Shown here piece by piece: positions 1-60,841 of a stretch of 60,841 nucleotides of DNA (its first letter is position 1; each line of letters starts with the position of its first letter). The position numbers and the translations under genes were made by a program. This DNA comes from an uncultured Subdoligranulum sp. (GTDB lineage: Bacteria; Bacillota; Clostridia; Oscillospirales; Ruminococcaceae), in contig CAJFMB010000005.1 in assembly GCA_904390925.1 (NCBI GenBank), positions 1 through 60,841 of the forward strand, in the 5' to 3' direction. The notes under the pieces are model-generated. The model was not told the origin of the DNA, did no database searches, and was given only the letters and a program-made list of their open reading frames with translations.

Positions 1-1327
1 CGGCCAGACCGCCATCAAGCTGGCCAAGCACATGGACGAGATCGGCCTGCCCATCCTGGGCACCCCCGCCGACGCCATCGACGAGGCCGAGGACCGGGAA
101 CGCTTTGACGAGCTGCTGGAGCGCTGCGGCATCCCCCGTCCCGAGGGCCGCACCGTCTTTACCCTGGACGAGGCTCTCAAGGCCGCCCAGGAAGTCGGCT
201 ACCCGGTTCTGATGCGCCCCTCCTACGTGCTGGGCGGCCAGAACATGATCGTGGCCTACAACTCCGCCGATGTCATCGAGTATATGGGCGTCATCACCGC
301 CCATGTGGATATGTCCCACCCGGTGCTGATGGACAAGTACATCTACGGCACCGAGTGCGAGGTAGACGCCATCTGCGACGGCGAGGACTACCTGGTCCCC
401 GGCATCATGGAGCAGGTGGAGCGCACCGGCGTGCATTCCGGCGACTCCATCTGTGTCTACCCGCCCTACAACTTCAGCCGCGATGTCATCGACACGCTGG
501 TGGATTACACCGGCCGCTTTGCCCGTGAGCTGAAGGTGGTCGGCCTGGTCAATGTCCAGTACGCCGTGCAGGACGGCAAGGTCTATGTCATCGAGGTCAA
601 CCCCCGGTCCAGCCGTACCGTGCCCTACATCAGCAAGGTCACCGGCGTTCCCATGGTGGACCTGGCGGTCCGCTGCACCCTGGGCGAAAAGCTCAAGGAT
701 ATGGGCTACGGCACCGGCCTGTGGCGGGACGGCCAGAGCCCCTACTACGCCGTCAAGGTCCCCGTCTTCAGCTTCGAGAAGCTGCACGGCGTGGATACCA
801 TGCTGGGCCCCGAGATGAAGTCCACCGGCGAAGTGCTGGGCATTGCCCCCAACTTCCACGGTGCCATGCTCAAGGGCCTGATCGGCGCCGGCTACCGGTT
901 CAAGCATCCCGGCCCCGGCAGCTGCGTCATCATCTCGGTGAAGGACAGCGACAAGGAAGAGGTCACCGACCTGGCCTGGAAGCTGCATGACTACGGCTAC
1001 AAGATCTACGGCACCGCAGGCACCGCCCGGTACCTGAACAGCCAGATGATCCCCTGCAGCACCGTCCGTCAGATGAGCGGCGAGCGCCCCAACGTCATCG
1101 ACCTGCTGGAATCCGGCCTGGTGGATTATATCATCACCACCAGCCCCCACGGCCGTGACCCCCACCGCGACAGCGTCAAGTTCCGCCGCAAGGCCACCGA
1201 GCTGTCCATCCCCTGCATCACGGCACTGGATACCGCCCGCGTCCTGGTGGACGAGCTGCGCGGCGACCACGATGTGAGCAAGATTGACCTGGTGGATATC
1301 AGCACGCTGCATCGCAAAAAATCCTGA
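1..1327 (+). CDS. carB: Carbamoyl-phosphate synthase large subunit, C-terminal part (5' end outside window)
   Basis: Makes carbamoyl phosphate from bicarbonate, ATP and glutamine-derived ammonia for pyrimidine and arginine synthesis. The reading frame is already open at base 2 and begins GQTAIKLAKHMDEIGLPILG, which matches the GGQT segment that opens the second half of CarB. It then shows the second ATP-grasp domain (RPSYVLGG, DAICDGE, GVHSGDS, IEVNPRSSRTVP, LLGPEMKSTGE). The last ~140 residues form the MGS-like allosteric domain (GTAGTARYLN, DYIITTSPHGRDPHRDS). About 440 residues of an expected ~1070 are present. The missing N-terminal half lies to the left and there is no sign of damage. 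A modest hairpin with a T-run follows the stop. Confidence 0.97.
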   Translation, partial: GQTAIKLAKHMDEIGLPILGTPADAIDEAEDRERFDELLERCGIPRPEGRTVFTLDEALKAAQEVGYPVLMRPSYVLGGQNMIVAYNSADVIEYMGVITAHVDMSHPVLMDKYIYGTECEVDAICDGEDYLVPGIMEQVERTGVHSGDSICVYPPYNFSRDVIDTLVDYTGRFARELKVVGLVNVQYAVQDGKVYVIEVNPRSSRTVPYISKVTGVPMVDLAVRCTLGEKLKDMGYGTGLWRDGQSPYYAVKVPVFSFEKLHGVDTMLGPEMKSTGEVLGIAPNFHGAMLKGLIGAGYRFKHPGPGSCVIISVKDSDKEEVTDLAWKLHDYGYKIYGTAGTARYLNSQMIPCSTVRQMSGERPNVIDLLESGLVDYIITTSPHGRDPHRDSVKFRRKATELSIPCITALDTARVLVDELRGDHDVSKIDLVDISTLHRKKS

Positions 1328-1399
1328 GTGGGCGGCAAAATACGACAGCTTTTCATGTTTGATCACGCTGTTCAAGATTTGACAATCCGCAAAATACAG

Positions 1400-1429
1400 A
1401 AAAGCGGCCCTTTGCAGGAAGCGCTTTTT
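1400..1429 (+). terminator. Probable intrinsic terminator after carB
   Basis: AAAAGCG pairs with CGCTTTT, with an inner CCT/AGG pairing, and the right arm runs into five T. It lies about 75 bases after the carB stop. The internal loop makes it weaker than most other terminators here. Confidence 0.5.
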
Positions 1430-1480
1430 ATCGGAAATGACGATTTTTTGCCGGACGACGCTCTTTTTGCAAAAAAACAC

Positions 1481-1509
1481 TTGCCTGCCGTGACTGATTT
1501 TTCTATAAT
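1481..1509 (+). promoter_or_regulatory. Promoter of the HU gene
   Basis: TTGCCT (1481-1486), a 17-bp spacer, then a perfect TATAAT (1504-1509). Predicted transcription start is near 1516, giving a leader of about 100 bases before the HU start. Confidence 0.85.
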
Positions 1510-1514
1510 ATGAT

Positions 1515-1584
1515 ACGTTAAATGGTAACGTGGTCCACCAGCCCCTTTGGCTGGGGCGGCCGCATCCCTGTGCTTGGCGCAGGG
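1515..1584 (+). promoter_or_regulatory. Structured HU 5' leader: three consecutive hairpins
   Basis: Three hairpins follow the predicted transcription start directly: ACGTTA/TAACGT (1515-1531), CCAGCC/GGCTGG (1538-1554) and CCCTGTGC/GCGCAGGG (1566-1584, one G-U pair). The Shine-Dalgarno region lies after them. They may stabilise the mRNA or regulate translation. No known riboswitch family is recognised. Confidence 0.5.
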
Positions 1585-1616
1585 CGTATCACATAGAGGA
1601 TCAGGGAGCAGGGAAT

Positions 1617-1892
1617 ATGACAAGATCTCAGTTGATTACTAAAGTTGCCGGCGACACCGGTTTTTCCGCCAACGAAGTCGAGACCGTTATGGATGGCATT
1701 TTCGACACCATCGGCGAGACCCTCAAGCAGGGGGAAAAGGTGACGATTGCAGGGTTCGGCCGCTTTGAGATGCGGCAGCGCCGTACCAAGAGCTTTACCA
1801 ACCCCAAGACCAAGGTCGCCAGCCAGCTGGAGCCCACCGCGATCCCCGGCTTCAAAGCCAGCGGTCGCCTGAAGGAAAAAGTGGGAAAGTAA
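1617..1892 (+). CDS. hup: HU family DNA-binding protein
   Basis: Small basic nucleoid protein that bends and compacts DNA. The 91 residues cover the whole HU fold: MTRSQLITKVAGDTGFS at the N-terminus, the GEKVTIAGFGRFEMRQR strand, and a beta-arm with NPKTKVASQLEPTAIPGFKAS before the last helix. HU arms usually read NPxTG near the tip; here the Gly is replaced (NPKTKVA). The ATG at 1617 is chosen over in-frame upstream sense codons because it gives the standard HU N-terminus and has GGGAGCAGGG just before it. The gene is monocistronic, with its own strong promoter, a structured leader and a long terminator-like hairpin. Confidence 0.96.
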   Translation: MTRSQLITKVAGDTGFSANEVETVMDGIFDTIGETLKQGEKVTIAGFGRFEMRQRRTKSFTNPKTKVASQLEPTAIPGFKASGRLKEKVGK

Positions 1893-1899
1893 TTGCCTG

Positions 1900-1985
1900 A
1901 AAAAGACCTCCGCGGTTGGCGGGGCGACATAAGAAACCGATACCGTTTTCTTGTGGAAGCCGCCTGGTTGCGGAGGTCCTTTTGC
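1900..1985 (+). terminator. Terminator of the HU gene, long nested hairpin
   Basis: Outer arms AAAAGACCTCCGC (1901-1913) and GCGGAGGTCCTTTT (1970-1983) pair with one bulged C. Inside are GGCGG/CCGCC and AAGAAA/TTTCTT pairings, so the whole stretch folds into one extended stem ending in T residues. Confidence 0.7.
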
Positions 1986-1991
1986 ATTCTG

Positions 1992-2021
1992 CCGCCGGCG
2001 TCCCGGGTCCGGGGCCGGCGG
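1992..2021. other. GC-rich hairpin upstream of the ParB-like/BMP gene
   Basis: CCGCCGGC (1992-1999) pairs with GCCGGCGG (2014-2021) across a 14-base loop. There is no T-run, so it is probably part of the 5' leader of the gene at 2064. Function unknown. Confidence 0.35.
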
Positions 2022-2063
2022 TCCGTGTGGAACCGTTTGTCAATTTTTTGAGGGGGCGGTCTT

Positions 2064-4025
2064 TTGACTCGAAGTGAAGCAGCCGAACAGTACAGCCAGG
2101 CGCGTCGCCGTGGCATGAAAGAATACCGCGAAGCCGCCTTGAGCGGCCGCTATCCGTATCTGCCGGTGCTGGATGATATTCTGCAGAATGCCAATGTGGA
2201 AGCCCAGCTGCCCATCGGCATCGTGGAGGTGCCGCTGAAACTGGTGGTGGGCACCAAGACGGCCGGTCGTACCGCTGCATTTTCCTACAATTTCATGCCG
2301 CTGCTGGGCACCGGGACCGAGTTTTCGGTCAAGTGGATCACCCTCTGCCAGGCACATGTGGAGGAGGGCATCCGCGACCCCATCCGCTGCTACGAATATC
2401 TGGGCAGCTTCTATGTCCAGGAGGGCAACAAGCGGGTCAGCGTCATGAAGTACTTTGACGCGGCGTCCATCACCGCCAACGTCACCCGGATTGTGCCCAA
2501 ATTTGTGGACAACCCGGTAATCCGTGCCTACTATGACTTCATGGATTTTTACCCGCTGTGCGGCATGTATGAGCTGAAGATCCTGCAGGAAGGCGGATAC
2601 AGCAAACTGCAGGCCGCCATGGGCAAACAGCCCCAGGAGGCCTGGGATGACGATGACCGGGCCAACATCCGGTCGCTGCTGGTGCGCATCAGCGAGGCAA
2701 TGTCCGGCCGGGGCGGCGACAAAATCACCACCACCCCCGCCGACGTGCTGGTGGTCCTGCTGCAGGTCTACGATTACAAGACACTGCTGGATGCCAGCCC
2801 CGCCAAACTGGCCGAGCTGCTGAAAGCCGCCTGGGATGACGTGCTGGCCCTTGCCAACCCGGATTCCAAGACGGTGAGCACCAGCCCCGCCACCCCGGCG
2901 GAAAAGCCGCTGATCCAGCGCATCCTGCCGGTCAAACGCACCAACGAGCCCGACCATCTGAAGGTGGCCTTCATCAACGAGCGCACCCCCACCACCAGCA
3001 CCTGGACCAACTCCCACGAGTTCGGCCGTGCCCAGATCGACCAGGTCTTTGCCGACCGGGTGCAAACCAAAGCCTACAACGGCGCGGTGCAGGGCCAGAA
3101 TGACGAGGAATTGATCGAGCAGGCCATCGCCGACGGCGCCACGCTGATCTTCACCACCACCCCCAAACTGGCCTCGGCCAGCCTGCGGGCGGCGGTGCGG
3201 CATCCCGACGTGCGCATCCTCAACTGCTCGGTGGATATGCCCTATGCCAGCATCCGGACCTATTACTGCCGGATCTACGAGGCCAAGTTCATCACCGGTG
3301 CCATCGCCGGCGCCATGGCCTCCAATGACCGCATCGGCTTTGTGGCCAGCTACCCCATGCTGGGCATGCCCGCCGACATCAACGCCTTTGCGCTGGGCGC
3401 CCGCATGACCAATCCCCGCGCCCGCATCTCACTGGAATGGACCTGCCTGCCCGGCGACCCGCTCAAGCGTTTTGCCCAGCAGGGCATCACCGTCATCTCC
3501 GGCCGCGACACCCCCGCGCCCGGCCATCCCAGCCGGGAATACGGCATCTTCCAGGTGCGGCCCGGCGGCGTGCTGCAGGACCTGGCCAGCCCCTTCTGGC
3601 ACTGGGGTCAGTTCTACGAGCATGTGGTCCGCAGTGTGCTGGACGGCAGCTGGAACCAGGACAAGTCCGGCGTGGACGGCAAGGCGGTCAACTACTGGTG
3701 GGGCATGAACAGCGGCGTCATCGACGTGCTGTTCAGCCGGGAGCTGCCCCATGACCTGCGGCATCTGGCTTCGATTCTGCGCAGCGGCATCATGTCGGGC
3801 AGCATCGATCCCTTTGCCTGCCACATTGTGGGCCAGGACGGCAGCCTGAAAAACGACGGCCTGCACGGCTTTGCGCCGGAGGAGATCCTGCACATGGACT
3901 GGCTGTGCGATGCCGTGGACGGCCGCATCCCCGAATACGATGAGCTGACCGAGGAAGCCCGCCCCATGTACCGGGTGCAGGGCATTCACCGGGAACGCCT
4001 GCCCAAGGAGGCGCACGAGGTATGA
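2064..4025 (+). CDS. Cytoplasmic ParB-like / BMP-type substrate-binding fusion protein
   Basis: 653 residues. The N-terminal ~270 residues carry a ParB/sulfiredoxin-like stretch (SFYVQEGNKRVSVMKYF, near residue 120). From about residue 295 the protein looks like a BMP/Med-type periplasmic-binding fold (LKVAFINER, IDQVFADRV, IADGATLIFTTTP, YCRIYEAKFITGAIAG, RIGFVASYPMLG). There is no signal peptide or lipobox, so it should be cytoplasmic, unlike true transport receptors. It may sense a nucleoside-like ligand; that is inference. The start is TTG at 2064, 7 bases after GAGGGGG, since no suitable ATG lies nearby. The stop overlaps the next gene's start as ATGA (4022-4025), so the two are translationally coupled. 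Confidence 0.85.
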   Translation: MTRSEAAEQYSQARRRGMKEYREAALSGRYPYLPVLDDILQNANVEAQLPIGIVEVPLKLVVGTKTAGRTAAFSYNFMPLLGTGTEFSVKWITLCQAHVEEGIRDPIRCYEYLGSFYVQEGNKRVSVMKYFDAASITANVTRIVPKFVDNPVIRAYYDFMDFYPLCGMYELKILQEGGYSKLQAAMGKQPQEAWDDDDRANIRSLLVRISEAMSGRGGDKITTTPADVLVVLLQVYDYKTLLDASPAKLAELLKAAWDDVLALANPDSKTVSTSPATPAEKPLIQRILPVKRTNEPDHLKVAFINERTPTTSTWTNSHEFGRAQIDQVFADRVQTKAYNGAVQGQNDEELIEQAIADGATLIFTTTPKLASASLRAAVRHPDVRILNCSVDMPYASIRTYYCRIYEAKFITGAIAGAMASNDRIGFVASYPMLGMPADINAFALGARMTNPRARISLEWTCLPGDPLKRFAQQGITVISGRDTPAPGHPSREYGIFQVRPGGVLQDLASPFWHWGQFYEHVVRSVLDGSWNQDKSGVDGKAVNYWWGMNSGVIDVLFSRELPHDLRHLASILRSGIMSGSIDPFACHIVGQDGSLKNDGLHGFAPEEILHMDWLCDAVDGRIPEYDELTEEARPMYRVQGIHRERLPKEAHEV

Positions 4026-4681
4026 GAATCCTGGCTGTGGCGGATGAGGAATCCAAGGGATTGTGGGACTATTTCCGGCCGGAAAAGCTCAACGGCATTG
4101 ATCTGATCTGCTGTTGCGGTGACCTGGACGCCAATTATGTGACCTTTCTGGCCACCATGGCCCATGTGCCGGTGATCTATGTGCACGGCAACCATGACGA
4201 GGGCTATGACCGGCGCCCGCCGGAAGGGGCCGAGTGCATCGAGGACCGGGTCTTTACCTATCAGGGCATCCGGTTTGTGGGCCTGGGCGGCAGCTGCCGC
4301 TACCGGGCCGGCGCCTGGCAGTTCACCGAGGCGGAAATGAAAAAGCGCATCCGGCACCTGCGCGGCCGTATTGACCGTATGGGCGGCTTTGATGTGCTGG
4401 TTACCCATGCGCCGATGCACGGCTATGGAGACTTCTCCGACCCGGCCCACCGGGGCTTTACCGTCTTTCATGAGCTGCTGGACGTCTACCGCCCGCCCCT
4501 GATGCTGCACGGACACATTCACCTCAGCTACGGGGCAAATATCCCCCGGGAACATATCTATCACAGCACCCGCATTGTCAACGCCTTCGAGCGTTATGTG
4601 GTCGAGCTGGACCTGCCCCAGAGAACGGTCACCCCGGGTTTCTGGCAGCGGCTGTTCGGCATCGGACCGGTCCACGGGTAA
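4022..4681 (+). CDS. Calcineurin-like metallophosphoesterase
   Basis: 219 residues with most of the metal-binding motifs of the family: GDLDA (33-37), GNHDE (56-60), THAP near 127 and GHIH near 160. The first motif, normally D-x-H, reads ADEES, so the His is replaced by Glu. Related clostridial proteins, from memory, share this change, so it is likely a subfamily trait rather than damage. The substrate cannot be told from sequence. It overlaps the ParB-like/BMP gene by four bases (ATGA), which suggests that the two proteins act together, for example a ligand sensor with a phosphoesterase. gpsA follows after 34 bases. Confidence 0.88.
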   Translation: MRILAVADEESKGLWDYFRPEKLNGIDLICCCGDLDANYVTFLATMAHVPVIYVHGNHDEGYDRRPPEGAECIEDRVFTYQGIRFVGLGGSCRYRAGAWQFTEAEMKKRIRHLRGRIDRMGGFDVLVTHAPMHGYGDFSDPAHRGFTVFHELLDVYRPPLMLHGHIHLSYGANIPREHIYHSTRIVNAFERYVVELDLPQRTVTPGFWQRLFGIGPVHG

Positions 4682-4715
4682 ACCTTATACACACAGCCAA
4701 TCAAAGGAGAACATC

Positions 4716-5720
4716 ATGACCAAAATCGGAGTACTGGGAGCAGGCACCTGGGGTATGGCGCTGGCACGTATGCTGGCCGTCAACGGCAAGAACGTTACCG
4801 TCTGGAGCGCCCTGCCCGAGGAGCTGAAACATCTCCGCGAGACCCGCCGCCATCCCAACCTGCCCGGCATGGAACTGCCGGCGTCGATGCACTACACTGC
4901 CGACATGGAGGAGCTGTGCACGGGACGGGATCTGCTGCTGTTTGCGGTGCCCTCGGTCTTTGTGCGGTCCACCGCCAAAAAGGCGGCTGCCTGCATGCCG
5001 GACGGCCAGCTGATCGTGGACGTGGCCAAAGGCATGGAGGAAAAATCCCTCATGACCATGTCGGAGGTCATTGAGGACGAGCTGGCCAAGGTTCCCGGCC
5101 ATGAGCACTGCCGGGTGGTGGCGCTGTCCGGCCCCACCCACGCCGAGGAGGTGGCCCTGGACCTGCCCACCGTCATTGTGGCGGCAGCCAGCGATGAGGC
5201 GGACGCCAAAACGGTGCAGAAGATCTTCACCAACCCAAACTTCCGGGTCTACACCAACACCGACCGCCGCGGCACCGAGCTGGGCGGCGCCATCAAAAAT
5301 GTCATTGCCCTGTCGGTGGGCATTGCCATGGGCCTGGGCTACGGTGACAACGCCAAGGCGGCGCTGATCACCCGCGGCAACGCCGAGCTCAGCCGGCTGG
5401 GCATCGCCATGGGCTGCAAGCCCGAAACCTTTGCCGGGCTGTCCGGCATGGGGGACCTGATCGTCACCTGCACCAGCATGCACAGCCGTAACCTGCACGC
5501 CGGCATGCTGATCGGCCACGGCGCCACCGCCGAGGAGGCCAAACAGGAAGTGGGCCAGGTGGTGGAGGGCATCAACGCGCTGCCCGCCGCCAAGAAACTG
5601 GAAAAGAAATACAAGGTGGAAATGCCCATTGTGAATGTGGTGGACGCCATCCTGTCCGGCCGTATGGACGCCAAGGATGCGGTGGATGCCCTGATGGGCC
5701 GCAACCTGAAGAAGGAATAA
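4716..5720 (+). CDS. gpsA: NAD(P)-dependent glycerol-3-phosphate dehydrogenase
   Basis: Reduces dihydroxyacetone phosphate to sn-glycerol-3-phosphate, the backbone of phospholipids. 334 residues: N-terminal Rossmann motif GAGTWGMALA (8-17), VDVAKGMEE, SGPTHAEEVA, the catalytic Lys segment GGAIKNVIALSVGI, and the C-terminal domain (GLSGMGDLIVTCTS, SRNLHAG). The ATG at 4716 is preceded by AAAGGAG and gives a normal GpsA N-terminus; in-frame codons further upstream lie inside the phosphoesterase gene. It is probably the last gene of the unit starting at 2064 and is followed by a strong terminator. Confidence 0.97.
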   Translation: MTKIGVLGAGTWGMALARMLAVNGKNVTVWSALPEELKHLRETRRHPNLPGMELPASMHYTADMEELCTGRDLLLFAVPSVFVRSTAKKAAACMPDGQLIVDVAKGMEEKSLMTMSEVIEDELAKVPGHEHCRVVALSGPTHAEEVALDLPTVIVAAASDEADAKTVQKIFTNPNFRVYTNTDRRGTELGGAIKNVIALSVGIAMGLGYGDNAKAALITRGNAELSRLGIAMGCKPETFAGLSGMGDLIVTCTSMHSRNLHAGMLIGHGATAEEAKQEVGQVVEGINALPAAKKLEKKYKVEMPIVNVVDAILSGRMDAKDAVDALMGRNLKKE

Positions 5721-5727
5721 CAGCCGG

Positions 5728-5776
5728 GCGGAGACGGGTACAGGAAAGTCCTTCCTGCATCTGTCTCCGCTTTTTT
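5728..5776 (+). terminator. Intrinsic terminator after gpsA
   Basis: GCGGAGAC (5728-5735) pairs with GTCTCCGC (5763-5770), with an inner CAGGAA/TTCCTG stem, followed directly by six T. Confidence 0.92.
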
Positions 5777-5792
5777 CAATCAGAGAAAGGAT

Positions 5793-6593
5793 GTGACCCT
5801 GCCTTTTATGATCAAGGCGGTCTTTTTTGACATTGACGGTACGCTGGTCAGTTTCAATACCCACAAAATTCCCGACTCCACCCAGCAGGCCCTGCACGAG
5901 ATGCGCCGCCGCGGGGTGAAGGTCTTTATCGCCAGCGGCCGTCCGCCGCTGCAGATGCGGTTTGTCAGGCAGCTGACGGATTTTGAATTTGACGGTTATG
6001 TGGTGCTCAACGGGCAATACTGCTACGACGACAAGGGACCCTTTTACCAGCTGCCCATCCCCGCCGATTCCATCCGCCAGCTGCTGCCCTGGTTGGAACA
6101 GAGCAGCCTGAGCTGCAGCTTTGTGGAGCTGGATTATATCTACCTCAACCGGCTCAGCCAGCAGGTGCTGGACCTGTATGCCATGCTGGGCGGCACCGCC
6201 GCCATCGAGCCGGTGGACAACCCCGCCCGCGCCCTGACCCACACCACCTACCAGCTCAGCGCCTTTCTGCCGAAGGAGCAGGAGGAAGAGTTCCTGCGGC
6301 ATCTGCCCGGCTGCAAGGCCGCCCGCTGGAACCCCCATTTTGCCGATATCATCCCCGAAAACGGCGGCAAGCCGGTGGGGGTGCAGCGGATGCTGGACCG
6401 GTTCGGCATCGACCGGCAGGAGACCATGGCCTTCGGTGACGGCGGCAACGACATGGACATGCTGCGCTATGTGGGCATCGGTGTGGCCATGGGCAACGGC
6501 ACCGCCGAGGTGCAGGCTTCCGCCGACTACGTCACCGACACGGTGGACGGGGACGGCGTGGCCAAGGCGCTGCGGCATTTCGGCGTGATCTGA
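5793..6593 (+). CDS. HAD-superfamily Cof-type phosphatase
   Basis: Cof/YidA-like phosphatase, probably for sugar phosphates or cofactors. Motif I is FFDIDGTLVSF, motif II lies near IASGR, and the C-terminal motifs III/IV appear as GGKPVGVQRML and MAFGDGGNDMDML. The large middle insert (about residues 85-185) is the type IIB cap. The GTG at 5793 sits only two bases after AGAAAGG. An in-frame ATG at 5808 has a long 17-base spacing, so the start is uncertain by five codons. An oxidoreductase gene follows after 14 bases, so the two are probably cotranscribed. Confidence 0.9.
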   Translation: MTLPFMIKAVFFDIDGTLVSFNTHKIPDSTQQALHEMRRRGVKVFIASGRPPLQMRFVRQLTDFEFDGYVVLNGQYCYDDKGPFYQLPIPADSIRQLLPWLEQSSLSCSFVELDYIYLNRLSQQVLDLYAMLGGTAAIEPVDNPARALTHTTYQLSAFLPKEQEEEFLRHLPGCKAARWNPHFADIIPENGGKPVGVQRMLDRFGIDRQETMAFGDGGNDMDMLRYVGIGVAMGNGTAEVQASADYVTDTVDGDGVAKALRHFGVI

Positions 6594-6607
6594 AAGGAGA
6601 ATCCCCC

Positions 6608-7594
6608 ATGAAACTGGCTGTCATTTCCACCAGCCGCATTGTGGAAGAGTTTGTGGCCCATCTGGGCGAAATGCCGGAAATCCAGGTGACGGCCCTCTGC
6701 TGCCGCCCCCAGAGCCGCCCCAAGGCGGAGGCCTGGGCGCAGCAGTACCCGCTGGCCCGGATCTGGACCGACGAGGCCGCCATGCTGGCCGCCGGCGGGT
6801 TTGACGCGGTCTACATCGGCACCGCCAACCATCTGCATTACGACACCGCAAAGCGGGTGCTGACCGCCGGCTATCCGGTGATTCTGGAAAAGCCCTTCAC
6901 CCCCACCGCGGCCGAAGCCCGGGATCTCTTCCGGCTGGCCGACGAGAAGGGAACCATGATCTTTGAGGCCATCACCACCCCCTACCTGCCGGCCTACCGG
7001 TTTTTGCAAAACATGCTGCCGGAGATCGGCCCGGTGCGGGGGGCAATGGCCAGCTTCTGCGCCCGCAGCCGCCGGTATGACGCTTACCTCAACGGCATCT
7101 GGAACACCACCTTTGACCCGGCCTGTGCGGGCGGCGCCCTGTATGACATGAATGTCTACAATCTCCATTACCTGTGGGGACTGCTGGGGGCGCCGGAACA
7201 GGGGGGCTACTATCCCACCCGGGGCCGCGGCGGCATCGACACTGCCGGCATGGCGGTGCTGCAATATCCCGACTTTGCCGCCGCCTGCCTGGCATCCAAG
7301 GACTCGGACGGGGAGAGCGGCTGTGTGATTCAGGGCACCGAGGGACGCCTGGTGCTGCACGGCGGCACCAACGCCCTGCCGGAGGTCTATGCGGTGCTGG
7401 GCAGTCACCGGGGCAGCGGCGAGCGCCTCGACGCCCCGAAAGCCGACCGCCACCGTATGGCCTACGAGTTTGCCGCCTTTGCCGACATGCTTGCCCGGCA
7501 GGACCACGCCGCCGAGGCCGAGGCACGCCGCCGCACCCTGGCGGTGGCGGACCTGGTGGATGCTTTGCGGGCCAGCGCGGGGGAGAACACCTGA
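6608..7594 (+). CDS. Gfo/Idh/MocA family oxidoreductase
   Basis: NAD(P)-dependent sugar or inositol dehydrogenase-like protein of 328 residues. The N-terminal nucleotide-binding half shows AVYIGTANHLHYDTA and the family motif EKPFTPT, whose Lys contributes to catalysis. The C-terminal alpha/beta half includes GGALYDMNVYNLHYLWGLLG, with the GGALYD and H residues typical of the family. The substrate is unknown. AAAGGAG precedes the ATG, and the gene is 14 bases behind the HAD phosphatase, compatible with a small carbohydrate-processing unit. Confidence 0.92.
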   Translation: MKLAVISTSRIVEEFVAHLGEMPEIQVTALCCRPQSRPKAEAWAQQYPLARIWTDEAAMLAAGGFDAVYIGTANHLHYDTAKRVLTAGYPVILEKPFTPTAAEARDLFRLADEKGTMIFEAITTPYLPAYRFLQNMLPEIGPVRGAMASFCARSRRYDAYLNGIWNTTFDPACAGGALYDMNVYNLHYLWGLLGAPEQGGYYPTRGRGGIDTAGMAVLQYPDFAAACLASKDSDGESGCVIQGTEGRLVLHGGTNALPEVYAVLGSHRGSGERLDAPKADRHRMAYEFAAFADMLARQDHAAEAEARRRTLAVADLVDALRASAGENT

Positions 7595-7608
7595 TTTTTT
7601 CGGAATAC

Positions 7609-7648
7609 AAAAAGCCAGCCCGGAGGCTGTCAAAAGCCTCCGGGCTGG
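7609..7648 (-). terminator. Intrinsic terminator for hsp20
   Basis: A perfect 14-bp stem, CCAGCCCGGAGGCT (7615-7628) with AGCCTCCGGGCTGG (7635-7648), and a six-base loop. Read leftward it ends in five T (the A-run at 7609-7613). It also separates the convergent oxidoreductase gene. Confidence 0.9.
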
Positions 7649-7687
7649 TGCTGTGTTTGCTTGCTTTCGGGGGAAGAAAGTCACAGA

Positions 7688-8101
7688 TTACTCAATGGTG
7701 ATGGTGTGGTTCTCCGGCTCCTTGGGTCCCTGCTTGGGCAGACGGACGGCCAGGACGCCATCGTTGTAGCTGGCGCTGATCTTGCTCACATCCACGCCGG
7801 TCACATCAAAGCTGCGGCTATAGGTGCCGTAGCTGCGCTCGCAGCGCAGGTAGGAAGCCTTCTTCTCCTGGTTCTCAAAGTCGCTGTGACGGGTTGCCTT
7901 GATGGTCAGCGTCTCCCCGTTCAGCGAGAGCTTGATGTCCTCCTTCTTGAAGCCGGGCAGGTCAGCCTCCAGCAGGAAGCCGTCGCCGGTGTCGCGGATG
8001 TCGGTCTTGAACTCGGCCAGAGAGTTGTCGCCAAAGAAGGCGCGGTTGATATCCTCAAAATCACGGAAAGGATTGTAACGACGATCCATCAGAAGAGCCA
8101 T
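7688..8101 (-). CDS. hsp20: Small heat-shock protein, Hsp20/alpha-crystallin family
   Basis: ATP-independent chaperone that holds unfolding proteins. 137 residues: a short N-terminal arm (MALLMDRRYNPFRDF), then the alpha-crystallin domain from about residue 30, with FLLEADLPGFKKEDIKLSLN, a long loop, and the closing ASYNDGVLAVRLPK (family A-x-x-x-n-G-v-L). It ends KEPENHTITIE, where the usual I-x-I/V anchor reads ITI. The ATG at 8101 has AAAGGAG upstream. A CIRCE-like inverted repeat about 140 bases upstream implies HrcA control. Confidence 0.95.
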   Translation of the reverse strand: MALLMDRRYNPFRDFEDINRAFFGDNSLAEFKTDIRDTGDGFLLEADLPGFKKEDIKLSLNGETLTIKATRHSDFENQEKKASYLRCERSYGTYSRSFDVTGVDVSKISASYNDGVLAVRLPKQGPKEPENHTITIE

Positions 8102-8188
8102 AAGTCATATCTCCTTTTTTAAATCGGCGGCCATGCGCCGGTGCTTTGCAGTTTTGTTGTTGTCGTTGGGGCTGTTTCCCTTTCGACG

Positions 8189-8217
8189 ATTTTATGATAC
8201 CGCCGATTTATGAACAA
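8189..8217 (-). promoter_or_regulatory. Possible sigma-A promoter of hsp20
   Basis: On the minus strand TTGTTC (8212-8217), a 17-bp spacer and TAAAAT (8189-8194). An alternative -10, TAATAT (8275-8280), lies just upstream of the CIRCE-like site with a poor -35; that layout would place the operator directly after the start of transcription, the more usual position. Which is used cannot be decided here. Confidence 0.45.
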
Positions 8218-8239
8218 AGTATGAATAAACAGTGAATTT

Positions 8240-8266
8240 TTAGCACTTTCTTTGCTAGACTGCTAA
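8240..8266. promoter_or_regulatory. CIRCE-like operator (HrcA site) upstream of hsp20
   Basis: TTAGCACTT (8240-8248), exactly nine bases, then GACTGCTAA (8258-8266). The CIRCE consensus is TTAGCACTC-N9-GAGTGCTAA, so 16 of 18 positions match with the correct spacing. It lies in the 449-base AT-rich region between hsp20 and the divergent cardiolipin synthase gene. The rest of that region holds only the two promoters noted. Confidence 0.75.
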
Positions 8267-8417
8267 AAACGTAAATATTAGACGATATAACGAAAATAAA
8301 AAGACATCTAAAATGCAAAAATCCGAAAATAAAATCTGGCAGAAAGCTGCGGACAACCTTTCTGACCGGCCCCAAAATGCGGTGCAGGGCAAAAAGCTCC
8401 CGCCGTTCGTCAAAATC

Positions 8418-8446
8418 TTGCAATTCCTGCGCCGCAGTGTTACAGT
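8418..8446 (+). promoter_or_regulatory. Probable promoter of the cardiolipin synthase gene
   Basis: TTGCAA (8418-8423), a 17-bp spacer, TACAGT (8441-8446). Expected leader about 100 bases. Confidence 0.5.
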
Positions 8447-8550
8447 AGGAGATACCGGGATGCACGGACGGCTTCCGGCGGCAGGGCATAATATGCCGCA
8501 GAAACATCCGTGCCGACATCCCCATACCGATTTGTGGGAAGGAGTCTCCC

Positions 8551-10107
8551 TTGCGTAAAATCACATTGCTCGCCAAACGGCTGTACCGGGCGGTGTTCAG
8601 CCGGCTGGTCCTGACCGGCCTGCTGCTGCTCAGTCAGGTCATCTGGATTGCATTCCTCTTTTTCCGGCTGACCGACTACGCCCCCTGGATCAACGGCATC
8701 TGCATCGGGTTCAGCTTTATCATGTGCCTGCTGCTCATCCGTCTGGATTACATCCTGCCGGAGTTCAAGATCAGCTGGATGGCCCTGTTTCTCATCATGC
8801 CGGTGCAGGGCGGCATTCTTTATCTGTTGTGGGGCAACAAACGCCCGGCCTTCCGGCTGCGCCGCCGGCTGGAAAACGCCAGCATGCGCATCCATCCGCT
8901 GCTGCGCCAGGACCCGGAGCCGGTGCAGCAGCTGCAAAGCCGGGACCCCCGTGGCGCCATGACCGCCCATTATCTGGAACGGCAGGGCCCCTACCCGGTC
9001 TTTTCCAACACCGAGGTGCGCTATTATCCCTTGGGGGAGGATATGTTTGCCGACATGATTCCCGCCCTGGAAAGCGCCCAACACTTTATTTTCATTGAGT
9101 ATTTCATCATTGGTCTGGGCCAGATGTGGGGCCAGATTCACGACATTCTCCGGCGCAAGGCCGCCGAGGGGGTGGATGTCCGGGTCATCTACGACGATGT
9201 GGGCAGCGTCAGCGTGCTGCCCATCGGGTACTGGAGCAAGCTGGAGGAGGAGGGCATCCACGCGCTGCCCTTCAATCCCTTTGTGCCGGTGGTCAACCTG
9301 GTCATGAACAACCGGGACCACCGCAAGATCATGGTGATTGACGGTCACACCGCCTTTTCCGGCGGTGCCAACCTGGCCGACGAGTACATCAATCAGCTGG
9401 TACGGTTCGGGCACTGGCGGGACACCGGCATCCGGCTGCGGGGCGACGCAGCCTGGAGCTTTACCATCATGTTCCTGGAATTCTGGAACGCCAACCGCCC
9501 CACCGACCATGACTTTACCCGTTTCCGCCCCGAAACCCACCTGGACACCCCCTTCGCCGCCGACGGGCAGGCGCAGCCCTTCGCCGACAGCCCGGTGGAG
9601 CGGGAAAGCCTCTCCCAGAACACCTATCTGGAACTGATCAACCAGGCGCGGCACAGCCTGTTCATCACCACGCCCTACCTGATTCTCAACAACGAGATCC
9701 AGACCGCTCTCTGTCTGGCAGCCAAGCGGGGAGTGGATGTGCGCATCTACACCCCCGGCATCCCCGACAAGAAAGTTGCCTACCAGCTGACCCGCAGCTA
9801 TTTCCCGCCGCTGCTGGAAGGCGGCGTCAAGATCTTCAGCTACACGCCGGGGTTCCTGCACAGCAAGACCTGGCTGGTGGATGACCGGATCGCCGCGGTG
9901 GGGTCCATCAATCTGGATTACCGCAGCCTGTATCTGCATTTCGAGTGCAGCACCCTGCTGTATGGCTGCAGCGTGCTGCGGGACATCCATGCCGACATGC
10001 TGGAACTGGAATCCAAATGCCGCGCCGTGACGCTGAACGACTGCCGTACCAGCTTTTTCGGCACCCTGCTGTCTGCGGTGCTGCGCACTATGGCGCCGCT
10101 GTTCTGA
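8551..10107 (+). CDS. cls: Cardiolipin synthase (phospholipase D family)
   Basis: Joins two phosphatidylglycerols into cardiolipin at the membrane. 518 residues: three hydrophobic segments in the first ~95 residues (near 18-38, 45-65, 75-93), then two PLD domains. The HKD motifs are HRKIMVIDG (His257) with downstream GGAN, and HSKTWLVDD (His437) with GSINLD. Length and layout fit bacterial Cls, with an extra N-terminal membrane segment common in Firmicutes. The start is TTG at 8551, seven bases after AAGGAG; no closer ATG is available. A ZIP transporter gene follows after 50 bases and is probably cotranscribed. Confidence 0.95.
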   Translation: MRKITLLAKRLYRAVFSRLVLTGLLLLSQVIWIAFLFFRLTDYAPWINGICIGFSFIMCLLLIRLDYILPEFKISWMALFLIMPVQGGILYLLWGNKRPAFRLRRRLENASMRIHPLLRQDPEPVQQLQSRDPRGAMTAHYLERQGPYPVFSNTEVRYYPLGEDMFADMIPALESAQHFIFIEYFIIGLGQMWGQIHDILRRKAAEGVDVRVIYDDVGSVSVLPIGYWSKLEEEGIHALPFNPFVPVVNLVMNNRDHRKIMVIDGHTAFSGGANLADEYINQLVRFGHWRDTGIRLRGDAAWSFTIMFLEFWNANRPTDHDFTRFRPETHLDTPFAADGQAQPFADSPVERESLSQNTYLELINQARHSLFITTPYLILNNEIQTALCLAAKRGVDVRIYTPGIPDKKVAYQLTRSYFPPLLEGGVKIFSYTPGFLHSKTWLVDDRIAAVGSINLDYRSLYLHFECSTLLYGCSVLRDIHADMLELESKCRAVTLNDCRTSFFGTLLSAVLRTMAPLF

Positions 10108-10157
10108 TCCCCCCGATGCCGGGCGGCACAGGCCGCCCCGAACCACAAGGAGGACAA

Positions 10158-10982
10158 ATGAATTTGAATTTTCCACGGGAACTCGCCTTTGCCGCACTGG
10201 GCACCGGGTTCACCTGCCTGGCCACCGTGCTGGGCGCGGCGATGGTGTTTTTCTTCCGGCGGGAACTGTCCGCCCTGGCCCAGAAACTGTTCCTCGGCTT
10301 TGCCGCCGGCGTGATGGTGGCGGCCTCGGTCTGGAGCCTGCTGATCCCGGCCATGGAGATGGCCCGGGAACAGGCCGGCCCCGCTGCGCCCGAAGCGCTG
10401 GCCGTGGGCCTGCCGGTCTGCGGCGGTTTTGTGCTGGGTGTGCTGTTTCTGCTGCTGATGGACCGACTGATGCCCCATCTGCACATCGGCAGCGACCAGC
10501 CGGAGGGCCTGCCCGCCAACCTGAAACGCACCACCATGATCGTGCTGGCGGTGACGCTGCATAACATCCCCGAGGGCATGGCGGTGGCGCTGACCTTCTC
10601 GGTGGCGGCCAACGACACGGCGGAGGGGGCCTTTGCCGGGGCCATCGCGCTGGCCCTGGGCATGGCGCTGCAGAACTTCCCCGAGGGCGCGGCGGTCTCG
10701 CTGCCGCTGAAAGCCCAGGGCGCCGGCACTGGCCGGGCCTTTGCCTGCGGTGCGCTGTCCGGGGTGGTGGAACCGGTGTTCGGCATCCTGACGGTGCTGA
10801 TCGCCGGGCGGATGCTGGCCGTCATGCCCTGGCTGCTGGCCTTTGCCGCCGGCGCCATGCTGTATGTGGTGGTGGAGGAACTGATCCCCGAAGCCCGCCT
10901 GGGCGAGCACTCCAACACCGGCACCATCAGCGTGCTGACCGGCTTTCTGGTCATGATGCTGCTGGATGTGTTCCTGGGATAA
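10158..10982 (+). CDS. ZIP family metal transporter
   Basis: Divalent cation (zinc-type) permease of the inner membrane, 274 residues and about eight membrane segments. The paired metal-binding helices are clear: HNIPEGMAVAL in the first and QNFPEGAAVSLPL in the second, with the first His of the second motif replaced by Gln. The His-bearing loop DRLMPHLHIG precedes them and EELIPEA lies near the end. The ATG at 10158 has AAGGAGG upstream; the long upstream in-frame extension overlaps cls and is rejected. A GufA-like subgroup is likely. Confidence 0.92.
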   Translation: MNLNFPRELAFAALGTGFTCLATVLGAAMVFFFRRELSALAQKLFLGFAAGVMVAASVWSLLIPAMEMAREQAGPAAPEALAVGLPVCGGFVLGVLFLLLMDRLMPHLHIGSDQPEGLPANLKRTTMIVLAVTLHNIPEGMAVALTFSVAANDTAEGAFAGAIALALGMALQNFPEGAAVSLPLKAQGAGTGRAFACGALSGVVEPVFGILTVLIAGRMLAVMPWLLAFAAGAMLYVVVEELIPEARLGEHSNTGTISVLTGFLVMMLLDVFLG

Positions 10983-11017
10983 ATCCGGGATACAAAAATT
11001 CAAAACGGAACTTTCTG

Positions 11018-11059
11018 CCGTCCGCAATTCCCCGCCCGGGTGCGGACGGTTTTGGTTTT
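11018..11059 (+). terminator. Intrinsic terminator after the ZIP gene
   Basis: CCGTCCGC (11018-11025) pairs with GCGGACGG (11042-11049), followed by TTTTGGTTTT. Confidence 0.85.
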
Positions 11060-11067
11060 CCCCAGGC

Positions 11068-11114
11068 AAAAAATGCCTCTCTCTTCTGCAGTCAGCAGAA
11101 AGGAGGGGCATTTT
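11068..11114 (-). terminator. Intrinsic terminator of the TetR gene
   Basis: AAAATGCC-type arms (11070-11083) pair with the arm ending GGCATTTT (11107-11114), with an inner TTCTGC/GCAGAA stem. Leftward it ends in six T. It is back to back with the ZIP terminator. Confidence 0.85.
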
Positions 11115-11123
11115 GCTGTCATA

Positions 11124-11648
11124 TCAGGTGGAGCTGCCGTTGCTCAGCCGGCCGATGGCGGCAATGACCTGTTCCTCGCCGTAGCGGCGGTTTTCGGCAA
11201 AGGCGTAGTAGCCGCCGTAGATCCGGAAGGTCAGTGCAATGCGGAATTCCAGGTCATCCCGGCGTTCGGGGTAGTGCTGATAGATCAGCTCCATCAGCGC
11301 CGCCGCGATCTTGAGGCACATCTGTCCCTGCCGGCTGCCGGAAAACAGAATGTTCAGCTGCCGTTCCTGGGGGGCAAAGGCGGCAAACAGCTCCCGGGTG
11401 AACTGGACGGTATCCTGCAGGGCTGCCTCCGGGTGGGCGATGCTGTCCAGCACTGCCTGTACCGCCGCATTCTCCAGCCGGTCGGACAGGTCGTATACAT
11501 CCTGAAAATGGGCGTAAAAGGTGGACCGGTTGACCTGGGCCCGCTGGCACAGCTCCCGCACAGTGATTTTTTCCAGCGGGCGGCGGGCACGCAGCGCCAG
11601 AAATGCCTCGGTGATGGCTTTTTTGCTTTTTTCGGTGCGCAGATCCAT
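11124..11648 (-). CDS. TetR/AcrR family transcriptional regulator
   Basis: 174 residues. The N-terminal helix-turn-helix reads MDLRTEKSKKAITEAFLAL, KITVRELCQRAQVNRSTFYAHF, a classic TetR recognition helix ending in the TFYxHF motif. The C-terminal ~120 residues are the ligand/dimer part and give no clue to the inducer. The start at 11648 is chosen because GGAG lies six bases upstream and the HTH then starts normally; two in-frame ATGs further up (11669, 11693) lack sites. It is divergent from glgB, which it may regulate, but this is only positional. Confidence 0.9.
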   Translation of the reverse strand: MDLRTEKSKKAITEAFLALRARRPLEKITVRELCQRAQVNRSTFYAHFQDVYDLSDRLENAAVQAVLDSIAHPEAALQDTVQFTRELFAAFAPQERQLNILFSGSRQGQMCLKIAAALMELIYQHYPERRDDLEFRIALTFRIYGGYYAFAENRRYGEEQVIAAIGRLSNGSST

Positions 11649-11655
11649 GGTATTC

Positions 11656-11692
11656 TCCAACACAATCATACAAATGTCGGTTATCCAACACA
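11656..11692. promoter_or_regulatory. Direct repeat in the TetR-glgB intergenic region
   Basis: TCCAACACA occurs at 11656-11664 and again at 11684-11692, 28 bases apart and in the same orientation. The first copy covers the ribosome-binding site of the TetR gene. TetR sites are usually palindromes, so this is only a possible operator. Confidence 0.25.
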
Positions 11693-11736
11693 TGCCGGAA
11701 ACTGATGGTGGGAAACCCATTGAACACGGTGTATAC

Positions 11737-11765
11737 TGGACCCGACAGAAGAGTAATTCTATTAT
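11737..11765 (+). promoter_or_regulatory. Probable promoter of glgB
   Basis: TGGACC (11737-11742), 17-bp spacer, TATTAT (11760-11765). Confidence 0.55.
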
Positions 11766-11832
11766 ACGGCATTCCCCGGCGGCCTGTCCAGCCGCCGCCT
11801 GCCGCCGCTGCCCGAAGGAGCTGACAAAAGAC

Positions 11833-13626
<1,794 letters not shown>

Positions 13627-13654
13627 CCATTCTCGTTTGTTTTTTCCTTACAAG

Positions 13655-13711
13655 GCAGAATCCCCGCCTGCACGGTCGTGAAAAACCGTACGGGCGGGGA
13701 TTCTGCTATTT
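13655..13711. terminator. Bidirectional terminator between glgB and degV
   Basis: GCAGAATCCCCGCC (13655-13668) pairs perfectly with GGCGGGGATTCTGC (13693-13706), with an inner ACGGT/ACCGT stem. TATTTT follows on the plus strand. Confidence 0.85.
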
Positions 13712-13723
13712 TCGAAGGGAAGA

Positions 13724-14578
13724 TCATTCATTGGGGGGAACCACAAAGGCGATGCCGGCCGCCGAAGGCCCAATGTGGGTGCCGATCACCGAGCCGATCT
13801 GGCTGATGTGCCCGGCGGGCAGCTTCAGGTTATGGGTCACATATTGCTGGATGGGGTTGAGCGCCAGCCGGCTGCTGGAATAGACCAGCACATGGTCGTA
13901 ATTTGTATCGATGCCGCCCATCTTGTCCAGCTGCTTGAACATGGCCACATAGGCGCCCGGCCGGCCCCGGGCCTTGTCAGCCAGGTGAACCGCACCCCCG
14001 TACACCGACAGCACCGGCTTGATGCCCAGTGCACCGCCCACCAGTGCCACAGCAGCAGGCAGGCGTCCGCCCTTGTGCAGGTGTTTCAGGCTGTCCACCA
14101 CCGCCAGAATGCGGATACGCCGCTTGAGCAGATCCAGCTGTGCGGCGATCTCGGCGGCGCTGATGCCCTCCTCCCGCAGGCGGACTGCCTCACGGATCAG
14201 GATATACTCGCCGGGGGAGGCGGTGTCCGAGTCCACAAAGTAGACATCGTGGAACTCGCACTCCTCGGCGGCCAGCTGGGCACACTGGAAGGTGCCGGAC
14301 AGCTTGGAGGAGATCAGGATGGCCACCACCTCGTCGCCGGCATCCCGGGCCTCCTCAAAGGCCTGGATAAAGCTTTCGGGGGAGGGCTGGCTGGTGCGGG
14401 GCAGCTTGTCCGCCGCCTCCAGCCGGTCATAGAACTCGGCGCGGGACATGTCCACGCCGTCGCGGATGGTCTCGCCGTCCTCAAACAGCACGTTCAGCGG
14501 CACAACCACCAGCCCGGGAATGGCGGCGGCCTCCTTTGCCGTCAGATCGGCGGCAGAATCGGTCAGAATGCGGATCAT
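13724..14578 (-). CDS. DegV family fatty-acid-binding protein (first copy)
   Basis: DegV proteins bind a fatty acid between two domains and present it to fatty-acid kinase (FakA) in Firmicutes. 284 residues: MIRILTDSAADLT at the N-terminus, TSQPSPESFIQAF (the conserved T-S-Q-P-S loop that contacts the acyl carboxylate), ILISSKLSGTFQCA, then VVDSLKHLHKGGRLP and IKPVLSVYGG in the second domain. A DUF308 membrane protein lies six bases upstream, so they form one leftward transcript. A second divergent DegV is at 37718-38605. Confidence 0.93.
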   Translation of the reverse strand: MIRILTDSAADLTAKEAAAIPGLVVVPLNVLFEDGETIRDGVDMSRAEFYDRLEAADKLPRTSQPSPESFIQAFEEARDAGDEVVAILISSKLSGTFQCAQLAAEECEFHDVYFVDSDTASPGEYILIREAVRLREEGISAAEIAAQLDLLKRRIRILAVVDSLKHLHKGGRLPAAVALVGGALGIKPVLSVYGGAVHLADKARGRPGAYVAMFKQLDKMGGIDTNYDHVLVYSSSRLALNPIQQYVTHNLKLPAGHISQIGSVIGTHIGPSAAGIAFVVPPNE

Positions 14579-14584
14579 GGCGCA

Positions 14585-15133
14585 TCACTCCTTTGTATCT
14601 TGGTTGCGGCGGCCGCGGCGGCCGAACAGGGTGGACAGCAGATTGATGACGCCGCTGACAATCAGCGACACACCGATCACCTGCATCATCAGGATAGCGG
14701 ATTCCAGCGGGAAGAAGAGCATCCACAGCCCCACCCCCAGCGCCAGTACGCCGATGATCAGCGGCACCAGCCACAGCCGGCTGTCCGCCCAGCTGTGATA
14801 AAAGAAAGCGGCCTGCATGCTGCTGGCACCCTCCATCAGCAGGAAAATGCAGAGAATCAGGCTGACAATGCCGGCCAGAATGGCAGGCTGGGTGACGATA
14901 AACAACCCGATCACAGTCCCCACCACGCTGAAGGGCAGCATGGGACTGGTCAGCATGGTGGCATGCTGGAAGGAGATGGCGGTGATGATGCCCACAACAC
15001 CGGCCAGTAAAATCAGCCAGCCGATCAGCGAGCAGAGCGCCTCGGCAGCGGTGCCGGGGCGGGCCAGCAGATAAATGCCCAGCACAATGCCCAGAATCGG
15101 GGTCAGCAGGTTGTCCCAACGGAGTCCTTTCAT
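14585..15133 (-). CDS. DUF308/HdeD-like membrane protein
   Basis: 182 residues, nearly all hydrophobic, with about six membrane helices in paired repeats (LLTPILGIVLGIYLLARPGT, SLIGWLILLAGVVGIITAI, VGTVIGLFIVTQPAILAGIV, LIIGVLALGVGLWMLFFPLE, VSLIVSGVINLLSTLFGR). The repeated G-I-x-L-x-x-P pattern is typical of HdeD/DUF308 proteins, linked to acid stress in enterobacteria; the role here is unknown. It is the first gene of a unit with degV, driven by an extended -10 promoter. The tail RRGRRNQDTKE is basic and likely cytoplasmic. Confidence 0.85.
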   Translation of the reverse strand: MKGLRWDNLLTPILGIVLGIYLLARPGTAAEALCSLIGWLILLAGVVGIITAISFQHATMLTSPMLPFSVVGTVIGLFIVTQPAILAGIVSLILCIFLLMEGASSMQAAFFYHSWADSRLWLVPLIIGVLALGVGLWMLFFPLESAILMMQVIGVSLIVSGVINLLSTLFGRRGRRNQDTKE

Positions 15134-15202
15134 GGCGGTTCATCCTTTCTGTGCGGCAATCCGCATCGGGACCCGCCGGCGGCAGCTCCCGTTTCTTTCT
15201 TT

Positions 15203-15211
15203 AGTATAGCA
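15203..15211 (-). promoter_or_regulatory. Extended -10 promoter of the DUF308-degV unit
   Basis: The minus strand reads TGCTATACT, a TGn extended -10. No good -35 lies at 17 bp. Confidence 0.55.
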
Positions 15212-15264
15212 CAAACCGGTACAAGTTTCCCGTATTATTTTGACGATTTTTGCATAAAAGTGCA

Positions 15265-15292
15265 CAAAAAATGCCCGGATTCTGCTCCGGGC
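15265..15292 (-). terminator. Intrinsic terminator of the clc-rmuC unit
   Basis: GCCCGGA (15273-15279) pairs with TCCGGGC (15286-15292). Read leftward it is followed by ATTTTTT. Confidence 0.85.
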
Positions 15293-15321
15293 GGTCATTT
15301 TCTGAAAAAACAAAGCTTCCG

Positions 15322-16767
15322 TCAGTCCTCGGGACGCCGGCGCAGCCGCGGGGTGGCGGCGGTGGTCTCGGCAGCTGCAGGGAAGGCGGCTGCATTTCCT
15401 CCGGCGGCCGGCGTGACACTTCCGGCCAGGCCCAGCAGGTCGGCGGCCTCGTCGGGTTCCAGCTGCTGCACCTGTTCCAGCTTGCGGGTGATGGCCCGGC
15501 TGCGGGTGCCGATCAGCTCCTCCAGGTCGCTGCCGGTCTGGTTCAGATGCCGCTGCATCGCCTGCAGCCCGGCGCCGAACTTCTCAAACTCGGTCTTGAC
15601 GGCGGCCAAGACCGTCCAGACTTCGCCGGACCGCTTCTGGATGGCCAGCGTGCGGAAGCCCATCTGCAGGGCGTTGAGCAGCGCCGCCATGGTGGAGGGA
15701 CCCGCCACGCTGATCTGGTAGTCGTGCTGCAGGCTCTCGGTCACGCCGCTGCTGACCACCTCGGCGTACAGCCCCTCAAAGGGCAGGAACAGCACGCCGA
15801 AATTGGTGGTGTGGGGCACCTCGATGTACTTGTCGTGAATGTCCCTGGCCTCCTGCCGCAGCACCGTCAGCAGACGCTTCTGCGCTGCCTGGACCAGTGC
15901 CGGGTCACCCTGCTCCCGGGCCGCCTGCAGCTGGGCGTAGGTGTCGCCGGGAAACTTGGCGTCAATGGGCAGGTAGACGGTGCCGTCGGGCCCCGGCAGC
16001 CGCACGGCAAACTCCACCCGGTTGCTGCTGCCCGGCACGGTGGCCACGTTTTCCGCGTACTGGCCGGGGGCCAGAATCTCCCGCAGAATTGCGCCCAGCT
16101 GCACCTCGCCCAGAATGCCCCGGGTCTTGACGCCGCTTAATACCTGTTTCAGGCTGCCCACGTCGGCGGCCAGGCTCTGCATCTCGCCCAGGCCCTTGTA
16201 CACCTGCTCCAGCTGGCTGCTGACGGTGCGGAAGGACTCGGCAATCCGGCTTTGCAGGGTGGACTGGAGCTTTTCCTCCACCGTGCCGCGGATCTCGTCC
16301 AGCTTCCGGTTGTTGTCGGTGCGGATGGCGTCCATGCCCTGGCGCAGCGCCCCGCGCATGGTTTCCAGCCGGGCGGCGTTGGAATCCTCCAGGTTTTTCA
16401 GCCGGTTTTCCAGCAGGGTCAGCTGGGCCAGGGTGGCGTCGCTGGCTGCCTTTTGGCGGGCGGCGCCGGAACGGTCAATGGCCTCCAGCCGGGCGGTGGA
16501 GCTGGCCGCGCCTTGCCGCTGGGCCTCCGCCAGCATGGTGCCCAGGTCCCGCACCGAGGAGGCGGTGTTGCGGCTGATCTCCCCCTGCACCGTGTGCAGC
16601 TGGTCGGCCAGCAGGTCGGTTTCCTGCTCCACCGTGTCCCGCACCGCCTGCAGCAGCTGGTCGTCACTGCGCCCGCCGCTGTGGCGGGACTGGCGCACCA
16701 GCACCACCGCCAGCATGATGTCGCCGGCCAATGCCAGCACCAGAAGAATACTCAACAGGATTTCCAT
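15322..16767 (-). CDS. rmuC: DNA recombination protein RmuC
   Basis: RmuC proteins are membrane-anchored coiled-coil proteins with a nuclease-like core that limit inversions at short inverted repeats. 481 residues: one N-terminal membrane helix (about 3-24), a long coiled coil (about 35-200, many Gln/Glu/Leu), then the conserved core GILGEVQLGAILREIL, LPIDAKFPGDTY, TTNFGVLFLPFEGLYAEV and VAGPSTMAALLNALQMGFR. The Ala/Pro-rich tail after about residue 440 is non-conserved. It starts inside the stop of the clc gene (TGATG at 16765-16769), so translation is coupled to the anion-transporter gene. Confidence 0.95.
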   Translation of the reverse strand: MEILLSILLVLALAGDIMLAVVLVRQSRHSGGRSDDQLLQAVRDTVEQETDLLADQLHTVQGEISRNTASSVRDLGTMLAEAQRQGAASSTARLEAIDRSGAARQKAASDATLAQLTLLENRLKNLEDSNAARLETMRGALRQGMDAIRTDNNRKLDEIRGTVEEKLQSTLQSRIAESFRTVSSQLEQVYKGLGEMQSLAADVGSLKQVLSGVKTRGILGEVQLGAILREILAPGQYAENVATVPGSSNRVEFAVRLPGPDGTVYLPIDAKFPGDTYAQLQAAREQGDPALVQAAQKRLLTVLRQEARDIHDKYIEVPHTTNFGVLFLPFEGLYAEVVSSGVTESLQHDYQISVAGPSTMAALLNALQMGFRTLAIQKRSGEVWTVLAAVKTEFEKFGAGLQAMQRHLNQTGSDLEELIGTRSRAITRKLEQVQQLEPDEAADLLGLAGSVTPAAGGNAAAFPAAAETTAATPRLRRRPED

Positions 16768-18044
16768 CAGGATGTCTCCTCCGTGTCAGTGTGCTGCCCA
16801 TCCGCCCCGGGCCTGCGCCACAGGTCGGGCAGCGGAAACTGCGGGTAGATGGAGTGTCCGCCGTTGCAGAGATACGCCATCCCGCAGACCAGGAAAAAGC
16901 AGCCAAAATACTGGCCGCCGAACAGTTCCAGCCCCACCAGAATGGGGGCCACCAGCGTGTTGGTGCCGGCGGCAAACACTGCCGCATAGCCCAGCGCCGC
17001 CGCCAGCCCTGCCGGCAGGCCCAGCGGTGCCGCCAGCACGGCGCCCAGCGCCGCACCGATGGTGAACAGCGGGGCAACCTCGCCGCCCTGGAAGCCTGCC
17101 GCCAGGCAGACCGCCGTCAGGCAGAGCTTGGCCAGCCAGTCCCAGGCATACAGCTGCCCGCCGCCCAGTGCCGCGGCGGACAGCCCCTCGCTCAGGCCGT
17201 TGTAGCGTCCGGCGGTCACAAGGCCGAACACCGCCACCAGCAGGCCCACCAGCGCAATCCGCAGGTAGGCGTTGGGCAGCCACCGGCCCAGCCGGTCCTT
17301 CAGCCCGTGCAGCAGCGCCACAAACAGCCATCCGGCCAGCCCGCAGGCAACGCCCAGCACCGCCAGCTGTGCCAGCGATCCGACCGTAAAGGGCAGCGGC
17401 TCCACCCCCGGCACCGCGGCGGCAGGTTTCAGCCCCAGCGCACCGCTCACCGTGGTAGCCACCAGCGAAGCCACCAGAGCGGGCAGCAGCGCGTCGTATT
17501 CCGCCATGCCCACATGGAACAGTTCCAGCGCAAAAAACACCGCCGCAAGCGGAGTGCGGAACAGCCCGGAAAATCCGGCCGCCACCGCGGTGATCATCAG
17601 CAGCCGCTTGCTGCGGGCGGTGCGCAGGGCGGGAGTCAGCAGCCCTGCCGCCGCCGCCGAGATCTGTACCGCCACGCCTTCCCGGCCGACGCTGCCGCCG
17701 AACAGGTGGGTCACCCAGGTGGCGCCGATGGCCAGCGGAATCAACCGGCGGGGCGGACGCTCCCGCTTGCCGGCCGCAGTGTCAAACACCAGTGCCATGC
17801 CCCGGCCGCAGTCGCCGCCCCAGCGGGCGTAGACAAATACGATCAGAAGCCCTGCCACCGGCAGAAGAAGCATCAAAAGCGGATAGGCTTCCCGGAAGGC
17901 GGTCACGGCCAGGATTCCCTGCCCGAACACCGCATCCAGCAGCCCGGCCAGGGCGCCCAGCACCGCGGCCAGAAGCAACAGCACCGCAAGCCCCCGTCCC
18001 TGCCGGAGCAGCTGCCGGGCGCGCTGTGCCATCTGATTTTCCAT
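16767..18044 (-). CDS. CLC-type anion channel/antiporter (possible fluoride-type)
   Basis: 425 residues with ten or more membrane helices. The CLC landmarks are GGSVGREGVAVQI (117-129, helix F region with the gating Glu) and GFQGGEVAPLFTIG (helix N). At the position of the chloride-selectivity motif GSGIP it has GRGMA (80-84), and GREGP is GREGV; both differences recall CLC-F fluoride exporters rather than chloride transporters. I see no fluoride riboswitch upstream. The ATG at 18044 is chosen because the predicted promoter (-10 at 18107-18112) lies downstream of the alternative start at 18116. It is cotranscribed with rmuC. Confidence 0.88.
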   Translation of the reverse strand: MENQMAQRARQLLRQGRGLAVLLLLAAVLGALAGLLDAVFGQGILAVTAFREAYPLLMLLLPVAGLLIVFVYARWGGDCGRGMALVFDTAAGKRERPPRRLIPLAIGATWVTHLFGGSVGREGVAVQISAAAAGLLTPALRTARSKRLLMITAVAAGFSGLFRTPLAAVFFALELFHVGMAEYDALLPALVASLVATTVSGALGLKPAAAVPGVEPLPFTVGSLAQLAVLGVACGLAGWLFVALLHGLKDRLGRWLPNAYLRIALVGLLVAVFGLVTAGRYNGLSEGLSAAALGGGQLYAWDWLAKLCLTAVCLAAGFQGGEVAPLFTIGAALGAVLAAPLGLPAGLAAALGYAAVFAAGTNTLVAPILVGLELFGGQYFGCFFLVCGMAYLCNGGHSIYPQFPLPDLWRRPGADGQHTDTEETS

Positions 18045-18106
18045 TTTGTCCCCACATCCCCTTGGCCCCGGTGCCGTTGCGGCGTCGGGGCAAATTTCTG
18101 ACCTAT

Positions 18107-18135
18107 ATGATACCACACCTGCTGCGGCACGGCAA
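18107..18135 (-). promoter_or_regulatory. Promoter of the clc-rmuC unit
   Basis: Minus strand TTGCCG (18130-18135), 17-bp spacer, TATCAT (18107-18112). Confidence 0.65.
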
Positions 18136-18189
18136 TGTGAAACAGTCCCATCAGACTGCCTGCCAACCCTGTAAAACTTGTACGGCAGC

Positions 18190-18218
18190 TTGACTTGTTT
18201 TGTACCTACTGTTAAAAT
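18190..18218 (+). promoter_or_regulatory. Strong promoter directly followed by a terminator
   Basis: TTGACT (18190-18195), 17-bp spacer, TAAAAT (18213-18218). Predicted start near 18225, only a few bases before the hairpin at 18229. It faces the YerC-like gene. The remainder of the 348-base gap (18045-18392) shows nothing else clear. Confidence 0.7.
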
Positions 18219-18228
18219 ATAACTATCC

Positions 18229-18261
18229 GCCCGGACGCCGCGGTGCGCCCGGGCTTTTTTT
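18229..18261 (+). terminator. Leader terminator/attenuator upstream of the YerC-like gene
   Basis: GCCCGG (18229-18234) pairs with CCGGGC (18249-18254), with inner CGC/GCG pairing, then seven T. No plus-strand gene precedes it, so it can only stop transcripts from the promoter at 18190. Confidence 0.8.
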
Positions 18262-18392
18262 CGATCATTCCATCATTTTCATGGTTCTGCATTCCAAACG
18301 ACAGTGCAGGGCCGGTTTTGTGTCGGATGGACGCTTTTTTGCTCTAAAGCTAAAAAGCTCTGCCGCACCCCACAAGCAAAGGAGAGGCTGCC

Positions 18393-18725
18393 ATGCGCAC
18401 CCAAAAGACCCCCGGCGAACGTGACCCCCGCAGTCTGGCGCTGTACCAGGCAATTCTGCGTCTGAACACCCTGGAGGACTGCATCCGCTTTTTTGACGAC
18501 CTCTGTGCCGTGACCGAGCTGCGCACGCTGGAACAGCGTTACGACGTGGCCAAATGCCTGCTGCAGGGCAAGGTCTATGCCGAGATCCGCAAGGAGACCG
18601 GCGCATCCAGCGCCACCGTCTCCCGCGTCAACCGGATGCTCAACTACGGGACGGGGGCAGTTTCCGCCAGCGTCCGCTTTGATCTGGACCAGGGCGCTGC
18701 CGCCGAGCAACCCAAGGCGGAGTGA
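18393..18725 (+). CDS. YerC/TrpR-like helix-turn-helix regulator
   Basis: 110 residues of the TrpR/YerC/YecD family. The signature is continuous: ILRLNTLEDCIRFFDDLCAV, then ELRTLEQRYDVAKCLLQGK, and the helix-turn-helix YAEIRKETGASSATVSRVNR followed by LNYGTGA. Family members in Firmicutes are small DNA-binding repressors of poorly known target. The ATG at 18393 has AAAGGAG upstream. The galM-like epimerase starts 54 bases later and is probably cotranscribed. A promoter-terminator leader lies 130 bases upstream, which suggests transcription attenuation. Confidence 0.88.
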   Translation: MRTQKTPGERDPRSLALYQAILRLNTLEDCIRFFDDLCAVTELRTLEQRYDVAKCLLQGKVYAEIRKETGASSATVSRVNRMLNYGTGAVSASVRFDLDQGAAAEQPKAE

Positions 18726-18779
18726 CCCGCCTTTGAAACAATGCCTGCGGCCATGCCGCAGCAAAGGGAGGTATCCTGC

Positions 18780-19832
18780 ATGTCTGTCACCATCTCGGAT
18801 TTCGGCTGCGCGGCCGACGGAACCCCTGTCCGCAAAGCGGTGCTGAAAAATCAGGCCCTGGAAGCCCACATCATCAGCTACGGCGCCGTTTTGCACCGGC
18901 TGTATGTCAAGGACAAAAACGGCAAACCGGTGGATGTGGTGCTGGGGTATCCCACCGCACCGGACTATGAACTGAACCACAGCGACGCCATGGGCTCGGT
19001 GGTGGGCCGCTTTGCCAACCGCATCGGCGGTGCGGCCTTCTATCTGTACGAGAAGGAGTATCACGTCACCGCCAACGAGCACGGCAACTGCCTGCACAGC
19101 GGCCTGCACGGCTTTGCCGGCACCGTCTTTGACATGGAGCCGCTGCCCGACGAGGACAACGCCGTTCGCCTGACGGCCGAAAGCCCCGCCGGCACCGACG
19201 GATTCCCCGGCACCGTCCAGCTGGAGGTGCAGTATTCGCTGGCCGGCAGCGGGCTGGTCATCCGGTATTACGCCACCTCCGACGCACCCACCGTCATCAA
19301 CATCACCAATCACAGCTATTTCAATCTGAACGGACATGGCTCCGGCAGTGTGCTGGGCCATCGGTTCGCGCTGGAAAGCCCTGCCTATCTGGAAACCGAC
19401 GACTACAGTATCCCCACCGGACGGATTGTCCCGGTGGCCAACACCCCCATGGACTTCAACGAGGAAAAGACACTGGGCCGGGACATCGGCGAGGACTATC
19501 CCGCGCTGATCCAGGGCAAGGGCTACGACCACTGCTATCTGCTGCCCGACAGCGGCCTGCGCCATGCTGCCTGGCTGGTCGGTCCCGAAACCGGTATCCG
19601 CATGGAGACCCTCACCACCCAGCCGGCGGTGCAGGTATACACCGCCAACTATCTGGCCCCGGTCACCGATTGCAAGGACGGCGCCCACTATGAAACCCGG
19701 GCCGGCGTCTGCCTGGAAACCCAGAACTATCCCGACAGCCCCAACCACCCGGATTTCCCCGACTGCACCCTGCTGCCCGACCAGACCTACGACGAGACCA
19801 CCGTCTACAAGTTCGACCTGGCCGACCAGTAA
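18780..19832 (+). CDS. galM: Aldose 1-epimerase (galactose mutarotase)
   Basis: Interconverts alpha and beta anomers of hexoses in the cytoplasm. 350 residues, the usual length: GRFANRIGGAAF near residue 80, HGNCLHSGLHGF, the catalytic His region VINITNHSYFNLNGHG, DEDN..., and the catalytic Glu segment RAGVCLETQNYPDSPNHPDF. The ATG at 18780 is eight bases after GGGAGG; the extra upstream codons are not conserved. It follows the YerC-like gene and is convergent with a PfkB sugar kinase. A second, LacX-like epimerase is at 56573-57457. Confidence 0.95.
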   Translation: MSVTISDFGCAADGTPVRKAVLKNQALEAHIISYGAVLHRLYVKDKNGKPVDVVLGYPTAPDYELNHSDAMGSVVGRFANRIGGAAFYLYEKEYHVTANEHGNCLHSGLHGFAGTVFDMEPLPDEDNAVRLTAESPAGTDGFPGTVQLEVQYSLAGSGLVIRYYATSDAPTVINITNHSYFNLNGHGSGSVLGHRFALESPAYLETDDYSIPTGRIVPVANTPMDFNEEKTLGRDIGEDYPALIQGKGYDHCYLLPDSGLRHAAWLVGPETGIRMETLTTQPAVQVYTANYLAPVTDCKDGAHYETRAGVCLETQNYPDSPNHPDFPDCTLLPDQTYDETTVYKFDLADQ

Positions 19833-19853
19833 CACCATCTGCTGAAACAATGC

Positions 19854-19898
19854 ACAGCGCCCCCTGTTCCCGCCGGGAACAGGGGGCGCTGTTTCAGT
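19854..19898. terminator. Bidirectional terminator between galM and the sugar kinase
   Basis: A perfect 18-bp stem: ACAGCGCCCCCTGTTCCC (19854-19871), three-base loop, and its complement (19875-19892), then TTCAGTTTCG. An outer TGAAACA/TGTTTCA pairing extends it. Confidence 0.88.
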
Positions 19899-19907
19899 TT
19901 CGGGACA

Positions 19908-20993
19908 TCAGCGTTTGATGTCGTAATTCATGTTCATCAGCTGACGGATGGAATTGGCATCGTCGGTGATGTTGGCGTCGCCGTGGATGGTGTGCTTGAT
20001 GGCGCTGCTGGCCACCGCAAAGTTGACCATGTCCATGGGCTTGTAATTGTTCATCATGGCATAGATCAGGCCGCTGGCAAAGGCGTCGCCGCCGCCCACC
20101 CGGTCCAGAATGTTGAAGGTGAACAGCTTGCTCTCGAAGGTGTGACCCTCATACCACATGAAGGCTTTCAGGCTGTTTTCGCTGCCGGAATGGGCATAGC
20201 GCACATGGCGGGCAATGCAGGTCAGGTTGGGATACCGCTCGATGAAGTGCTGGAACACGTCGTCCTCCTGCTCGTAGCTGGGCTGCAGGGGAATGCCGTC
20301 CTTCCAGTCGCCCTTGGAGTGGTCCTCCTCATCCTTCCACAGGTGATAGGGCTCAATGCCGAACAGCACATTCACGTAGGGCAGGCACTGGGTGCAGAAG
20401 TCGCGGGCCTCCTCCCAGGTCCACAGCGAGCTGCGGAAGTTGCCGTCAAAGCTGACGGTCATGCCCTTCTCCTTGGCGACCTTCATGGCATCCATCACCA
20501 GCTTGCGGCAGTTGGGACCCAGCGCCGGGGTGATGCCGCTCAGGTGCAGCCAGTCAAAGCCGTCCAGCAGGGCATCCAGGTCCACGTTGGAGTAGTCGTA
20601 CTCGGTAAAGGCGCTGTGTTTGCGGTCATAGGTGACCTTGCTGGCCCGGATGCCGTAACCGGTTTCCAGGTAATAGGTGCCCAGGCGATGGGTGGGGGTC
20701 TCCTCGGGGGTGGAGAGAATCATGGGGGTGCAGTGCACGTCGTTGGAGCGCAGCCACCGCACCGCACTTTTGCCCAGACTGTTGTTGGGCACCACACTGA
20801 AAAAGGTGCTGTCAATGCCCAGATTGGCCAGCGCCAGCGCAATGTTGGCCTCGCTGCCGCCGTAGCTGGCCTCAAAGCTGGAAGTCATGCGGATTTTTTC
20901 GTAGTTGGGCGGAGTCAGACGCAGCATGATTTCACCGATGGTGATGAATTTCTTGGAGCTGATACCGCGCAGCAGGGGATTGTAGTTCTCCAT
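19908..20993 (-). CDS. PfkB-family sugar kinase (2-dehydro-3-deoxygluconokinase-like)
   Basis: Phosphorylates a sugar acid or related sugar with ATP. 361 residues: ITIGEIMLRLTPP near the start, YGGSEANIALALANLG (substrate/lid region of the ribokinase fold), and the C-terminal anion-hole motif RVGGGDAFASGLIYAM, whose Asp is the catalytic base. The similarity to KdgK is strongest in EIMLRLTPP and GSEANIA. The ATG at 20993 has AGGAGG upstream; an in-frame extension to 21137 runs through the promoter and is rejected. No aldolase is adjacent, so the pathway is unproven. Confidence 0.9.
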   Translation of the reverse strand: MENYNPLLRGISSKKFITIGEIMLRLTPPNYEKIRMTSSFEASYGGSEANIALALANLGIDSTFFSVVPNNSLGKSAVRWLRSNDVHCTPMILSTPEETPTHRLGTYYLETGYGIRASKVTYDRKHSAFTEYDYSNVDLDALLDGFDWLHLSGITPALGPNCRKLVMDAMKVAKEKGMTVSFDGNFRSSLWTWEEARDFCTQCLPYVNVLFGIEPYHLWKDEEDHSKGDWKDGIPLQPSYEQEDDVFQHFIERYPNLTCIARHVRYAHSGSENSLKAFMWYEGHTFESKLFTFNILDRVGGGDAFASGLIYAMMNNYKPMDMVNFAVASSAIKHTIHGDANITDDANSIRQLMNMNYDIKR

Positions 20994-21050
20994 GGGATAA
21001 CCTCCTGAGTGACGGGCCGCAGACGGCCGGACGGAAATCTTGTTGTTTTT

Positions 21051-21079
21051 ATTGTACCTTTTTGGGACAGATGTTTCAA
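21051..21079 (-). promoter_or_regulatory. Promoter of the sugar kinase
   Basis: Minus strand TTGAAA (21074-21079), 17-bp spacer, TACAAT (21051-21056). Confidence 0.75.
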
Positions 21080-21145
21080 CCTGATTCGCGGCGCAGGACC
21101 GCAAAACCATGGCTCTGCCGATGCGAAACGCCCCCAAAACAGCGC

Positions 21146-21180
21146 AAAAAAAGCGTCCCTGTACGTGAATGCACAGGGAC
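21146..21180 (-). terminator. Intrinsic terminator of treP-treC
   Basis: GTCCCTGT (21155-21162) pairs with ACAGGGAC (21173-21180). Leftward it is followed by C and seven T. Confidence 0.88.
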
Positions 21181-21274
21181 GGCAGAATCCGGGAAAAAAA
21201 TCGGGAATCGGCGCGGCGGGGAAAGATGGAAAATCCGTCTGTTTGCCGGGCCGGTTCAGGAAAAAACGGGCGGG

Positions 21275-22927
21275 TTACTGCGGAGCGGCAAAGCGGTAGA
21301 CCGCCGCCTCATAGGGGCGCAGCGTCATGGTCCCGGCATAGGGGGCTTCCGGCCAGTTGCCGATCAGACGCTCGGCCTTGCCGGGCAGGACAGGCAGCGT
21401 CACCACCGCCGGTTCGGGGTAGAAGTTGCACAACACCACCAGGGTTTCGGCCCCCAGCGTGCGGGTGTAGGCAAAGACATTGGCACTGCCGGTCATCAGC
21501 GGGGCATAGCGACCGGTCTGGATCACCGGGTACTGCTTGCGCAGCGCCACCAGCTGGCGGTAGTAGTGCAGCACCGACTCGGGGTCGGCCAGGCAGGCTT
21601 CGGCGTTGATCTCCGCCGCGTTGGGGTTCACCTGCAGCCAGGGGGTGCCGGTGGTAAACCCGGCGTTGGGCCCGGCGGTCCATTGCATGGGGGTGCGGCC
21701 GTTGTCCCGGCTGCGGGCACCCAGAATCCGGAAAATCTCCGCCTCCGGCACGCCCTGCTCCTTCAGGATATGGTAGCGGTTGATGCTCTCCACATCCCGG
21801 TACTGGTCCAGAGTGGTGAAGTGGGCGTTGGTCATGCCCAGCTCCTCGCCCTGGTAGATGTAGGGGGTACCCCGCAGCATGTGGATGGCGGTGGCCAGCA
21901 TCTTGGCCGAAACCTCCCGGTAGCGGCCCTCGTCGCCGAACCGGCTCACCGGGCGGGGCTGGTCATGGTTGCACCAGAACACCGCATTCCAGCCGCCGCC
22001 CTGCTGCATGCCCAGCTGCCATTTGTCCAGAAGCTCCCGCAGGTTGCCGAACCGGTTGGGCTCCAGCTGCCACTTGTCACCATTTTTGTAGTCGGTTTTC
22101 AGGTGGTGGAAGCTGAACACCATCGACAGCTCCTGCTCGTCGGGGTTGGTGTAGCGCACGCAGTTGTCCAGACTGGTGGAGGACATCTCGCCCACCGTCA
22201 GCGCATCGCCGAAGCCCCTGGCGTGCAGCTCCTTCAGGTACTGGTGGATGCGGGGTCCGTCGGTGTAAAAACGGCGGCCGTCGCCGGTGTCATCGTCCTG
22301 GAACATATCCGGCTTGGAAATCAGGTTGACCACATCAAACCGGAAGGCGTGAACCCCCTTCTCCCGCCAGAAGTGCAGGATGTCGTACAGTTCCCGGCGG
22401 ACTTCCGGGTTTTCCCAGTTCAGGTCGGCCTGGGTCACGTCGAACAGATGCAGGTAGTATTTGCCCACATGTTCCTCCCACTGCCAGGCCGGGCCGCCGA
22501 ATTTGGACTCCCAGTTGGTGGGCAGGACCCCCGGCACGCCGTCGCGCCAGATGTAGTAGTCCTGGTATTTCCTGTCTCCGGCGATGGCGCGCTGGAACCA
22601 CTGGTGGGCGGTGGAGGTGTGGTTAAACACCATATCCAGCATGATGCCGATGCCGCGTTTTTCCGTCTCGGCACACAGCGTCTCAAAATCCTGCATGGTG
22701 CCGTACTGGGGATTGATGGCCCGGTAGTCGGCCACGTCGTAGCCGTTGTCCCGCTGGGGGGAAGGGTAGATGGGGGTCAGCCACAGGTAGTCCACCCCCA
22801 GCCCGGCCAGATAATCCAGCCGGCTGGTGACGCCCGGCAGATCGCCGATGCCGTCACCGTTGGAATCCTGAAAGCTCTTGACGTAAATCTGATAGACGAC
22901 CTTGCCGGCCAGTTCAGACTGTTTCAT
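21275..22927 (-). CDS. treC: Alpha,alpha-phosphotrehalase (trehalose-6-phosphate hydrolase)
   Basis: Cytoplasmic GH13 enzyme that splits trehalose-6-phosphate into glucose and glucose-6-phosphate. 550 residues: KVVYQIYVKSFQDSNGDGIG, NHTSTAHQWFQ, catalytic nucleophile Asp198 (FRFDVVNLISKP), acid/base Glu247 (TVGEMSS), Asp322 (CNHDQPRPVSRFGDEGRY). The stretch DDDTGDGRRFYTDGPRIH after the nucleophile is typical of phosphotrehalases and separates it from oligo-1,6-glucosidases. The gene is 84 bases downstream of the trehalose PTS gene, with a small GGCCGG/CCGGCC hairpin between them, so both form one TreR-controlled unit. Confidence 0.95.
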   Translation of the reverse strand: MKQSELAGKVVYQIYVKSFQDSNGDGIGDLPGVTSRLDYLAGLGVDYLWLTPIYPSPQRDNGYDVADYRAINPQYGTMQDFETLCAETEKRGIGIMLDMVFNHTSTAHQWFQRAIAGDRKYQDYYIWRDGVPGVLPTNWESKFGGPAWQWEEHVGKYYLHLFDVTQADLNWENPEVRRELYDILHFWREKGVHAFRFDVVNLISKPDMFQDDDTGDGRRFYTDGPRIHQYLKELHARGFGDALTVGEMSSTSLDNCVRYTNPDEQELSMVFSFHHLKTDYKNGDKWQLEPNRFGNLRELLDKWQLGMQQGGGWNAVFWCNHDQPRPVSRFGDEGRYREVSAKMLATAIHMLRGTPYIYQGEELGMTNAHFTTLDQYRDVESINRYHILKEQGVPEAEIFRILGARSRDNGRTPMQWTAGPNAGFTTGTPWLQVNPNAAEINAEACLADPESVLHYYRQLVALRKQYPVIQTGRYAPLMTGSANVFAYTRTLGAETLVVLCNFYPEPAVVTLPVLPGKAERLIGNWPEAPYAGTMTLRPYEAAVYRFAAPQ

Positions 22928-23011
22928 GGTGATAAAAGACTCCTTTCCTCAGCAGAAAAAGCGGATGGTTCGGCCGGATTTCCGGCCGGGGCACAATCGC
23001 CGCGGGAAGGC

Positions 23012-24418
23012 TCAGTGCACGCCCTTTTTCTTGCCCACAATCAGGGTCAATACAAAGGGTATCACAATTGCGGCGGCCATGGCAAGGAAGAAGGGCACCC
23101 AGTACTGGGGCATGATGGACAAAAAGCCGGGCAGGCCGCCCACACCCACCGAGAAGGCCATGACGCCGCTGCCCACCGAGATGGTGGCGGCGATGGCGGA
23201 CCCGATCATGCCGCAGACAAAGGGGAAGCCGGCTTTCAGGTTGACGCCGAACAGGGCGGGCTCGGTGACGCCCATATAGCCGGAGATGCAGGCCGGGATG
23301 GAGACCTGACGGTCGCGCTCGTTCTTCTGCAGCACGATCATGGCCAGGACCGCGGACGCCTGGGCAATGTTGGACAGGGCAATCATCGGCCACAGCATGG
23401 TGCCGCCGAACTGGTTGGCCAGGGTGGTGTCGATGGCGTTGGTCATGTGATGCAGGCCGGTGATGACCAGCGGGGCATACAGCAGACCGAAGATGGGGGC
23501 AAAGATCCAGCGCAGGTTTCCGGTCAGGCCGGCGTAGACCACGTTGGAGATGGCGTCACTGATGCGCCAGCCGATGGGGCCGACCACCGCATGGGCGATG
23601 ATGACCGACAGAACCAGTGAGAAGAAGGGCACCACGATCATCGAGATGTATTCCGGGGTGATCTTTTTGAAGAAGCGCTCCAGATAGACCAGCACAAAGG
23701 CGGCCAGCATGGCGGGAATGACCTGCGCCTGGTAGCCGATCTTTTCCATGGTGAAGAAACCGAAATCCCACACCGGAATGTCGGTGGTGGAGGCCACCGA
23801 GTAGGCGTTCAGCAGCTGGGGCGACACCAGGCAGATGCCCAAGATGATGCCCAGCACCTCGGTGCCGCCCATCTTTTTGACCACCGACCAGCAGATGGCC
23901 ACCGGCAGGAAGTGGAAGACCGCCTCGCCGATCAGCCACAGGAAGTCGTAGGTGCCGGCCCAGAACTGGGAGGTGTCGGCCAGCGACTGGGTGCCGTCGT
24001 TGAAAAGGTTGACCTCACCGATGAAGCTGCGGAAGCCCAAAATCAGGCCGCCGACGATCAGGGCGGGGATCAGCGGGGCAAAGATCTCGGCCAGGTTGGA
24101 CATGACCCGTTGCACCGGGTTCTGGTTGGATTTGGCGGCCTTTTTGGCGGCATCCTTGCTGACGCCTTCAATGCCGGAAATCTTTGTGAACTCGTCAAAA
24201 AATTCTGCCACATCGTTGCCGATGATGACCTGGAACTGGCCGGCCTGGGTAAAGCTGCCCTTGACGCTGGGCAGTGCCTCGATCCCTTTGACGTCCGCCT
24301 TGGACGGGTCCGCCAGAACAAACCGCATGCGCGTCATGCAGTGGGTCACGGCGTTGATGTTCTCTTTGCCGCCGACCAGACCCAGCAGCTGTTCGGCGTC
24401 CGCTGCAAATTTTCCCAT
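23012..24418 (-). CDS. treP: PTS trehalose transporter subunit IIBC
   Basis: Imports and phosphorylates trehalose, using phosphate from HPr/EI (ptsH and ptsI at 33.8-35.9 kb). 468 residues: EIIB domain first (LLGLVGGKENINAVTHCMTR, with the phosphorylated Cys in HCMTRMRF), then the FTQAGQFQVIIGN segment, a linker, and the EIIC domain with about ten membrane helices (PALIVGGLILGFRSFIGE; ISGYMGVTEPALFGVNLK contains the conserved TEPALFG). There is no EIIA domain, so a separate glucose-type EIIA must serve it; none is seen here. The ATG at 24418 follows GGAG by eight bases. Confidence 0.95.
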   Translation of the reverse strand: MGKFAADAEQLLGLVGGKENINAVTHCMTRMRFVLADPSKADVKGIEALPSVKGSFTQAGQFQVIIGNDVAEFFDEFTKISGIEGVSKDAAKKAAKSNQNPVQRVMSNLAEIFAPLIPALIVGGLILGFRSFIGEVNLFNDGTQSLADTSQFWAGTYDFLWLIGEAVFHFLPVAICWSVVKKMGGTEVLGIILGICLVSPQLLNAYSVASTTDIPVWDFGFFTMEKIGYQAQVIPAMLAAFVLVYLERFFKKITPEYISMIVVPFFSLVLSVIIAHAVVGPIGWRISDAISNVVYAGLTGNLRWIFAPIFGLLYAPLVITGLHHMTNAIDTTLANQFGGTMLWPMIALSNIAQASAVLAMIVLQKNERDRQVSIPACISGYMGVTEPALFGVNLKAGFPFVCGMIGSAIAATISVGSGVMAFSVGVGGLPGFLSIMPQYWVPFFLAMAAAIVIPFVLTLIVGKKKGVH

Positions 24419-24474
24419 GGTAGTCGCTCCTTCACAATTGCACTTGTACGTGTTTTGACAGATAAATACATTAA

Positions 24475-24488
24475 CATATACGTATATG
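24475..24488. promoter_or_regulatory. TreR operator 1 (perfect palindrome)
   Basis: CATATACGTATATG is a perfect 14-bp palindrome about 17-30 bases downstream of the treP -10. Related sites are at 24512-24525 and 25390-25402. Confidence 0.8.
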
Positions 24489-24504
24489 TCTGTCGCTTGC
24501 CTGT

Positions 24505-24533
24505 ATAGTAACATGTACGTATATGTTTGTCCA
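24505..24533 (-). promoter_or_regulatory. treP promoter with TreR operator 2 in the spacer
   Basis: Minus strand TGGACA (24528-24533), 17-bp spacer, TACTAT (24505-24510). The near-palindrome CATGTACGTATATG (24512-24525) fills the spacer, so repressor binding would block polymerase directly. Confidence 0.8.
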
Positions 24534-24563
24534 TAGGCAAATTGCAACTTTGTTGAAAAGCAC

Positions 24564-24598
24564 AAAGAAAAGCCGCCTGCTTTGTGCAAACAGACGGC
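24564..24598 (-). terminator. Intrinsic terminator of treR
   Basis: GCCGCCTG (24572-24579) pairs with CAGACGGC (24591-24598); leftward TTTTCTTT follows. It separates treR from the treP promoter, so the repressor gene is a separate transcript. Confidence 0.8.
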
Positions 24599-24628
24599 AT
24601 AGAACAATTGATGCTGTTGTGTCGGCGG

Positions 24629-25345
24629 TCAGGCCTTGACCCGGCGGGCAAAATCCACAAACCGGAACCGGTCCCAGCGGTGGCGGGACTCGGTATGCTG
24701 GAACAATGCCCCGTTTTCCAGGTACACATAGCTGCGCACCGCAATGATGATGTCGTTTTTGCCCAGGTCCAGGTACCGCCGGTCCTCCTCGGTGGGGCGG
24801 CAGGCGGTGATTTCCTTCTGGGCACAGCCGATTTTCAGCCCCAGGTCCTGTTCCAGATACCGGTACAGCGACCCGGAACAGTTTTCCTCCTGCAACTGGG
24901 GCACATACTTCCGGTTGAGAAAATCCTTGTCCAGGATCACCCGCTCGCCCTCGATCTCCCGCACGCGGTACAGCCGCCAGGCCTCGTCCTCGCTGGAAAG
25001 GTCCAGCGCCTTCATCAGCTCCCGGTTGCCCCGCACCGATTCCAGCAGCACCACCAGTGTCCGGGTGCGGTAGCCCTCCGCCTCGGCCAGCTCCTGAAAG
25101 CTGGTCAGCCCCGATACCGGGAACACCACCTTCTGCCGGTCCAGCACCAGTGCCTCCCGGCCGCGGGCCTTCTGGATGTAGCCCTCCTGCTCCAGCACCG
25201 CCAGCGCCTTGCGCAGCGTGTCCCGGCTGACGCCGTATTCCTGGATCAGCTGGTTTTCCGACGGCATGCGGCTGCCGGCCGGATACATGCCGCTTTTGAT
25301 GCGGGTGGCCAGATCGTTGGATACAAGGATGTACTTGCTTGCCAT
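24629..25345 (-). CDS. treR: GntR-family trehalose operon repressor
   Basis: Represses the trehalose genes until trehalose-6-phosphate binds. 238 residues: the N-terminal winged helix-turn-helix has MYPAGSRMPSENQLIQEYGV then SRDTLRKALAVLEQEGYIQK, the standard GntR recognition region. From about residue 80 a UTRA ligand-binding domain follows (SGLTSFQELAEAEGYRTRT, RVREIEGERVILDKDFLN, TACRPTEEDRRYLDLG, FQHTESRHRWDRFRFVDFARR). The ATG at 25345 has AAAGGA upstream. Its own promoter carries the same palindrome as treP, so it is autoregulated. Confidence 0.93.
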   Translation of the reverse strand: MASKYILVSNDLATRIKSGMYPAGSRMPSENQLIQEYGVSRDTLRKALAVLEQEGYIQKARGREALVLDRQKVVFPVSGLTSFQELAEAEGYRTRTLVVLLESVRGNRELMKALDLSSEDEAWRLYRVREIEGERVILDKDFLNRKYVPQLQEENCSGSLYRYLEQDLGLKIGCAQKEITACRPTEEDRRYLDLGKNDIIIAVRSYVYLENGALFQHTESRHRWDRFRFVDFARRVKA

Positions 25346-25382
25346 GGAATTTCCTTTCCTGTACGAGTTTGTATACCATTTT

Positions 25383-25411
25383 ATCATATCATATACGTAT
25401 ACTTTGCACAA
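25383..25411 (-). promoter_or_regulatory. treR promoter with TreR operator 3 in the spacer
   Basis: Minus strand TTGTGC (25406-25411), 17-bp spacer, TATGAT (25383-25388). CATATACGTATAC (25390-25402) occupies the spacer, the same design as at treP. Confidence 0.78.
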
Positions 25412-25429
25412 GCGGAAACCAGGACCCGC

Positions 25430-25546
25430 ACAAACACAAAAGCCCATCCTTTTCAGGATGAGCTTTTGTGCATAGAGGGGTGGGAAAGTATATAAAGGTG
25501 AGAAGTTGTCTTTAATGGCTGCCTTTGGAGGTTACCTTTGGCTTAT
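25430..25546 (-). ncRNA. Candidate small RNA, about 115 nt, upstream of treR
   Basis: A promoter and an intrinsic terminator frame this stretch, and no plausible coding frame lies between them. Predicted transcription starts near 25546 and ends in the T-rich side of the hairpin at 25435-25470. The RNA has unpaired C-rich runs (CCTCC, CTCACC, TTTCCCACCCCTC) that are complementary to Shine-Dalgarno sequences, as in several Gram-positive regulatory RNAs. A GCATA/TATGC pairing could close the 5' domain. I do not recognise a known RNA family. It ends before the treR promoter and is divergent from lrp. Confidence 0.55.
25435..25470 (-). terminator. Terminator of the candidate small RNA
   Basis: CACAAAAGC (25435-25443) and GCTTTTGTG (25462-25470) pair, with inner CATCCT/AGGATG and a TTTC loop. 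Leftward the arm reads GGGCTTTTGTGTTT. It may work in both directions. Confidence 0.75.
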
Positions 25547-25552
25547 GCTCTA

Positions 25553-25580
25553 AGTATACACTCAAATCTTAATATGTCAA
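25553..25580 (-). promoter_or_regulatory. Promoter of the candidate small RNA
   Basis: Minus strand TTGACA (25575-25580, perfect), 16-bp spacer, TATACT (25553-25558). Confidence 0.75.
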
Positions 25581-25589
25581 ATCGAATAC

Positions 25590-25618
25590 TTGCTTTTTCA
25601 TTTTGGTTTTATTATAAT
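25590..25618 (+). promoter_or_regulatory. Promoter of the Lrp/AsnC gene
   Basis: TTGCTT (25590-25595), 17-bp spacer, perfect TATAAT (25613-25618). It is ten bases from, and divergent to, the small-RNA promoter. Leader about 130 bases. Confidence 0.75.
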
Positions 25619-25633
25619 GAACAGGCTAACGCT

Positions 25634-25645
25634 TAAATATATTTA
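25634..25645. promoter_or_regulatory. AT-rich palindrome in the lrp leader
   Basis: TAAATATATTTA is a perfect 12-bp palindrome inside a longer imperfect repeat (GCTAA...TTTAGC). Lrp-type regulators bind AT-rich palindromes, so autoregulation is plausible. Confidence 0.4.
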
Positions 25646-25757
25646 GTTTAGCGCTTCAAATCTTTGGTTTAGTAGTTTTGACAAAACAGACAAGTATATT
25701 TTCCTTAAATTTATTTTTTTGTGTGCATTGAACAAAAAACTGCGGAGGCTTCCGGAT

Positions 25758-26186
25758 ATGGATGAACTTGACCGACAAATTGTCCATCTCTTGACAAAAA
25801 ATGCCCGCATGCCGGTGAAGGAGATCGCTGAGCACGTCAACCTGACCAGCCCGGCCATCTCCAGCCGGATCCGCCGCCTGGAGACCGACGGCATCATTGC
25901 CGGCTACACGGTGATCTGCCACAATCCCGGCGAGACCACCCGGGTCCAGGCGCTGATTTCGGTGTCGGTCAACGCCGACAGCCGGGAGGAATTTCTGGCC
26001 CTGGCCGAGCAGGAACCCCAGGTGCTGCAGTGCTGGCGGGTGACCGGCAGTTACAATTTCATTGCCAAGGTCAGCTGCGAAAGCATTGACGATCTGGAGC
26101 ACCTGCTCAACCGTGTGCAGAAGCTGGGCTCCACCAACACCCAGATCATCCTGAACACGCCGGTTGACCGGCCACTTTCCCTGTAA
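25758..26186 (+). CDS. Lrp/AsnC family transcriptional regulator
   Basis: 142 residues. The N-terminal helix-turn-helix is MDELDRQIVHLLTKNARMPV, then KEIAEHVNLTSPAISSRIRR; the RLETDGIIAGYTV linker leads into the C-terminal RAM (ACT-like) effector domain (VQALISVSV, GSYNFIAKVSCESIDDLEHL). The ATG at 25758 is chosen because GCGGAGG lies nine bases upstream; an in-frame TTG at 25719 lacks such a site. The effector amino acid is unknown. A GT2 gene starts 12 bases after the stop and is likely cotranscribed. Confidence 0.93.
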   Translation: MDELDRQIVHLLTKNARMPVKEIAEHVNLTSPAISSRIRRLETDGIIAGYTVICHNPGETTRVQALISVSVNADSREEFLALAEQEPQVLQCWRVTGSYNFIAKVSCESIDDLEHLLNRVQKLGSTNTQIILNTPVDRPLSL

Positions 26187-26198
26187 GGCGGTGATTTT

Positions 26199-27188
26199 GT
26201 GAAAGCGAGTGTCATCATTCCCAACCTCAACGGTGCCGGGTGGCTGCATGACTCCATCGAGTCGATCTGGGCCCAGACCGAGCAGGACTTTGAGCTGATC
26301 GTCATTGACAACGGTTCCACCGACGAAAGCCTGGACATTGCCCGCAGCTACTGCGGCCGGCCCGGCTATACCCTGATCGAAAACGACCGCAACACCGGGT
26401 TTTCCCACGCGGTGAACCAGGGCATCGCCATCGCAAAGGGCGAGTATGTGGTGCTGTTCAATAACGACGCCTTTGCCGAGCCGACCTGGCTGGCGGAACT
26501 TTTGCGGACCGCCGATGCCGACCCGAAAATTTTTGCGGTGTCCAGCCTGATGCTGCGCTACTACGAGCCGGAACTGGCCGACGACGCCGGCGACTATGTG
26601 ACCATCCTGGGCTTTGCCTGCAAGCGGGGCGACGGCCTGAAAGCCAGCCGCTACCAGAAGCCCTGCCGGGTGTTTTCCGCCTGCGGCGGCGCGGCGCTTT
26701 ACCGAAAATCCATTCTGGATAAAATCGGCGTTTTTGACGAATTGTTTTTTGCCTACTACGAGGATGTGGACCTTTCCTGGCGGGCCAACAACTTCGGCTA
26801 CAAAAATGTCTACTGTCCCACCGCCCGCTGCCGCCATATCTGCGGCGCCACCACCGGCGCGGTGCGCTACAATCCCTTCAAGAGCATCCAGAGCGGCCGC
26901 AACAGCATCCTGCTGCCCTACAAAAACCAGCCCGCCGGCATGCTGGTGGTCAACTTCATCCCCATGGCGCTGGGGTATCTGCTTAAGGTGGTCATGTTCC
27001 GCCACCGGGGCTTCGGCGACGATTACGCCAAGGGCTATGCCGAGGCCAAAATCGCCCTGCCCAAGGTGGACAAACCGAAATTCTACTGGCGCAACCTGCC
27101 CAACTATCTGTGGGTGGAAGGCAGCCTGATCGTGGGGCTGTTCCGGTATATCGTCTACCGGGTACAGCGGGCACTGCACATTACCTGA
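26199..27188 (+). CDS. Family 2 glycosyltransferase (rhamnosyltransferase-like)
   Basis: 329 residues with the GT-A fold: ASVIIPNLNGAGWLHDSIES, LIVIDNGSTDESLDIA (nucleotide-sugar binding), NRNTGFSHAVNQGI-type segment (NDRNTGFSHAVNQG), the metal-binding VLFNNDAF, GGAALYRKSILDKIGVFDE, and the acceptor-side EDVDLSWRANNFGYKNVY, with catalytic ED. A C-terminal region of about 100 residues has hydrophobic stretches that may associate with the membrane. It probably adds sugars to a surface polysaccharide. The start is GTG at 26199, with weak AAGGCGG upstream. Confidence 0.92.
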   Translation: MKASVIIPNLNGAGWLHDSIESIWAQTEQDFELIVIDNGSTDESLDIARSYCGRPGYTLIENDRNTGFSHAVNQGIAIAKGEYVVLFNNDAFAEPTWLAELLRTADADPKIFAVSSLMLRYYEPELADDAGDYVTILGFACKRGDGLKASRYQKPCRVFSACGGAALYRKSILDKIGVFDELFFAYYEDVDLSWRANNFGYKNVYCPTARCRHICGATTGAVRYNPFKSIQSGRNSILLPYKNQPAGMLVVNFIPMALGYLLKVVMFRHRGFGDDYAKGYAEAKIALPKVDKPKFYWRNLPNYLWVEGSLIVGLFRYIVYRVQRALHIT

Positions 27189-27213
27189 CCGCCCAAAGCG
27201 GAAAATAATTTTC

Positions 27214-27251
27214 AAAAAACGGGTGCTGCCTGCAAAAACCGGCAGTGCCCG
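27214..27251. terminator. Hairpin after the GT2 gene
   Basis: CGGGTGCTGCC (27220-27230) pairs fully with GGCAGTGCCCG (27241-27251), two G-U pairs. The T-run is on the leftward side (A-run 27214-27219), so as a plus-strand terminator it is imperfect. Confidence 0.4.
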
Positions 27252-27357
27252 TTCGTAGTATGGTCAGAAGGCACCGTTGCGGGGCTGCCTTCCGGGAAGC
27301 CCGGGCCGGTGCGGCCGGATCGGAGTTCGGCTTCCCTGCGCAATGGTTCCAATAACC

Positions 27358-27900
27358 ATGGGGAAGGGGGTGTGCCGGCTGAACAACGACCAGTTTGCCA
27401 GCATGATGCGTCAGTATCAGCGGCTGGTGTACACCGTGTGCTATCAGTTTGTGCACGACCCCCACATCGCCGAGGACCTGACCCAGGAAACCTTTCTCTC
27501 CGCCTACACCAACATTGACCGTTGTGATCCGGCCTTTTACAAGCAATGGCTGGTGCGGGTGGCGGCGAACAAATGCAAGGATCATCTGAAAAGCGCCTGG
27601 GTCCGCCGGGTGCAGGCCCAGCAGGACGATGCGCTGCCCGAACCCCGGGGCGCGCCGTCGGAGGAGACCCGCAACCCCGAGGAGGCACTGATCGCCCGGG
27701 ATGAGGCCACAGCCCTGCAGCAGATGATCCGTACCCTGCGCGAACCCTACGGCAGCGTGGCAACCATGTATCTGCTGGAACACCAGCCGGTGGCGGCCAT
27801 TGCCCGGGCGCTGGGCCGGCCGGAAAAGACGGTACAGAACCAGGTATTCCGGGCAAAGGTGATTCTACGGCAAATGATACAGGAAAGGAGGCAGGCATAA
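27358..27900 (+). CDS. ECF-type RNA polymerase sigma factor (module 1)
   Basis: About 180 residues. Sigma region 2 is MMRQYQRLVYTVCYQFVHDP, IAEDLTQETFLSAYTN; region 4 holds the helix-turn-helix MYLLEHQPVAAIARALGRPE, KTVQNQVFRAKVIL. Between them is a charged linker (QQDDALPEPRGAPSEETRNP). The start is uncertain: ATG at 27358 lacks a clear ribosome site, and GTG at 27370 lies directly after a GGGAAGGGGG run. The gene is followed with no gap by an anti-sigma-like gene (TAA then ATG at 27901), the usual paired layout. It probably controls this four-gene unit and other envelope genes. Confidence 0.88.
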   Translation: MGKGVCRLNNDQFASMMRQYQRLVYTVCYQFVHDPHIAEDLTQETFLSAYTNIDRCDPAFYKQWLVRVAANKCKDHLKSAWVRRVQAQQDDALPEPRGAPSEETRNPEEALIARDEATALQQMIRTLREPYGSVATMYLLEHQPVAAIARALGRPEKTVQNQVFRAKVILRQMIQERRQA

Positions 27901-28464
27901 ATGCAGAATGCACTTGTACCTTTTGACAATCAGAATTTGTTTGACGACGGCGGGCATCTGACCGGCAGCGGCCTGGACGCCATGGGCAGCGGCCGGCTGG
28001 ATGAGCTGGGCAGCCTGGAGGCGGCCGAGCACATCAGCTTCTGCAACACCTGCCTCAGACGCTACACCAACTGGCTGGAGGCCGTCCCCCAGACCCTGCT
28101 GGCGCCGGCCCGGGACCTGGTGCCCCAGGTGCAGAACCTGATGCGGATGCGCTCCATCCGCGTTTTCACCAACAAATACATTTCCATTGCGGCGGCGGTC
28201 ATTCTGGCCTTCTCGCTGTGGAATTTCGGCGTGTTCGATTTTGACCCCGGCAATGCCCAGCAAAAAGCCGAGCGCCTCAGCGAGGGGCCCCGTTTCTCGG
28301 TGAGCCAGAGCATCCAGCAGGTGATCGGCGGCATCGGCAAGACCATTGATCAGGTGCTGGAGGAACTGCAGGCCTGCGTGCAGAGCGGCTTTGCCCAGCT
28401 CAAGGACCAGCACCCGGACACCAACCAGAAATCCGGCGGTACCCAGCCCGCCAAGGGGGAGTAA
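27901..28464 (+). CDS. Membrane anti-sigma factor, zinc-binding type (module 1)
   Basis: 187 residues. The cytoplasmic N-terminus has a His44-x3-Cys48-x2-Cys51 motif (HISFCNTC), the hallmark of ZAS anti-sigma factors. One membrane helix follows at about 95-115 (YISIAAAVILAFSLWNFGVF), then an outside domain of about 70 residues with amphipathic helices (SQSIQQVIGGIGKTIDQVLE). The first Cys or His partner usually found upstream of the motif is not obvious, so the site may be incomplete. It begins directly after the sigma gene stop. Confidence 0.75.
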   Translation: MQNALVPFDNQNLFDDGGHLTGSGLDAMGSGRLDELGSLEAAEHISFCNTCLRRYTNWLEAVPQTLLAPARDLVPQVQNLMRMRSIRVFTNKYISIAAAVILAFSLWNFGVFDFDPGNAQQKAERLSEGPRFSVSQSIQQVIGGIGKTIDQVLEELQACVQSGFAQLKDQHPDTNQKSGGTQPAKGE

Positions 28465-28469
28465 ACACC

Positions 28470-29198
28470 ATGAAGAAAAATGGATTTTTGACATTTGTTT
28501 TTGCCTGCATCCCCGGCGCCGGGCAGATGTACTACGGGTATATGAAGCGTGGCCTTTCCATGATCACGATTTTCTGCCTGGGCGTTGTGGTGGCCGCCAT
28601 CATTGCACCCATGGTGATTGTCTGCCCCATCGTGTGGATGTACAGCTTTTTTGACACCTACGACCTGATCCGCCGCATGACCCAGGGGGACCCCAAGCCG
28701 GACACCGTGTTTTTGCTGGAAAGCCGCAACCCGCTGAGCCGCCTGCTGCCCTCCGGCAGCCGGCTGCTGGGCTGGGCGCTGGTGGCGCTGGGCTGCTGGG
28801 CCATCTACAGCTCGGTGCTGGAACCGCTGATCATTCAGTTTATGGGTTGGTATGTTGCCAACCTGATCCCCACCCTGGTGGTGGCAGGACTGCTGATCGC
28901 CGGCGGCTGCTGGCTGATCAGCGGCCCCAGATCCGACGCCGGCAGCGATGGGATGCCCTCCTTCCCGAACAGTGCGTTCAACCTGGACGACAATCTGCCC
29001 GACCTCTCCGGCATGATGGACGAAACACTGGGCACCGGTCCCGCGCCCCAGTGGCCCAAAGCCGGGGTGCACCGCCAGAACCCTGCCAACTCCGCCAGTC
29101 CGGCCAACCCCGGCACCACCGACCCGGCCGCACCGGTGACCGACGCCGCCGACCCCCTGCCGGGCGACGGCACCGACCCGGACAACACCGCCTGCTGA
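28470..29198 (+). CDS. TM2-like membrane protein with Pro/Asp-rich tail
   Basis: 242 residues. It begins MKKNGFLTFVFACIPGAGQM, YYGYMKRGLSMITIF, which matches the start of TM2-like proteins (P-G-x-G-x-x-Y-G). It has about four membrane helices (28-60, 95-112, 125-150). The last ~90 residues are polar and low complexity (NPANSASPANPGTTDPAAPV). The function is unknown. It lies five bases after the anti-sigma gene in the module 1 operon. Confidence 0.75.
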   Translation: MKKNGFLTFVFACIPGAGQMYYGYMKRGLSMITIFCLGVVVAAIIAPMVIVCPIVWMYSFFDTYDLIRRMTQGDPKPDTVFLLESRNPLSRLLPSGSRLLGWALVALGCWAIYSSVLEPLIIQFMGWYVANLIPTLVVAGLLIAGGCWLISGPRSDAGSDGMPSFPNSAFNLDDNLPDLSGMMDETLGTGPAPQWPKAGVHRQNPANSASPANPGTTDPAAPVTDAADPLPGDGTDPDNTAC

Positions 29199-29217
29199 CA
29201 GGGAGGGAGACTTTGCC

Positions 29218-30114
29218 ATGGAAGAGCAAAACAGACAACCCATGCCCGAGACCGGCACCCCGGCCGGAAACGTCGCAACGGCGACGGCTCCTGCCCCGCG
29301 CCGGGTCCGGCGGGTGGGTACCGTCACCTTTGGCCTGACCCTGATCGGGATGGGCGTGTTGCTGCTGCTGTCGCTGATTCTGCCCCAGATGGACCTGCTG
29401 TCGGCGCTGCGCTTTGCCCCGGTGGTGCTGGTGATTCTGGGCATCGAAGTGCTGGTTTACACCGCCCGCCCGGGGGAAAAATTCAAGTATGATGTGCTGA
29501 GCATCCTGGTCTGCATCCTGCTGATTCTGGGGGTGGCCGGCGCCGAGATTGTGTCCCGGCTTGCCGTGAACCACTATGCCTGGCAGAACCTGGAGGCCGA
29601 CCTGGACCGGCAGGCCTATACCGCCCTGCAGCCGGCGGGCGATGTGTGGGAGGTCCTCACCAGTGTGACGCCCGGCCATCTGGCAACGGCGGACGAACAG
29701 GGCAACGCGGTTTTGTCTGCCGGGGACGAGGTCCGGGCTTATGTCCGGCTGGACGGCAATTATGCCGACGCGCTGCAGTTTGCCAAAGCCTGCCGCAGGG
29801 TCATGGATGCCGCCCAAAAAGCCGGGCTGCCTTATACCGCCTACCGGTTTACCAGCAATTGCAATGACAACCCCCAGGACAACAGCGTCACCTACGCGCT
29901 GGAGGCGGAGGGCAGCTGGGCCACCGGCCGCACCGCCGAACAGCTGGCCAAATCGGTGTACAGCTATCTCTGGTATAACGGGGTGGCGTTTGATTCACAG
30001 CAGGAGCTGGATGAGTACCTGAGCCAGTTTGAGGAGGATGATGACCTTCCCGGGGTGGTGCTGCAGTTCCCGGAAACCTCCGAGACCGCCTCCACCGATA
30101 CCGCGTCCAATTGA
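29218..30114 (+). CDS. Membrane protein with LiaI/DUF5668-like N-terminus
   Basis: 298 residues. The N-terminal ~35 are polar and basic (APRRVRRVGTVTFGLTLIGM), followed by three hydrophobic segments (about 34-54, 58-80, 93-113; LLLLSLILPQMDLLSALRFA) resembling the LiaI/LiaF transmembrane unit seen in envelope-stress proteins. The C-terminal ~180 residues form a soluble domain with DEVRAYVRLDGNYADALQFA and an acidic end (QFEEDDDLPGVVLQF). I know no function. It is the last gene of module 1 and is followed by a terminator. Confidence 0.7.
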   Translation: MEEQNRQPMPETGTPAGNVATATAPAPRRVRRVGTVTFGLTLIGMGVLLLLSLILPQMDLLSALRFAPVVLVILGIEVLVYTARPGEKFKYDVLSILVCILLILGVAGAEIVSRLAVNHYAWQNLEADLDRQAYTALQPAGDVWEVLTSVTPGHLATADEQGNAVLSAGDEVRAYVRLDGNYADALQFAKACRRVMDAAQKAGLPYTAYRFTSNCNDNPQDNSVTYALEAEGSWATGRTAEQLAKSVYSYLWYNGVAFDSQQELDEYLSQFEEDDDLPGVVLQFPETSETASTDTASN

Positions 30115-30121
30115 TTTTTCC

Positions 30122-30153
30122 GCCCGGACGGCATTGCCCGCCCGGGCATTTTT
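30122..30153 (+). terminator. Terminator of ECF module 1
   Basis: GCCCGG (30122-30127) pairs with CCGGGC (30142-30147), then ATTTTT. Confidence 0.78.
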
Positions 30154-30164
30154 CTGCCCTGTGC

Positions 30165-30193
30165 TTGCGGCACCCACGGCGGCGTGCTATACT
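30165..30193 (+). promoter_or_regulatory. Promoter of the half-size MATE gene
   Basis: TTGCGG (30165-30170), 17-bp spacer, TATACT (30188-30193), with a TGC extended -10. Confidence 0.72.
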
Positions 30194-30250
30194 GACTGTA
30201 TCTGTCCGCAGAAATCTGCGGCAGGGTGGGAAAGAGGCAGTCAAACAATT

Positions 30251-30919
30251 ATGCAGACAAAACTGGAAAAACAGTTTACCAACAGCCAGCTGCTGCGGCT
30301 TCTGTGGCCGCTGGTCATCGAACAGGCATTGGCCGCCCTGGTGGGCATGATCGCCCTGTTCGGCACCGTGCACATCTCGGCCAACGCGGTAGCCAACAAC
30401 CTGGACAATGTGGGCTGTATTGTGGGCCAGGCCATGGAGCTGGCCATGATCACGGTGGTGGGCCGCTGCATCGGCGCCGGGGACCCGGACCAGGCGGTGC
30501 ATTACACCAAAAAGCTGATGCTGTGGGACTATGTGGTCCAGGGCATTGCCAATGCGCTGGTGATTGTGGGCCTGCTGCTGCTGATGCAGCTGTACACCCT
30601 CTCGCCCCAGACCGATCAGCTGTCCCGGCTGCTGGTTATCATCCACTGCGGCTGCGGCATCCTGCTGTGGCCGGCGGCCTTTGTGCTGCCCAACGCACTG
30701 CGCGCCGCCAACGACGTGCGGTTCACCATGTTTGTGTCGGTGTTGTCGATGGTATTGTGGCGGCTGGGCTTCTCCTACGTGCTCTGCGTCAACATGAAGA
30801 TGGGCGCGGTGGGCGTCTGGATCGCCATGGTCATCGACTGGGTGTTCCGCGTGCTCTGCTTTGTGGTCCGGTTTGCCCGGAAAAAATTGAGGACCCGGGC
30901 GCTGCCCGCCAAGGGTTAA
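30251..30919 (+). CDS. Half-size MATE-family efflux protein (internal deletion)
   Basis: Only 222 residues, against ~445 for MATE drug/cation antiporters. The first ~33 residues (FTNSQLLRLLWPLVIEQALA, ALVGMI) look like helix 1 of a normal MATE N-terminal half. The text then jumps to ALFGTVHISANAVANNLDNV and AMELAMITVVGRCIGAGDPD, LPNALRAANDVRFTMFVSVL, GVWIAMVIDWVFRVLCF, all C-terminal-half motifs. The frame is open and has its own promoter, so it could be expressed, perhaps as a dimer, or it may be a decaying gene. Shine-Dalgarno spacing is long (AAAGAGG about 13 bases before). exoA follows after 21 bases. Confidence 0.75.
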   Translation: MQTKLEKQFTNSQLLRLLWPLVIEQALAALVGMIALFGTVHISANAVANNLDNVGCIVGQAMELAMITVVGRCIGAGDPDQAVHYTKKLMLWDYVVQGIANALVIVGLLLLMQLYTLSPQTDQLSRLLVIIHCGCGILLWPAAFVLPNALRAANDVRFTMFVSVLSMVLWRLGFSYVLCVNMKMGAVGVWIAMVIDWVFRVLCFVVRFARKKLRTRALPAKG

Positions 30920-30940
30920 CACGATAAGGAGGTTCCTCCC

Positions 30941-31696
30941 ATGAAACTGATCAGCTGGAATGTCAACGGCCTGCGCGCCTGCCTGAAAAAGGGCTTTGCC
31001 GAGGCATTTGCCGGGCTGGACGCCGATGCCTTCTGCATCCAGGAAACCAAGATGCAGCCCGGCCAGGCGGACTTTGCCCCCGAAGGCTACACCGAGTACA
31101 TCTATTCCGCCGAGAAGAAGGGCTATTCCGGCACGGCGGTCTGGACCAAGGCCCAGCCGCTGTCGGTGAACTACGGCATCGGCGTGGAGGAGCACAGCCA
31201 CGAGGGCCGGGCCATCACGTTGGAGTACCCGGGCTTTTACCTGGTCAATGTCTATGTGCCCAACGCCCAGGAGGGGCTGGCACGCATCGACTACCGCATG
31301 CGGTGGGAGGACGACCTGCGCAGCTACCTGCTGGGTCTGGACGCCCAAAAGCCGGTGGTGCTGTGTGGCGACATGAATGTGGCCCACAACGAGATCGACC
31401 TGAAAAATCCCGGCCCCAACCGGGGTGCGGCGGGCTTTTCCGACCAGGAGCGGGGCAAGATGACCGAGCTGCTGGCTGCCGGTTTCACTGATACCTTCCG
31501 TTACCTGCACCCGGATGCCACCGGCGCCTACAGCTGGTGGAGCATGCGGTTCAGGGCCCGGGAGCGGAACGCCGGATGGCGGATCGACTATTTTATCGTC
31601 TCCAACCGGGTGGCCGACCGCATCCGGGAGGCCTCCATCCTGCCGGACATCTACGGCTCCGACCACTGCCCGGTGCTGCTGGACATCGACCTGTGA
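30941..31696 (+). CDS. exoA: Exodeoxyribonuclease III
   Basis: Base-excision-repair AP endonuclease and 3'-5' exonuclease. 251 residues with the full EEP nuclease set: SWNVNGLRACLKKG, metal-binding Glu35 (CIQETKMQ), YVPNAQEGLARIDYRMRWED, GDMNVAHNEIDLKNP, the WRIDYF segment and the catalytic GSDHCPV near the C-terminus. The ATG at 30941 is nine bases after AAGGAGG. It lies directly behind the half-size MATE gene and may share its promoter. Confidence 0.96.
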   Translation: MKLISWNVNGLRACLKKGFAEAFAGLDADAFCIQETKMQPGQADFAPEGYTEYIYSAEKKGYSGTAVWTKAQPLSVNYGIGVEEHSHEGRAITLEYPGFYLVNVYVPNAQEGLARIDYRMRWEDDLRSYLLGLDAQKPVVLCGDMNVAHNEIDLKNPGPNRGAAGFSDQERGKMTELLAAGFTDTFRYLHPDATGAYSWWSMRFRARERNAGWRIDYFIVSNRVADRIREASILPDIYGSDHCPVLLDIDL

Positions 31697-31721
31697 CCAG
31701 GACCCTCTGAATACAAAAATC

Positions 31722-31768
31722 CCGCCTCCGCGGCCCCTGCCCATGCAGATGGTCGCGGGGGCGGTTTT
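31722..31768. terminator. Bidirectional terminator between exoA and the YfjL-like gene
   Basis: CCGCCTCCGCG (31722-31732) pairs with CGCGGGGGCGG (31754-31764), one G-U, then TTTTG; leftward GGGATTTTTG follows. Confidence 0.82.
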
Positions 31769-31786
31769 GTGTATCTGTCCGGCGCT

Positions 31787-32527
31787 TCATTTCTCGGCGG
31801 GGGCAATCTCCCCGGGGAGCATCACCGGTGACCGGTACAAAAGGTCCATATCCGACCAGATGGCGACCTGATAGGCGGCTATGTCGATGCCGACTGCCTC
31901 CATGGCGGCTTTGGCCTGGCGCAGTGCCTCGTCGGCGGCAGCCTTCAGGTCACTGACACCGGCGGCGGGCTGCAGGTCCAGAACCAGCGCCACGGCGGGC
32001 AGGTTCTGTTTGTCGTAGGCCATATCCAGCGTGACGGGCGGATGATCCCCGGCGGGCAGCGAAACCTCGCTGCCCGCCGGGTCCTCCGGGGTGAACTGAA
32101 CGATGAAGCTCACATTCTGCAGCGGAGTCCCGGCCAGTGCGGCGGACACATCCCGGTACAGATCATTGGCCAGGCGGTTTCGGGTATTCATGCCGCCGGT
32201 GACCTCCATATCGTAGGTATCCCAGGTGATTTTGCCAAAGTCGGTCCACACATGAAAGACGGTGTCCGGGCTGGTGGGGGACTGCATCTCAAACACATAT
32301 TGAAATCCGGGGTCCTGCCCGCTGGCACAGACGGTGAAAGTCTGCCCGGGGTAGGCGGCTTCCAGATAGCGCAGCACAATCTGTTTGGACAAAAAGCGGC
32401 TGAACGGGTCGCCGTTGCAGTAGCACAGGCCGAACAGCAGCACCAGCACAATGGCAAACCCGCCCGCGGCGGCAAGCACCCGCCGCAGGCGGGTGCGGGG
32501 TTTGCGGGGCTTAGCGGTGCAGATCAT
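31787..32527 (-). CDS. YfjL-like single-pass membrane protein (module 2)
   Basis: 246 residues: a basic N-terminus (KPRKPRTRLRR), one membrane helix (about 18-37, VLAAAGGFAIVLVLLFGLCY) and an external domain. Features such as LRYLEAAYPGQTF, SPDTVFHVW, GKITWDTYDMEV and NTRNRLANDLY recall YfjL-like proteins of clostridia, whose function is unknown. The ATG at 32527 has AAGGAGG upstream and overlaps the end of the preceding anti-sigma-like gene by 17 bases. It is the third gene of the leftward ECF module 2, so it may be a sensor partner. Confidence 0.7.
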   Translation of the reverse strand: MICTAKPRKPRTRLRRVLAAAGGFAIVLVLLFGLCYCNGDPFSRFLSKQIVLRYLEAAYPGQTFTVCASGQDPGFQYVFEMQSPTSPDTVFHVWTDFGKITWDTYDMEVTGGMNTRNRLANDLYRDVSAALAGTPLQNVSFIVQFTPEDPAGSEVSLPAGDHPPVTLDMAYDKQNLPAVALVLDLQPAAGVSDLKAAADEALRQAKAAMEAVGIDIAAYQVAIWSDMDLLYRSPVMLPGEIAPAEK

Positions 32528-33164
32528 CGGGGGCCTCCTTTCCGAACGCATAGACAAACAGTTTGGCGGCCAGCATGCCCATCAGGCACAGCGCGGTGTA
32601 GATGGCAGCGTACATCAGCGGCCCGGTGATCAGGATATGCCACACCGGACCTGCCACGTCCATGACCAGCGCATGCCAGACAAAGCCCAGCAGCGCCACG
32701 CCCAGCGGCGTGAAATACCAGCGGCGGCGCAGAAACAGATAGCCCAGCGCCCCCACCACCGGCATGATGATCAGGCTGTACTGCAGCGCATAGCCAAAGC
32801 TGTTCAGCCAGAAACCAACCAGAGCACCGGCGGCCAGGGCGGCAATCAGCAGCCGCTGCAGCCGGCGTCGGATCTTGCCCAGCACCTGGCTGTCATTGGG
32901 GGCGGCCGCTGTGGCGCCCGACTGCCAGAAGGCACGGCAGCTTTCGCAATGGGCAATGTGCAGCCCCACCAGCTGGACGCTCACCGGGCTGGCGGCGCCG
33001 TCCTGCACCAGCGGGATCAGGTCCCGGCAGGCATCGCAGGGCAGGTCGGGCAGGTTGGCGGCATCCGGCGCGGGGGCAGGGGGCGGCGGCACAGCGCCGG
33101 ACCCCGCAGGGGGCGTGTCCGGCATCGGCACCCCGTCGGGGTGCAGGGATTCTTTCTCGGTCAC
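32511..33164 (-). CDS. Polytopic anti-sigma-like protein with zinc finger (module 2)
   Basis: 217 residues. After a Pro-rich start, a zinc-finger-like region has Cys43-x2-Cys46 and His69-x3-Cys73-x2-Cys76 (HIAHCESC), the ZAS/zf-HC2 pattern of anti-sigma factors. About four membrane helices follow (104-122, 125-146, 150-170, 178-205). Its start overlaps the stop of the sigma gene (ATGA, 33161-33164), a strong sign of paired expression. It probably holds the ECF sigma factor at the membrane. Confidence 0.8.
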   Translation of the reverse strand: MTEKESLHPDGVPMPDTPPAGSGAVPPPPAPAPDAANLPDLPCDACRDLIPLVQDGAASPVSVQLVGLHIAHCESCRAFWQSGATAAAPNDSQVLGKIRRRLQRLLIAALAAGALVGFWLNSFGYALQYSLIIMPVVGALGYLFLRRRWYFTPLGVALLGFVWHALVMDVAGPVWHILITGPLMYAAIYTALCLMGMLAAKLFVYAFGKEAPDDLHR

Positions 33165-33649
33165 AGGTATCCCTCCTTCTTCAGGATCTCCCGCAGCTGC
33201 TGGCGGGTGCGGTATTCAATCACCCGGGCGGACCCGGCACGGATGCCGCAGCGGGCGGCAATCTCCTCGTAGGGCAGGCCCTCGGCCCGCAGCCGGACGA
33301 TGGTCCTCTCCCGCGGGGGCAGCTCCTCCAGAAGCTGCCGTACCCGGACAGCCAGCTGCCGGCTGTCCAAAGCGCTGCCCACCGTGTCCTCCACATACAG
33401 CCCCAGCAGGTCGCTGAGCTCCACCGTGGGGCGGTGCCTGCGCAGCGCCTGCAGCCACAGGTTGCGGGCAATGCCGAACAGCCAGGTGCGCTCGCTGCCC
33501 TCCCCGCGGAAGGTCCCAGCCTTCTGGATGGCACACAGAAAGGTCTCGCTCAGCAGATCCTCCGCCAGCACCGGGTCATGGGTCAGGCTGCACAGGTAGC
33601 GGAACACATCATCCCGGTACCGGTGGTACAGCTCCTCCACCCCAAGCAT
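33161..33649 (-). CDS. ECF-type RNA polymerase sigma factor (module 2)
   Basis: 162 residues. Region 2: LYHRYRDDVFRYLCSLTHDP, VLAEDLLSETFLCAIQKAGT, then RTWLFGIARNLWLQALRRHR. Region 4: LLEELPPRERTIVRLRAEGL, PYEEIAARCGIRAGSARVIE, a complete helix-turn-helix. The ATG at 33649 is behind GGAAGGAGG. An anti-sigma-like gene and a YfjL-like gene follow with overlaps. Upstream (33650-33766) there is TGTAAC followed by CATA-type bases, which could be an ECF-dependent autoregulatory promoter, but this is weak. Confidence 0.92.
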   Translation of the reverse strand: MLGVEELYHRYRDDVFRYLCSLTHDPVLAEDLLSETFLCAIQKAGTFRGEGSERTWLFGIARNLWLQALRRHRPTVELSDLLGLYVEDTVGSALDSRQLAVRVRQLLEELPPRERTIVRLRAEGLPYEEIAARCGIRAGSARVIEYRTRQQLREILKKEGYL

Positions 33650-33761
33650 GGTGCATTCCTCCTTCCTGTGTTTCGGTCAACGGGTTCGCCTATATGCCGC
33701 AGCAAAACGCCGGATGTTACACCGGTCGGCAAAAAATTTTTGCGTTTTCCGGTCAGGATAC

Positions 33762-33792
33762 AAAAAGGCCCGGGCGCCATGGCGCCCGGGCC
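33762..33792 (-). terminator. Intrinsic terminator of ptsI
   Basis: A 26-bp perfect palindrome (33767-33792, GGCCCGGGCGCC and its complement). Leftward five T follow (A-run 33762-33766). Confidence 0.85.
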
Positions 33793-33815
33793 AAATACGG
33801 TCAAAAGGGAAAAAA

Positions 33816-35495
33816 TCAGGTGTGGTGATACTCGTTGCCCAGCGCCTCGAGGATACGGGGGCTGGATTCCCGGGTATCGGTCATGCGGACGGCATTGCGC
33901 AGCGGCAAAACGGCCCGCGGGCTGACCGACAGCTCGTCGATGCCGATGGCCAGGAAGGTCTCGGTCAGGGTCAGGTCGGCGCCCAGCTCACCGCAGATGC
34001 CCACCCAGATGCCGTTTTTGTGGGCGTTGTCGGCCACCAGTTTCAGCAGGCGGAGCAGTGCCGGATGATGCGGGTCATAGAAGCGGCCCAGGTCATTGTT
34101 CTGCCGGTCACAGGCCAGCGTGTACTGGGTCAGGTCGTTGGTGCCGCAGCTGAAGAAATCCACTTCCTTGGCCAGGCGGTCGGACATGATGGCGGCCGCG
34201 GGGGTCTCGATCATGATGCCGATCTGCACATCGTCACTGTAGGGAATGCCCTCTGCCTTGAGCTCGTTTTTGACATTCTCACAGATCTTTTTGGCTTCCC
34301 GGACTTCCCAGACGCTGGTGACCATGGGGAACATGATGCCCAGTTTGCCGTAGGCCGACGCCCGGTAGAGGGCGCGCAGCTGGGTCTTGAAAAACTCCGG
34401 ACGGGTCAGACTGATGCGCAAAGCGCGCATGCCCATGGCGGGGTTTTCCTCCTTGGGCAGGTTGAAGTAGCCGATCTGCTTGTCGGCGCCGATGTCGCAG
34501 GTACGGATGATGACTTCCTTGTCCTCCATGTCGGACAGCACCTGCTTGTAAGCCTCGAACTGCTCGTCCTCGGTGGGATAATCCTTGCTGTTGAGGTAGA
34601 GGAATTCGCTGCGGAACAGACCGATGCCGCCGCCGTCGTTGACCTGCACGGCATGCACGTCATCGGGGCTGCCGATGTTGCAGTAGATGCGGATGCTCTT
34701 GCCGTCCTTGGTGATGTTGGGCTGGCCTTTCAGCGATTCCAGCAGCCGCTGCAGGCGCAGTTCCTTTTCCCGCTTTTTCAGCAGGTGATCGCGGGTCATG
34801 TCGTCGGGGTCGATGACCACGTTGCCAGTGCTGCCGTCAATGATGACCGGGCGGCCCTCATATTCCGGCTTCAGCGCGTTGCCCACGCCCACAATGGCGG
34901 GAATGCCCATGGTGCGGGCCAGAATGGCAGTGTGGCTGGACCCGGACCCGCCGGCGGTGATGAAGCCCAGAATCTTTTCCTTGTCCAGCTGGACCGTCTC
35001 GGACGGGGCCAGATCGTCGGCAGCCAGAATGACCGGCACCTCGGAGGCGATGCCGCCTGCCACCACGCCGCACAGAATGCCCAAAATCCGGTTGGACACA
35101 TCCTTCACGTCGGCGGCGCGGGCCTGCATGTAGCTGTCGTCCATCGAGGCGAACATGTCGGCAAACTGGGCGGCCACATCGGTCACGGCAGCTTCGGCGT
35201 TGTTCTTTTCCTCCTTGATCTTGGCCTCGATGGCTTCCTCGTAGTCCAGGTCCTCCGCCATCATCTGGTGGGTCTCAAACAGCATGGCAGCCTCGTCACC
35301 GGCCTCGGCGCGGGCCTTTTCCGCCAGCTCGCCCAGCTGCTCGATGGCAGCGGTCTGGGCGCCCTTGAACCGGCTCCACTCGGCGTCGGTATCCTCCACC
35401 TGATAGCGGGTGATGGTGGTTTTTGCACGATGGTAGAAGTACAGGGGACCAACCCCCACACCGGACGATACACCCTTGCCCTGAATGGTGATCAT
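33816..35495 (-). CDS. ptsI: Phosphoenolpyruvate-protein phosphotransferase (PTS enzyme I)
   Basis: Takes phosphate from PEP and passes it to HPr, feeding all PTS sugar uptake, including TreP here. 559 residues: an HPr-binding N-terminal part, the phosphohistidine loop GGSGSSHTAILARTMGIPAI, DGSTGNVVIDPD, then the PEP-binding barrel (GIGLFRSEFLYLN, GIMIETPAAA, FFSCGTNDLTQYTLACDR, GICGELGAD). The ATG at 35495 has AAGGAGA upstream. ptsH lies upstream, with a 153-base gap that contains a large inverted repeat. Confidence 0.97.
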   Translation of the reverse strand: MITIQGKGVSSGVGVGPLYFYHRAKTTITRYQVEDTDAEWSRFKGAQTAAIEQLGELAEKARAEAGDEAAMLFETHQMMAEDLDYEEAIEAKIKEEKNNAEAAVTDVAAQFADMFASMDDSYMQARAADVKDVSNRILGILCGVVAGGIASEVPVILAADDLAPSETVQLDKEKILGFITAGGSGSSHTAILARTMGIPAIVGVGNALKPEYEGRPVIIDGSTGNVVIDPDDMTRDHLLKKREKELRLQRLLESLKGQPNITKDGKSIRIYCNIGSPDDVHAVQVNDGGGIGLFRSEFLYLNSKDYPTEDEQFEAYKQVLSDMEDKEVIIRTCDIGADKQIGYFNLPKEENPAMGMRALRISLTRPEFFKTQLRALYRASAYGKLGIMFPMVTSVWEVREAKKICENVKNELKAEGIPYSDDVQIGIMIETPAAAIMSDRLAKEVDFFSCGTNDLTQYTLACDRQNNDLGRFYDPHHPALLRLLKLVADNAHKNGIWVGICGELGADLTLTETFLAIGIDELSVSPRAVLPLRNAVRMTDTRESSPRILEALGNEYHHT

Positions 35496-35543
35496 AATAC
35501 TCTCTCCTTCATGATTGCTTCTGTCAACACAGGGGGCATTACA

Positions 35544-35614
35544 CAAAACAGCGACTGCCGGCGGCCGCTGCGCCATAAACAGGCGGTATCAGTCGGCGGG
35601 CAGTCGCTGTTTTG
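35544..35614 (-). promoter_or_regulatory. Terminator-like inverted repeat between ptsH and ptsI
   Basis: CAAAACAGCGACTGCC (35544-35559) and its exact complement GGCAGTCGCTGTTTTG (35599-35614), 39 bases apart. Leftward the stem ends in CTGTTTTGTG, so it may act as a partial terminator or an mRNA processing or stabilising element. Confidence 0.6.
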
Positions 35615-35648
35615 CATTCAAATCAGCATTTCGGCCAATCGCCCTGGA

Positions 35649-35906
35649 TTACAGATGCTCTTTGAAGAACTGTTCCAGTGCGGGAGCCGCGGTCTCCTCA
35701 TCGGGACCATCCACGGTGACAGTGACCGTGTCGCCGCACTTGACGCCCATGCCCATCAGGGCCATCAGCTTCAGGGCATTGACAGAGGCATCGCCCTTGG
35801 TGATGGTGATGGTGCTCTGGTACTTCTTGCATTCCTTGACCAGCAGTCCGGCGGGACGGGCATGGATGCCGACCGCCTCCTGGATGGTATACTCAAACTG
35901 TTTCAT
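35649..35906 (-). CDS. ptsH: Phosphocarrier protein HPr
   Basis: 85-residue PTS carrier. The active His15 lies in GIHARPAGLL. Aligned without gaps to Bacillus HPr, the regulatory Ser46 position is Lys46 (SVNALKLMALMGMGV), so HPr kinase control at this residue is not expected. The C-terminal helix is ALEQFFKEHL. The ATG at 35906 follows GGGAGG by nine bases. It is the first gene of the ptsH-ptsI unit under a near-consensus promoter. Confidence 0.96.
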   Translation of the reverse strand: MKQFEYTIQEAVGIHARPAGLLVKECKKYQSTITITKGDASVNALKLMALMGMGVKCGDTVTVTVDGPDEETAAPALEQFFKEHL

Positions 35907-35965
35907 AGTATGCGACCTCCCAATCATCGACCCGGCAACAGCGGGCCAGACTTCGTTACACAGCT

Positions 35966-35994
35966 ATAGTACCATTTTCCACGCGCATCGTCAA
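35966..35994 (-). promoter_or_regulatory. Promoter of ptsH-ptsI
   Basis: Minus strand TTGACG (35989-35994), 17-bp spacer, TACTAT (35966-35971). The stretch from here to 36166 shows no other convincing signal. Confidence 0.8.
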
Positions 35995-36166
35995 CTGAAA
36001 AACGAAGGAAATTGTTCGCTTCTTTGTGCATTGATACAAAAATCGATCCTGCTTTCTCCAAAACGACAGCAAAATGCGCGGTAATTTCCGGAAAGACGGA
36101 TTTTTTCTGCCAAAATAGGGTGCATTTTTTGTACTGGGAAAAGAAAATTCCTCCATCCGGCGGGCT

Positions 36167-36958
36167 TCACAGCGGCTGTTCCCGGTCCAGCTGCTCCAAA
36201 AATGCGGCCAGGGTGTCCTCCGGGCGGGGCGTGTGGTTGGCATAGCGCTGGAGCAGTTCCGGCGCGGCGCTCTGCATGATGTAGGGGTGCCCCACCAGGT
36301 CCAGCATGGCCACGTCGTTGTAATTGTCGCCGAAAGCCATCACGTTTTCCGGCTGCATGCCCAGCGCCCGGCAGAGCGCCTGCACGCCGGTGCCCTTGTT
36401 GGCCAGGGTGGTGTCGATCCATTTGGGACCTGCAACGGCACAGTTGGCGGCCTTCCAGCGGGGGACGAACCGTTCCGCGTAGGGGTTCACCCCCTCGTCA
36501 ATGTAGACCGATACCTTGACGATCTCCTCGGGGATCCGGGCCGGGTCGTCAATCAGGGTGTAGTTGTTGCCGATGAAGGCGATCCGCTCCACCATGCCGC
36601 GGCCCCGGCTCATCAGGTAGCTGGTGTTCTCGCCGGAAAGCATCACCTCGCCCTTGCCGTCGCTGTCGTTCCAGAAATCCCAGGCAATGGCCTCCGCCAG
36701 CTGCCGGGGCATGGGGGTCTTGGCAATGACCTTGCCGCCGTCAAACAGCACGGCGCCGTTCTCGCACAGAAAGACACAGTGTTCTGCCACCGGGGCAAAC
36801 AGTTTGCGCTCGCTGGTGTACTGGCGGCCGCTGGCCGGGCAGAACCGGATGCCGTGGGCAGCCAGCGCCCGGATCTGGTCAAAAATTTCGCCTTCCAGCC
36901 ATTTCTTGCCGTATTGCAGCAGCGTGCCGTCCAGGTCGCTGCATACCATCTGAATCAT
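36167..36958 (-). CDS. HAD-superfamily Cof-type phosphatase
   Basis: 263 residues. Motif I is MVCSDLDGTLLQYGKKW, motif II lies near FCPASGRQYTSE, and motifs III/IV are KGTGVQALCRALGM and VMAFGDNYNDVAMLDLVGHP. A type IIB cap occupies about residues 85-190. Likely a sugar-phosphate or nucleotide phosphatase; substrate unknown. The ATG at 36958 has AAAGGAG upstream. It is divergent from the gamma-carbonic anhydrase gene, with back-to-back promoters. Confidence 0.9.
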   Translation of the reverse strand: MIQMVCSDLDGTLLQYGKKWLEGEIFDQIRALAAHGIRFCPASGRQYTSERKLFAPVAEHCVFLCENGAVLFDGGKVIAKTPMPRQLAEAIAWDFWNDSDGKGEVMLSGENTSYLMSRGRGMVERIAFIGNNYTLIDDPARIPEEIVKVSVYIDEGVNPYAERFVPRWKAANCAVAGPKWIDTTLANKGTGVQALCRALGMQPENVMAFGDNYNDVAMLDLVGHPYIMQSAAPELLQRYANHTPRPEDTLAAFLEQLDREQPL

Positions 36959-37008
36959 ACAATCCCGCTCCTTTGTGCCGGCAGTCTGGCCGGCGGTGTC
37001 CTTCCGAA

Positions 37009-37036
37009 TTGTACCACAGCCCCTGTGGGCGTGCAA
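37009..37036 (-). promoter_or_regulatory. Promoter of the HAD phosphatase gene
   Basis: Minus strand TTGCAC (37031-37036), 16-bp spacer, TACAAT (37009-37014). Confidence 0.65.
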
Positions 37037-37046
37037 GGCGGGGGGA

Positions 37047-37075
37047 TTGGCAATCCGGCGGCGCCGGTGTACAAT
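37047..37075 (+). promoter_or_regulatory. Promoter of the gamma-carbonic anhydrase gene
   Basis: TTGGCA (37047-37052), 17-bp spacer, TACAAT (37070-37075). It is divergent from the HAD promoter. Confidence 0.75.
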
Positions 37076-37105
37076 GGAGACAGGATTTTATCGGGGGGAA
37101 AGAAT

Positions 37106-37648
37106 ATGGCATTGTGCAAGGCTTTTGCGGGAAAGGCCCCGCAGCTGGACCATCCGGCCTTTGTGGCGGAAAACGCGGTCCTGATCGGGGATGTGCGGCT
37201 GGAGCCCGACTCCAGTGTCTTTTACGGGGCGGTGCTGCGGGCCGACCATGACACCATCACGGTGGGGCAGGGCAGCAATGTGCAGGACAATGCGGTACTG
37301 CACACCGAGGCCGGCCACCCCCTGACCATCGGCAGGGATGTCACGGTGGGACACAGCGCGGTGGTGCACGGCTGCACGGTGGAGGACGGCGCCCTGATCG
37401 GCATGCACGCCACGGTGCTCAATGACGCGGTGGTGGGGGACGGCAGCATTGTGGCCGCCGGCGCCCTGGTCACCGAGGGCTTTGTGGTGCCGCCCCGCAG
37501 TGTGGTCATGGGGGTGCCCGCCAAGGTCCGGGGCGACATCCGGCCGGAACAGCTGGAAACCAACCTGGCCAACACCACCGGCTATGTGGACTGTGCCAGA
37601 GCCCACGCCGCCGCGCCGCTGCTGAACCCCGAAACCCTGGAAAAATAA
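37106..37648 (+). CDS. Gamma-carbonic anhydrase family protein
   Basis: 180 residues forming a left-handed beta-helix of hexapeptide repeats (AVLIGDVRLEPDSSVFYGAV, then ITVGQGSNVQDNAVLHTEAG). The three metal-ligand His of gamma-carbonic anhydrases are in place: His66, His83 and His88 (VGHSAVVHGCTVEDG). Many family members interconvert CO2 and bicarbonate, while others are inactive; activity cannot be judged here. The ATG at 37106 is preceded by GGGGGGAAAG. Confidence 0.93.
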   Translation: MALCKAFAGKAPQLDHPAFVAENAVLIGDVRLEPDSSVFYGAVLRADHDTITVGQGSNVQDNAVLHTEAGHPLTIGRDVTVGHSAVVHGCTVEDGALIGMHATVLNDAVVGDGSIVAAGALVTEGFVVPPRSVVMGVPAKVRGDIRPEQLETNLANTTGYVDCARAHAAAPLLNPETLEK

Positions 37649-37655
37649 GGCGAAA

Positions 37656-37687
37656 CAATGCCGCCGGTCCTCTGACCGGCGGCATTG
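37656..37687. terminator. Bidirectional terminator, gamma-carbonic anhydrase / degV
   Basis: CAATGCCGCCGGTC (37656-37669) pairs perfectly with GACCGGCGGCATTG (37674-37687), loop CTCT. T-runs are short. Confidence 0.68.
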
Positions 37688-37717
37688 CCGCTTATTATAG
37701 GAAGAAAAGGGGCTGCA

Positions 37718-38605
37718 TCAGTCCTTGCGTTCGTCGCCCCAGAAGAAGAGCGCCACCGTGCCGGGGCCGGTATGGCAGCCGATGGTGGTGCCGATGGGAT
37801 TGATCTCCACCCTGCCCTTCAGATGGGGGAACCTGGCTTCCACCATGTCGGCCAGGGCTTTGGCATCCTCCGGGCAGGCGGAATGGGAGATATAGCACTT
37901 GCCGGAATAGTCCAGCCCGGCGTCGGCATGCTCCACCATCATTTTCAGGCATTCCTCCATGGCGCGCTTTTTGCCGCGGCATTTTTTGCGGGGAATCAGC
38001 CGGCCCTGGTTGTCCACATTCAGCAGCGGGCAGATTTTCAGCGCGGTGCCGAACCAGCCCGCCGCCTTGGTGATGCGCCCGCCCTTGACAAAGAAGGTCA
38101 GGTCGCTGGAGAAAAACCAGTGATGCACCTTCAGGCGGTTGTCCATCGCCCACTGGTAGACCTCGTCGATGGATTTGCCCTCATCCCGCAGGTCGGCCAG
38201 CTTGTCCATGAACAGCCCGGTGCCGGAGGAGGCGGACAGCGAATCCACAATATAGATCTTGCGGTCGGGGAACTGTTCGGCCAGTTCTTGCCGGGCAATG
38301 TTGGCCGAGTTGGACACGCCGGAAATGCCGCTGGACAGGCACAGATGCAGAATGTCCAGCCCCTGTTCCAGAAACGGGGTGAAATAGGCGATGAACTCGT
38401 CGGCGTTCAGCTGGGAGGTCTTGGTCTCGGCGCCGTTCACCATGGCGGCATAGAACTGGTCCAGCGGCATCGACTGGCCCAGGTCATCGGTATGCTGCAC
38501 GTTGTCCAGCATGTAGTGGAAACAGGCATAGCGGATGTCCCTGGCCCGGAAATGTTCGACCGACAGGTCGGCGGTGGAGCAGCAGCTGAGAATATAGTTT
38601 GCCAT
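37718..38605 (-). CDS. DegV family protein (second copy)
   Basis: 295 residues. Like other DegV proteins it binds a fatty acid: MANYILSCCSTADLSVEHF at the N-terminus, the T-S-Q loop as ETKTSQLNADEFIAYF, LHLCLSSGISGVSNSANIA, YIVDSLSASSGTGLFMDKLA, then FFVKGGRITKAAGWFGTALK and TTIGCHTGPGTVALFFWG. It differs clearly from the copy at 13724-14578, so the two may handle different fatty acids. The ATG at 38605 is behind AAAGAGG. Confidence 0.92.
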   Translation of the reverse strand: MANYILSCCSTADLSVEHFRARDIRYACFHYMLDNVQHTDDLGQSMPLDQFYAAMVNGAETKTSQLNADEFIAYFTPFLEQGLDILHLCLSSGISGVSNSANIARQELAEQFPDRKIYIVDSLSASSGTGLFMDKLADLRDEGKSIDEVYQWAMDNRLKVHHWFFSSDLTFFVKGGRITKAAGWFGTALKICPLLNVDNQGRLIPRKKCRGKKRAMEECLKMMVEHADAGLDYSGKCYISHSACPEDAKALADMVEARFPHLKGRVEINPIGTTIGCHTGPGTVALFFWGDERKD

Positions 38606-38668
38606 ACAGGTACCTCTTTCCCCGGCGGGGTGCCGGGCAGATTTTGCGGGGTGCGAATCCTGACGGAA

Positions 38669-38677
38669 AGTATACCA
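38669..38677 (-). promoter_or_regulatory. Extended -10 promoter of the second degV
   Basis: Minus strand TGGTATACT. The -35 is poor. The rest of the 435-base gap to 39040 holds two GC-rich inverted repeats (GCTGCCG/CGGCAGC at 38827-38847; CGCCGGA/TCCGGCG at 38871-38901) and the legB promoter. Confidence 0.5.
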
Positions 38678-38902
38678 CAATCCGGGGCGGGTCTGCCAGA
38701 GCTGCCCCGCCGGACAGGATTCGGTCTGAAACCATTGTATCAGGTTTGTGCCCGGCAAACGCTGCCGAAACAGATTTTCCGCAGTTCAGATAAAAAACAG
38801 ATGTGAAATTTGTGCACAGCGCCAAAGCTGCCGAAAGGCCCGGCAGCGGGGTCAAATTGCTTCTGCCGCCCGCCGGAAAGCGATCCTTGCAGCGTCCGGC
38901 GG

Positions 38903-38931
38903 TTGAAATACAGGGCAAAATCGGTTATACT
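38903..38931 (+). promoter_or_regulatory. Promoter of the legB glycan operon
   Basis: TTGAAA (38903-38908), 17-bp spacer, TATACT (38926-38931). The leader is about 100 bases. No other promoter is evident until after 47225. Confidence 0.78.
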
Positions 38932-39040
38932 GATTTGTAACTCAAATGCAACTTTCTACCGAATGATTCTGAATAAATACGGAACCCGGCTGCCCCGGCC
39001 CCCGGCGGCGCCCCGCTCCGCAGCAAAGGAGAACTGCAAC

Positions 39041-40024
39041 ATGGCACATACCGTAATGGTGACCGGCGCCGACGGCTTTATCGGCAGCCACCTGACCGAG
39101 GAACTGGTCAAAAAAGGGGAGAAGGTCCGCGCCTTCTGCCTGTACAACTCCTTCGGCTCCCTGGGCTGGATCGACACCCTGCCCCCCGAGATCAAAAACG
39201 AGATCGACGTTTTCATGGGCGACGTGCGCGACCCCAACGGCGTCCGCACCGCCATGCGCGGCCAGGAGCGGGTGTTCCATCTGGCGGCACTGATCGCCAT
39301 CCCCTTCTCCTACCACAGCCCCGACAGCTATGTGGACACCAACATCAAGGGCACGTTGAATGTGCTCAACGCCGCCCGGGAACTGGGCACCCAGCGGGTG
39401 CTGGTCACCTCCACCAGCGAGGTCTACGGCACTGCCCGCTATGTCCCCATTGACGAAAACCATCCCTTCCAGGGCCAGAGCCCCTACTCTGCCACCAAGA
39501 TCGGCGCCGACCGCCTGGCCGAGAGCTTCTACCGCAGCTTCGACCTGCCGGTGTCCATTGTGCGGCCCTTCAACACCTACGGTCCCCGCCAGTCTGGACG
39601 GGCCATCATCCCCACCATCATCACCCAGCTGCTGGCCGGCCAGACCGAACTGAAGCTGGGCAACCTGACCCCCACCCGGGACTTCAACTACGTCAAGGAC
39701 ACCGCCGCCGGCTTCATGGCCATTGCCGACTGCGACCAGGCCATCGGTCAGGAACTGAACATCGCCACCGGCGTCGAGCATTCCATCGGCGACCTGGCCA
39801 ACGAGCTGATCGCCCAGATCAACCCCGGCGCCCGCATTGTCTGCGAGGCCGAGCGCCTGCGCCCGGAAAAGAGCGAGGTCAACCGTCTGCTGGGCGACTC
39901 CACCAAGCTGCGCAAGATGACCGGCTGGGCGCCCAGGTACACCTTTGCCCAGGGTCTGGCCGAGACCATTGAATTCCTGCGCACCCACCTGGGCGACTAC
40001 AAGATCGGTCAGTATATTCTGTGA
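39041..40024 (+). CDS. legB: NAD-dependent 4,6-dehydratase, LegB type
   Basis: Extended-SDR enzyme that makes a 4-keto-6-deoxy nucleotide sugar, the first step to bacillosamine- or legionaminic-acid-type sugars. 327 residues: NAD-binding GADGFIG (9-15), GDVRDPNGVRTAM, HLAALIAIPFSYHSPDSYVD, catalytic Tyr149 and Lys153 (SPYSATKIGAD) with TSTSEVYG, VRPFNTYGPRQSGRAIIPTI and LGNLTPTRDFNYVKDTAAGF. The family match rests on memory of LegB proteins. None of the later pathway enzymes (LegC, NeuB) is in the window. Its stop overlaps the next start (TGATG), so it is coupled to the DUF2142 gene. Confidence 0.9.
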   Translation: MAHTVMVTGADGFIGSHLTEELVKKGEKVRAFCLYNSFGSLGWIDTLPPEIKNEIDVFMGDVRDPNGVRTAMRGQERVFHLAALIAIPFSYHSPDSYVDTNIKGTLNVLNAARELGTQRVLVTSTSEVYGTARYVPIDENHPFQGQSPYSATKIGADRLAESFYRSFDLPVSIVRPFNTYGPRQSGRAIIPTIITQLLAGQTELKLGNLTPTRDFNYVKDTAAGFMAIADCDQAIGQELNIATGVEHSIGDLANELIAQINPGARIVCEAERLRPEKSEVNRLLGDSTKLRKMTGWAPRYTFAQGLAETIEFLRTHLGDYKIGQYIL

Positions 40025-41676
40025 TGGCTATGCTTCAAAAACTGGCAAAAAAACCGGCAGCCCTGTGGGGGCTGGCGGGTCTGCTGGCCTGCCTGGCGGG
40101 GGTGGCCTGGGCCTACTACTGGCGGGTATTCTACTACCTGGACAGCCGGGTTTCGCCGGCCATTGTCACCGCCGGCTGCGTGCTGGCCTGCCTGGCTGCC
40201 GTGGCGGCGGCGGGTGTGCTGCATTACGGGCTGCGCAGCTTCACCGCCAAGGCCACGGCCTGCATTGCGGTCTGCGGTCTGTTGTTTGCCTTCGCCAATC
40301 CGCCGATGCAGACCCCCGACGAGTCGGAACATTTCCTGCGCACCTACGCCATCAGCATGGGCAGGTTTGACTTTGACGCCGAGCGGGGGTATCCCGACGA
40401 TGTGGCGGCTTTGTACAATGCTTTCCCCGGTGCCTGGGTCAATGCCCACACCTCCGCCGGTGCGGTGGAGGACGAGAAAACTGGCGAGACCAAGGTCTAC
40501 GACACCGCCGGCTATGCCCTGAAGCAGTACGGCGAGGACGGCCGCGTCGAGAGCGTGGCCGACAGCTTTGACGAATATCTGAATACCCCCGACATGACCC
40601 CGGTTAGCGAACCGGTCAGCTTTCTGGTGCTGCCCTTTCTGCCCGGGGCCATCGGCATGTTTGTGGCAAGACTTCTGGGCTTCGGAGCGCTGGGCTGTCT
40701 GTATGGCGGGCGCATCGCCAACCTGGCGGTCTACACGGTGCTGTGCTGGCTGGCGCTGCGCCGGGCGGAAAAATTCCGTCCCGCCTTTGTCTGTGTCATG
40801 CTGCTGCCGCTGTCGCTGTGGATGGGCGCCAGCCTGAGCTATGATGCGGCGCTGCTGGGCTGCTACTACCTGATGCTGGCCCAGCTGACCCGCCGCACCT
40901 GGACCACCCGGGACGCGGCTGTCTATGCCGCCGCCTGTGTCTGGGTCAATGTGGCCAAGCCCTACATCAATCTGCTGTGGGCATTTCTGCCGCTGATGCT
41001 GCTGCGGGAGGCGTTTTGTGCCCGCGGCCGCCGCTGGCACTGGACGGCCGGCATGCTGGCGGCCTCGCTGGCGGTGACCCGGCTGGTGGAATGGTACGGC
41101 GTTGCCTTCCGCGCCAATTACGGCGAGATCGGCCGCATGGGCGGCGGCGACGTGAACCAGCTGGAACAGCTGCTGTTCATTTTGAAAAATCCGCTGCGTT
41201 ACCTGGCGGTTTTGCTGGGTACACTGTACGAAAACGACTTTTTTGTGGGACAGCTGGGACTGTTCGGCTGGAAGGACCTGCCCATCACGCTGCTCAGCCT
41301 GACCGGGCCGGTGCTGCTGCTGACCGGCGCGGTGCTGTCCGCCGGCAAGGGCCAGTCCATCACCCGGCGCCGGACGGTGTCGCTGGCAGTGTTTGCCGCC
41401 GTCTATGCGGTGGGCATGATGACCGCCATGTATATCACCTACACGCCGGTGTCGATGGTGCGCATTGTGGGGCTTCAGACCCGGTATTTCCTGCCGGTTT
41501 TGCTGCTGGCTGCCATGCTGCTGGCCGTCCCGCTGCGCCGCACCCTGTCCGCCGGAATGACCCCGGCCAGGGCCGAGCGCTGGGCACTGCGGATCTTTGT
41601 GCCCTGCGCCGCCATCGGCGCCCTGCTGCTGTTCCAGCACTATTTCATCGGGCCCATTGCAACCATCCCGGCCTGA
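40024..41676 (+). CDS. DUF2142 polytopic membrane protein, GT-C-like
   Basis: 550 residues with about 11-12 membrane helices. The first outside loop has ANPPMQTPDESEHFLRTYA, the DUF2142 hallmark; an Asp-Glu in this loop is also where GT-C glycosyltransferases keep the catalytic acid. The C-terminal half has VGLQTRYFLPVLLLAAMLLA, another family feature (R-Y-x-x-P). It likely moves sugars from a lipid carrier onto a surface polymer; inference. It starts inside the legB stop codon. Confidence 0.82.
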   Translation: MAMLQKLAKKPAALWGLAGLLACLAGVAWAYYWRVFYYLDSRVSPAIVTAGCVLACLAAVAAAGVLHYGLRSFTAKATACIAVCGLLFAFANPPMQTPDESEHFLRTYAISMGRFDFDAERGYPDDVAALYNAFPGAWVNAHTSAGAVEDEKTGETKVYDTAGYALKQYGEDGRVESVADSFDEYLNTPDMTPVSEPVSFLVLPFLPGAIGMFVARLLGFGALGCLYGGRIANLAVYTVLCWLALRRAEKFRPAFVCVMLLPLSLWMGASLSYDAALLGCYYLMLAQLTRRTWTTRDAAVYAAACVWVNVAKPYINLLWAFLPLMLLREAFCARGRRWHWTAGMLAASLAVTRLVEWYGVAFRANYGEIGRMGGGDVNQLEQLLFILKNPLRYLAVLLGTLYENDFFVGQLGLFGWKDLPITLLSLTGPVLLLTGAVLSAGKGQSITRRRTVSLAVFAAVYAVGMMTAMYITYTPVSMVRIVGLQTRYFLPVLLLAAMLLAVPLRRTLSAGMTPARAERWALRIFVPCAAIGALLLFQHYFIGPIATIPA

Positions 41677-41727
41677 CGCGGCGGTGTTCCCGCCCGGCCG
41701 GATTTCGCCCCGAAAGGAGGCTTACCC

Positions 41728-43731
41728 ATGTCCCTGCTCACCGGTATTCTGGTGCTTGTACTGGTCAGCGCGGCGTCGGTCGCGCTGGCGGCGGTCACCG
41801 GACGGGATGCAGCGGTGTTTCCGCTGCCTGTCTTTTCCGGGGCAGTCTGCCTGATTCTGGCGGGCGGCTACCTGGGGGTCATGCAGGGGGCACTGTGGCT
41901 GGTGTACCTTGTGCTGCTGGCCGGGTCGGTCCTGCTGCTGCGCAAGGCCGGCGCCCGGCGCATCCGGGATGCACTGAACAGCCCCGGCCTGCGCTTTTTT
42001 GTGCTGGCCTCGCTGGTCATCTGGTTTCTGTTTGCTGTTTTGCAGCCGATGTTTGTGGAATGGGACGAGTTCACCTTCTGGGGCATGGCTGCCAAGCTGC
42101 TCAAGGAGAAAAACGCCCTCTATCCCGCTGATCCGGTCAACCTCAAGGCATACAGCGGCCTGCCCGGGCTGGGGCTGGTGTCTTACTTTGTGCAGGGCTT
42201 TTCCTCCGAGTTTGGCGAATGGCAGTGCCTGGCCGGCTATGACATGCTTTTGATGTCCTGCCTGTCGGCAGCCGCCGCTTTGCCCCGCCGCCGCTGGCCC
42301 CACAGCATTGCAGTGCTGGCCGGCGGCGTGCTGCTGCCCTTTTTCTTCAGTGTGGTCCCGGCGGGTACCGCCAGCACCGTCTACGCCAACGCCATGGCGG
42401 ATGTGCCGCTGGCGCTGCTTTTCGGCGGGGTGCTTTGCCTGTGGTTTGCCGTGGGGCCCGGCTGGCAGGGAGTGTTGCTCACCGCCCTGCCGCTGGCGCT
42501 GCTGACGCTGGCCAAGGACATGGGCTTTGCCTATGCGCTGATCGCGGTGTTTGTGATCTTTCTGGACCTTGTGTTCGGCCGGGCCTGGAAACAGCAGGGC
42601 AGGGGCCGCTTTTTCGGCGGTGCTCTGGGACGTGCCGCGGTGCTGGCGGTGCCGGTGCTGGCGGCTTTCCTCAGCTGGAACCGGTACACCGCCGCCCACC
42701 TGACCACCACCGGCGCTTCGGTGGGCAGCAGTGGGTTGAGCTACGGTCAGGTGGTGTTCGGGGGACTGGCACAGCTGTTCGGCGTCGGCCGCACCCAGAA
42801 ATTCTCCGACCTGATGGGCCTGATGGCGGACGCCTTCTTCACCCGGGATGTCTGCCTGCTGGGGGCGCCGGTTCTGGCCGTCGCCGCCAGCACGCTGATC
42901 GGCGCGGCAGCCTTCCTGTTTGCCGGAAAAGGCGCGCCCCGCCGCCGGGTGGTTGCAACCTGGGCCGGGCTGGCGTTCTGCTTTGCCGCTTTTTATCTGT
43001 TCCACCTGATTCTCTACTGCTACAACTTCTCTGACGTGGAGGCCTACGCGCTGCAGGATTTTGACCGCTACATCGGCCCCTATCTGCAGGGGTGGATGCT
43101 GGTGATGCTCTGTCTGCTGGGGTATTCCGCCGCCCGGCGGGAAGCGGACGCCGCCCGGTTTGCCCGGCTGGGCAATCTGGCGCTGCTGGCGGCTGCGGCC
43201 TGCATTGCCCTGGTCTTTGCCTGGCGGGGCGTGCCTGCCTCCGGCTTCTGGACCGACAGCGACAGCCGCTATCTGCTGCGGCAGGACGTGAAAAACCGCG
43301 CCGCCGCCGCCAATCAGGTGCTGGACTGGGACGACAATGTGCTGGTGCTCAGCCAGGGTGACGACGCCACCCGCTGGTACTATTACAACTACGAGCTGAC
43401 CGCCCATGTGGCCCGGGGTTACGGCGGATTTTTCAACGGCGAGGATGCCTCCAGCCGGTGGGATTCCGACTTCATGAACCTGGTGGAGAGCGAAAACTGG
43501 ACGCTGTATGACTACAAGGCGGTCTGTACTCCCCAGGCGCTGGTGGCCTATCTGGAGGAAAAAGACTGCGATTATCTGCTCATCGACCGGGCGGACGACT
43601 ACCTGGAAAAGTCCTTCAGCCCGCTGTTTGAGGGCGGCCTGACCGCCGACATGCCGATGACGCTCTACCGGTTTGACGCCGACGCCCAGGTGCCCTTCAC
43701 GCCGGTGGCCACGGCAGAAAGCGAGGGCTGA
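41728..43731 (+). CDS. Large GT-C-like membrane protein, module copy A
   Basis: 667 residues, about 12 membrane helices and a C-terminal soluble domain from roughly residue 510. After two or three helices the first outside loop carries MFVEWDEFTFWGMAAKLLKE, with an Asp-Glu pair in the place of the GT-C catalytic acid. The end domain includes DDNVLVLSQGDDATRWYYYN and YLEEKDCDYLLIDRADDYLE. It is a clear paralogue of the protein at 44452-46545: same loop, same layout, similar end domain. The next gene follows after 3 bases. I know no named family for it. Confidence 0.8.
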   Translation: MSLLTGILVLVLVSAASVALAAVTGRDAAVFPLPVFSGAVCLILAGGYLGVMQGALWLVYLVLLAGSVLLLRKAGARRIRDALNSPGLRFFVLASLVIWFLFAVLQPMFVEWDEFTFWGMAAKLLKEKNALYPADPVNLKAYSGLPGLGLVSYFVQGFSSEFGEWQCLAGYDMLLMSCLSAAAALPRRRWPHSIAVLAGGVLLPFFFSVVPAGTASTVYANAMADVPLALLFGGVLCLWFAVGPGWQGVLLTALPLALLTLAKDMGFAYALIAVFVIFLDLVFGRAWKQQGRGRFFGGALGRAAVLAVPVLAAFLSWNRYTAAHLTTTGASVGSSGLSYGQVVFGGLAQLFGVGRTQKFSDLMGLMADAFFTRDVCLLGAPVLAVAASTLIGAAAFLFAGKGAPRRRVVATWAGLAFCFAAFYLFHLILYCYNFSDVEAYALQDFDRYIGPYLQGWMLVMLCLLGYSAARREADAARFARLGNLALLAAAACIALVFAWRGVPASGFWTDSDSRYLLRQDVKNRAAAANQVLDWDDNVLVLSQGDDATRWYYYNYELTAHVARGYGGFFNGEDASSRWDSDFMNLVESENWTLYDYKAVCTPQALVAYLEEKDCDYLLIDRADDYLEKSFSPLFEGGLTADMPMTLYRFDADAQVPFTPVATAESEG

Positions 43732-43734
43732 CCC

Positions 43735-44373
43735 ATGCGCAAGACAACTTCCACCCGGCGCCTGTTCGGTTTGTGCTATGCGCTGGCGGTGATTCTGTGG
43801 GTGGTGTTCTGCCTGGGCCGGTGTGCCGTCATGCTGGTCAACAAGGCAAACGGCACCATGCCCCAGACCACCCTGACCGCCGCGGACCTGCGCTTCGAGA
43901 GCTTTGAAAACTATCAGGATCTGGAGTGGGACACCCCGCCGGACGACGACCCGGACTGGTTCCTCTCCACCGACAACGACCCCCATATTCTGTATGACGG
44001 CGGCGGCTACATCGAGACCGTCCGCCTGTATGCAAAGCACCGCCTGCCGCCGGGCAGCGTGACGCTCTATTACCTGCTGCCCGGCCAGACCGATTACAGC
44101 GAGGCGCAGAAGGTCTTTGCCCGTGTGGCGGAGCCCGGCGTCTACGAGTTCGACCTGGGCGGCATCACGGTGGCGGGACTGCGCATCGACCCGGACAGCG
44201 TGGGCGGTGTGGCCACCCTGTTCACCGGCGTCCAACTCAACCCGCCCCGGTTCTGGCTGCTGCGGTTTGTGCCCTCCGCCGGACAGCTGCTGCTGCTTCT
44301 GGCGCTGCCGTCCTGTGCCGCCGCGGCGTTTGCACTGGTGCGGGGCAGACGCCAGCCGGAGGCCGAGAGGTAA
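43735..44373 (+). CDS. Small two-helix accessory protein, module copy A
   Basis: 212 residues: one membrane helix near the start (about 10-32), an outside domain of about 140 residues rich in beta-strand pattern, and a second helix near 178-200. Markers shared with its paralogue at 46545-47225 are W-(F/Y)-x-x-(T/S)-x-x-D-P near residue 80, VTLYYLLPGQTDYSEAQKVF, and LRIDPDSVGGVATL. I do not recognise the family. The constant pairing with a GT-C-like neighbour suggests a partner subunit. Confidence 0.75.
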   Translation: MRKTTSTRRLFGLCYALAVILWVVFCLGRCAVMLVNKANGTMPQTTLTAADLRFESFENYQDLEWDTPPDDDPDWFLSTDNDPHILYDGGGYIETVRLYAKHRLPPGSVTLYYLLPGQTDYSEAQKVFARVAEPGVYEFDLGGITVAGLRIDPDSVGGVATLFTGVQLNPPRFWLLRFVPSAGQLLLLLALPSCAAAAFALVRGRRQPEAER

Positions 44374-44451
44374 AGGGCCGGGCCGGCTTTCCCGACCCGG
44401 TGCCGCGGATGATCCGCTGTCGTTGAAATCTATTTCCGAAAGGAGCTGCCC

Positions 44452-46545
44452 ATGGAGCTGCTCTGTGTCTTTGCCGCCATGGCGGTACTGTTTCTGTTCG
44501 GCGCCTTCCTGACGCTGAAATGCGGCCTGCACAGTGCGCTGGCCCCGCTGGTTTCGCTGGCGGTGGCGGTGTTCTGGCTGACACTGTGGGGCATGGCCGG
44601 CCCCCTGCTGGCGGGGGCCTGGCTGCTCTACCTGCTGTTTGCGGGGCTGGGCATCTGGGCGCTGTGGCCCCGCCGGAACCCTGCCCGCCGCCCCGACTAC
44701 AGGCGGCTGGTCAGCCCCGGTGCGCTGCTCTTCTGGGGGCTGACCGCGGCCTTTGCCGTCTACTTTTTCCTGCGCCAGCCCATGGCCACCGGCTTTGATG
44801 AGCTCAACCTCTGGGCCACCGCCGTCAAGGTCACCAAGGTCAGCAACAGTCTGTACTCCAATGTTCAGCTGGGCACCCCCTGGGCGGTCACTCAGAACCC
44901 CGGCCTGCCGATGCTCAGCTACTTTTTCAGCTTTCTCGGCGCCTATGCCGACTGGAAAATCTACCTGGCCTACAATGCCCTGGCCTTTGCGGTGTTCGGG
45001 GCGGTGCTGGGCACCCTGACCTTCTCTCGTTTTCGTGTGGCGGTGCCGCTGGCGGCGGCGCTGTGGTGCGTGCCCTACTTTTTCACCACCTACAACCACA
45101 CCATCTACCTGAACACCGTCTACATGACCAGCTACGGTGATATCCCCGCCGGCCTGGTGATGGGCGGCGCTGTGGCACTGTGGCTGGCGCTGCGCCACTC
45201 GGAGGGCCCCAAGTGGGCGGTGTTGCCGGTGCTGGCACTGGCCGCCAACCTGAAAGCCAACACCTTTGTGCTGGCCCTGGTGGCCGCAGGACTGGTGGCG
45301 GTGGATGCCTGGCTTTTGCCCCAGGACCGGTTCCGTGTGAAAGCGCTGCGCCGTACCGGCTTTGCGGTGGCCTGTTTTGCGGCGCCGCTGGTCGTCTACT
45401 ATCTGTGGAATGTGCGGTATGTGGGCTATCTGGTGGCACAGAAGAGTGCCGACACCGGTGTGGGCGAGACCACCGCGGCCCTGTCGGATGTGGTGGTCAA
45501 CGGCATCCGGATTTTGCTGGGCCAGCCGGTGGAAGGCTTTTTCGCCGAGCGTCGGGACCAGTTTTTGCAGGCTATCTCCGACATGGGCACCCAGTTCTGG
45601 ACGAGCGCCGGGTCGCTGAGCATGATCGGCCAGGGCCGCAACGTGGTGATTCTGATTCTGGCCGTCTTTCTGCTGGCGGTGCTGCTGGCAGGCGGGACCC
45701 GTCTCCGGCTGCGGATCGGCTGTGCCGCCGTCTGCAGCAGCCTGTGCTTTCTGGGTTACAACCTGATGCTGGCATTAAGCTACGGCTTTATCTTCAAGCC
45801 CTTCCAGGCGGAAAGCCTGACCGACTACAACCGTTACATTTACAGCTATTACATCGGCTGGTTCCTCATCGCACTGGCCTGCCTGGCGCTGGCCTTGCAG
45901 CCGGACACCCGCAGCTGGACGGTGGTAATTCGCGAGAAGGACGGTCCCACCATGGAATTTCACCGCCAGACCTGCCGGCCCCGCTTTGCACTGGCAGGGC
46001 AGGGGGCGGTGCTGCTGCTGGCGGCTGCGATGCTTTTCCGGCTGAATCAGCTGGTACTGCCCCAGCTGTCGGTGCTGGGCTTTTCCGACAGCGAGTTCGC
46101 CGACCGCAAGGCCGAGCGGGCCGAGGCCCAACTGGTTTGCAGCTATCTGCAGCCGGACGACCGGGTGTTCTATGTCAGCCAGGGGGACAACGGCGAAGGC
46201 TGGTTTTCGGCGGTGTTTGACTTTTACCCGATTTTGGTGGATTACTCCGGCGTCGAGTCCACCATGGAGGGCGGCGGCGGCACCTTCGGTCTGGAGGAGC
46301 TGAAGCCCACCGAAGAAGGCCCCAAGCAATATTACTATCATCCCTACACCGCCGAGCGGCTGGCCCAGACCATCCGGGACAACGGCTGTACCGTGATTTA
46401 TCTGCAGCAGATCGACGATATTTTTGTGCAAAGCTATGCCGAACTCTTCACCGACGGACTGGCTGCCGCCCAGAATGGCGAGACGCTGCTCTACCGTGTG
46501 ACCGACGCGGGCTTTGCCCCGGTGGAAATGGAGGTGACCCGCTGA
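44452..46545 (+). CDS. Large GT-C-like membrane protein, module copy B
   Basis: 697 residues, about 12 membrane helices plus a C-terminal soluble domain. The first outside loop is MATGFDELNLWATAVKVTKV, aligned with EWDEFTFW of copy A. The tail reads DDRVFYVSQGDNGEGWFSAV and NGCTVIYLQQIDDIFVQSYA, again matching copy A. The ATG at 44452 follows GAAAGGAG. It overlaps its small partner gene by one base (TGATG, 46543-46547). Likely a glycosyltransferase using a lipid-linked sugar; this is inference from the fold pattern. Confidence 0.8.
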   Translation: MELLCVFAAMAVLFLFGAFLTLKCGLHSALAPLVSLAVAVFWLTLWGMAGPLLAGAWLLYLLFAGLGIWALWPRRNPARRPDYRRLVSPGALLFWGLTAAFAVYFFLRQPMATGFDELNLWATAVKVTKVSNSLYSNVQLGTPWAVTQNPGLPMLSYFFSFLGAYADWKIYLAYNALAFAVFGAVLGTLTFSRFRVAVPLAAALWCVPYFFTTYNHTIYLNTVYMTSYGDIPAGLVMGGAVALWLALRHSEGPKWAVLPVLALAANLKANTFVLALVAAGLVAVDAWLLPQDRFRVKALRRTGFAVACFAAPLVVYYLWNVRYVGYLVAQKSADTGVGETTAALSDVVVNGIRILLGQPVEGFFAERRDQFLQAISDMGTQFWTSAGSLSMIGQGRNVVILILAVFLLAVLLAGGTRLRLRIGCAAVCSSLCFLGYNLMLALSYGFIFKPFQAESLTDYNRYIYSYYIGWFLIALACLALALQPDTRSWTVVIREKDGPTMEFHRQTCRPRFALAGQGAVLLLAAAMLFRLNQLVLPQLSVLGFSDSEFADRKAERAEAQLVCSYLQPDDRVFYVSQGDNGEGWFSAVFDFYPILVDYSGVESTMEGGGGTFGLEELKPTEEGPKQYYYHPYTAERLAQTIRDNGCTVIYLQQIDDIFVQSYAELFTDGLAAAQNGETLLYRVTDAGFAPVEMEVTR

Positions 46546-47225
46546 TGAGTGCCAGAGCATTTCCGGGTCCCGTTTCCGCAGCCGGGCGGCTGCTGTCCCG
46601 CCGCGGCGGGCTGGCGATTGCCTGTTACCTGCTGGCGGTACTTGTCTGGCTGGTGCTGGGCTGTGTCAACTTTGCGGCGGATGCCGCCGCCCGGGCAAAC
46701 GGCTCGCTGGCGGAGGAAAGCCTGCCGCTGTCCGGGCTGCAACTGGTGGACCTGGCACCCGGGGAGGACGGCTGGTATACCACCACCAGCGGCGACCCCC
46801 AGATCATTCTGGAAAACGTGGACGGCCGGGTGGTGCGGACGCTGAGCTACACCGCCCGGTTTGAGGGCGAAGCCCGGGAGGTCTGCCTGTATTACACCAC
46901 CGCCCCCGGCCAGCCCTACAGCCAGGACAACCGGGTATTCCCCAGCCGCACCGCCGACGGCAGCTATGTCTTTACGCTGCCCCGCACCACACTGGTGTCG
47001 CTTCGGCTGGACCCCTGCAGCCCGGACGAGAACGCCACCGTCCGGCTGAAACTGGACGGCGACGCCATCACCCTCAATGCCGCCGATGCCCTGCCGGGCG
47101 GGGCAAGCTACTGGCTGCCCAGCTGGTACCAGACCTTCTGCCTGATTTTGTACCCGGCGCTGGCCGCGGCTGCGCTCAGTTGGCTGCGGGCGGTATGGCG
47201 GACCTGCCGCCGCAAAACCGAATAA
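46545..47225 (+). CDS. Small two-helix accessory protein, module copy B
   Basis: 226 residues with helices at about 24-46 and 190-212 and an outside beta-rich domain between. DGWYTTTSGDPQIILENVDG, VCLYYTTAPGQPYSQDNRVF and LVSLRLDPCSPDENATVRL align with the copy A protein at 43735-44373. Its start overlaps the stop of the large copy B gene, so the two are made together. Function unknown. Confidence 0.75.
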   Translation: MSARAFPGPVSAAGRLLSRRGGLAIACYLLAVLVWLVLGCVNFAADAAARANGSLAEESLPLSGLQLVDLAPGEDGWYTTTSGDPQIILENVDGRVVRTLSYTARFEGEAREVCLYYTTAPGQPYSQDNRVFPSRTADGSYVFTLPRTTLVSLRLDPCSPDENATVRLKLDGDAITLNAADALPGGASYWLPSWYQTFCLILYPALAAAALSWLRAVWRTCRRKTE

Positions 47226-47232
47226 TTCCGCC

Positions 47233-47280
47233 AATACCGTCTGCTGCCGGTGGTGTCCGCCGGTGGCGGGCGGTATTTTC
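47233..47280 (+). terminator. Terminator of the legB glycan operon
   Basis: AATACCG (47233-47239) pairs with CGGTATT (47271-47277), with an inner CCGCC/GGCGG hairpin, then TTTC. Confidence 0.62.
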
Positions 47281-47375
47281 AAAATTGTCACAGTTGCCCT
47301 GCGTATCCGCCAAAATATGCTGCGGCAGGTGCAACATCTTTGTCAAAACGTCAGCTAGGAAAATGCGCGTTGCCG

Positions 47376-47384
47376 TGCTAAAAT
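47376..47384 (+). promoter_or_regulatory. Extended -10 promoter of the alcohol dehydrogenase gene
   Basis: TGCTAAAAT, about 70 bases before the start codon. No good -35. Confidence 0.45.
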
Positions 47385-47456
47385 GATTCAGAAAATTGAA
47401 GAATCTCCGGCGCCCGCCGCGCCGGTTTGTCACGGCAAATTGCCGGGAGGTATATT

Positions 47457-48770
47457 ATGAATCCGCTGCGCAAAGTTTACTGCCGCACCTATCAGCTGGC
47501 GTTTCGCATGGCACTGCCCTTTCTGCCCTACCGGGAGCCCAAGCTCCTGGACGGGGTACAGGGACTGGCCGACCTGCTGGTCAGCCGGCACATCCATCAG
47601 GTGCTTCTGGTCACCGACCGGGGCATCCTCAGCCATGACCTGACCCGGCCGCTGCAGGATGCCCTGGCCGAAGCCTATATCGGGGTGTCGCTTTTTGCCG
47701 ACACCGTCGCCAACCCCACCGTCGCCAATGTGGAGGCCGCCCGCGAACGCTACCTGGCGGACGGTTGCCAGGCGATCATTGCCTTCGGCGGCGGTTCGTC
47801 GATGGACTGCGCCAAGGCCTGCGGCGCCCGCATTGCCCGGCCGGGCAGGCAGCTGGACCAGATGGAGGGCCTGCTGCATGTGATGCGCCGGCTGCCGCTG
47901 CTCATCGCGGTGCCCACCACCGCCGGCACCGGCAGCGAGACCACCCTGGCCGCCGTCATCACCGACGGCGAGACCCGCCACAAGTATCCCATCAATGACT
48001 TCTCCCTGATTCCGGACTACGCGCTGCTGGACCCGGATGTGACCCTGGGTCTGCCGCCGCAGCTCACCGCCACCACCGGCATGGATGCCATGACCCACGC
48101 GGTGGAGGCCTACATCGGCGGCTCCACCACCAAAGGGACCCGGCAGGCCGCGGTGGAGGCAGTGCGCCTGATCCTGGAAAGCCTGCCGGTGGCCTACGAG
48201 CACGGCGGCGACCGCACCGCCCGGGCCCACATGCTGCGGGCGGCCTATCTGGCCGGCACCGCCTTCACCAAGAGCTACGTGGGCTACATCCACGCGGTGG
48301 CCCACTCGCTGGGCGGACAGTACGGCATTGCCCACGGCCTGGCCAATGCGGTGCTGCTGCCGGAAGTGCTGGAAGCCTACGGCACCGCCGCCCACAAGCG
48401 GCTGGGCCGGCTGGCGATGGAGGTTGGCGTGGCGTCGGTTCACGACACCCCCGCTGAGGCTTCCCGCAAATTTATCGCAAAACTGCGCAAAATGAATGAA
48501 GAGATGGGCATTCCCCGCACGCTGGCCGGCATCCGGGAGGAGGACCTGCCCCGGCTGGCCCGCAACGCCGACCACGAGGGCAACCCCCTCTACCCGGTGC
48601 CGGTGCTGATGGATGCCCACGAACTCCAGGCGCTTTACCGCCTGGTCATGCCCAAAACGGAGGATCAATCCCATGACACAGCAGGAAATTGCACAGGTGG
48701 TGCAAAAGCAGAGACGGTTCTTCTCGACCGGCAAAACACTGCCCCGGGCGTTTCGCACCAAAGCGCTTGA
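47457..48770 (+). CDS. Iron-containing alcohol dehydrogenase
   Basis: Group III NAD(P)-dependent alcohol dehydrogenase. 437 residues: AFGGGSSMDCAKACGARI (nucleotide-binding GGGSxxD), AVPTTAGTGSETTLAAVITD, and the metal-ligand region TGMDAMTHAVEAY, HAVAHSLGGQYGIAHGLANA, with Asp and three His positions. The ATG at 47457 is seven bases after GGGAGG. The last ~40 residues (HDTAGNCTGGAKAETVLLDR...) run in a second frame over the start of the aldehyde dehydrogenase gene, a 98-base overlap, and do not look conserved. Confidence 0.92.
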   Translation: MNPLRKVYCRTYQLAFRMALPFLPYREPKLLDGVQGLADLLVSRHIHQVLLVTDRGILSHDLTRPLQDALAEAYIGVSLFADTVANPTVANVEAARERYLADGCQAIIAFGGGSSMDCAKACGARIARPGRQLDQMEGLLHVMRRLPLLIAVPTTAGTGSETTLAAVITDGETRHKYPINDFSLIPDYALLDPDVTLGLPPQLTATTGMDAMTHAVEAYIGGSTTKGTRQAAVEAVRLILESLPVAYEHGGDRTARAHMLRAAYLAGTAFTKSYVGYIHAVAHSLGGQYGIAHGLANAVLLPEVLEAYGTAAHKRLGRLAMEVGVASVHDTPAEASRKFIAKLRKMNEEMGIPRTLAGIREEDLPRLARNADHEGNPLYPVPVLMDAHELQALYRLVMPKTEDQSHDTAGNCTGGAKAETVLLDRQNTAPGVSHQSA

Positions 48771-50052
48771 CGATCTGAAGGCGGCACTGCTCCGCCATGA
48801 ATCCGACATCGAGGCGGCACTCAAATCCGACCTGGGCAAAAGCCGGGTGGAAGGCTATATGTGCGAGACCGGCATGACGCTGGCCGAGCTTTCCTGGATG
48901 CGGCGCCATCTGGCGGGGCTGATGCGGGACCGGACGGTCTACACCCCGCTGTCCCAGTTTGCCGCCCGCAGCTTCCGCAGCCCGTCGCCCTACGGCGTCA
49001 CCCTGATCATGAGCCCTTGGAACTATCCGCTGCTGCTGACGCTGGAACCGCTGATCGACGCGCTGGCCGCCGGCAACACCGCGGTGGTCAAGCCCAGTGC
49101 CTATTCCCCGGCCACCAGCGAGGTCATCCGCACCATCCTGGCGGAATGCTTCCCGCCGGAATATGTCTTTGTGGTCACCGGCGGCCGGGCGGAAAACCAG
49201 GCGCTGCTGGAACAGCGGTTTGACAAGATCTTTTTCACCGGCGGCAAGACGGTCGGCCGGGAAGTGCTGCGCCATGCCGCCGAGTACCTGACCCCCGTCA
49301 CACTGGAGCTGGGCGGCAAAAGCCCCTGCATTGTGGATGCCACCGCCGACCTGAAGCTGGCTGCCCGGCGGATCGTGTTCGGCAAGTACCTCAACTGCGG
49401 CCAGACCTGTGTGGCGCCGGATTACCTGTACTGCGAGGCCTCCATCCGGGACGAGCTGGTGCTGGCTATCCAGAAGGAGATCACCGCCCAGTTCGGCGCC
49501 GAGCCGCTGGAAAACCCCAACTACGGCAAGATCGTCAACCGCAAGCACTTTGACCGTATCCGGGGGTTGATCGACCCGGCCAAGGTAGTTACCGGCGGCA
49601 CCGCCGACGAGCAGACGCTGCGCATTGCCCCCACCGTCATGACCGACGTGACCTTTGACGACGCGGTGATGGGGGAGGAAATCTTCGGACCTGTGCTGCC
49701 GGTGCTGACCTGGAACACGCTGGACGAGGCCATCGCCGCCACCGAGAGCCGGCCCCATCCGCTGGCGCTCTACTGCTTCACCAGCAGCCGCGCCACCCGC
49801 AGACAGGTGCTGGCCCGCTGCCATTTCGGCGGCGGCTGCATCAACGATACCATCATCCACCTGGCCAGCAGCAACCTGCCCTTCGGCGGCGTGGGGGAGA
49901 GTGGTATGGGCAGCTACCACGGCAAGGCAGGCTTTGCCGAGTTCAGCCATACCCGCAGCATTGTGGACAAAAAGACCTGGCTGGACCTGCCCATGCGCTA
50001 CCAGCCCTACACCGGGCAGAAGGACAAGATGGTCCGCATGTTCCTGAAATAA
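48673..50052 (+). CDS. Aldehyde dehydrogenase family protein
   Basis: 459 residues, the short class-3-like form without an N-terminal extension. Motifs: IMSPWNYPLLLTLEPLIDAL, AGNTAVVKPSAYSP, FFTGGKTVGREV, VTLELGGKSPCIVD (catalytic Glu), YLNCGQTCVAPDY (catalytic Cys) and GEEIFGPVLPVLTW. The C-terminal SRATRRQVL, FGGVGESGMGSYHGKAGF is also typical. The ATG at 48673 is eight bases after GGAGG. With the alcohol dehydrogenase upstream it would interconvert a long-chain or aromatic alcohol, aldehyde and acid. Confidence 0.95.
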   Translation: MTQQEIAQVVQKQRRFFSTGKTLPRAFRTKALDDLKAALLRHESDIEAALKSDLGKSRVEGYMCETGMTLAELSWMRRHLAGLMRDRTVYTPLSQFAARSFRSPSPYGVTLIMSPWNYPLLLTLEPLIDALAAGNTAVVKPSAYSPATSEVIRTILAECFPPEYVFVVTGGRAENQALLEQRFDKIFFTGGKTVGREVLRHAAEYLTPVTLELGGKSPCIVDATADLKLAARRIVFGKYLNCGQTCVAPDYLYCEASIRDELVLAIQKEITAQFGAEPLENPNYGKIVNRKHFDRIRGLIDPAKVVTGGTADEQTLRIAPTVMTDVTFDDAVMGEEIFGPVLPVLTWNTLDEAIAATESRPHPLALYCFTSSRATRRQVLARCHFGGGCINDTIIHLASSNLPFGGVGESGMGSYHGKAGFAEFSHTRSIVDKKTWLDLPMRYQPYTGQKDKMVRMFLK

Positions 50053-50064
50053 ACGGAAAACCAC

Positions 50065-50105
50065 AAAAAAGGCACGCCGCAGCGAGAAACTGCGGCGTGC
50101 CTTTT
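50065..50105. terminator. Bidirectional terminator after aldehyde dehydrogenase
   Basis: GGCACGCCGCAG (50071-50082) pairs with CTGCGGCGTGCC (50090-50101); four T follow on the plus strand, six on the minus strand. Confidence 0.92.
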
Positions 50106-50129
50106 GGCATGTTTGACAGGGAAAAAGGA

Positions 50130-50915
50130 TCAGCTGTTGCTCTCGGCGGATTCCGCCTGCTGTTCCTTCAGCGTTTTTTCAATCTCAAAGCTCTTGTCCA
50201 GCGCGGTGTAGACAATCAGCAGCGAGGGCACCATCGGCAGCCAGAAGTTGGTCAGCAGCAGCACCGGGAAGGAGATGGGGAACAGCAGCACCACCGCACC
50301 CCAGTAAACCGCCAGCACCACCGTGGCGCCCAGACTGACCGGCAGATAGGCGAGAAACAGAAACATTCCGTTTTTCAGAATGGTAAAAAACGGCAGATTC
50401 AGCAGGGCAATCTGGGCCCAGATGTAATTGGACACCCCCAGCGACAGCAGAACCGCCAGCAACAGCATGGTGATGATGCCGGTGCCGGCCTGCATGCTGG
50501 CCAGGTGGGTGTACAGGAAGATCTCACCGCCGAAAATCAGGCCGAACACCGCCCCCGGAATCAGGGATGCCCTGGCGTTGATCTTCCAGGTGCGGCGGTA
50601 GGTGTGCCACCAGAAGCCCGGCTCATCCCGCAGGCTGCGCAGCACCGTGTCCGCCATGCCCACAATCTGCGGGGCGGCGATCATACCGCCCAGGATGGCA
50701 GCAACCATCAACACCAGCAGCGAGTGGGTCATCACCGACAGCGCCACCCCCACAATGTAGGGCAACGCTCCCAGCACCGCCAGAAATCCGGCCTTGAAAA
50801 AGGGGCCCATGTCCCGGCCCAGAACCTCCAGCAGACGGGCGACGCCCCGCTTGCGGGGCGTGTCAGGCGAGACCCCCGGCCCCGGTTTGTCATAGGAAAA
50901 CGAAAACAGTCCCAT
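50130..50915 (-). CDS. YesL-family (DUF624) membrane protein
   Basis: 261 residues, about five to six membrane helices (AGFLAVLGALPYIVGVALSV, LLVLMVAAILGGMIAAPQIV, SLIPGAVFGLIFGGEIFLYT, GIITMLLLAVLLSLGVSNYI, then two more). The segment DTVLRSLRDEPGFWWHTYRRTWK between helices resembles the YesL-family loop. Bacillus yesL lies in a rhamnogalacturonan cluster; the role is unknown. The ATG at 50915 has AAAGGAG upstream, right after a 9-bp hairpin. It is monocistronic. Confidence 0.8.
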   Translation of the reverse strand: MGLFSFSYDKPGPGVSPDTPRKRGVARLLEVLGRDMGPFFKAGFLAVLGALPYIVGVALSVMTHSLLVLMVAAILGGMIAAPQIVGMADTVLRSLRDEPGFWWHTYRRTWKINARASLIPGAVFGLIFGGEIFLYTHLASMQAGTGIITMLLLAVLLSLGVSNYIWAQIALLNLPFFTILKNGMFLFLAYLPVSLGATVVLAVYWGAVVLLFPISFPVLLLTNFWLPMVPSLLIVYTALDKSFEIEKTLKEQQAESAESNS

Positions 50916-50932
50916 AGAGAAGCACTCCTTTG

Positions 50933-50955
50933 CCGACAAGGGAAAACCTTGTCGG
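50933..50955 (-). promoter_or_regulatory. Leader hairpin at the YesL ribosome-binding site
   Basis: CCGACAAGG (50933-50941) pairs exactly with CCTTGTCGG (50947-50955). Leftward AAAGGAG follows after two bases. A partial second copy, TTGTCGGAATT, lies at 50980-50990. It could mask or present the ribosome site. Confidence 0.45.
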
Positions 50956-51030
50956 AATCACCAGACAGGAAGAATAATTTTGTCGGAATTGCACAAGTTA
51001 AAAATCATCCCGCCTGTAAAATATAACAGT

Positions 51031-51059
51031 ATTGTACCAAACCAGCCCGGGTTGTGCAA
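51031..51059 (-). promoter_or_regulatory. Promoter of the YesL gene
   Basis: Minus strand TTGCAC (51054-51059), 17-bp spacer, TACAAT (51031-51036). Confidence 0.75.
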
Positions 51060-51195
51060 GTCCCTGCCCACCGGTAGGTCATACGGTGAACCCGACGGGA
51101 GGAAACCGGCGTTGTTTCGACATTTGGCCCCGGCACAACGACGGTTCGCACGGCGGAAACAGCTTCTATACGCTTGTAAAAATCTGGCCGCTCGC

Positions 51196-51224
51196 TTTAC
51201 AAATCTGGCCAAAGCAAGTAGAAT
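51196..51224 (+). promoter_or_regulatory. Promoter of the first DUF3048 lipoprotein
   Basis: TTTACA (51196-51201), 17-bp spacer, TAGAAT (51219-51224). AAATCTGGCC occurs twice (51180-51189 and 51201-51210), flanking the -35. The rest of the 416-base gap (50916-51331) shows no convincing gene. Confidence 0.68.
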
Positions 51225-51243
51225 AGAAAAAGCAATCAGCCGT

Positions 51244-51298
51244 GGTGGAGATCCCGCGGCAGATCCACCGAATCAAACATGATCGGGGTCTTTGACCC
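51244..51298 (+). other. Two small hairpins in the DUF3048 leader
   Basis: GGTGGA/TCCACC (51244-51269) and GGGTC/GACCC (51286-51298) lie between the promoter and the start codon. Confidence 0.35.
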
Positions 51299-51331
51299 TG
51301 TTTGGAACACAGAAAGAAATGAGGACTGTCC

Positions 51332-52642
51332 ATGAAGCGCAAATTCCTTCCCGTTCTTGCCGCGTTGTCTGCCTGCGCCATGCTGGCTGCCTGCGCTCCC
51401 AGCGAGGAATCCCAGGCACCCACCGATTCCACCCCGCCCGCAACCGCTGACGAGCCCACCCCTGCCCCCACCCCCACGCTGCCCCCTTACGAGGCCAACG
51501 TGCTGACCGGTGAGGCCAAGGACGCCGACTACCCCGAAGGCCAGCGGATCACCGCCATCATGGTCAACAACATCACCGCAGCCCGCCCCCAGCGCGGCCT
51601 GTCCAAGGCGGATATGCTGTTTGAAATCAAGGTCGAGGGCGGCATCACCCGTTTCATGCCGCTGTTTGTGGACTACAATGATATTGAGGAGATCGGACCC
51701 GTCCGTTCCGGCCGTGACCAGTTCTTCCAGCTGATCCTGCCCTGGCAGGCACTGTATATCCATGAGGGCGAGAGTGTCTTCATGACCCAGTACGCCAAGA
51801 ACTACGAGTACGGCAACCTGAACAACACCAACGGCGCCTACGGCTACCGGGACAAGAGCCGTGTCAACTGGCAGGGCCTGACCTTCGGCAACGGCCTGGC
51901 GCTGGAGCACACCATGTACACCAGCGGCGAGAACATTGCCAAGTATATCGCCGACGAAGATGTGGACATGAACCGCACCTACAATTCTACCTTCTTCAAC
52001 TTTGTGGATTACCGCAGCGACAACCCGGTCCGTGACCTGACCAACAGCCCGGACAGCGGCTACAGCGACAAGTACGGCCCGGTGGTGCAGGACGGCGAGT
52101 ATGTGGCCATCACCCATTCCGCCAGCTACAAGACCCGTTTCCTGTACGATGCTTCCACCACCACCTACAACATGCAGCAGTATTACTCCACCGACGGCTC
52201 CTGGCGGGATACCATCGACGAGGAGTATGACCAGCAGCTGAACTTCACCAACGTCATCATCCTCTACACCGATTTTGAGGCCTATCCCGGCGACAGCCAC
52301 GACATCCAGGATGTGGATTTCGGCAACGGCGGTGTCGGTTATTACTGCTACGGCGGCAAGATCGAGAAGATTTACTGGCAGAAGGGCACCCCGCTGGAGG
52401 CCCTGCGCCTGTACTACCTGACCGAGGACGGCCAGTGCAGTGACCAGCAGCTGCCGGTGAACATCGGCAAGAGCTACGTCACCGTGGTGGATATTGACGA
52501 GGCCGACAAGCTGGATTGGGGCACCCTGGCCGAGCATGACCTGCAGGCCAAGGACGAGGCCACCACTGAGACCCAGGTGGACGAGGATGCCGTCGAATCC
52601 GGCGAAGGCGTCACCGGCGATATTGACGACTATATCGACTGA
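51332..52642 (+). CDS. DUF3048 (YerB-like) lipoprotein, first copy
   Basis: 436 residues. Lipoprotein signal MKRKFLPVLAALSACAMLAA with lipobox LAAC (Cys21), then a Thr/Pro-rich linker (TPAPTPTLPPYEANVLTGE). The DUF3048 domain follows: ITAIMVNNITAARPQRGLSK, ADMLFEIKVEGGITRFMPLF, EEIGPVRSGRDQFFQLILPW. The second half (TNVIILYTDFEAY, YCYGGKIEKIYWQKGTPLEA) is the YerB C-terminal domain. The tail is acidic. Exported and membrane-anchored; function unknown, probably envelope-linked. Confidence 0.92.
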   Translation: MKRKFLPVLAALSACAMLAACAPSEESQAPTDSTPPATADEPTPAPTPTLPPYEANVLTGEAKDADYPEGQRITAIMVNNITAARPQRGLSKADMLFEIKVEGGITRFMPLFVDYNDIEEIGPVRSGRDQFFQLILPWQALYIHEGESVFMTQYAKNYEYGNLNNTNGAYGYRDKSRVNWQGLTFGNGLALEHTMYTSGENIAKYIADEDVDMNRTYNSTFFNFVDYRSDNPVRDLTNSPDSGYSDKYGPVVQDGEYVAITHSASYKTRFLYDASTTTYNMQQYYSTDGSWRDTIDEEYDQQLNFTNVIILYTDFEAYPGDSHDIQDVDFGNGGVGYYCYGGKIEKIYWQKGTPLEALRLYYLTEDGQCSDQQLPVNIGKSYVTVVDIDEADKLDWGTLAEHDLQAKDEATTETQVDEDAVESGEGVTGDIDDYID

Positions 52643-52696
52643 TTATCGCAACCGTAATGGTCCCCGGAGCGGCAGCGTCCGCTTTGGGCGGCCCTG

Positions 52697-52748
52697 AAAA
52701 AGGGGAGCCGTGTCTGGCGGGCAAAAACCGCCCGCGGCAACCCTTTTT
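52697..52748 (+). terminator. Terminator between the two DUF3048 genes
   Basis: AAAAAGGG (52697-52704) pairs with CCCTTTTT (52741-52748), with inner CCG/CGG and GCGGG/CCCGC pairing. A second hairpin, CCTGTGCCG/CGGCACAGG, follows at about 52761-52793. Confidence 0.8.
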
Positions 52749-52818
52749 GCATTTTCCGGCCTGTGCCGAATCCTGTCGAGCCGGCACAGGCAGTGACTTC
52801 TCACAAAGAGGTAACCCC

Positions 52819-54078
52819 ATGAAACGATTCCAGGCCGCATTGCTTGCGGCAACCATGGCATGTTCTCTGGCCGGCTGCAGCCTGTTGGGCGGCAAACCGG
52901 CCGCAACCCCCGGCATATCCACGCCGGAATCCACCCCCGAGAGCACTCCGGTGGTGACGCCCTCCCCGACGCCTGCACCCGAGCCGGGCATCAACCCGCT
53001 CACCGGCCAGGCCGACCCGGACGGCACGCTGCACAACAAGCGCCCGGTGGCGGTCCAGATCCGCACCGGCGACGGCACCCTGCCCCAGTGGGGCATTGCC
53101 CGGGCGGATGTGCTGGTGGCCGGCGTCACCGAGGGCAGCACCGCCGGTCTGATGGCCATTTTCTCCAGTGTCGACCAGATCAGCAAGGCGGGGCCGGTGG
53201 CCCCCGGCCGGGACCTGATGCTGCAGTTTGCCCTGCCGCTGAACGCCGTGCCGGTCTATATTGACAAGAATGTCTACGCCTACAACCTGGTCAACCTGCT
53301 GAACTATCAGGATGTGGACGGGCTGCACACCGGCACCGCAGCCTTTGCCTTCGACGATGCCCGGCAGGCCAGCGGCTACCGGGAGGAAAACTGCTGGTAC
53401 ACCACCGGGGAGCTGGTCAAGGCAGGCATGGACCTGTACGGAGCCTCCACCGACGGCGAGACCATCCAGCTGTTTGACTTCGGCGACCGGAATGACCCCG
53501 CCGCCCGCAACGGCACCGAGCTGCATGTCACCTTTGCCGAGGGCGACACCGAGAGCTTCTACTACTCGGTCAACGACGGTGTCTACTTCAAGACCAACCC
53601 GGACGGCAGCCAGGCCATGGACGTGGATGCCGGCCAGCAGGCCTCCTTCACCAACCTGTTTGTGCTGTATGCCTCCTCCGGCATCAAGGACGACGGCTAT
53701 ACCCGCCAGTACGACCTGTCCGGCGGCACCGGACTCTACCTGACCGACGGCGCCTGGCAGGAGATCCGCTGGTCCAAGGGCGACGCCACCGCGCCGCTGG
53801 TGCTCACCGACCTGGACGGCAACAGCCTGACCGTCAACCCCGGCAAGAGCTACATTGCTGTCTGGGGCGGCTACTACGGCCAGGGTCTGAGCGTCAAGGC
53901 CGAGGACGGCACCGAGCAGACGCTGCCCGCCAAGCCGGCACTGCTGGACTCCGGTGTCAGCGACGAGGCCGCCGCCCAGGCCAAGCAGGAGTATGACGAC
54001 TTCCAGGCCCAGCTGGCCGCCTCACTGGCCACCCCCACCCCTGACCCGGCGGCAGCCACCGCCGCGCCGGAGGGCTGA
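52819..54078 (+). CDS. DUF3048-like lipoprotein, second copy (divergent)
   Basis: 419 residues. Signal MKRFQAALLAATMACSLAGC with lipobox LAGC (Cys20), then a Ser/Thr/Pro linker (STPESTPESTPVVTPSPTPA). The domain keeps the DUF3048 order: INPLTGQADPDG, KRPVAVQIRTGDGTLPQWGI, ARADVLVAGVTEGSTAGLMA, SKAGPVAPGRDLMLQFALPL, where the usual PQ-GLSKAD and GPVRSxRD motifs are changed. The C-terminal half ends in KSYIAVWGGYYGQG. It is a tandem paralogue of the gene at 51332, separated by a terminator, so regulation may differ. Confidence 0.85.
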   Translation: MKRFQAALLAATMACSLAGCSLLGGKPAATPGISTPESTPESTPVVTPSPTPAPEPGINPLTGQADPDGTLHNKRPVAVQIRTGDGTLPQWGIARADVLVAGVTEGSTAGLMAIFSSVDQISKAGPVAPGRDLMLQFALPLNAVPVYIDKNVYAYNLVNLLNYQDVDGLHTGTAAFAFDDARQASGYREENCWYTTGELVKAGMDLYGASTDGETIQLFDFGDRNDPAARNGTELHVTFAEGDTESFYYSVNDGVYFKTNPDGSQAMDVDAGQQASFTNLFVLYASSGIKDDGYTRQYDLSGGTGLYLTDGAWQEIRWSKGDATAPLVLTDLDGNSLTVNPGKSYIAVWGGYYGQGLSVKAEDGTEQTLPAKPALLDSGVSDEAAAQAKQEYDDFQAQLAASLATPTPDPAAATAAPEG

Positions 54079-54101
54079 TTCTCCGCCCGATCCAAAAACG
54101 A

Positions 54102-54146
54102 CCCCCGCAGCTTTGTGCCATACAGGCAAAGGCAGCGGGGGCTTTT
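54102..54146 (+). terminator. Terminator after the second DUF3048 gene
   Basis: CCCCCGC (54102-54108) pairs with GCGGGGG (54135-54141), with inner CTTTG/CAAAG, then CTTTTG. Confidence 0.85.
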
Positions 54147-54195
54147 GTTGTATTCTCACAAAAACTTCGGGATGACTTCGGGATGGCGGGAAAGA

Positions 54196-54837
54196 TCATT
54201 CCTCCCCGGCGTCGTCCAGATAGCCCAGCGGCACCACGTCAAAGGCTTCCACCAGCCGGTCGCGCATCCACATTTCGGCGTCACAGCGCACCGAATAGCC
54301 GCAGCCGGGGTCGGTCATCCAGTCCTCCGGCTTGCGCTGGGGCAGGGCATGCTGGGCCAGCATGCTCATGATGACTCCGCCGTGGGTGATGCAGGCGGCC
54401 TCCTCGGTGTGGCTGCGCAGCAGGTATTCAAACAGCTTCAGCAGCATGTCGCCGGTGCGCTTGTAAAAGGCAGCACGGCCCTCGGCACCCTGGGGCACCT
54501 CCTGGCTGTTGGGGTCCATCCAGCGGGCAAAGGCGGGGTCCTTGACCAGCTGTTCCAGCGGCTGGCCCTCAAACACGCCGAAGGACATCTCCCGCAGATC
54601 CTGCAGCGGAATCTGATGCACGCCGGGATAGAGCAGGTCCGCCGTCTGTACCGCCCGCTGCAAAGGCGAGGTGAACACCACCGAGACCTGCGGGTAGGCG
54701 TACTTCTGTTTCAGCGCCAGCAGCCCGGCCTTGCCCTCGTCGCACAGCGGCAGATCGGTGCCGCTGCCGATGTAGCGGCCCTCCAGGTTGCCGGAAGTCA
54801 GTCCGTGACGGATTAAGTGCAATTTGTAATATTTCAA
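54196..54837 (-). CDS. Histidine phosphatase (phosphoglycerate mutase-like)
   Basis: 213 residues. The phosphohistidine motif is LIRHGLTSGNLEGRYIG (His11) with later VVFTSPLQRAVQTADLL and CITHGGVIMSML (second catalytic His). Length and motifs fit the cobC/GpmB-like branch, acting on small phosphates, but the substrate is not predictable. The start is TTG at 54837, nine bases after AGGAGG; no ATG is near. It is divergent from the XRE regulator gene. Confidence 0.92.
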   Translation of the reverse strand: MKYYKLHLIRHGLTSGNLEGRYIGSGTDLPLCDEGKAGLLALKQKYAYPQVSVVFTSPLQRAVQTADLLYPGVHQIPLQDLREMSFGVFEGQPLEQLVKDPAFARWMDPNSQEVPQGAEGRAAFYKRTGDMLLKLFEYLLRSHTEEAACITHGGVIMSMLAQHALPQRKPEDWMTDPGCGYSVRCDAEMWMRDRLVEAFDVVPLGYLDDAGEE

Positions 54838-54930
54838 TGGAATATACCTCCTGTACTATTTTGCCTGTTAGGGTCGGAACAAAACCTGCCATGTAGCGCC
54901 GGAATTGCCCAAAACCACAAAAAGATCCAG

Positions 54931-54956
54931 TTACAATGATTACAAAATTATTACAA
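54931..54956. repeat. Three TTACAA repeats between divergent genes
   Basis: TTACAA at 54931, 54940 and 54951, in an AT-rich stretch of the 377-base gap between the phosphatase and the XRE gene. They resemble the half-site of the palindrome at 55093-55110. Confidence 0.35.
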
Positions 54957-55092
54957 TTTTAGCATCCGAAATAGCTGCCAAAATTTTCCGGGTACAATAT
55001 TTGCGTACAATTTTCCACTACAGTGCCCATATCTTGTTGAAAGAAGGCGGACACCGGCAAAAAGTACCAAAAACACTGTCAAACGGTGGCAG

Positions 55093-55129
55093 ATTTTGTA
55101 TTTACAAAATGTTTTTGCAAAGATATAAT
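55093..55129 (+). promoter_or_regulatory. Promoter of the XRE gene with overlapping palindrome
   Basis: TTTACA (55101-55106), 17-bp spacer, perfect TATAAT (55124-55129). ATTTTGTA-TT-TACAAAAT (55093-55110) is an exact inverted repeat that covers the -35, a likely repressor site. Confidence 0.75.
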
Positions 55130-55214
55130 GTACAACACGTAGAACGATCTGAAACGGGTGAAGTGTGCCCGCAAAACAGGGCCGTGCGGCGGCCCGGCAA
55201 GGACGGCAGGAATC

Positions 55215-55904
55215 ATGGCGGTCGAATTCAATCGCATCATCACATTGCTGCGCAAGGAGCGTGGACTGACCCAGAAGCAGGTGGCCCAGGATCTGGGCAT
55301 CTCGCAGGCTCAGCTCTCCCACTACGAGAAGGGCATCCGGGAGTGCGGCCTGGAGTTTGTGGTGCAGGTAGCGGATTACTACGGCGTGTCATGCGATTAT
55401 CTGTTGGGCCGCAGTGCCGAGCGCAGCGGCCAGACCATCACGGTGGACCAGCTGCCCGACACCACCGCCCACAGTGACAGCGTCTACCGGGGCAGTGTGC
55501 TGCCGGTGATGTACAAAAAGCTGATTGAAAACTCGCTGGACATCCTGTTTGACAAGCTGGCCCAGTGCCGGGACAAGGACATGGTCAACTCGGTCAGCAG
55601 TTACCTGATGCTGGCGGTTTACCGGATGTTCCGGCATCTGTACCAGGCATCCCCCAAAAATGTGGCCAGCATGTTCCGTGTGGGACGTACCCGCTGGCAG
55701 AACGACACCGACGCCGCCATGCACATGGCGGAAAGCGACCTGCAATCCACCCTGGCGGGGGAGGAGGGGTCCACGGCACCCCAGGCGGCGGCCATGCTGG
55801 ACATGACCACCTCGGCGCTGGCCGCCGATTATCCCCGCCATGCCACCAGTCTGCTCAACCTGATCAAGACCAGCGAGGAGACGGTGCGCGGCATCCGCAA
55901 ATAA
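55215..55904 (+). CDS. XRE-family transcriptional regulator
   Basis: 229 residues. The N-terminal Cro/C1 helix-turn-helix (about 6-60) is FNRIITLLRKERGLTQKQVA, QDLGISQAQLSHYEKGIREC, then FVVQVADYYGVSCDYLLGRS. The C-terminal ~160 residues are mostly helical with no known domain; one part (SPKNVASMFRVGRTRWQNDT) is basic. The ATG at 55215 is chosen because it gives the standard start; a GTG at 55158 in frame is possible. Likely autoregulated through the palindrome in its promoter. Confidence 0.9.
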   Translation: MAVEFNRIITLLRKERGLTQKQVAQDLGISQAQLSHYEKGIRECGLEFVVQVADYYGVSCDYLLGRSAERSGQTITVDQLPDTTAHSDSVYRGSVLPVMYKKLIENSLDILFDKLAQCRDKDMVNSVSSYLMLAVYRMFRHLYQASPKNVASMFRVGRTRWQNDTDAAMHMAESDLQSTLAGEEGSTAPQAAAMLDMTTSALAADYPRHATSLLNLIKTSEETVRGIRK

Positions 55905-55920
55905 CCCCCTGTACACAGCA

Positions 55921-55962
55921 CAGCGCGGCAGCCTGCAAAGACAGGTCAGCCGCGCTGTTTTT
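55921..55962 (+). terminator. Terminator after the XRE gene
   Basis: CAGCGCGGC (55921-55929) pairs with GCCGCGCTG (55949-55957), with inner CCTG/CAGG, then five T. Confidence 0.9.
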
Positions 55963-55978
55963 CGTTTTGGGAAAAAGG

Positions 55979-56230
55979 TTACAGCTGGCTGATCGCCTTG
56001 CGGCAGGCGGCACAGATATGCATGCCGCGGTATTCGATGGTATCGGCGGTCACTTCGCCGCAGAAATCACAACTTCCGGCCGGACGGTATTTGCGCAGCA
56101 CAATGGAATCCCCGTCGGTGAAAATTTCCAACGGTGTGTCTGTGGTGATGCTAAAGGTTTTGCGCAATTCCTTGGGCAGCACGATCCGACCCAGGTTGTC
56201 GGTGCTGCGAATGATGCCGGTGGATTTCAT
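55979..56230 (-). CDS. AbrB/SpoVT-type regulator with zinc-finger tail
   Basis: 83 residues. The N-terminal swapped-hairpin DNA-binding domain is MKSTGIIRSTDNLGRIVLPK, ELRKTFSITTDTPLEIFTDG, very close to AbrB/Abh/SpoVT. The C-terminal part has Cys54-x2-Cys57 and Cys73-x2-Cys76 (CDFC, CAAC), a likely zinc knuckle absent from Bacillus AbrB. It probably acts as a transition-state or growth-phase regulator. The ATG at 56230 has AAAGGA upstream. Its promoter is a near-perfect consensus. Confidence 0.92.
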   Translation of the reverse strand: MKSTGIIRSTDNLGRIVLPKELRKTFSITTDTPLEIFTDGDSIVLRKYRPAGSCDFCGEVTADTIEYRGMHICAACRKAISQL

Positions 56231-56328
56231 GGCAAGAACTTCCTTTCTGTTCACAGTGGGGCCCTGTATGACGATCTGATGCAAAATATGCGGTCGCTTC
56301 GACGCAAATGGCCCAACTTCTTGTGGAT

Positions 56329-56357
56329 AGTATACGATTTTTTTACAATAATGTCAA
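56329..56357 (-). promoter_or_regulatory. Promoter of the AbrB gene
   Basis: Minus strand TTGACA (56352-56357), 17-bp spacer, TATACT (56329-56334), one of the best matches in the window. Confidence 0.88.
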
Positions 56358-56480
56358 TATTTGGAAAGCATGGAATTTGTAAAATCCCCGCACATTCTGC
56401 TTGAAGTCCCATACATTGGTCGAACCGGCAAAAACTTCGCCGAAAAAGCAGGCATAACGGCAATACCGGCTGTCTGCCCT

Positions 56481-56509
56481 TTGCAAACAGGGAAATTTTG
56501 CGGTATACT
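56481..56509 (+). promoter_or_regulatory. Promoter of the LacX-like epimerase gene
   Basis: TTGCAA (56481-56486), 17-bp spacer, TATACT (56504-56509). The 342-base gap (56231-56572) otherwise holds only the divergent AbrB promoter. Confidence 0.8.
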
Positions 56510-56572
56510 GGATACATGAAATTTCGCGCCCGTGCGTCGCCATGCCGGGCGCTGCAAGCAGGAGGAATCCAA

Positions 56573-57457
56573 ATGCAGTATACCATTGAAAACGACTCCA
56601 TTCGCCTGACAGTAGACAGCAAGGGTGCCGAGGCGGTCAGCGTTGTCAACAAGCATTCCGGTGCGGAGATGCTCTGGTGCGGTGACCCGGCGGTCTGGGG
56701 CCGGCATGCGCCGATTCTGTTCCCCTACACCGGCAAGCTGACCGGCGGCAAGATGATTGCCAAAGGGCTGGAATACACCGGCGGCCAGCACGGCTTTGCC
56801 CGGGATGTGCAGCACACCCTGACCCGCCAGACTGCCGACACGCTGGAATTTGAGCTGCACGCCGACAACCAGACGCTGCCGCTGTGGCCTTATGCCTTTG
56901 TGCTGCGCTCCACCTTTGTGATCGACGGTGTCACGGTGCATCACACCCTGACGGTGGAAAACCCGGTGGAACCCCAGCTGCGGTTTGGCATCGGCTACCA
57001 TCCGGCCTTTGCCATTCCCTTTGACGACAAGCACACCGCCGATGATTATGAGTTCCGCTTTGAGGAGCTGGAAAGCCCGCTGTGTGTCAGCGCCCGGCCC
57101 AACGGCCTGCTCAACGGCACCGACTATTATTATCTGGCCCGCAATACCCGCCGCATTCCGCTGACCAGCGAGCTGTTTGCCAACGACAGTCACTGCATGG
57201 TCAATCTGCGGTCCAAGTCGCTGGCCATTGTGGAAAAGGACACCGGTCGCCGGGTCAGCTGCGACATTGAGGGCTATCCCTATGTGCTGATCTGGTCCAA
57301 GACCGACTGGCCGGCCCGGTTTGTCTGCATCGAGCCGTGGCACAGCCTGCCCGGTGAGGAGAACGGCCCGCTGGAATGGGAGCAGCGCCCCTGCGCCGCC
57401 AGCCTGCGTCAGGGCGAGAGCTGGTCCACCACCCTGTCCACCACCTTTGACCGCTGA
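56573..57457 (+). CDS. Aldose 1-epimerase-like protein (LacX type)
   Basis: 294 residues. Features of the LacX/YeaD branch of mutarotase-like proteins: KGAEAVSVVNKHSGAEMLWC, GDPAVWGRHAPILFPYTGKL, GGQHGFARDVQHTLTR, RFGIGYHPAFAIPF and FVCIEPWHSLPGEENG, with the active-site His and Glu in the GYHPAF and IEPW segments. It probably converts anomers of a sugar or sugar phosphate. The ATG at 56573 follows GGAGGA. The next gene starts four bases after its stop. Confidence 0.92.
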   Translation: MQYTIENDSIRLTVDSKGAEAVSVVNKHSGAEMLWCGDPAVWGRHAPILFPYTGKLTGGKMIAKGLEYTGGQHGFARDVQHTLTRQTADTLEFELHADNQTLPLWPYAFVLRSTFVIDGVTVHHTLTVENPVEPQLRFGIGYHPAFAIPFDDKHTADDYEFRFEELESPLCVSARPNGLLNGTDYYYLARNTRRIPLTSELFANDSHCMVNLRSKSLAIVEKDTGRRVSCDIEGYPYVLIWSKTDWPARFVCIEPWHSLPGEENGPLEWEQRPCAASLRQGESWSTTLSTTFDR

Positions 57458-57461
57458 AACT

Positions 57462-59495
57462 ATGAGTATAAAAAGTAAGTCACCAGACGGTGCGGCAGCT
57501 TTCTGGTATCGGCAGCGGTATGCCCTTGCGGCGGCGCTACTGGGTGCAGTCTTCTTTCTTCTGCTGTACGGCGTGCGGGTGATCGTTCCCACCAGCACTG
57601 ACTGGATTTTGAACCTGGGTTCGGACCCGTCCCAGCATTACCTGGGATGGGAGTTTTACCGCCAGAGTGAAGTGCGCCTGCCATTTCTTGGCATGTCCTA
57701 TGCCACAGTGTACCCGTTCCGCACCAGTATCATTTACACCGATTCCATTCCTCTTCTAGCCTTGTTTTTCAAAGGTTTCAGCAGCTTGCTGCCCGAACGC
57801 TTCCAGTACCTGGGCATGTGGGGCCTGTTCTGCTTTATGGCCCAGGGATTTTTCGGCCAGAAGATCGTTTGGTGTATCAGCGGAGCAGAGTCGCGGGGCA
57901 CTGCTGTCCGATGGGGTACCGTAGGAAGTTCCCTGCTGTTTCTGCTGTATCCGGTATTGACGGTACGCATGTTCGGCCACACGGCACTGGCAGGAAACTG
58001 GCTCATTCTCATGGGGATCTGGCTGTGGCTCTGCTGCAAGGATTCCCTGCCCAAGGCCTGTTTCTGGTGGGGGTTGATGGGAATTCTCTGCGCAGGCATC
58101 CATCAGTATTATTTGCCCATGCTGGGCATTCTGGTGGTGGGGTATGCCGTTTCCCGCCTCATGCAGGGCAAAAGTCCCGCTTTGGCCTTGCTGCCTATCC
58201 TGTCCTACTGCTGTTTTGCCCTTGCAGAACTGTTTGTTCTGGGAGCTTTCTCGGGGAATTTTGCCGATACGGCCCCCGCGGGATGGTTTCGAGGGGCAGA
58301 CCCGTTGAGTCTGTTCATTCCTGGCCTTTACTCCAGCTGGGAAGTGGATCTTTACATGGGGACGGGTGCTATTCTGGCCTGTGTTCTGGCTGCGGTTATC
58401 TGGATTGTGCACAAAGTACGCCGGGGCTCTGACCAGGATATTCAAAAGCCTCTGCCCTGGTTGATTTCGGCGGTGCTTATCGCCGTTCTCAGCCTATTTG
58501 CCGCGGCAAGCAACTCTATCACCATCGGCGGCGTCCATCTGGGTGAACTGCCCATGCCGGATTTCCTGCTGAATCTGTGGCAGATGTTTTCCGTATGTGG
58601 GCGGCTCGGCTGGGTAGCTGGATATCTGCTGCTGTCCGTTGCCTGCGGTCTGCTGCTCCGGTACGGCCATCGTATCGGAGTTGCCGCTCTGGCTGTCTGC
58701 ATTGTGGTGCAGGCAGGATGGATCAGCGGAAGTCTGATGGAAAAGGCCGAGGAATTTCACCAGGACCCCCTGTATCAGAATACCGCGATTCTGAAAGATA
58801 ATGCCTGGCAGACCATTGCCCAGGACCAACACTTCCAGCACCTGGCCTTTGCTTCTTATGATATCGAAACACCGGCATACTGGCCTCTGGTATCCTACGC
58901 AGCGGACAATGGCTGGACAGTCAACTGCTTCTATCTGGCTCACATCCAGTATGACCTGATGTTGCGGACGGTGCAGGGAGAACTGAACAATCTCTCGGCA
59001 GATACCCTGTATGTTTTTCTGGAGGGAGATGCGCTCAATCAGGCACGTCTGTCCGACCAGCTGCATTTCTATCGTATTGACGGGATTTTGGTTGGCAGTG
59101 TGGATCCTCTGCCCCTGCCCGAGGCGGAACAGCGTGTGGCAGAAGTGAATCTGGCCCGCAGTACTGCAACCGAGGGTGGCACAACGGAAATCACTGCCGA
59201 CAGAATCACCATTCAGCCGGGTGAGATGATCTCCACCAATTCTTGGCAGCTGAATCCCGGCGTTTATACCGTTACCATCCAAGGCTCCGGGTTGGACCAC
59301 AGCTATATCCACAGCGGATATCAATGGGAGAGCCAGTGGGTCGACCAGGATATCGTATTTCTCACCGGGAAACCGGACGAGATGGTATTCCAGTTTACCC
59401 TGTCCCAACCTGTCATTGGATGGAGCATTCAAATCCATACCTTGGACGATACTCCGGTGGTCGTAACCGACATTGAAGTCTCAGCAGCCATGTAA
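57462..59495 (+). CDS. Polytopic membrane protein, DUF6311/GT-C-like, lower GC
   Basis: 677 residues with about 11 membrane helices and an outside C-terminal domain of ~230 residues. The first loop has LNLGSDPSQHYLGWEFYRQS, as in DUF6311-type proteins; an Asp in this loop is where GT-C enzymes keep the catalytic acid. The C-terminal part has TTEITADRITIQPGEMISTN and a beta-rich end. Its base composition is visibly lower in GC, with more A/T-ending codons than its neighbours, suggesting recent transfer. It lacks a clear ribosome site and starts four bases after the epimerase. Confidence 0.78.
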   Translation: MSIKSKSPDGAAAFWYRQRYALAAALLGAVFFLLLYGVRVIVPTSTDWILNLGSDPSQHYLGWEFYRQSEVRLPFLGMSYATVYPFRTSIIYTDSIPLLALFFKGFSSLLPERFQYLGMWGLFCFMAQGFFGQKIVWCISGAESRGTAVRWGTVGSSLLFLLYPVLTVRMFGHTALAGNWLILMGIWLWLCCKDSLPKACFWWGLMGILCAGIHQYYLPMLGILVVGYAVSRLMQGKSPALALLPILSYCCFALAELFVLGAFSGNFADTAPAGWFRGADPLSLFIPGLYSSWEVDLYMGTGAILACVLAAVIWIVHKVRRGSDQDIQKPLPWLISAVLIAVLSLFAAASNSITIGGVHLGELPMPDFLLNLWQMFSVCGRLGWVAGYLLLSVACGLLLRYGHRIGVAALAVCIVVQAGWISGSLMEKAEEFHQDPLYQNTAILKDNAWQTIAQDQHFQHLAFASYDIETPAYWPLVSYAADNGWTVNCFYLAHIQYDLMLRTVQGELNNLSADTLYVFLEGDALNQARLSDQLHFYRIDGILVGSVDPLPLPEAEQRVAEVNLARSTATEGGTTEITADRITIQPGEMISTNSWQLNPGVYTVTIQGSGLDHSYIHSGYQWESQWVDQDIVFLTGKPDEMVFQFTLSQPVIGWSIQIHTLDDTPVVVTDIEVSAAM

Positions 59496-59508
59496 GTACA
59501 TAGGAAAA

Positions 59509-59555
59509 GGAAAGCCTTCCCCCCAGCGTACAGATGCTGGGAGGAAGGCTTTTTT
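59509..59555. terminator. Bidirectional terminator after the DUF6311-like gene
   Basis: AAAGCCTTCC (59511-59520) pairs with GGAAGGCTTT (59543-59552), with an inner CAGC/GCTG stem, then T-run; leftward CTTTCC follows. Confidence 0.88.
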
Positions 59556-59571
59556 GACCCTGACAGGAGGC

Positions 59572-60648
59572 TCAGGCGCCGGCGCGGGGGACCAGCAGCA
59601 CGGCGGCCAGGTAGACCAGGTAGATGCCCAGGCAGACAACTCCCTGCCAGCGGTAAAGACGGCGGCGCAGCAGGGCAGGCAGCAGCAGGACCAGCGCCAT
59701 CAGGATGCAGGCGGGGACCTCGTAGCTGCGGAACTGTTCGCCCACCGGCAGACGGCGGCGGTACATCAGGCTGGCAATGGGCAGCACCAGCGTGATGTTG
59801 AGGATTGCCGCATTGAGCACATGCATGGGAAAGGCAAAGGCGGGGTAGATGCGGCACCGCTCGGCAAAGCGCTTCCAGGCGGAACCCAGCGGATGATTGA
59901 AGGCCTCGGCCAGCAGCGGCAGGGAAAAGCCCAGCGACAGCATGCCCGCCGCCCATAGCGCCTGGATGGTGCCGGTCAGGTTGGCAAAGGTCACCGATGC
60001 CAGCACCAGCGCATAGGCGCCGACGATCAGCAGAAGGCCGCCCAGCAGCACACCGCCCAGATTTTTCAGCGAGTTGATGACATTCATGGCCGGAAACAGC
60101 ACTGTGCCGTCGTCCCGCAACTCGGCGGGGGCGGGGACCGCGCTGTGGCGGGCAGTGATGATGTCCGGCGGTTGCTCCGGGTCCTGGTAGACAAAGCGGT
60201 GCTGGTAGACGATGTTTTCCAGCACAAACACCACAAACAGTGCCATCAGCAGCCCCACGCCGGTGTAGCTCAGCAGGCCGTCCCGCACAAAGATCAAAAG
60301 CACCAGGCAGGAGGCCAGCAACAGCAGGCATTTGCGCCAGAACTCGCCCCGGTCCACCACCACATCCCGGCGGATCAGACAGCAGGCCAGCACCAGGCCG
60401 ATGTCAGCTGCGGCGCCGGCCAGCGCAGCGCCCACCGCCAGCGCCGTGATGGACAGCCCCGACGCCAGAAAGGCCAGCACCAGCTGGGGCAGGGCGATGC
60501 ACAGGCTGGCCACCGTACCGCTGACCACCCACATGGGGAATCCGCACAGCGCAAAACACCAGGTGGCACAGCGCCCGGCCAGCCGGCTGCCCACGGCAGC
60601 CAGCACCATGCCCAGCACAAACAGCACAAGCGAGACCAGCACAATCAT
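59572..60648 (-). CDS. Divergent cation/calcium exchanger-like membrane protein
   Basis: 358 residues, about ten membrane helices arranged as two halves around a hydrophilic loop (about 165-195, QDPEQPPDIITARHSAVPAP). VASLCIALPQLVLAFLASGL and SLGFSLPLLAEAFNHP sit where Na+/Ca2+ exchangers keep the alpha repeats (G-S-S-x-P-E), but the usual Glu is replaced in the first repeat (ALPQL), and the second keeps only S-L-P-L-L-A-E. Assignment to the CaCA superfamily is tentative. The ATG at 60648 fits GAGGA nine bases upstream better than the ATG at 60657. Confidence 0.6.
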   Translation of the reverse strand: MIVLVSLVLFVLGMVLAAVGSRLAGRCATWCFALCGFPMWVVSGTVASLCIALPQLVLAFLASGLSITALAVGAALAGAAADIGLVLACCLIRRDVVVDRGEFWRKCLLLLASCLVLLIFVRDGLLSYTGVGLLMALFVVFVLENIVYQHRFVYQDPEQPPDIITARHSAVPAPAELRDDGTVLFPAMNVINSLKNLGGVLLGGLLLIVGAYALVLASVTFANLTGTIQALWAAGMLSLGFSLPLLAEAFNHPLGSAWKRFAERCRIYPAFAFPMHVLNAAILNITLVLPIASLMYRRRLPVGEQFRSYEVPACILMALVLLLPALLRRRLYRWQGVVCLGIYLVYLAAVLLVPRAGA

Positions 60649-60662
60649 TGGCAACATTCCTC

Positions 60663-60841
60663 AAAAAAAGCTCTCCCCGCATTCTGCGCGGTTCCATAAG
60701 AAAACAAAGCCGCAAAATTCTGTCTGCAATACGGCATCTGCCGCGTTATCGGGCTTTGCATTCCACCAAGGAGTGCCGCAGCCCTCTGCCTTGCATCTGC
60801 CGCCTTGCAGCGATTTTGCGATGCTTCGCAGTTCTTGCAGA
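60663..60841 (-). repeat. Probable dispersed repeat element at the right edge (partial)
   Basis: Two minus-strand frames are open across almost the whole 180 bases, one giving CKAEGCGTPWWNAKPDNAAD and the other AAALLGGMQSPITRQMPYCR. I recall similar strings as tails of predicted proteins at many loci in Faecalibacterium/Subdoligranulum relatives, which would make this a repeated intergenic element rather than a gene. It also holds CTTGCA-type internal repeats. It continues beyond the window. Confidence 0.4.

Follow-up and report, generated by a model that had tools for sequence, protein, structure and literature searches.

The window, a 60,841-nt stretch of DNA from an uncultured Subdoligranulum sp. 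(assembly GCA_904390925.1, contig CAJFMB010000005.1), carries at 39041-47225 six genes ordered head to tail: legB, a gene for a DUF2142 protein (D), and two pairs that each encode a large protein (L1, L2) followed by its small partner (S1, S2). All six were found where an earlier note on this DNA had placed them, and the region comprises the following features:

38903..38931, + strand: promoter-like site TTGAAA-17-TATACT, 5' of legB (consensus scan; weak alone)
39041..40024, + strand: legB, NAD-dependent 4,6-dehydratase (TIGR04180, 498.5 bits against a cut-off of 475)
40021..41676, + strand: D, DUF2142 polytopic membrane protein, likely a GT-C-type transferase (PF09913, E 3.4e-39)
41728..43731, + strand: L1, large polytopic GT-C-like protein of 667 aa (homology to L2; family profile and tree)
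43735..44373, + strand: S1, small partner of 212 aa with two helices and an outside beta-sandwich (homology to S2; 228 bits with the S profile; hydropathy)
44452..46545, + strand: L2, large polytopic GT-C-like protein of 697 aa with a C-terminal globular domain (AF2 model; Foldseek)
46545..47225, + strand: S2, small partner of 226 aa (AF2 model; Foldseek match to CBM86; TGATG overlap with L2)
47254..47272, + strand: terminator-like hairpin with a T-rich tail, 3' of S2 (consensus match)

legB starts at ATG 39041, preceded by a Shine-Dalgarno-like stretch, aaaggag, and D starts at either GTG 40021 or ATG 40024. The claimed coupling of legB to the DUF2142 gene through a TGATG overlap is present, and the L2/S2 junction has the same arrangement. 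The promoter-like and terminator-like sites, as consensus matches only, are in line with a single transcript; across the region, 3 promoter-like sites were observed against 1.3 expected and 27 terminator-like hairpins against 8.3 expected. Comparisons with two congeners (custom script) gave dN/dS of 0.04-0.37, which suggests purifying selection on each of the six genes.

The two pairs are related to each other well above chance. L1 and L2 align almost end to end in BLASTP (119 bits, E 2e-32, 27% identity over 674 columns), and the alignment takes in the similar C-terminal domains that had been proposed together with a shared EWDEFTFW/GFDELNLW box. S1 and S2 align with E 2e-10 and 34% identity over 100 columns. 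Homology between the pairs, on which the earlier note had beforehand let its reading stand or fall, is therefore far above background, and by sequence the pair is a unit that was duplicated long ago. The acidic pair in the box is conserved across 79 L proteins (D116 invariant, E117 in at least 90%). The positive-inside rule puts the loop that bears it outside and near the N-terminus, as had been suggested; it is not strictly the first outside loop, since in L2 it comes after predicted helix 4 and a tiny turn already links helices 2 and 3, which makes it the first large one.

Neither large protein belongs to a family by profile: L1 had no Pfam or NCBIfam match at E up to 1, the three matches of L2 were all to other families and below cut-off, and a search of L against PDB sequences, solved GT-C enzymes included, gave none at E up to 1. 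The AF2 model of L2 (pLDDT 93.4, pTM 0.94) supports the proposed GT-C fold, which is thus a prediction at low TM-scores: the top four Foldseek matches were AftA, ArnT (twice) and ALG12, all at probability 1.00, with TM-scores of 0.35-0.47, and a single match had E below 0.001. L resembles these enzymes in predicted fold and in the acidic residues of a large outside loop, and differs from them in having four predicted helices before that loop and no sequence match. D is assigned to PF09913 above cut-off (135.2 bits against 30.1), with a Q-x-P-D-E box invariant in 18 of 18 D proteins. L might be a diverged DUF2142, for which comparison of the two profiles with hhalign gave a weak, non-collinear match (probability 63, E 6.8e-5) that leaves the D-E boxes outside the aligned part.

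S1 and S2 had no Pfam or NCBIfam match at E up to 1. Six Pfam matches, each in a single member among 86 S proteins (E up to 0.05), look like chance and were dismissed, and a nanobody, the sole match of S in PDB sequences (E 0.41), was likewise taken as chance. Two of the three sequence markers proposed for the small proteins, LYY..PGQ and LR-x-DP, hold; the first, given as W-x-x-x-D-P, is instead W-x6-D-P (WFLSTDNDP, WYTTTSGDP). D84, R154 and D156 are invariant among the 86 proteins. The AF2 model of S2 (pLDDT 95.1) consists of a helix, a beta-sandwich and a second helix, and its top Foldseek matches are four CBM86 chains (E 1.6e-5 to 3.1e-5), the match at E 1.6e-5 having a TM-score of 0.37 over the whole of S and 0.56 over the module. 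Weaker matches include other carbohydrate-binding modules and sandwiches that bind no sugar, such as ephrin-receptor domains (E 2e-3 and weaker). S is thus predicted to be a membrane-anchored sandwich resembling a carbohydrate-binding module. In predicted fold its outside domain is a beta-sandwich like that of CBM86 (6sgf), but it has a membrane helix on either side and a transferase as its neighbour, and identity in the structural alignment is ~14%.

We examined 75 related loci chosen by L. The legB-D-L-S order recurs across 16 genera of this family, the number of pairs ranging from one to three: legB-D-L-S-L-S in 27 loci, legB-D-L-S in 11 and legB-D-L-S-L-S-L-S in seven. Cultured strains with the module include Gemmiger gallinarum DSM 109015 and Fournierella massiliensis DSM 100451. 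In these loci L precedes S for all 120 S genes; when 297 genomes were searched by S instead, L lay directly upstream of 92 of 97 matches (median gap 16 nt). L and S also diverge together (r 0.905 over 117 pairs), to a degree attained in none of 1000 within-locus swaps. Wider searches by S found little: in the phylum (398 genomes, E up to 0.01) the own genome and four others, of which G759 and G971 were too weak to use, and in the order five of 295 genomes, G526 weakly; the match in G131 was also weak. An L without an S gene was seen at 11 loci. In five of these the DUF2142 protein bears an N-terminal S unit, and five of the remaining six end at contig ends; no S is in view beside the L of L125, and distant relatives of L (L069, L070, L072, L074) likewise lack one. 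Seven loci (L102, L104, L106, L107, L112, L137, L141) have L-S-L-S with at least 6 kb upstream free of legB and D, and in one Gemmiger genome (G274) a block of this kind lies apart from the legB-D-L-S of that genome. These seven loci, and the location of other leg genes elsewhere in the genomes of the window's genus, would fit a case in which unrelated membrane genes merely happen to follow legB. Such incidental clustering is nevertheless highly improbable, being largely contradicted by an order conserved in 16 genera, and also by the coupled stops and starts, the duplication of the pair and the co-divergence.

The small protein had been proposed as a dedicated subunit of the large one, and small proteins without a large partner, like large proteins of a fold other than GT-C, had been named as grounds against the earlier note's reading; the fold of L looks GT-C, and few S matches lack an L upstream. 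Position behind L and co-divergence support a dedicated partner for the free gene; the domain itself is not exclusive to L, as it is also fused to DUF2142 (the five loci above; profile-profile E 1.5e-11), to a PMT_2-like protein and, in two copies, to an ABC-2 permease that adjoins an ABC ATPase and an RmlD-type gene. An S-like domain is further found on a DUF6056 polytopic membrane protein next to GT2 and GtrA genes (G817). The latter arrangement recalls three-component glycosylation (GtrA flippase, GT2, GT-C), from which the window differs in that no GtrA or GT2 family was found among its 36 ORFs scanned with Pfam, some of which may be wrong frames. S might be a mere assembly or stability factor for L, with a sandwich that binds no sugar. 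Strict pairing and co-divergence are compatible with such a protein-protein role, S also matches non-sugar sandwiches, and eukaryotic GT-C enzymes offer a precedent in accessory subunits such as PIG-X, the accessory factor for PIG-M. We consider this unlikely, as CBM86 clearly leads the fold matches and as the S or S-like domain accompanies partners other than L (ABC-2 permease, DUF6056, DUF2142) amid glycan genes.

Among the 75 loci, LegC adjoins the module in at least 38, usually with further legionaminic-acid genes; other neighbours are a nucleotidyltransferase (35), LegI (34), LegG (32), an MBOAT protein (30) and TIGR04396, 'surface carbohydrate biosynthesis' (28). LegC, NeuB-type LegI and NeuC-type LegG of relatives score above cut-off. 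Two further neighbour clusters were set aside: 'c289', which matches no family and seems to be an artefact of an alternate frame, and 'YfhO', whose 22 members include 15 short ones, at least partly alternate frames, and seven of full length. In many relatives, then, a glycan locus is linked to LegB as had been suggested. For this genome, a module fed by a LegB-made sugar nucleotide is conjectural: the own assembly (85% complete) has no LegC and no NeuB/LegI match above cut-off, and the seven L-S-L-S loci described above have no legB or DUF2142 in view. LegC exceeds the cut-off in 31 of the 35 genomes covered by a search of the genus, a total that includes the window's own, and in this genus the remaining leg genes lie away from the module. 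The locus shares LegB, and in relatives LegC, LegI and LegG, with the legionaminic acid pathway (LegB, LegC, LegG, LegI, LegF), and differs in that L-S pairs separate legB from legC, a layout that to our knowledge is absent from that pathway. Nonulosonic acids decorate flagellins elsewhere, and the weak GT-C matches of L include Stt3 and Pmt4, so the module could put a legionaminic-acid glycan on a surface protein in the manner of an oligosaccharyltransferase. This is rather improbable given that the neighbour clusters scanned contain no recurrent gene for a target protein, and that the neighbouring MBOAT, SGNH-like and TIGR04396 genes suggest decoration of a polysaccharide.

The statement that no described system has this layout was slightly too strong. 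By the published descriptions, lactococcal WpsI and WpsH act as polymerase and co-polymerase, with WpsJ, in cell-wall polysaccharide assembly (PMC12599335, PMC8327497, PMC10821137), and in WpsH a large outer loop lies between the signal peptide at its N-terminus and a membrane helix at its C-terminus (PMC12599335). This is the nearest described analogue, with S comparable to WpsH in layout: both systems would combine a DUF2142 or GT-C-type polytopic protein with a partner that has a large outside loop. Here, the small protein is paired with L rather than with DUF2142, L has no Pfam or NCBIfam match above cut-off, up to three pairs occur per locus and leg genes are neighbours. By this analogy L could polymerise flipped lipid-linked repeat units in the manner of Wzy, and S could regulate chain length or serve as its co-polymerase, in line with the proposal made for WpsI/WpsH, with two or three pairs making different chains. 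The layout of S, which resembles that of WpsH (PMC12599335; co-polymerase role, PMC8327497), the WaaL ligase among the weaker fold matches of L (rank 5, probability 0.60) and the S-DUF2142 fusion, which recalls a DUF2142-type WpsI with WpsH, speak for it; the L profile matches no solved polymerase, and we regard it as a doubtful though serious alternative.

We favour, with a probability of about 0.57, a reading of legB-D-L1-S1-L2-S2 as one operon that encodes the membrane half of a system by which Gemmiger and its relatives make a surface glycan with legionaminic acid, a nonulosonic acid; the interpretation in the earlier note is partly supported. LegB would generate the 4-keto-6-deoxy-HexNAc nucleotide that starts the legionaminic-acid pathway, to be completed by genes that directly follow the module in many relatives and lie elsewhere in the window's genus. 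D, L1 and L2 would be GT-C-fold transferases using polyprenyl-linked donors on the external side of the membrane, and each would probably form a different linkage or carry out en-bloc transfer or polymerisation. S, anchored by its two helices, would position its CBM-like sandwich above the opening of the L protein with which it is paired and grip the acceptor or the growing glycan.

A wider proposal, which we put forward tentatively and at somewhat less than even odds, is that L and S together form a new class of GT-C enzyme with two subunits, of which the one that holds the glycan is detachable. Gene fission and fusion would have reshuffled S, which is a separate gene next to L, is joined elsewhere to DUF2142, a PMT_2-like protein or an ABC-2 exporter, and occurs in an S-like form on DUF6056. 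Pairs duplicated as units would supply each linkage of a legionaminic-acid polymer in common gut Oscillospirales with its own enzyme and clamp. Our literature search found no paper combining 'Gemmiger' and 'legionaminic' and nothing on the legB-D-L-S locus; for Faecalibacterium prausnitzii HTF-F, the composition of the capsule is given as unknown in a review (PMC12413058). The L-S pairs probably help to build an undescribed surface polysaccharide. If so, gut commensals would have named genes for a sialic-acid-like surface glycan and a testable two-subunit enzyme, and the S domain would connect GT-C transferases with ABC polysaccharide export.

The feature under study consists of six genes in head-to-tail order:

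39041-47225, forward strand: legB, D (a DUF2142 polytopic membrane protein), L1-S1 and L2-S2 (large polytopic GT-C-like proteins L, each with a small partner S of two helices and an outside beta-sandwich)

The legB product passed the LegB model (498.5 bits against a cut-off of 475) and D passed PF09913 in a Pfam scan. L1, S1 and S2 had no Pfam or NCBIfam match at E up to 1, and L2 had three sub-cut-off matches in these collections, to other families. Pairwise sequence comparison revealed homology over nearly the whole length of L1 and L2 (E 2e-32) and across the outside domain of S1 and S2 (E 2e-10). Stop and start codons overlap as TGATG at legB/D and L2/S2; a promoter-like site precedes the set and a terminator-like hairpin follows it (both consensus matches only). 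Relative to two congeners, dN/dS across the six genes is 0.04-0.37, suggesting purifying selection on all of them. Behind the operon lie iron-type alcohol dehydrogenase-like and aldehyde dehydrogenase-like genes (47427-50052, +), where many relatives have legC. At 57321-59495 (+), a DUF6311 polytopic protein has a C-terminal domain that reads as beta-rich, and is possibly another membrane transferase with a sandwich.

The structure models drew on 79 sequences of L and 86 of S. The L2 model (pLDDT 93.4, pTM 0.94) best matched AftA (E 6e-4), ArnT and ALG12 in the PDB and, more weakly, WaaL, Stt3, AftB and Pmt4, all of which are GT-C or GT-C-like; TM-scores for these matches ranged from 0.17 (WaaL) to 0.47, and unrelated channels and transporters appeared from rank 6, at probabilities ≤0.15. 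The conserved acidic pair of L (D116-E117) is predicted in the outside loop that follows helix 4. The S2 model (pLDDT 95.1) has the order helix-sandwich-helix, with its positive ends predicted inside. Its only matches under E 0.001 were four CBM86 chains (1.6e-5 to 3.1e-5), followed at 1e-3 and weaker by BcsB, CBM6, CBM4 and CBM29, interspersed with non-sugar sandwiches, for example ephrin-receptor and gingipain adhesin domains.

Within the family, the L1 query found relatives in 36 of 197 genomes, and the L and S profiles had matches in 54 and 48 of 297 genomes, respectively; a genome search placed G054, G151 and G274 in the window's genus. Among 40 stretches retrieved from family members, legB-D-L-S was present in 16 genera, one of which has it in the form D-L-L-S. 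Single in-frame stops in L or S matches (G269:C1:103113-105137, G123:C61:12003-13904, G293:C50:5166-5720) are possibly decay, assembly errors or ORF edges. A single peptide pattern, run against named genomes (the best 80 of 96 relatives retained), yielded 75 loci, from records labelled Gemmiger, Fournierella, Anaerofilum, Ruthenibacterium, Faecalibacterium, Subdoligranulum and Pygmaiobacter, the rest being Oscillospiraceae, Ruminococcaceae and Clostridia members without a genus name. Their gene orders were legB-D-L-S-L-S (27), legB-D-L-S (11), L-S-L-S (9), legB-D-L-S-L-S-L-S (7) and others (21), many of them truncated at contig ends.

The pairing of each large protein with its own small one, read from the window in the earlier note, recurred among these relatives. 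S lay directly behind L in 120 of 120 cases at the 75 loci, which were selected by L. Searching instead by S, L was directly upstream on the same strand for 92 of 97 matches (median gap 16 nt), the other five being the two parts of a single fusion (G045), one match near a contig end (G024), a fragment (G146:C19) and a weak match (G131). Of the 120 L rows considered, 28 lacked an S of their own among the S matches, several being fragments or at contig ends. Trees were built for 62 L and 48 S proteins. The L1-type proteins, 15 in all, grouped as a single clade (support 100/99) and their S partners all fell within one 19-row S clade (98/98), whose other four members partner a separate four-row L group; we infer from this a duplication of the whole pair that preceded the separation of these genera. 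L and S distances were correlated (r 0.905; 117 pairs, 63 loci), compared with 0.32 ± 0.04 (maximum 0.50) in 1000 trials of within-locus partner swaps. Because conserved gene order alone would yield the same correlation, it shows that partners have not been exchanged but does not show contact.

Legionaminic-acid genes commonly adjoin the module. Among the 75 loci, LegC was encoded nearby in 38 (a scanned member scored 453 bits against a cut-off of 420), a nucleotidyltransferase in 35, NeuB-type LegI in 34 and NeuC-type LegG in 32, many loci having a single run legB-D-(L-S)n-legC-nucleotidyltransferase-legI-legG. Further neighbours were two oxidoreductase-like genes (27 and 12), a CMP-transferase-like gene (12), MBOAT (30), a TIGR04396 protein (28), WbuX (9) and an SGNH-like protein, so named by eye (27). 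The eight loci closest to the window (L075-L082) all lack a nearby legC. In congeners G054, G151 and G220 (stretches L191-L193), legC to legF are clustered away from legB-D-L-S, so what forms one operon in other genera is divided in the window's. Of the 35 genomes in the genus search, 31 had a LegC match over cut-off and four, among them the window's own genome, did not; in the latter's assembly (85% complete) neither LegC nor LegI had a match over cut-off, which one missing stretch would explain, although true loss may also account for it. Seven of the nine L-S-L-S loci (L102, L104, L106, L107, L112, L137, L141) have no legB or D for at least 6 kb upstream, four of them (L104, L106, L107 and L112, from Gemmiger) being followed by a YfhO-cluster gene, and congener G274 carries an L-S-L-S block with no legB or DUF2142 gene in view (L162) on a different contig from its legB-D-L-S. 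These loci and the G274 block count against a strict tie of L-S to legB.

The S gene was absent from 11 of the 75 loci with L. In five (L133, L138, L147, L148, L149), D carries an extra N-terminal S unit and is 650-720 aa long, versus 521-628 aa where S is present (48 loci). The S profile matched these N-termini collinearly in four (E 1e-5 to 3e-4, 10144 ORFs) and more weakly in L148; profile-profile comparison of S with five such N-termini gave a probability of 97.4 (E 1.5e-11, 125 columns), and PF09913 is retained behind the S unit in the three full fused proteins scanned. Among the other six, the contig stops in or just behind L (L110, L120, L136), begins inside D (L128) or begins just before L (L142), leaving L125 as the exception, with L and no S gene in view. 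S is also absent beside the distant L relatives L069, L070, L072 and L074. The window's own genome encodes two further DUF2142 proteins (L002 and L003, contigs 3 and 8; ORFs of 936 and 763 aa), in which a different-looking helix-beta domain-helix unit, read by eye, precedes the membrane domain.

S domains also occur on other hosts: two at the front of an ABC-2 permease (L160:6801-8501, -) adjoined by ABC ATPase and RmlD-type genes; one on a protein of 653 aa whose PMT_2 match falls slightly short of cut-off, beside a YfhO gene (L178); and an S-like domain on a DUF6056 polytopic protein (L195:6473-10020, -) adjoined by GT2 and GtrA genes, a set resembling a three-component system. S might serve purely to stabilise L, but these hosts lie among glycan genes, which favours gripping of a glycan over a role in stability only.

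The nearest described layout to L-S is the lactococcal polymerase/co-polymerase pair WpsI/WpsH (PMC12599335, PMC8327497); in PMC10821137, one sentence makes WpsH the GT-C enzyme and a figure legend makes WpsI the polymerase. Streptococcal rgp loci contain DUF2142 proteins, according to passages in PMC9746298. In a literature search that covered few subscription papers, no paper dealt with this locus. In the glycan-gripping mechanism we propose, L1, L2 and D would be GT-C enzymes using lipid donors and acting outside on a legionaminic-acid glycan; the donor, acceptor, product and physical L-S contact are all inferred. S would grip the acceptor for L and, where fused to D, may hold it for D.
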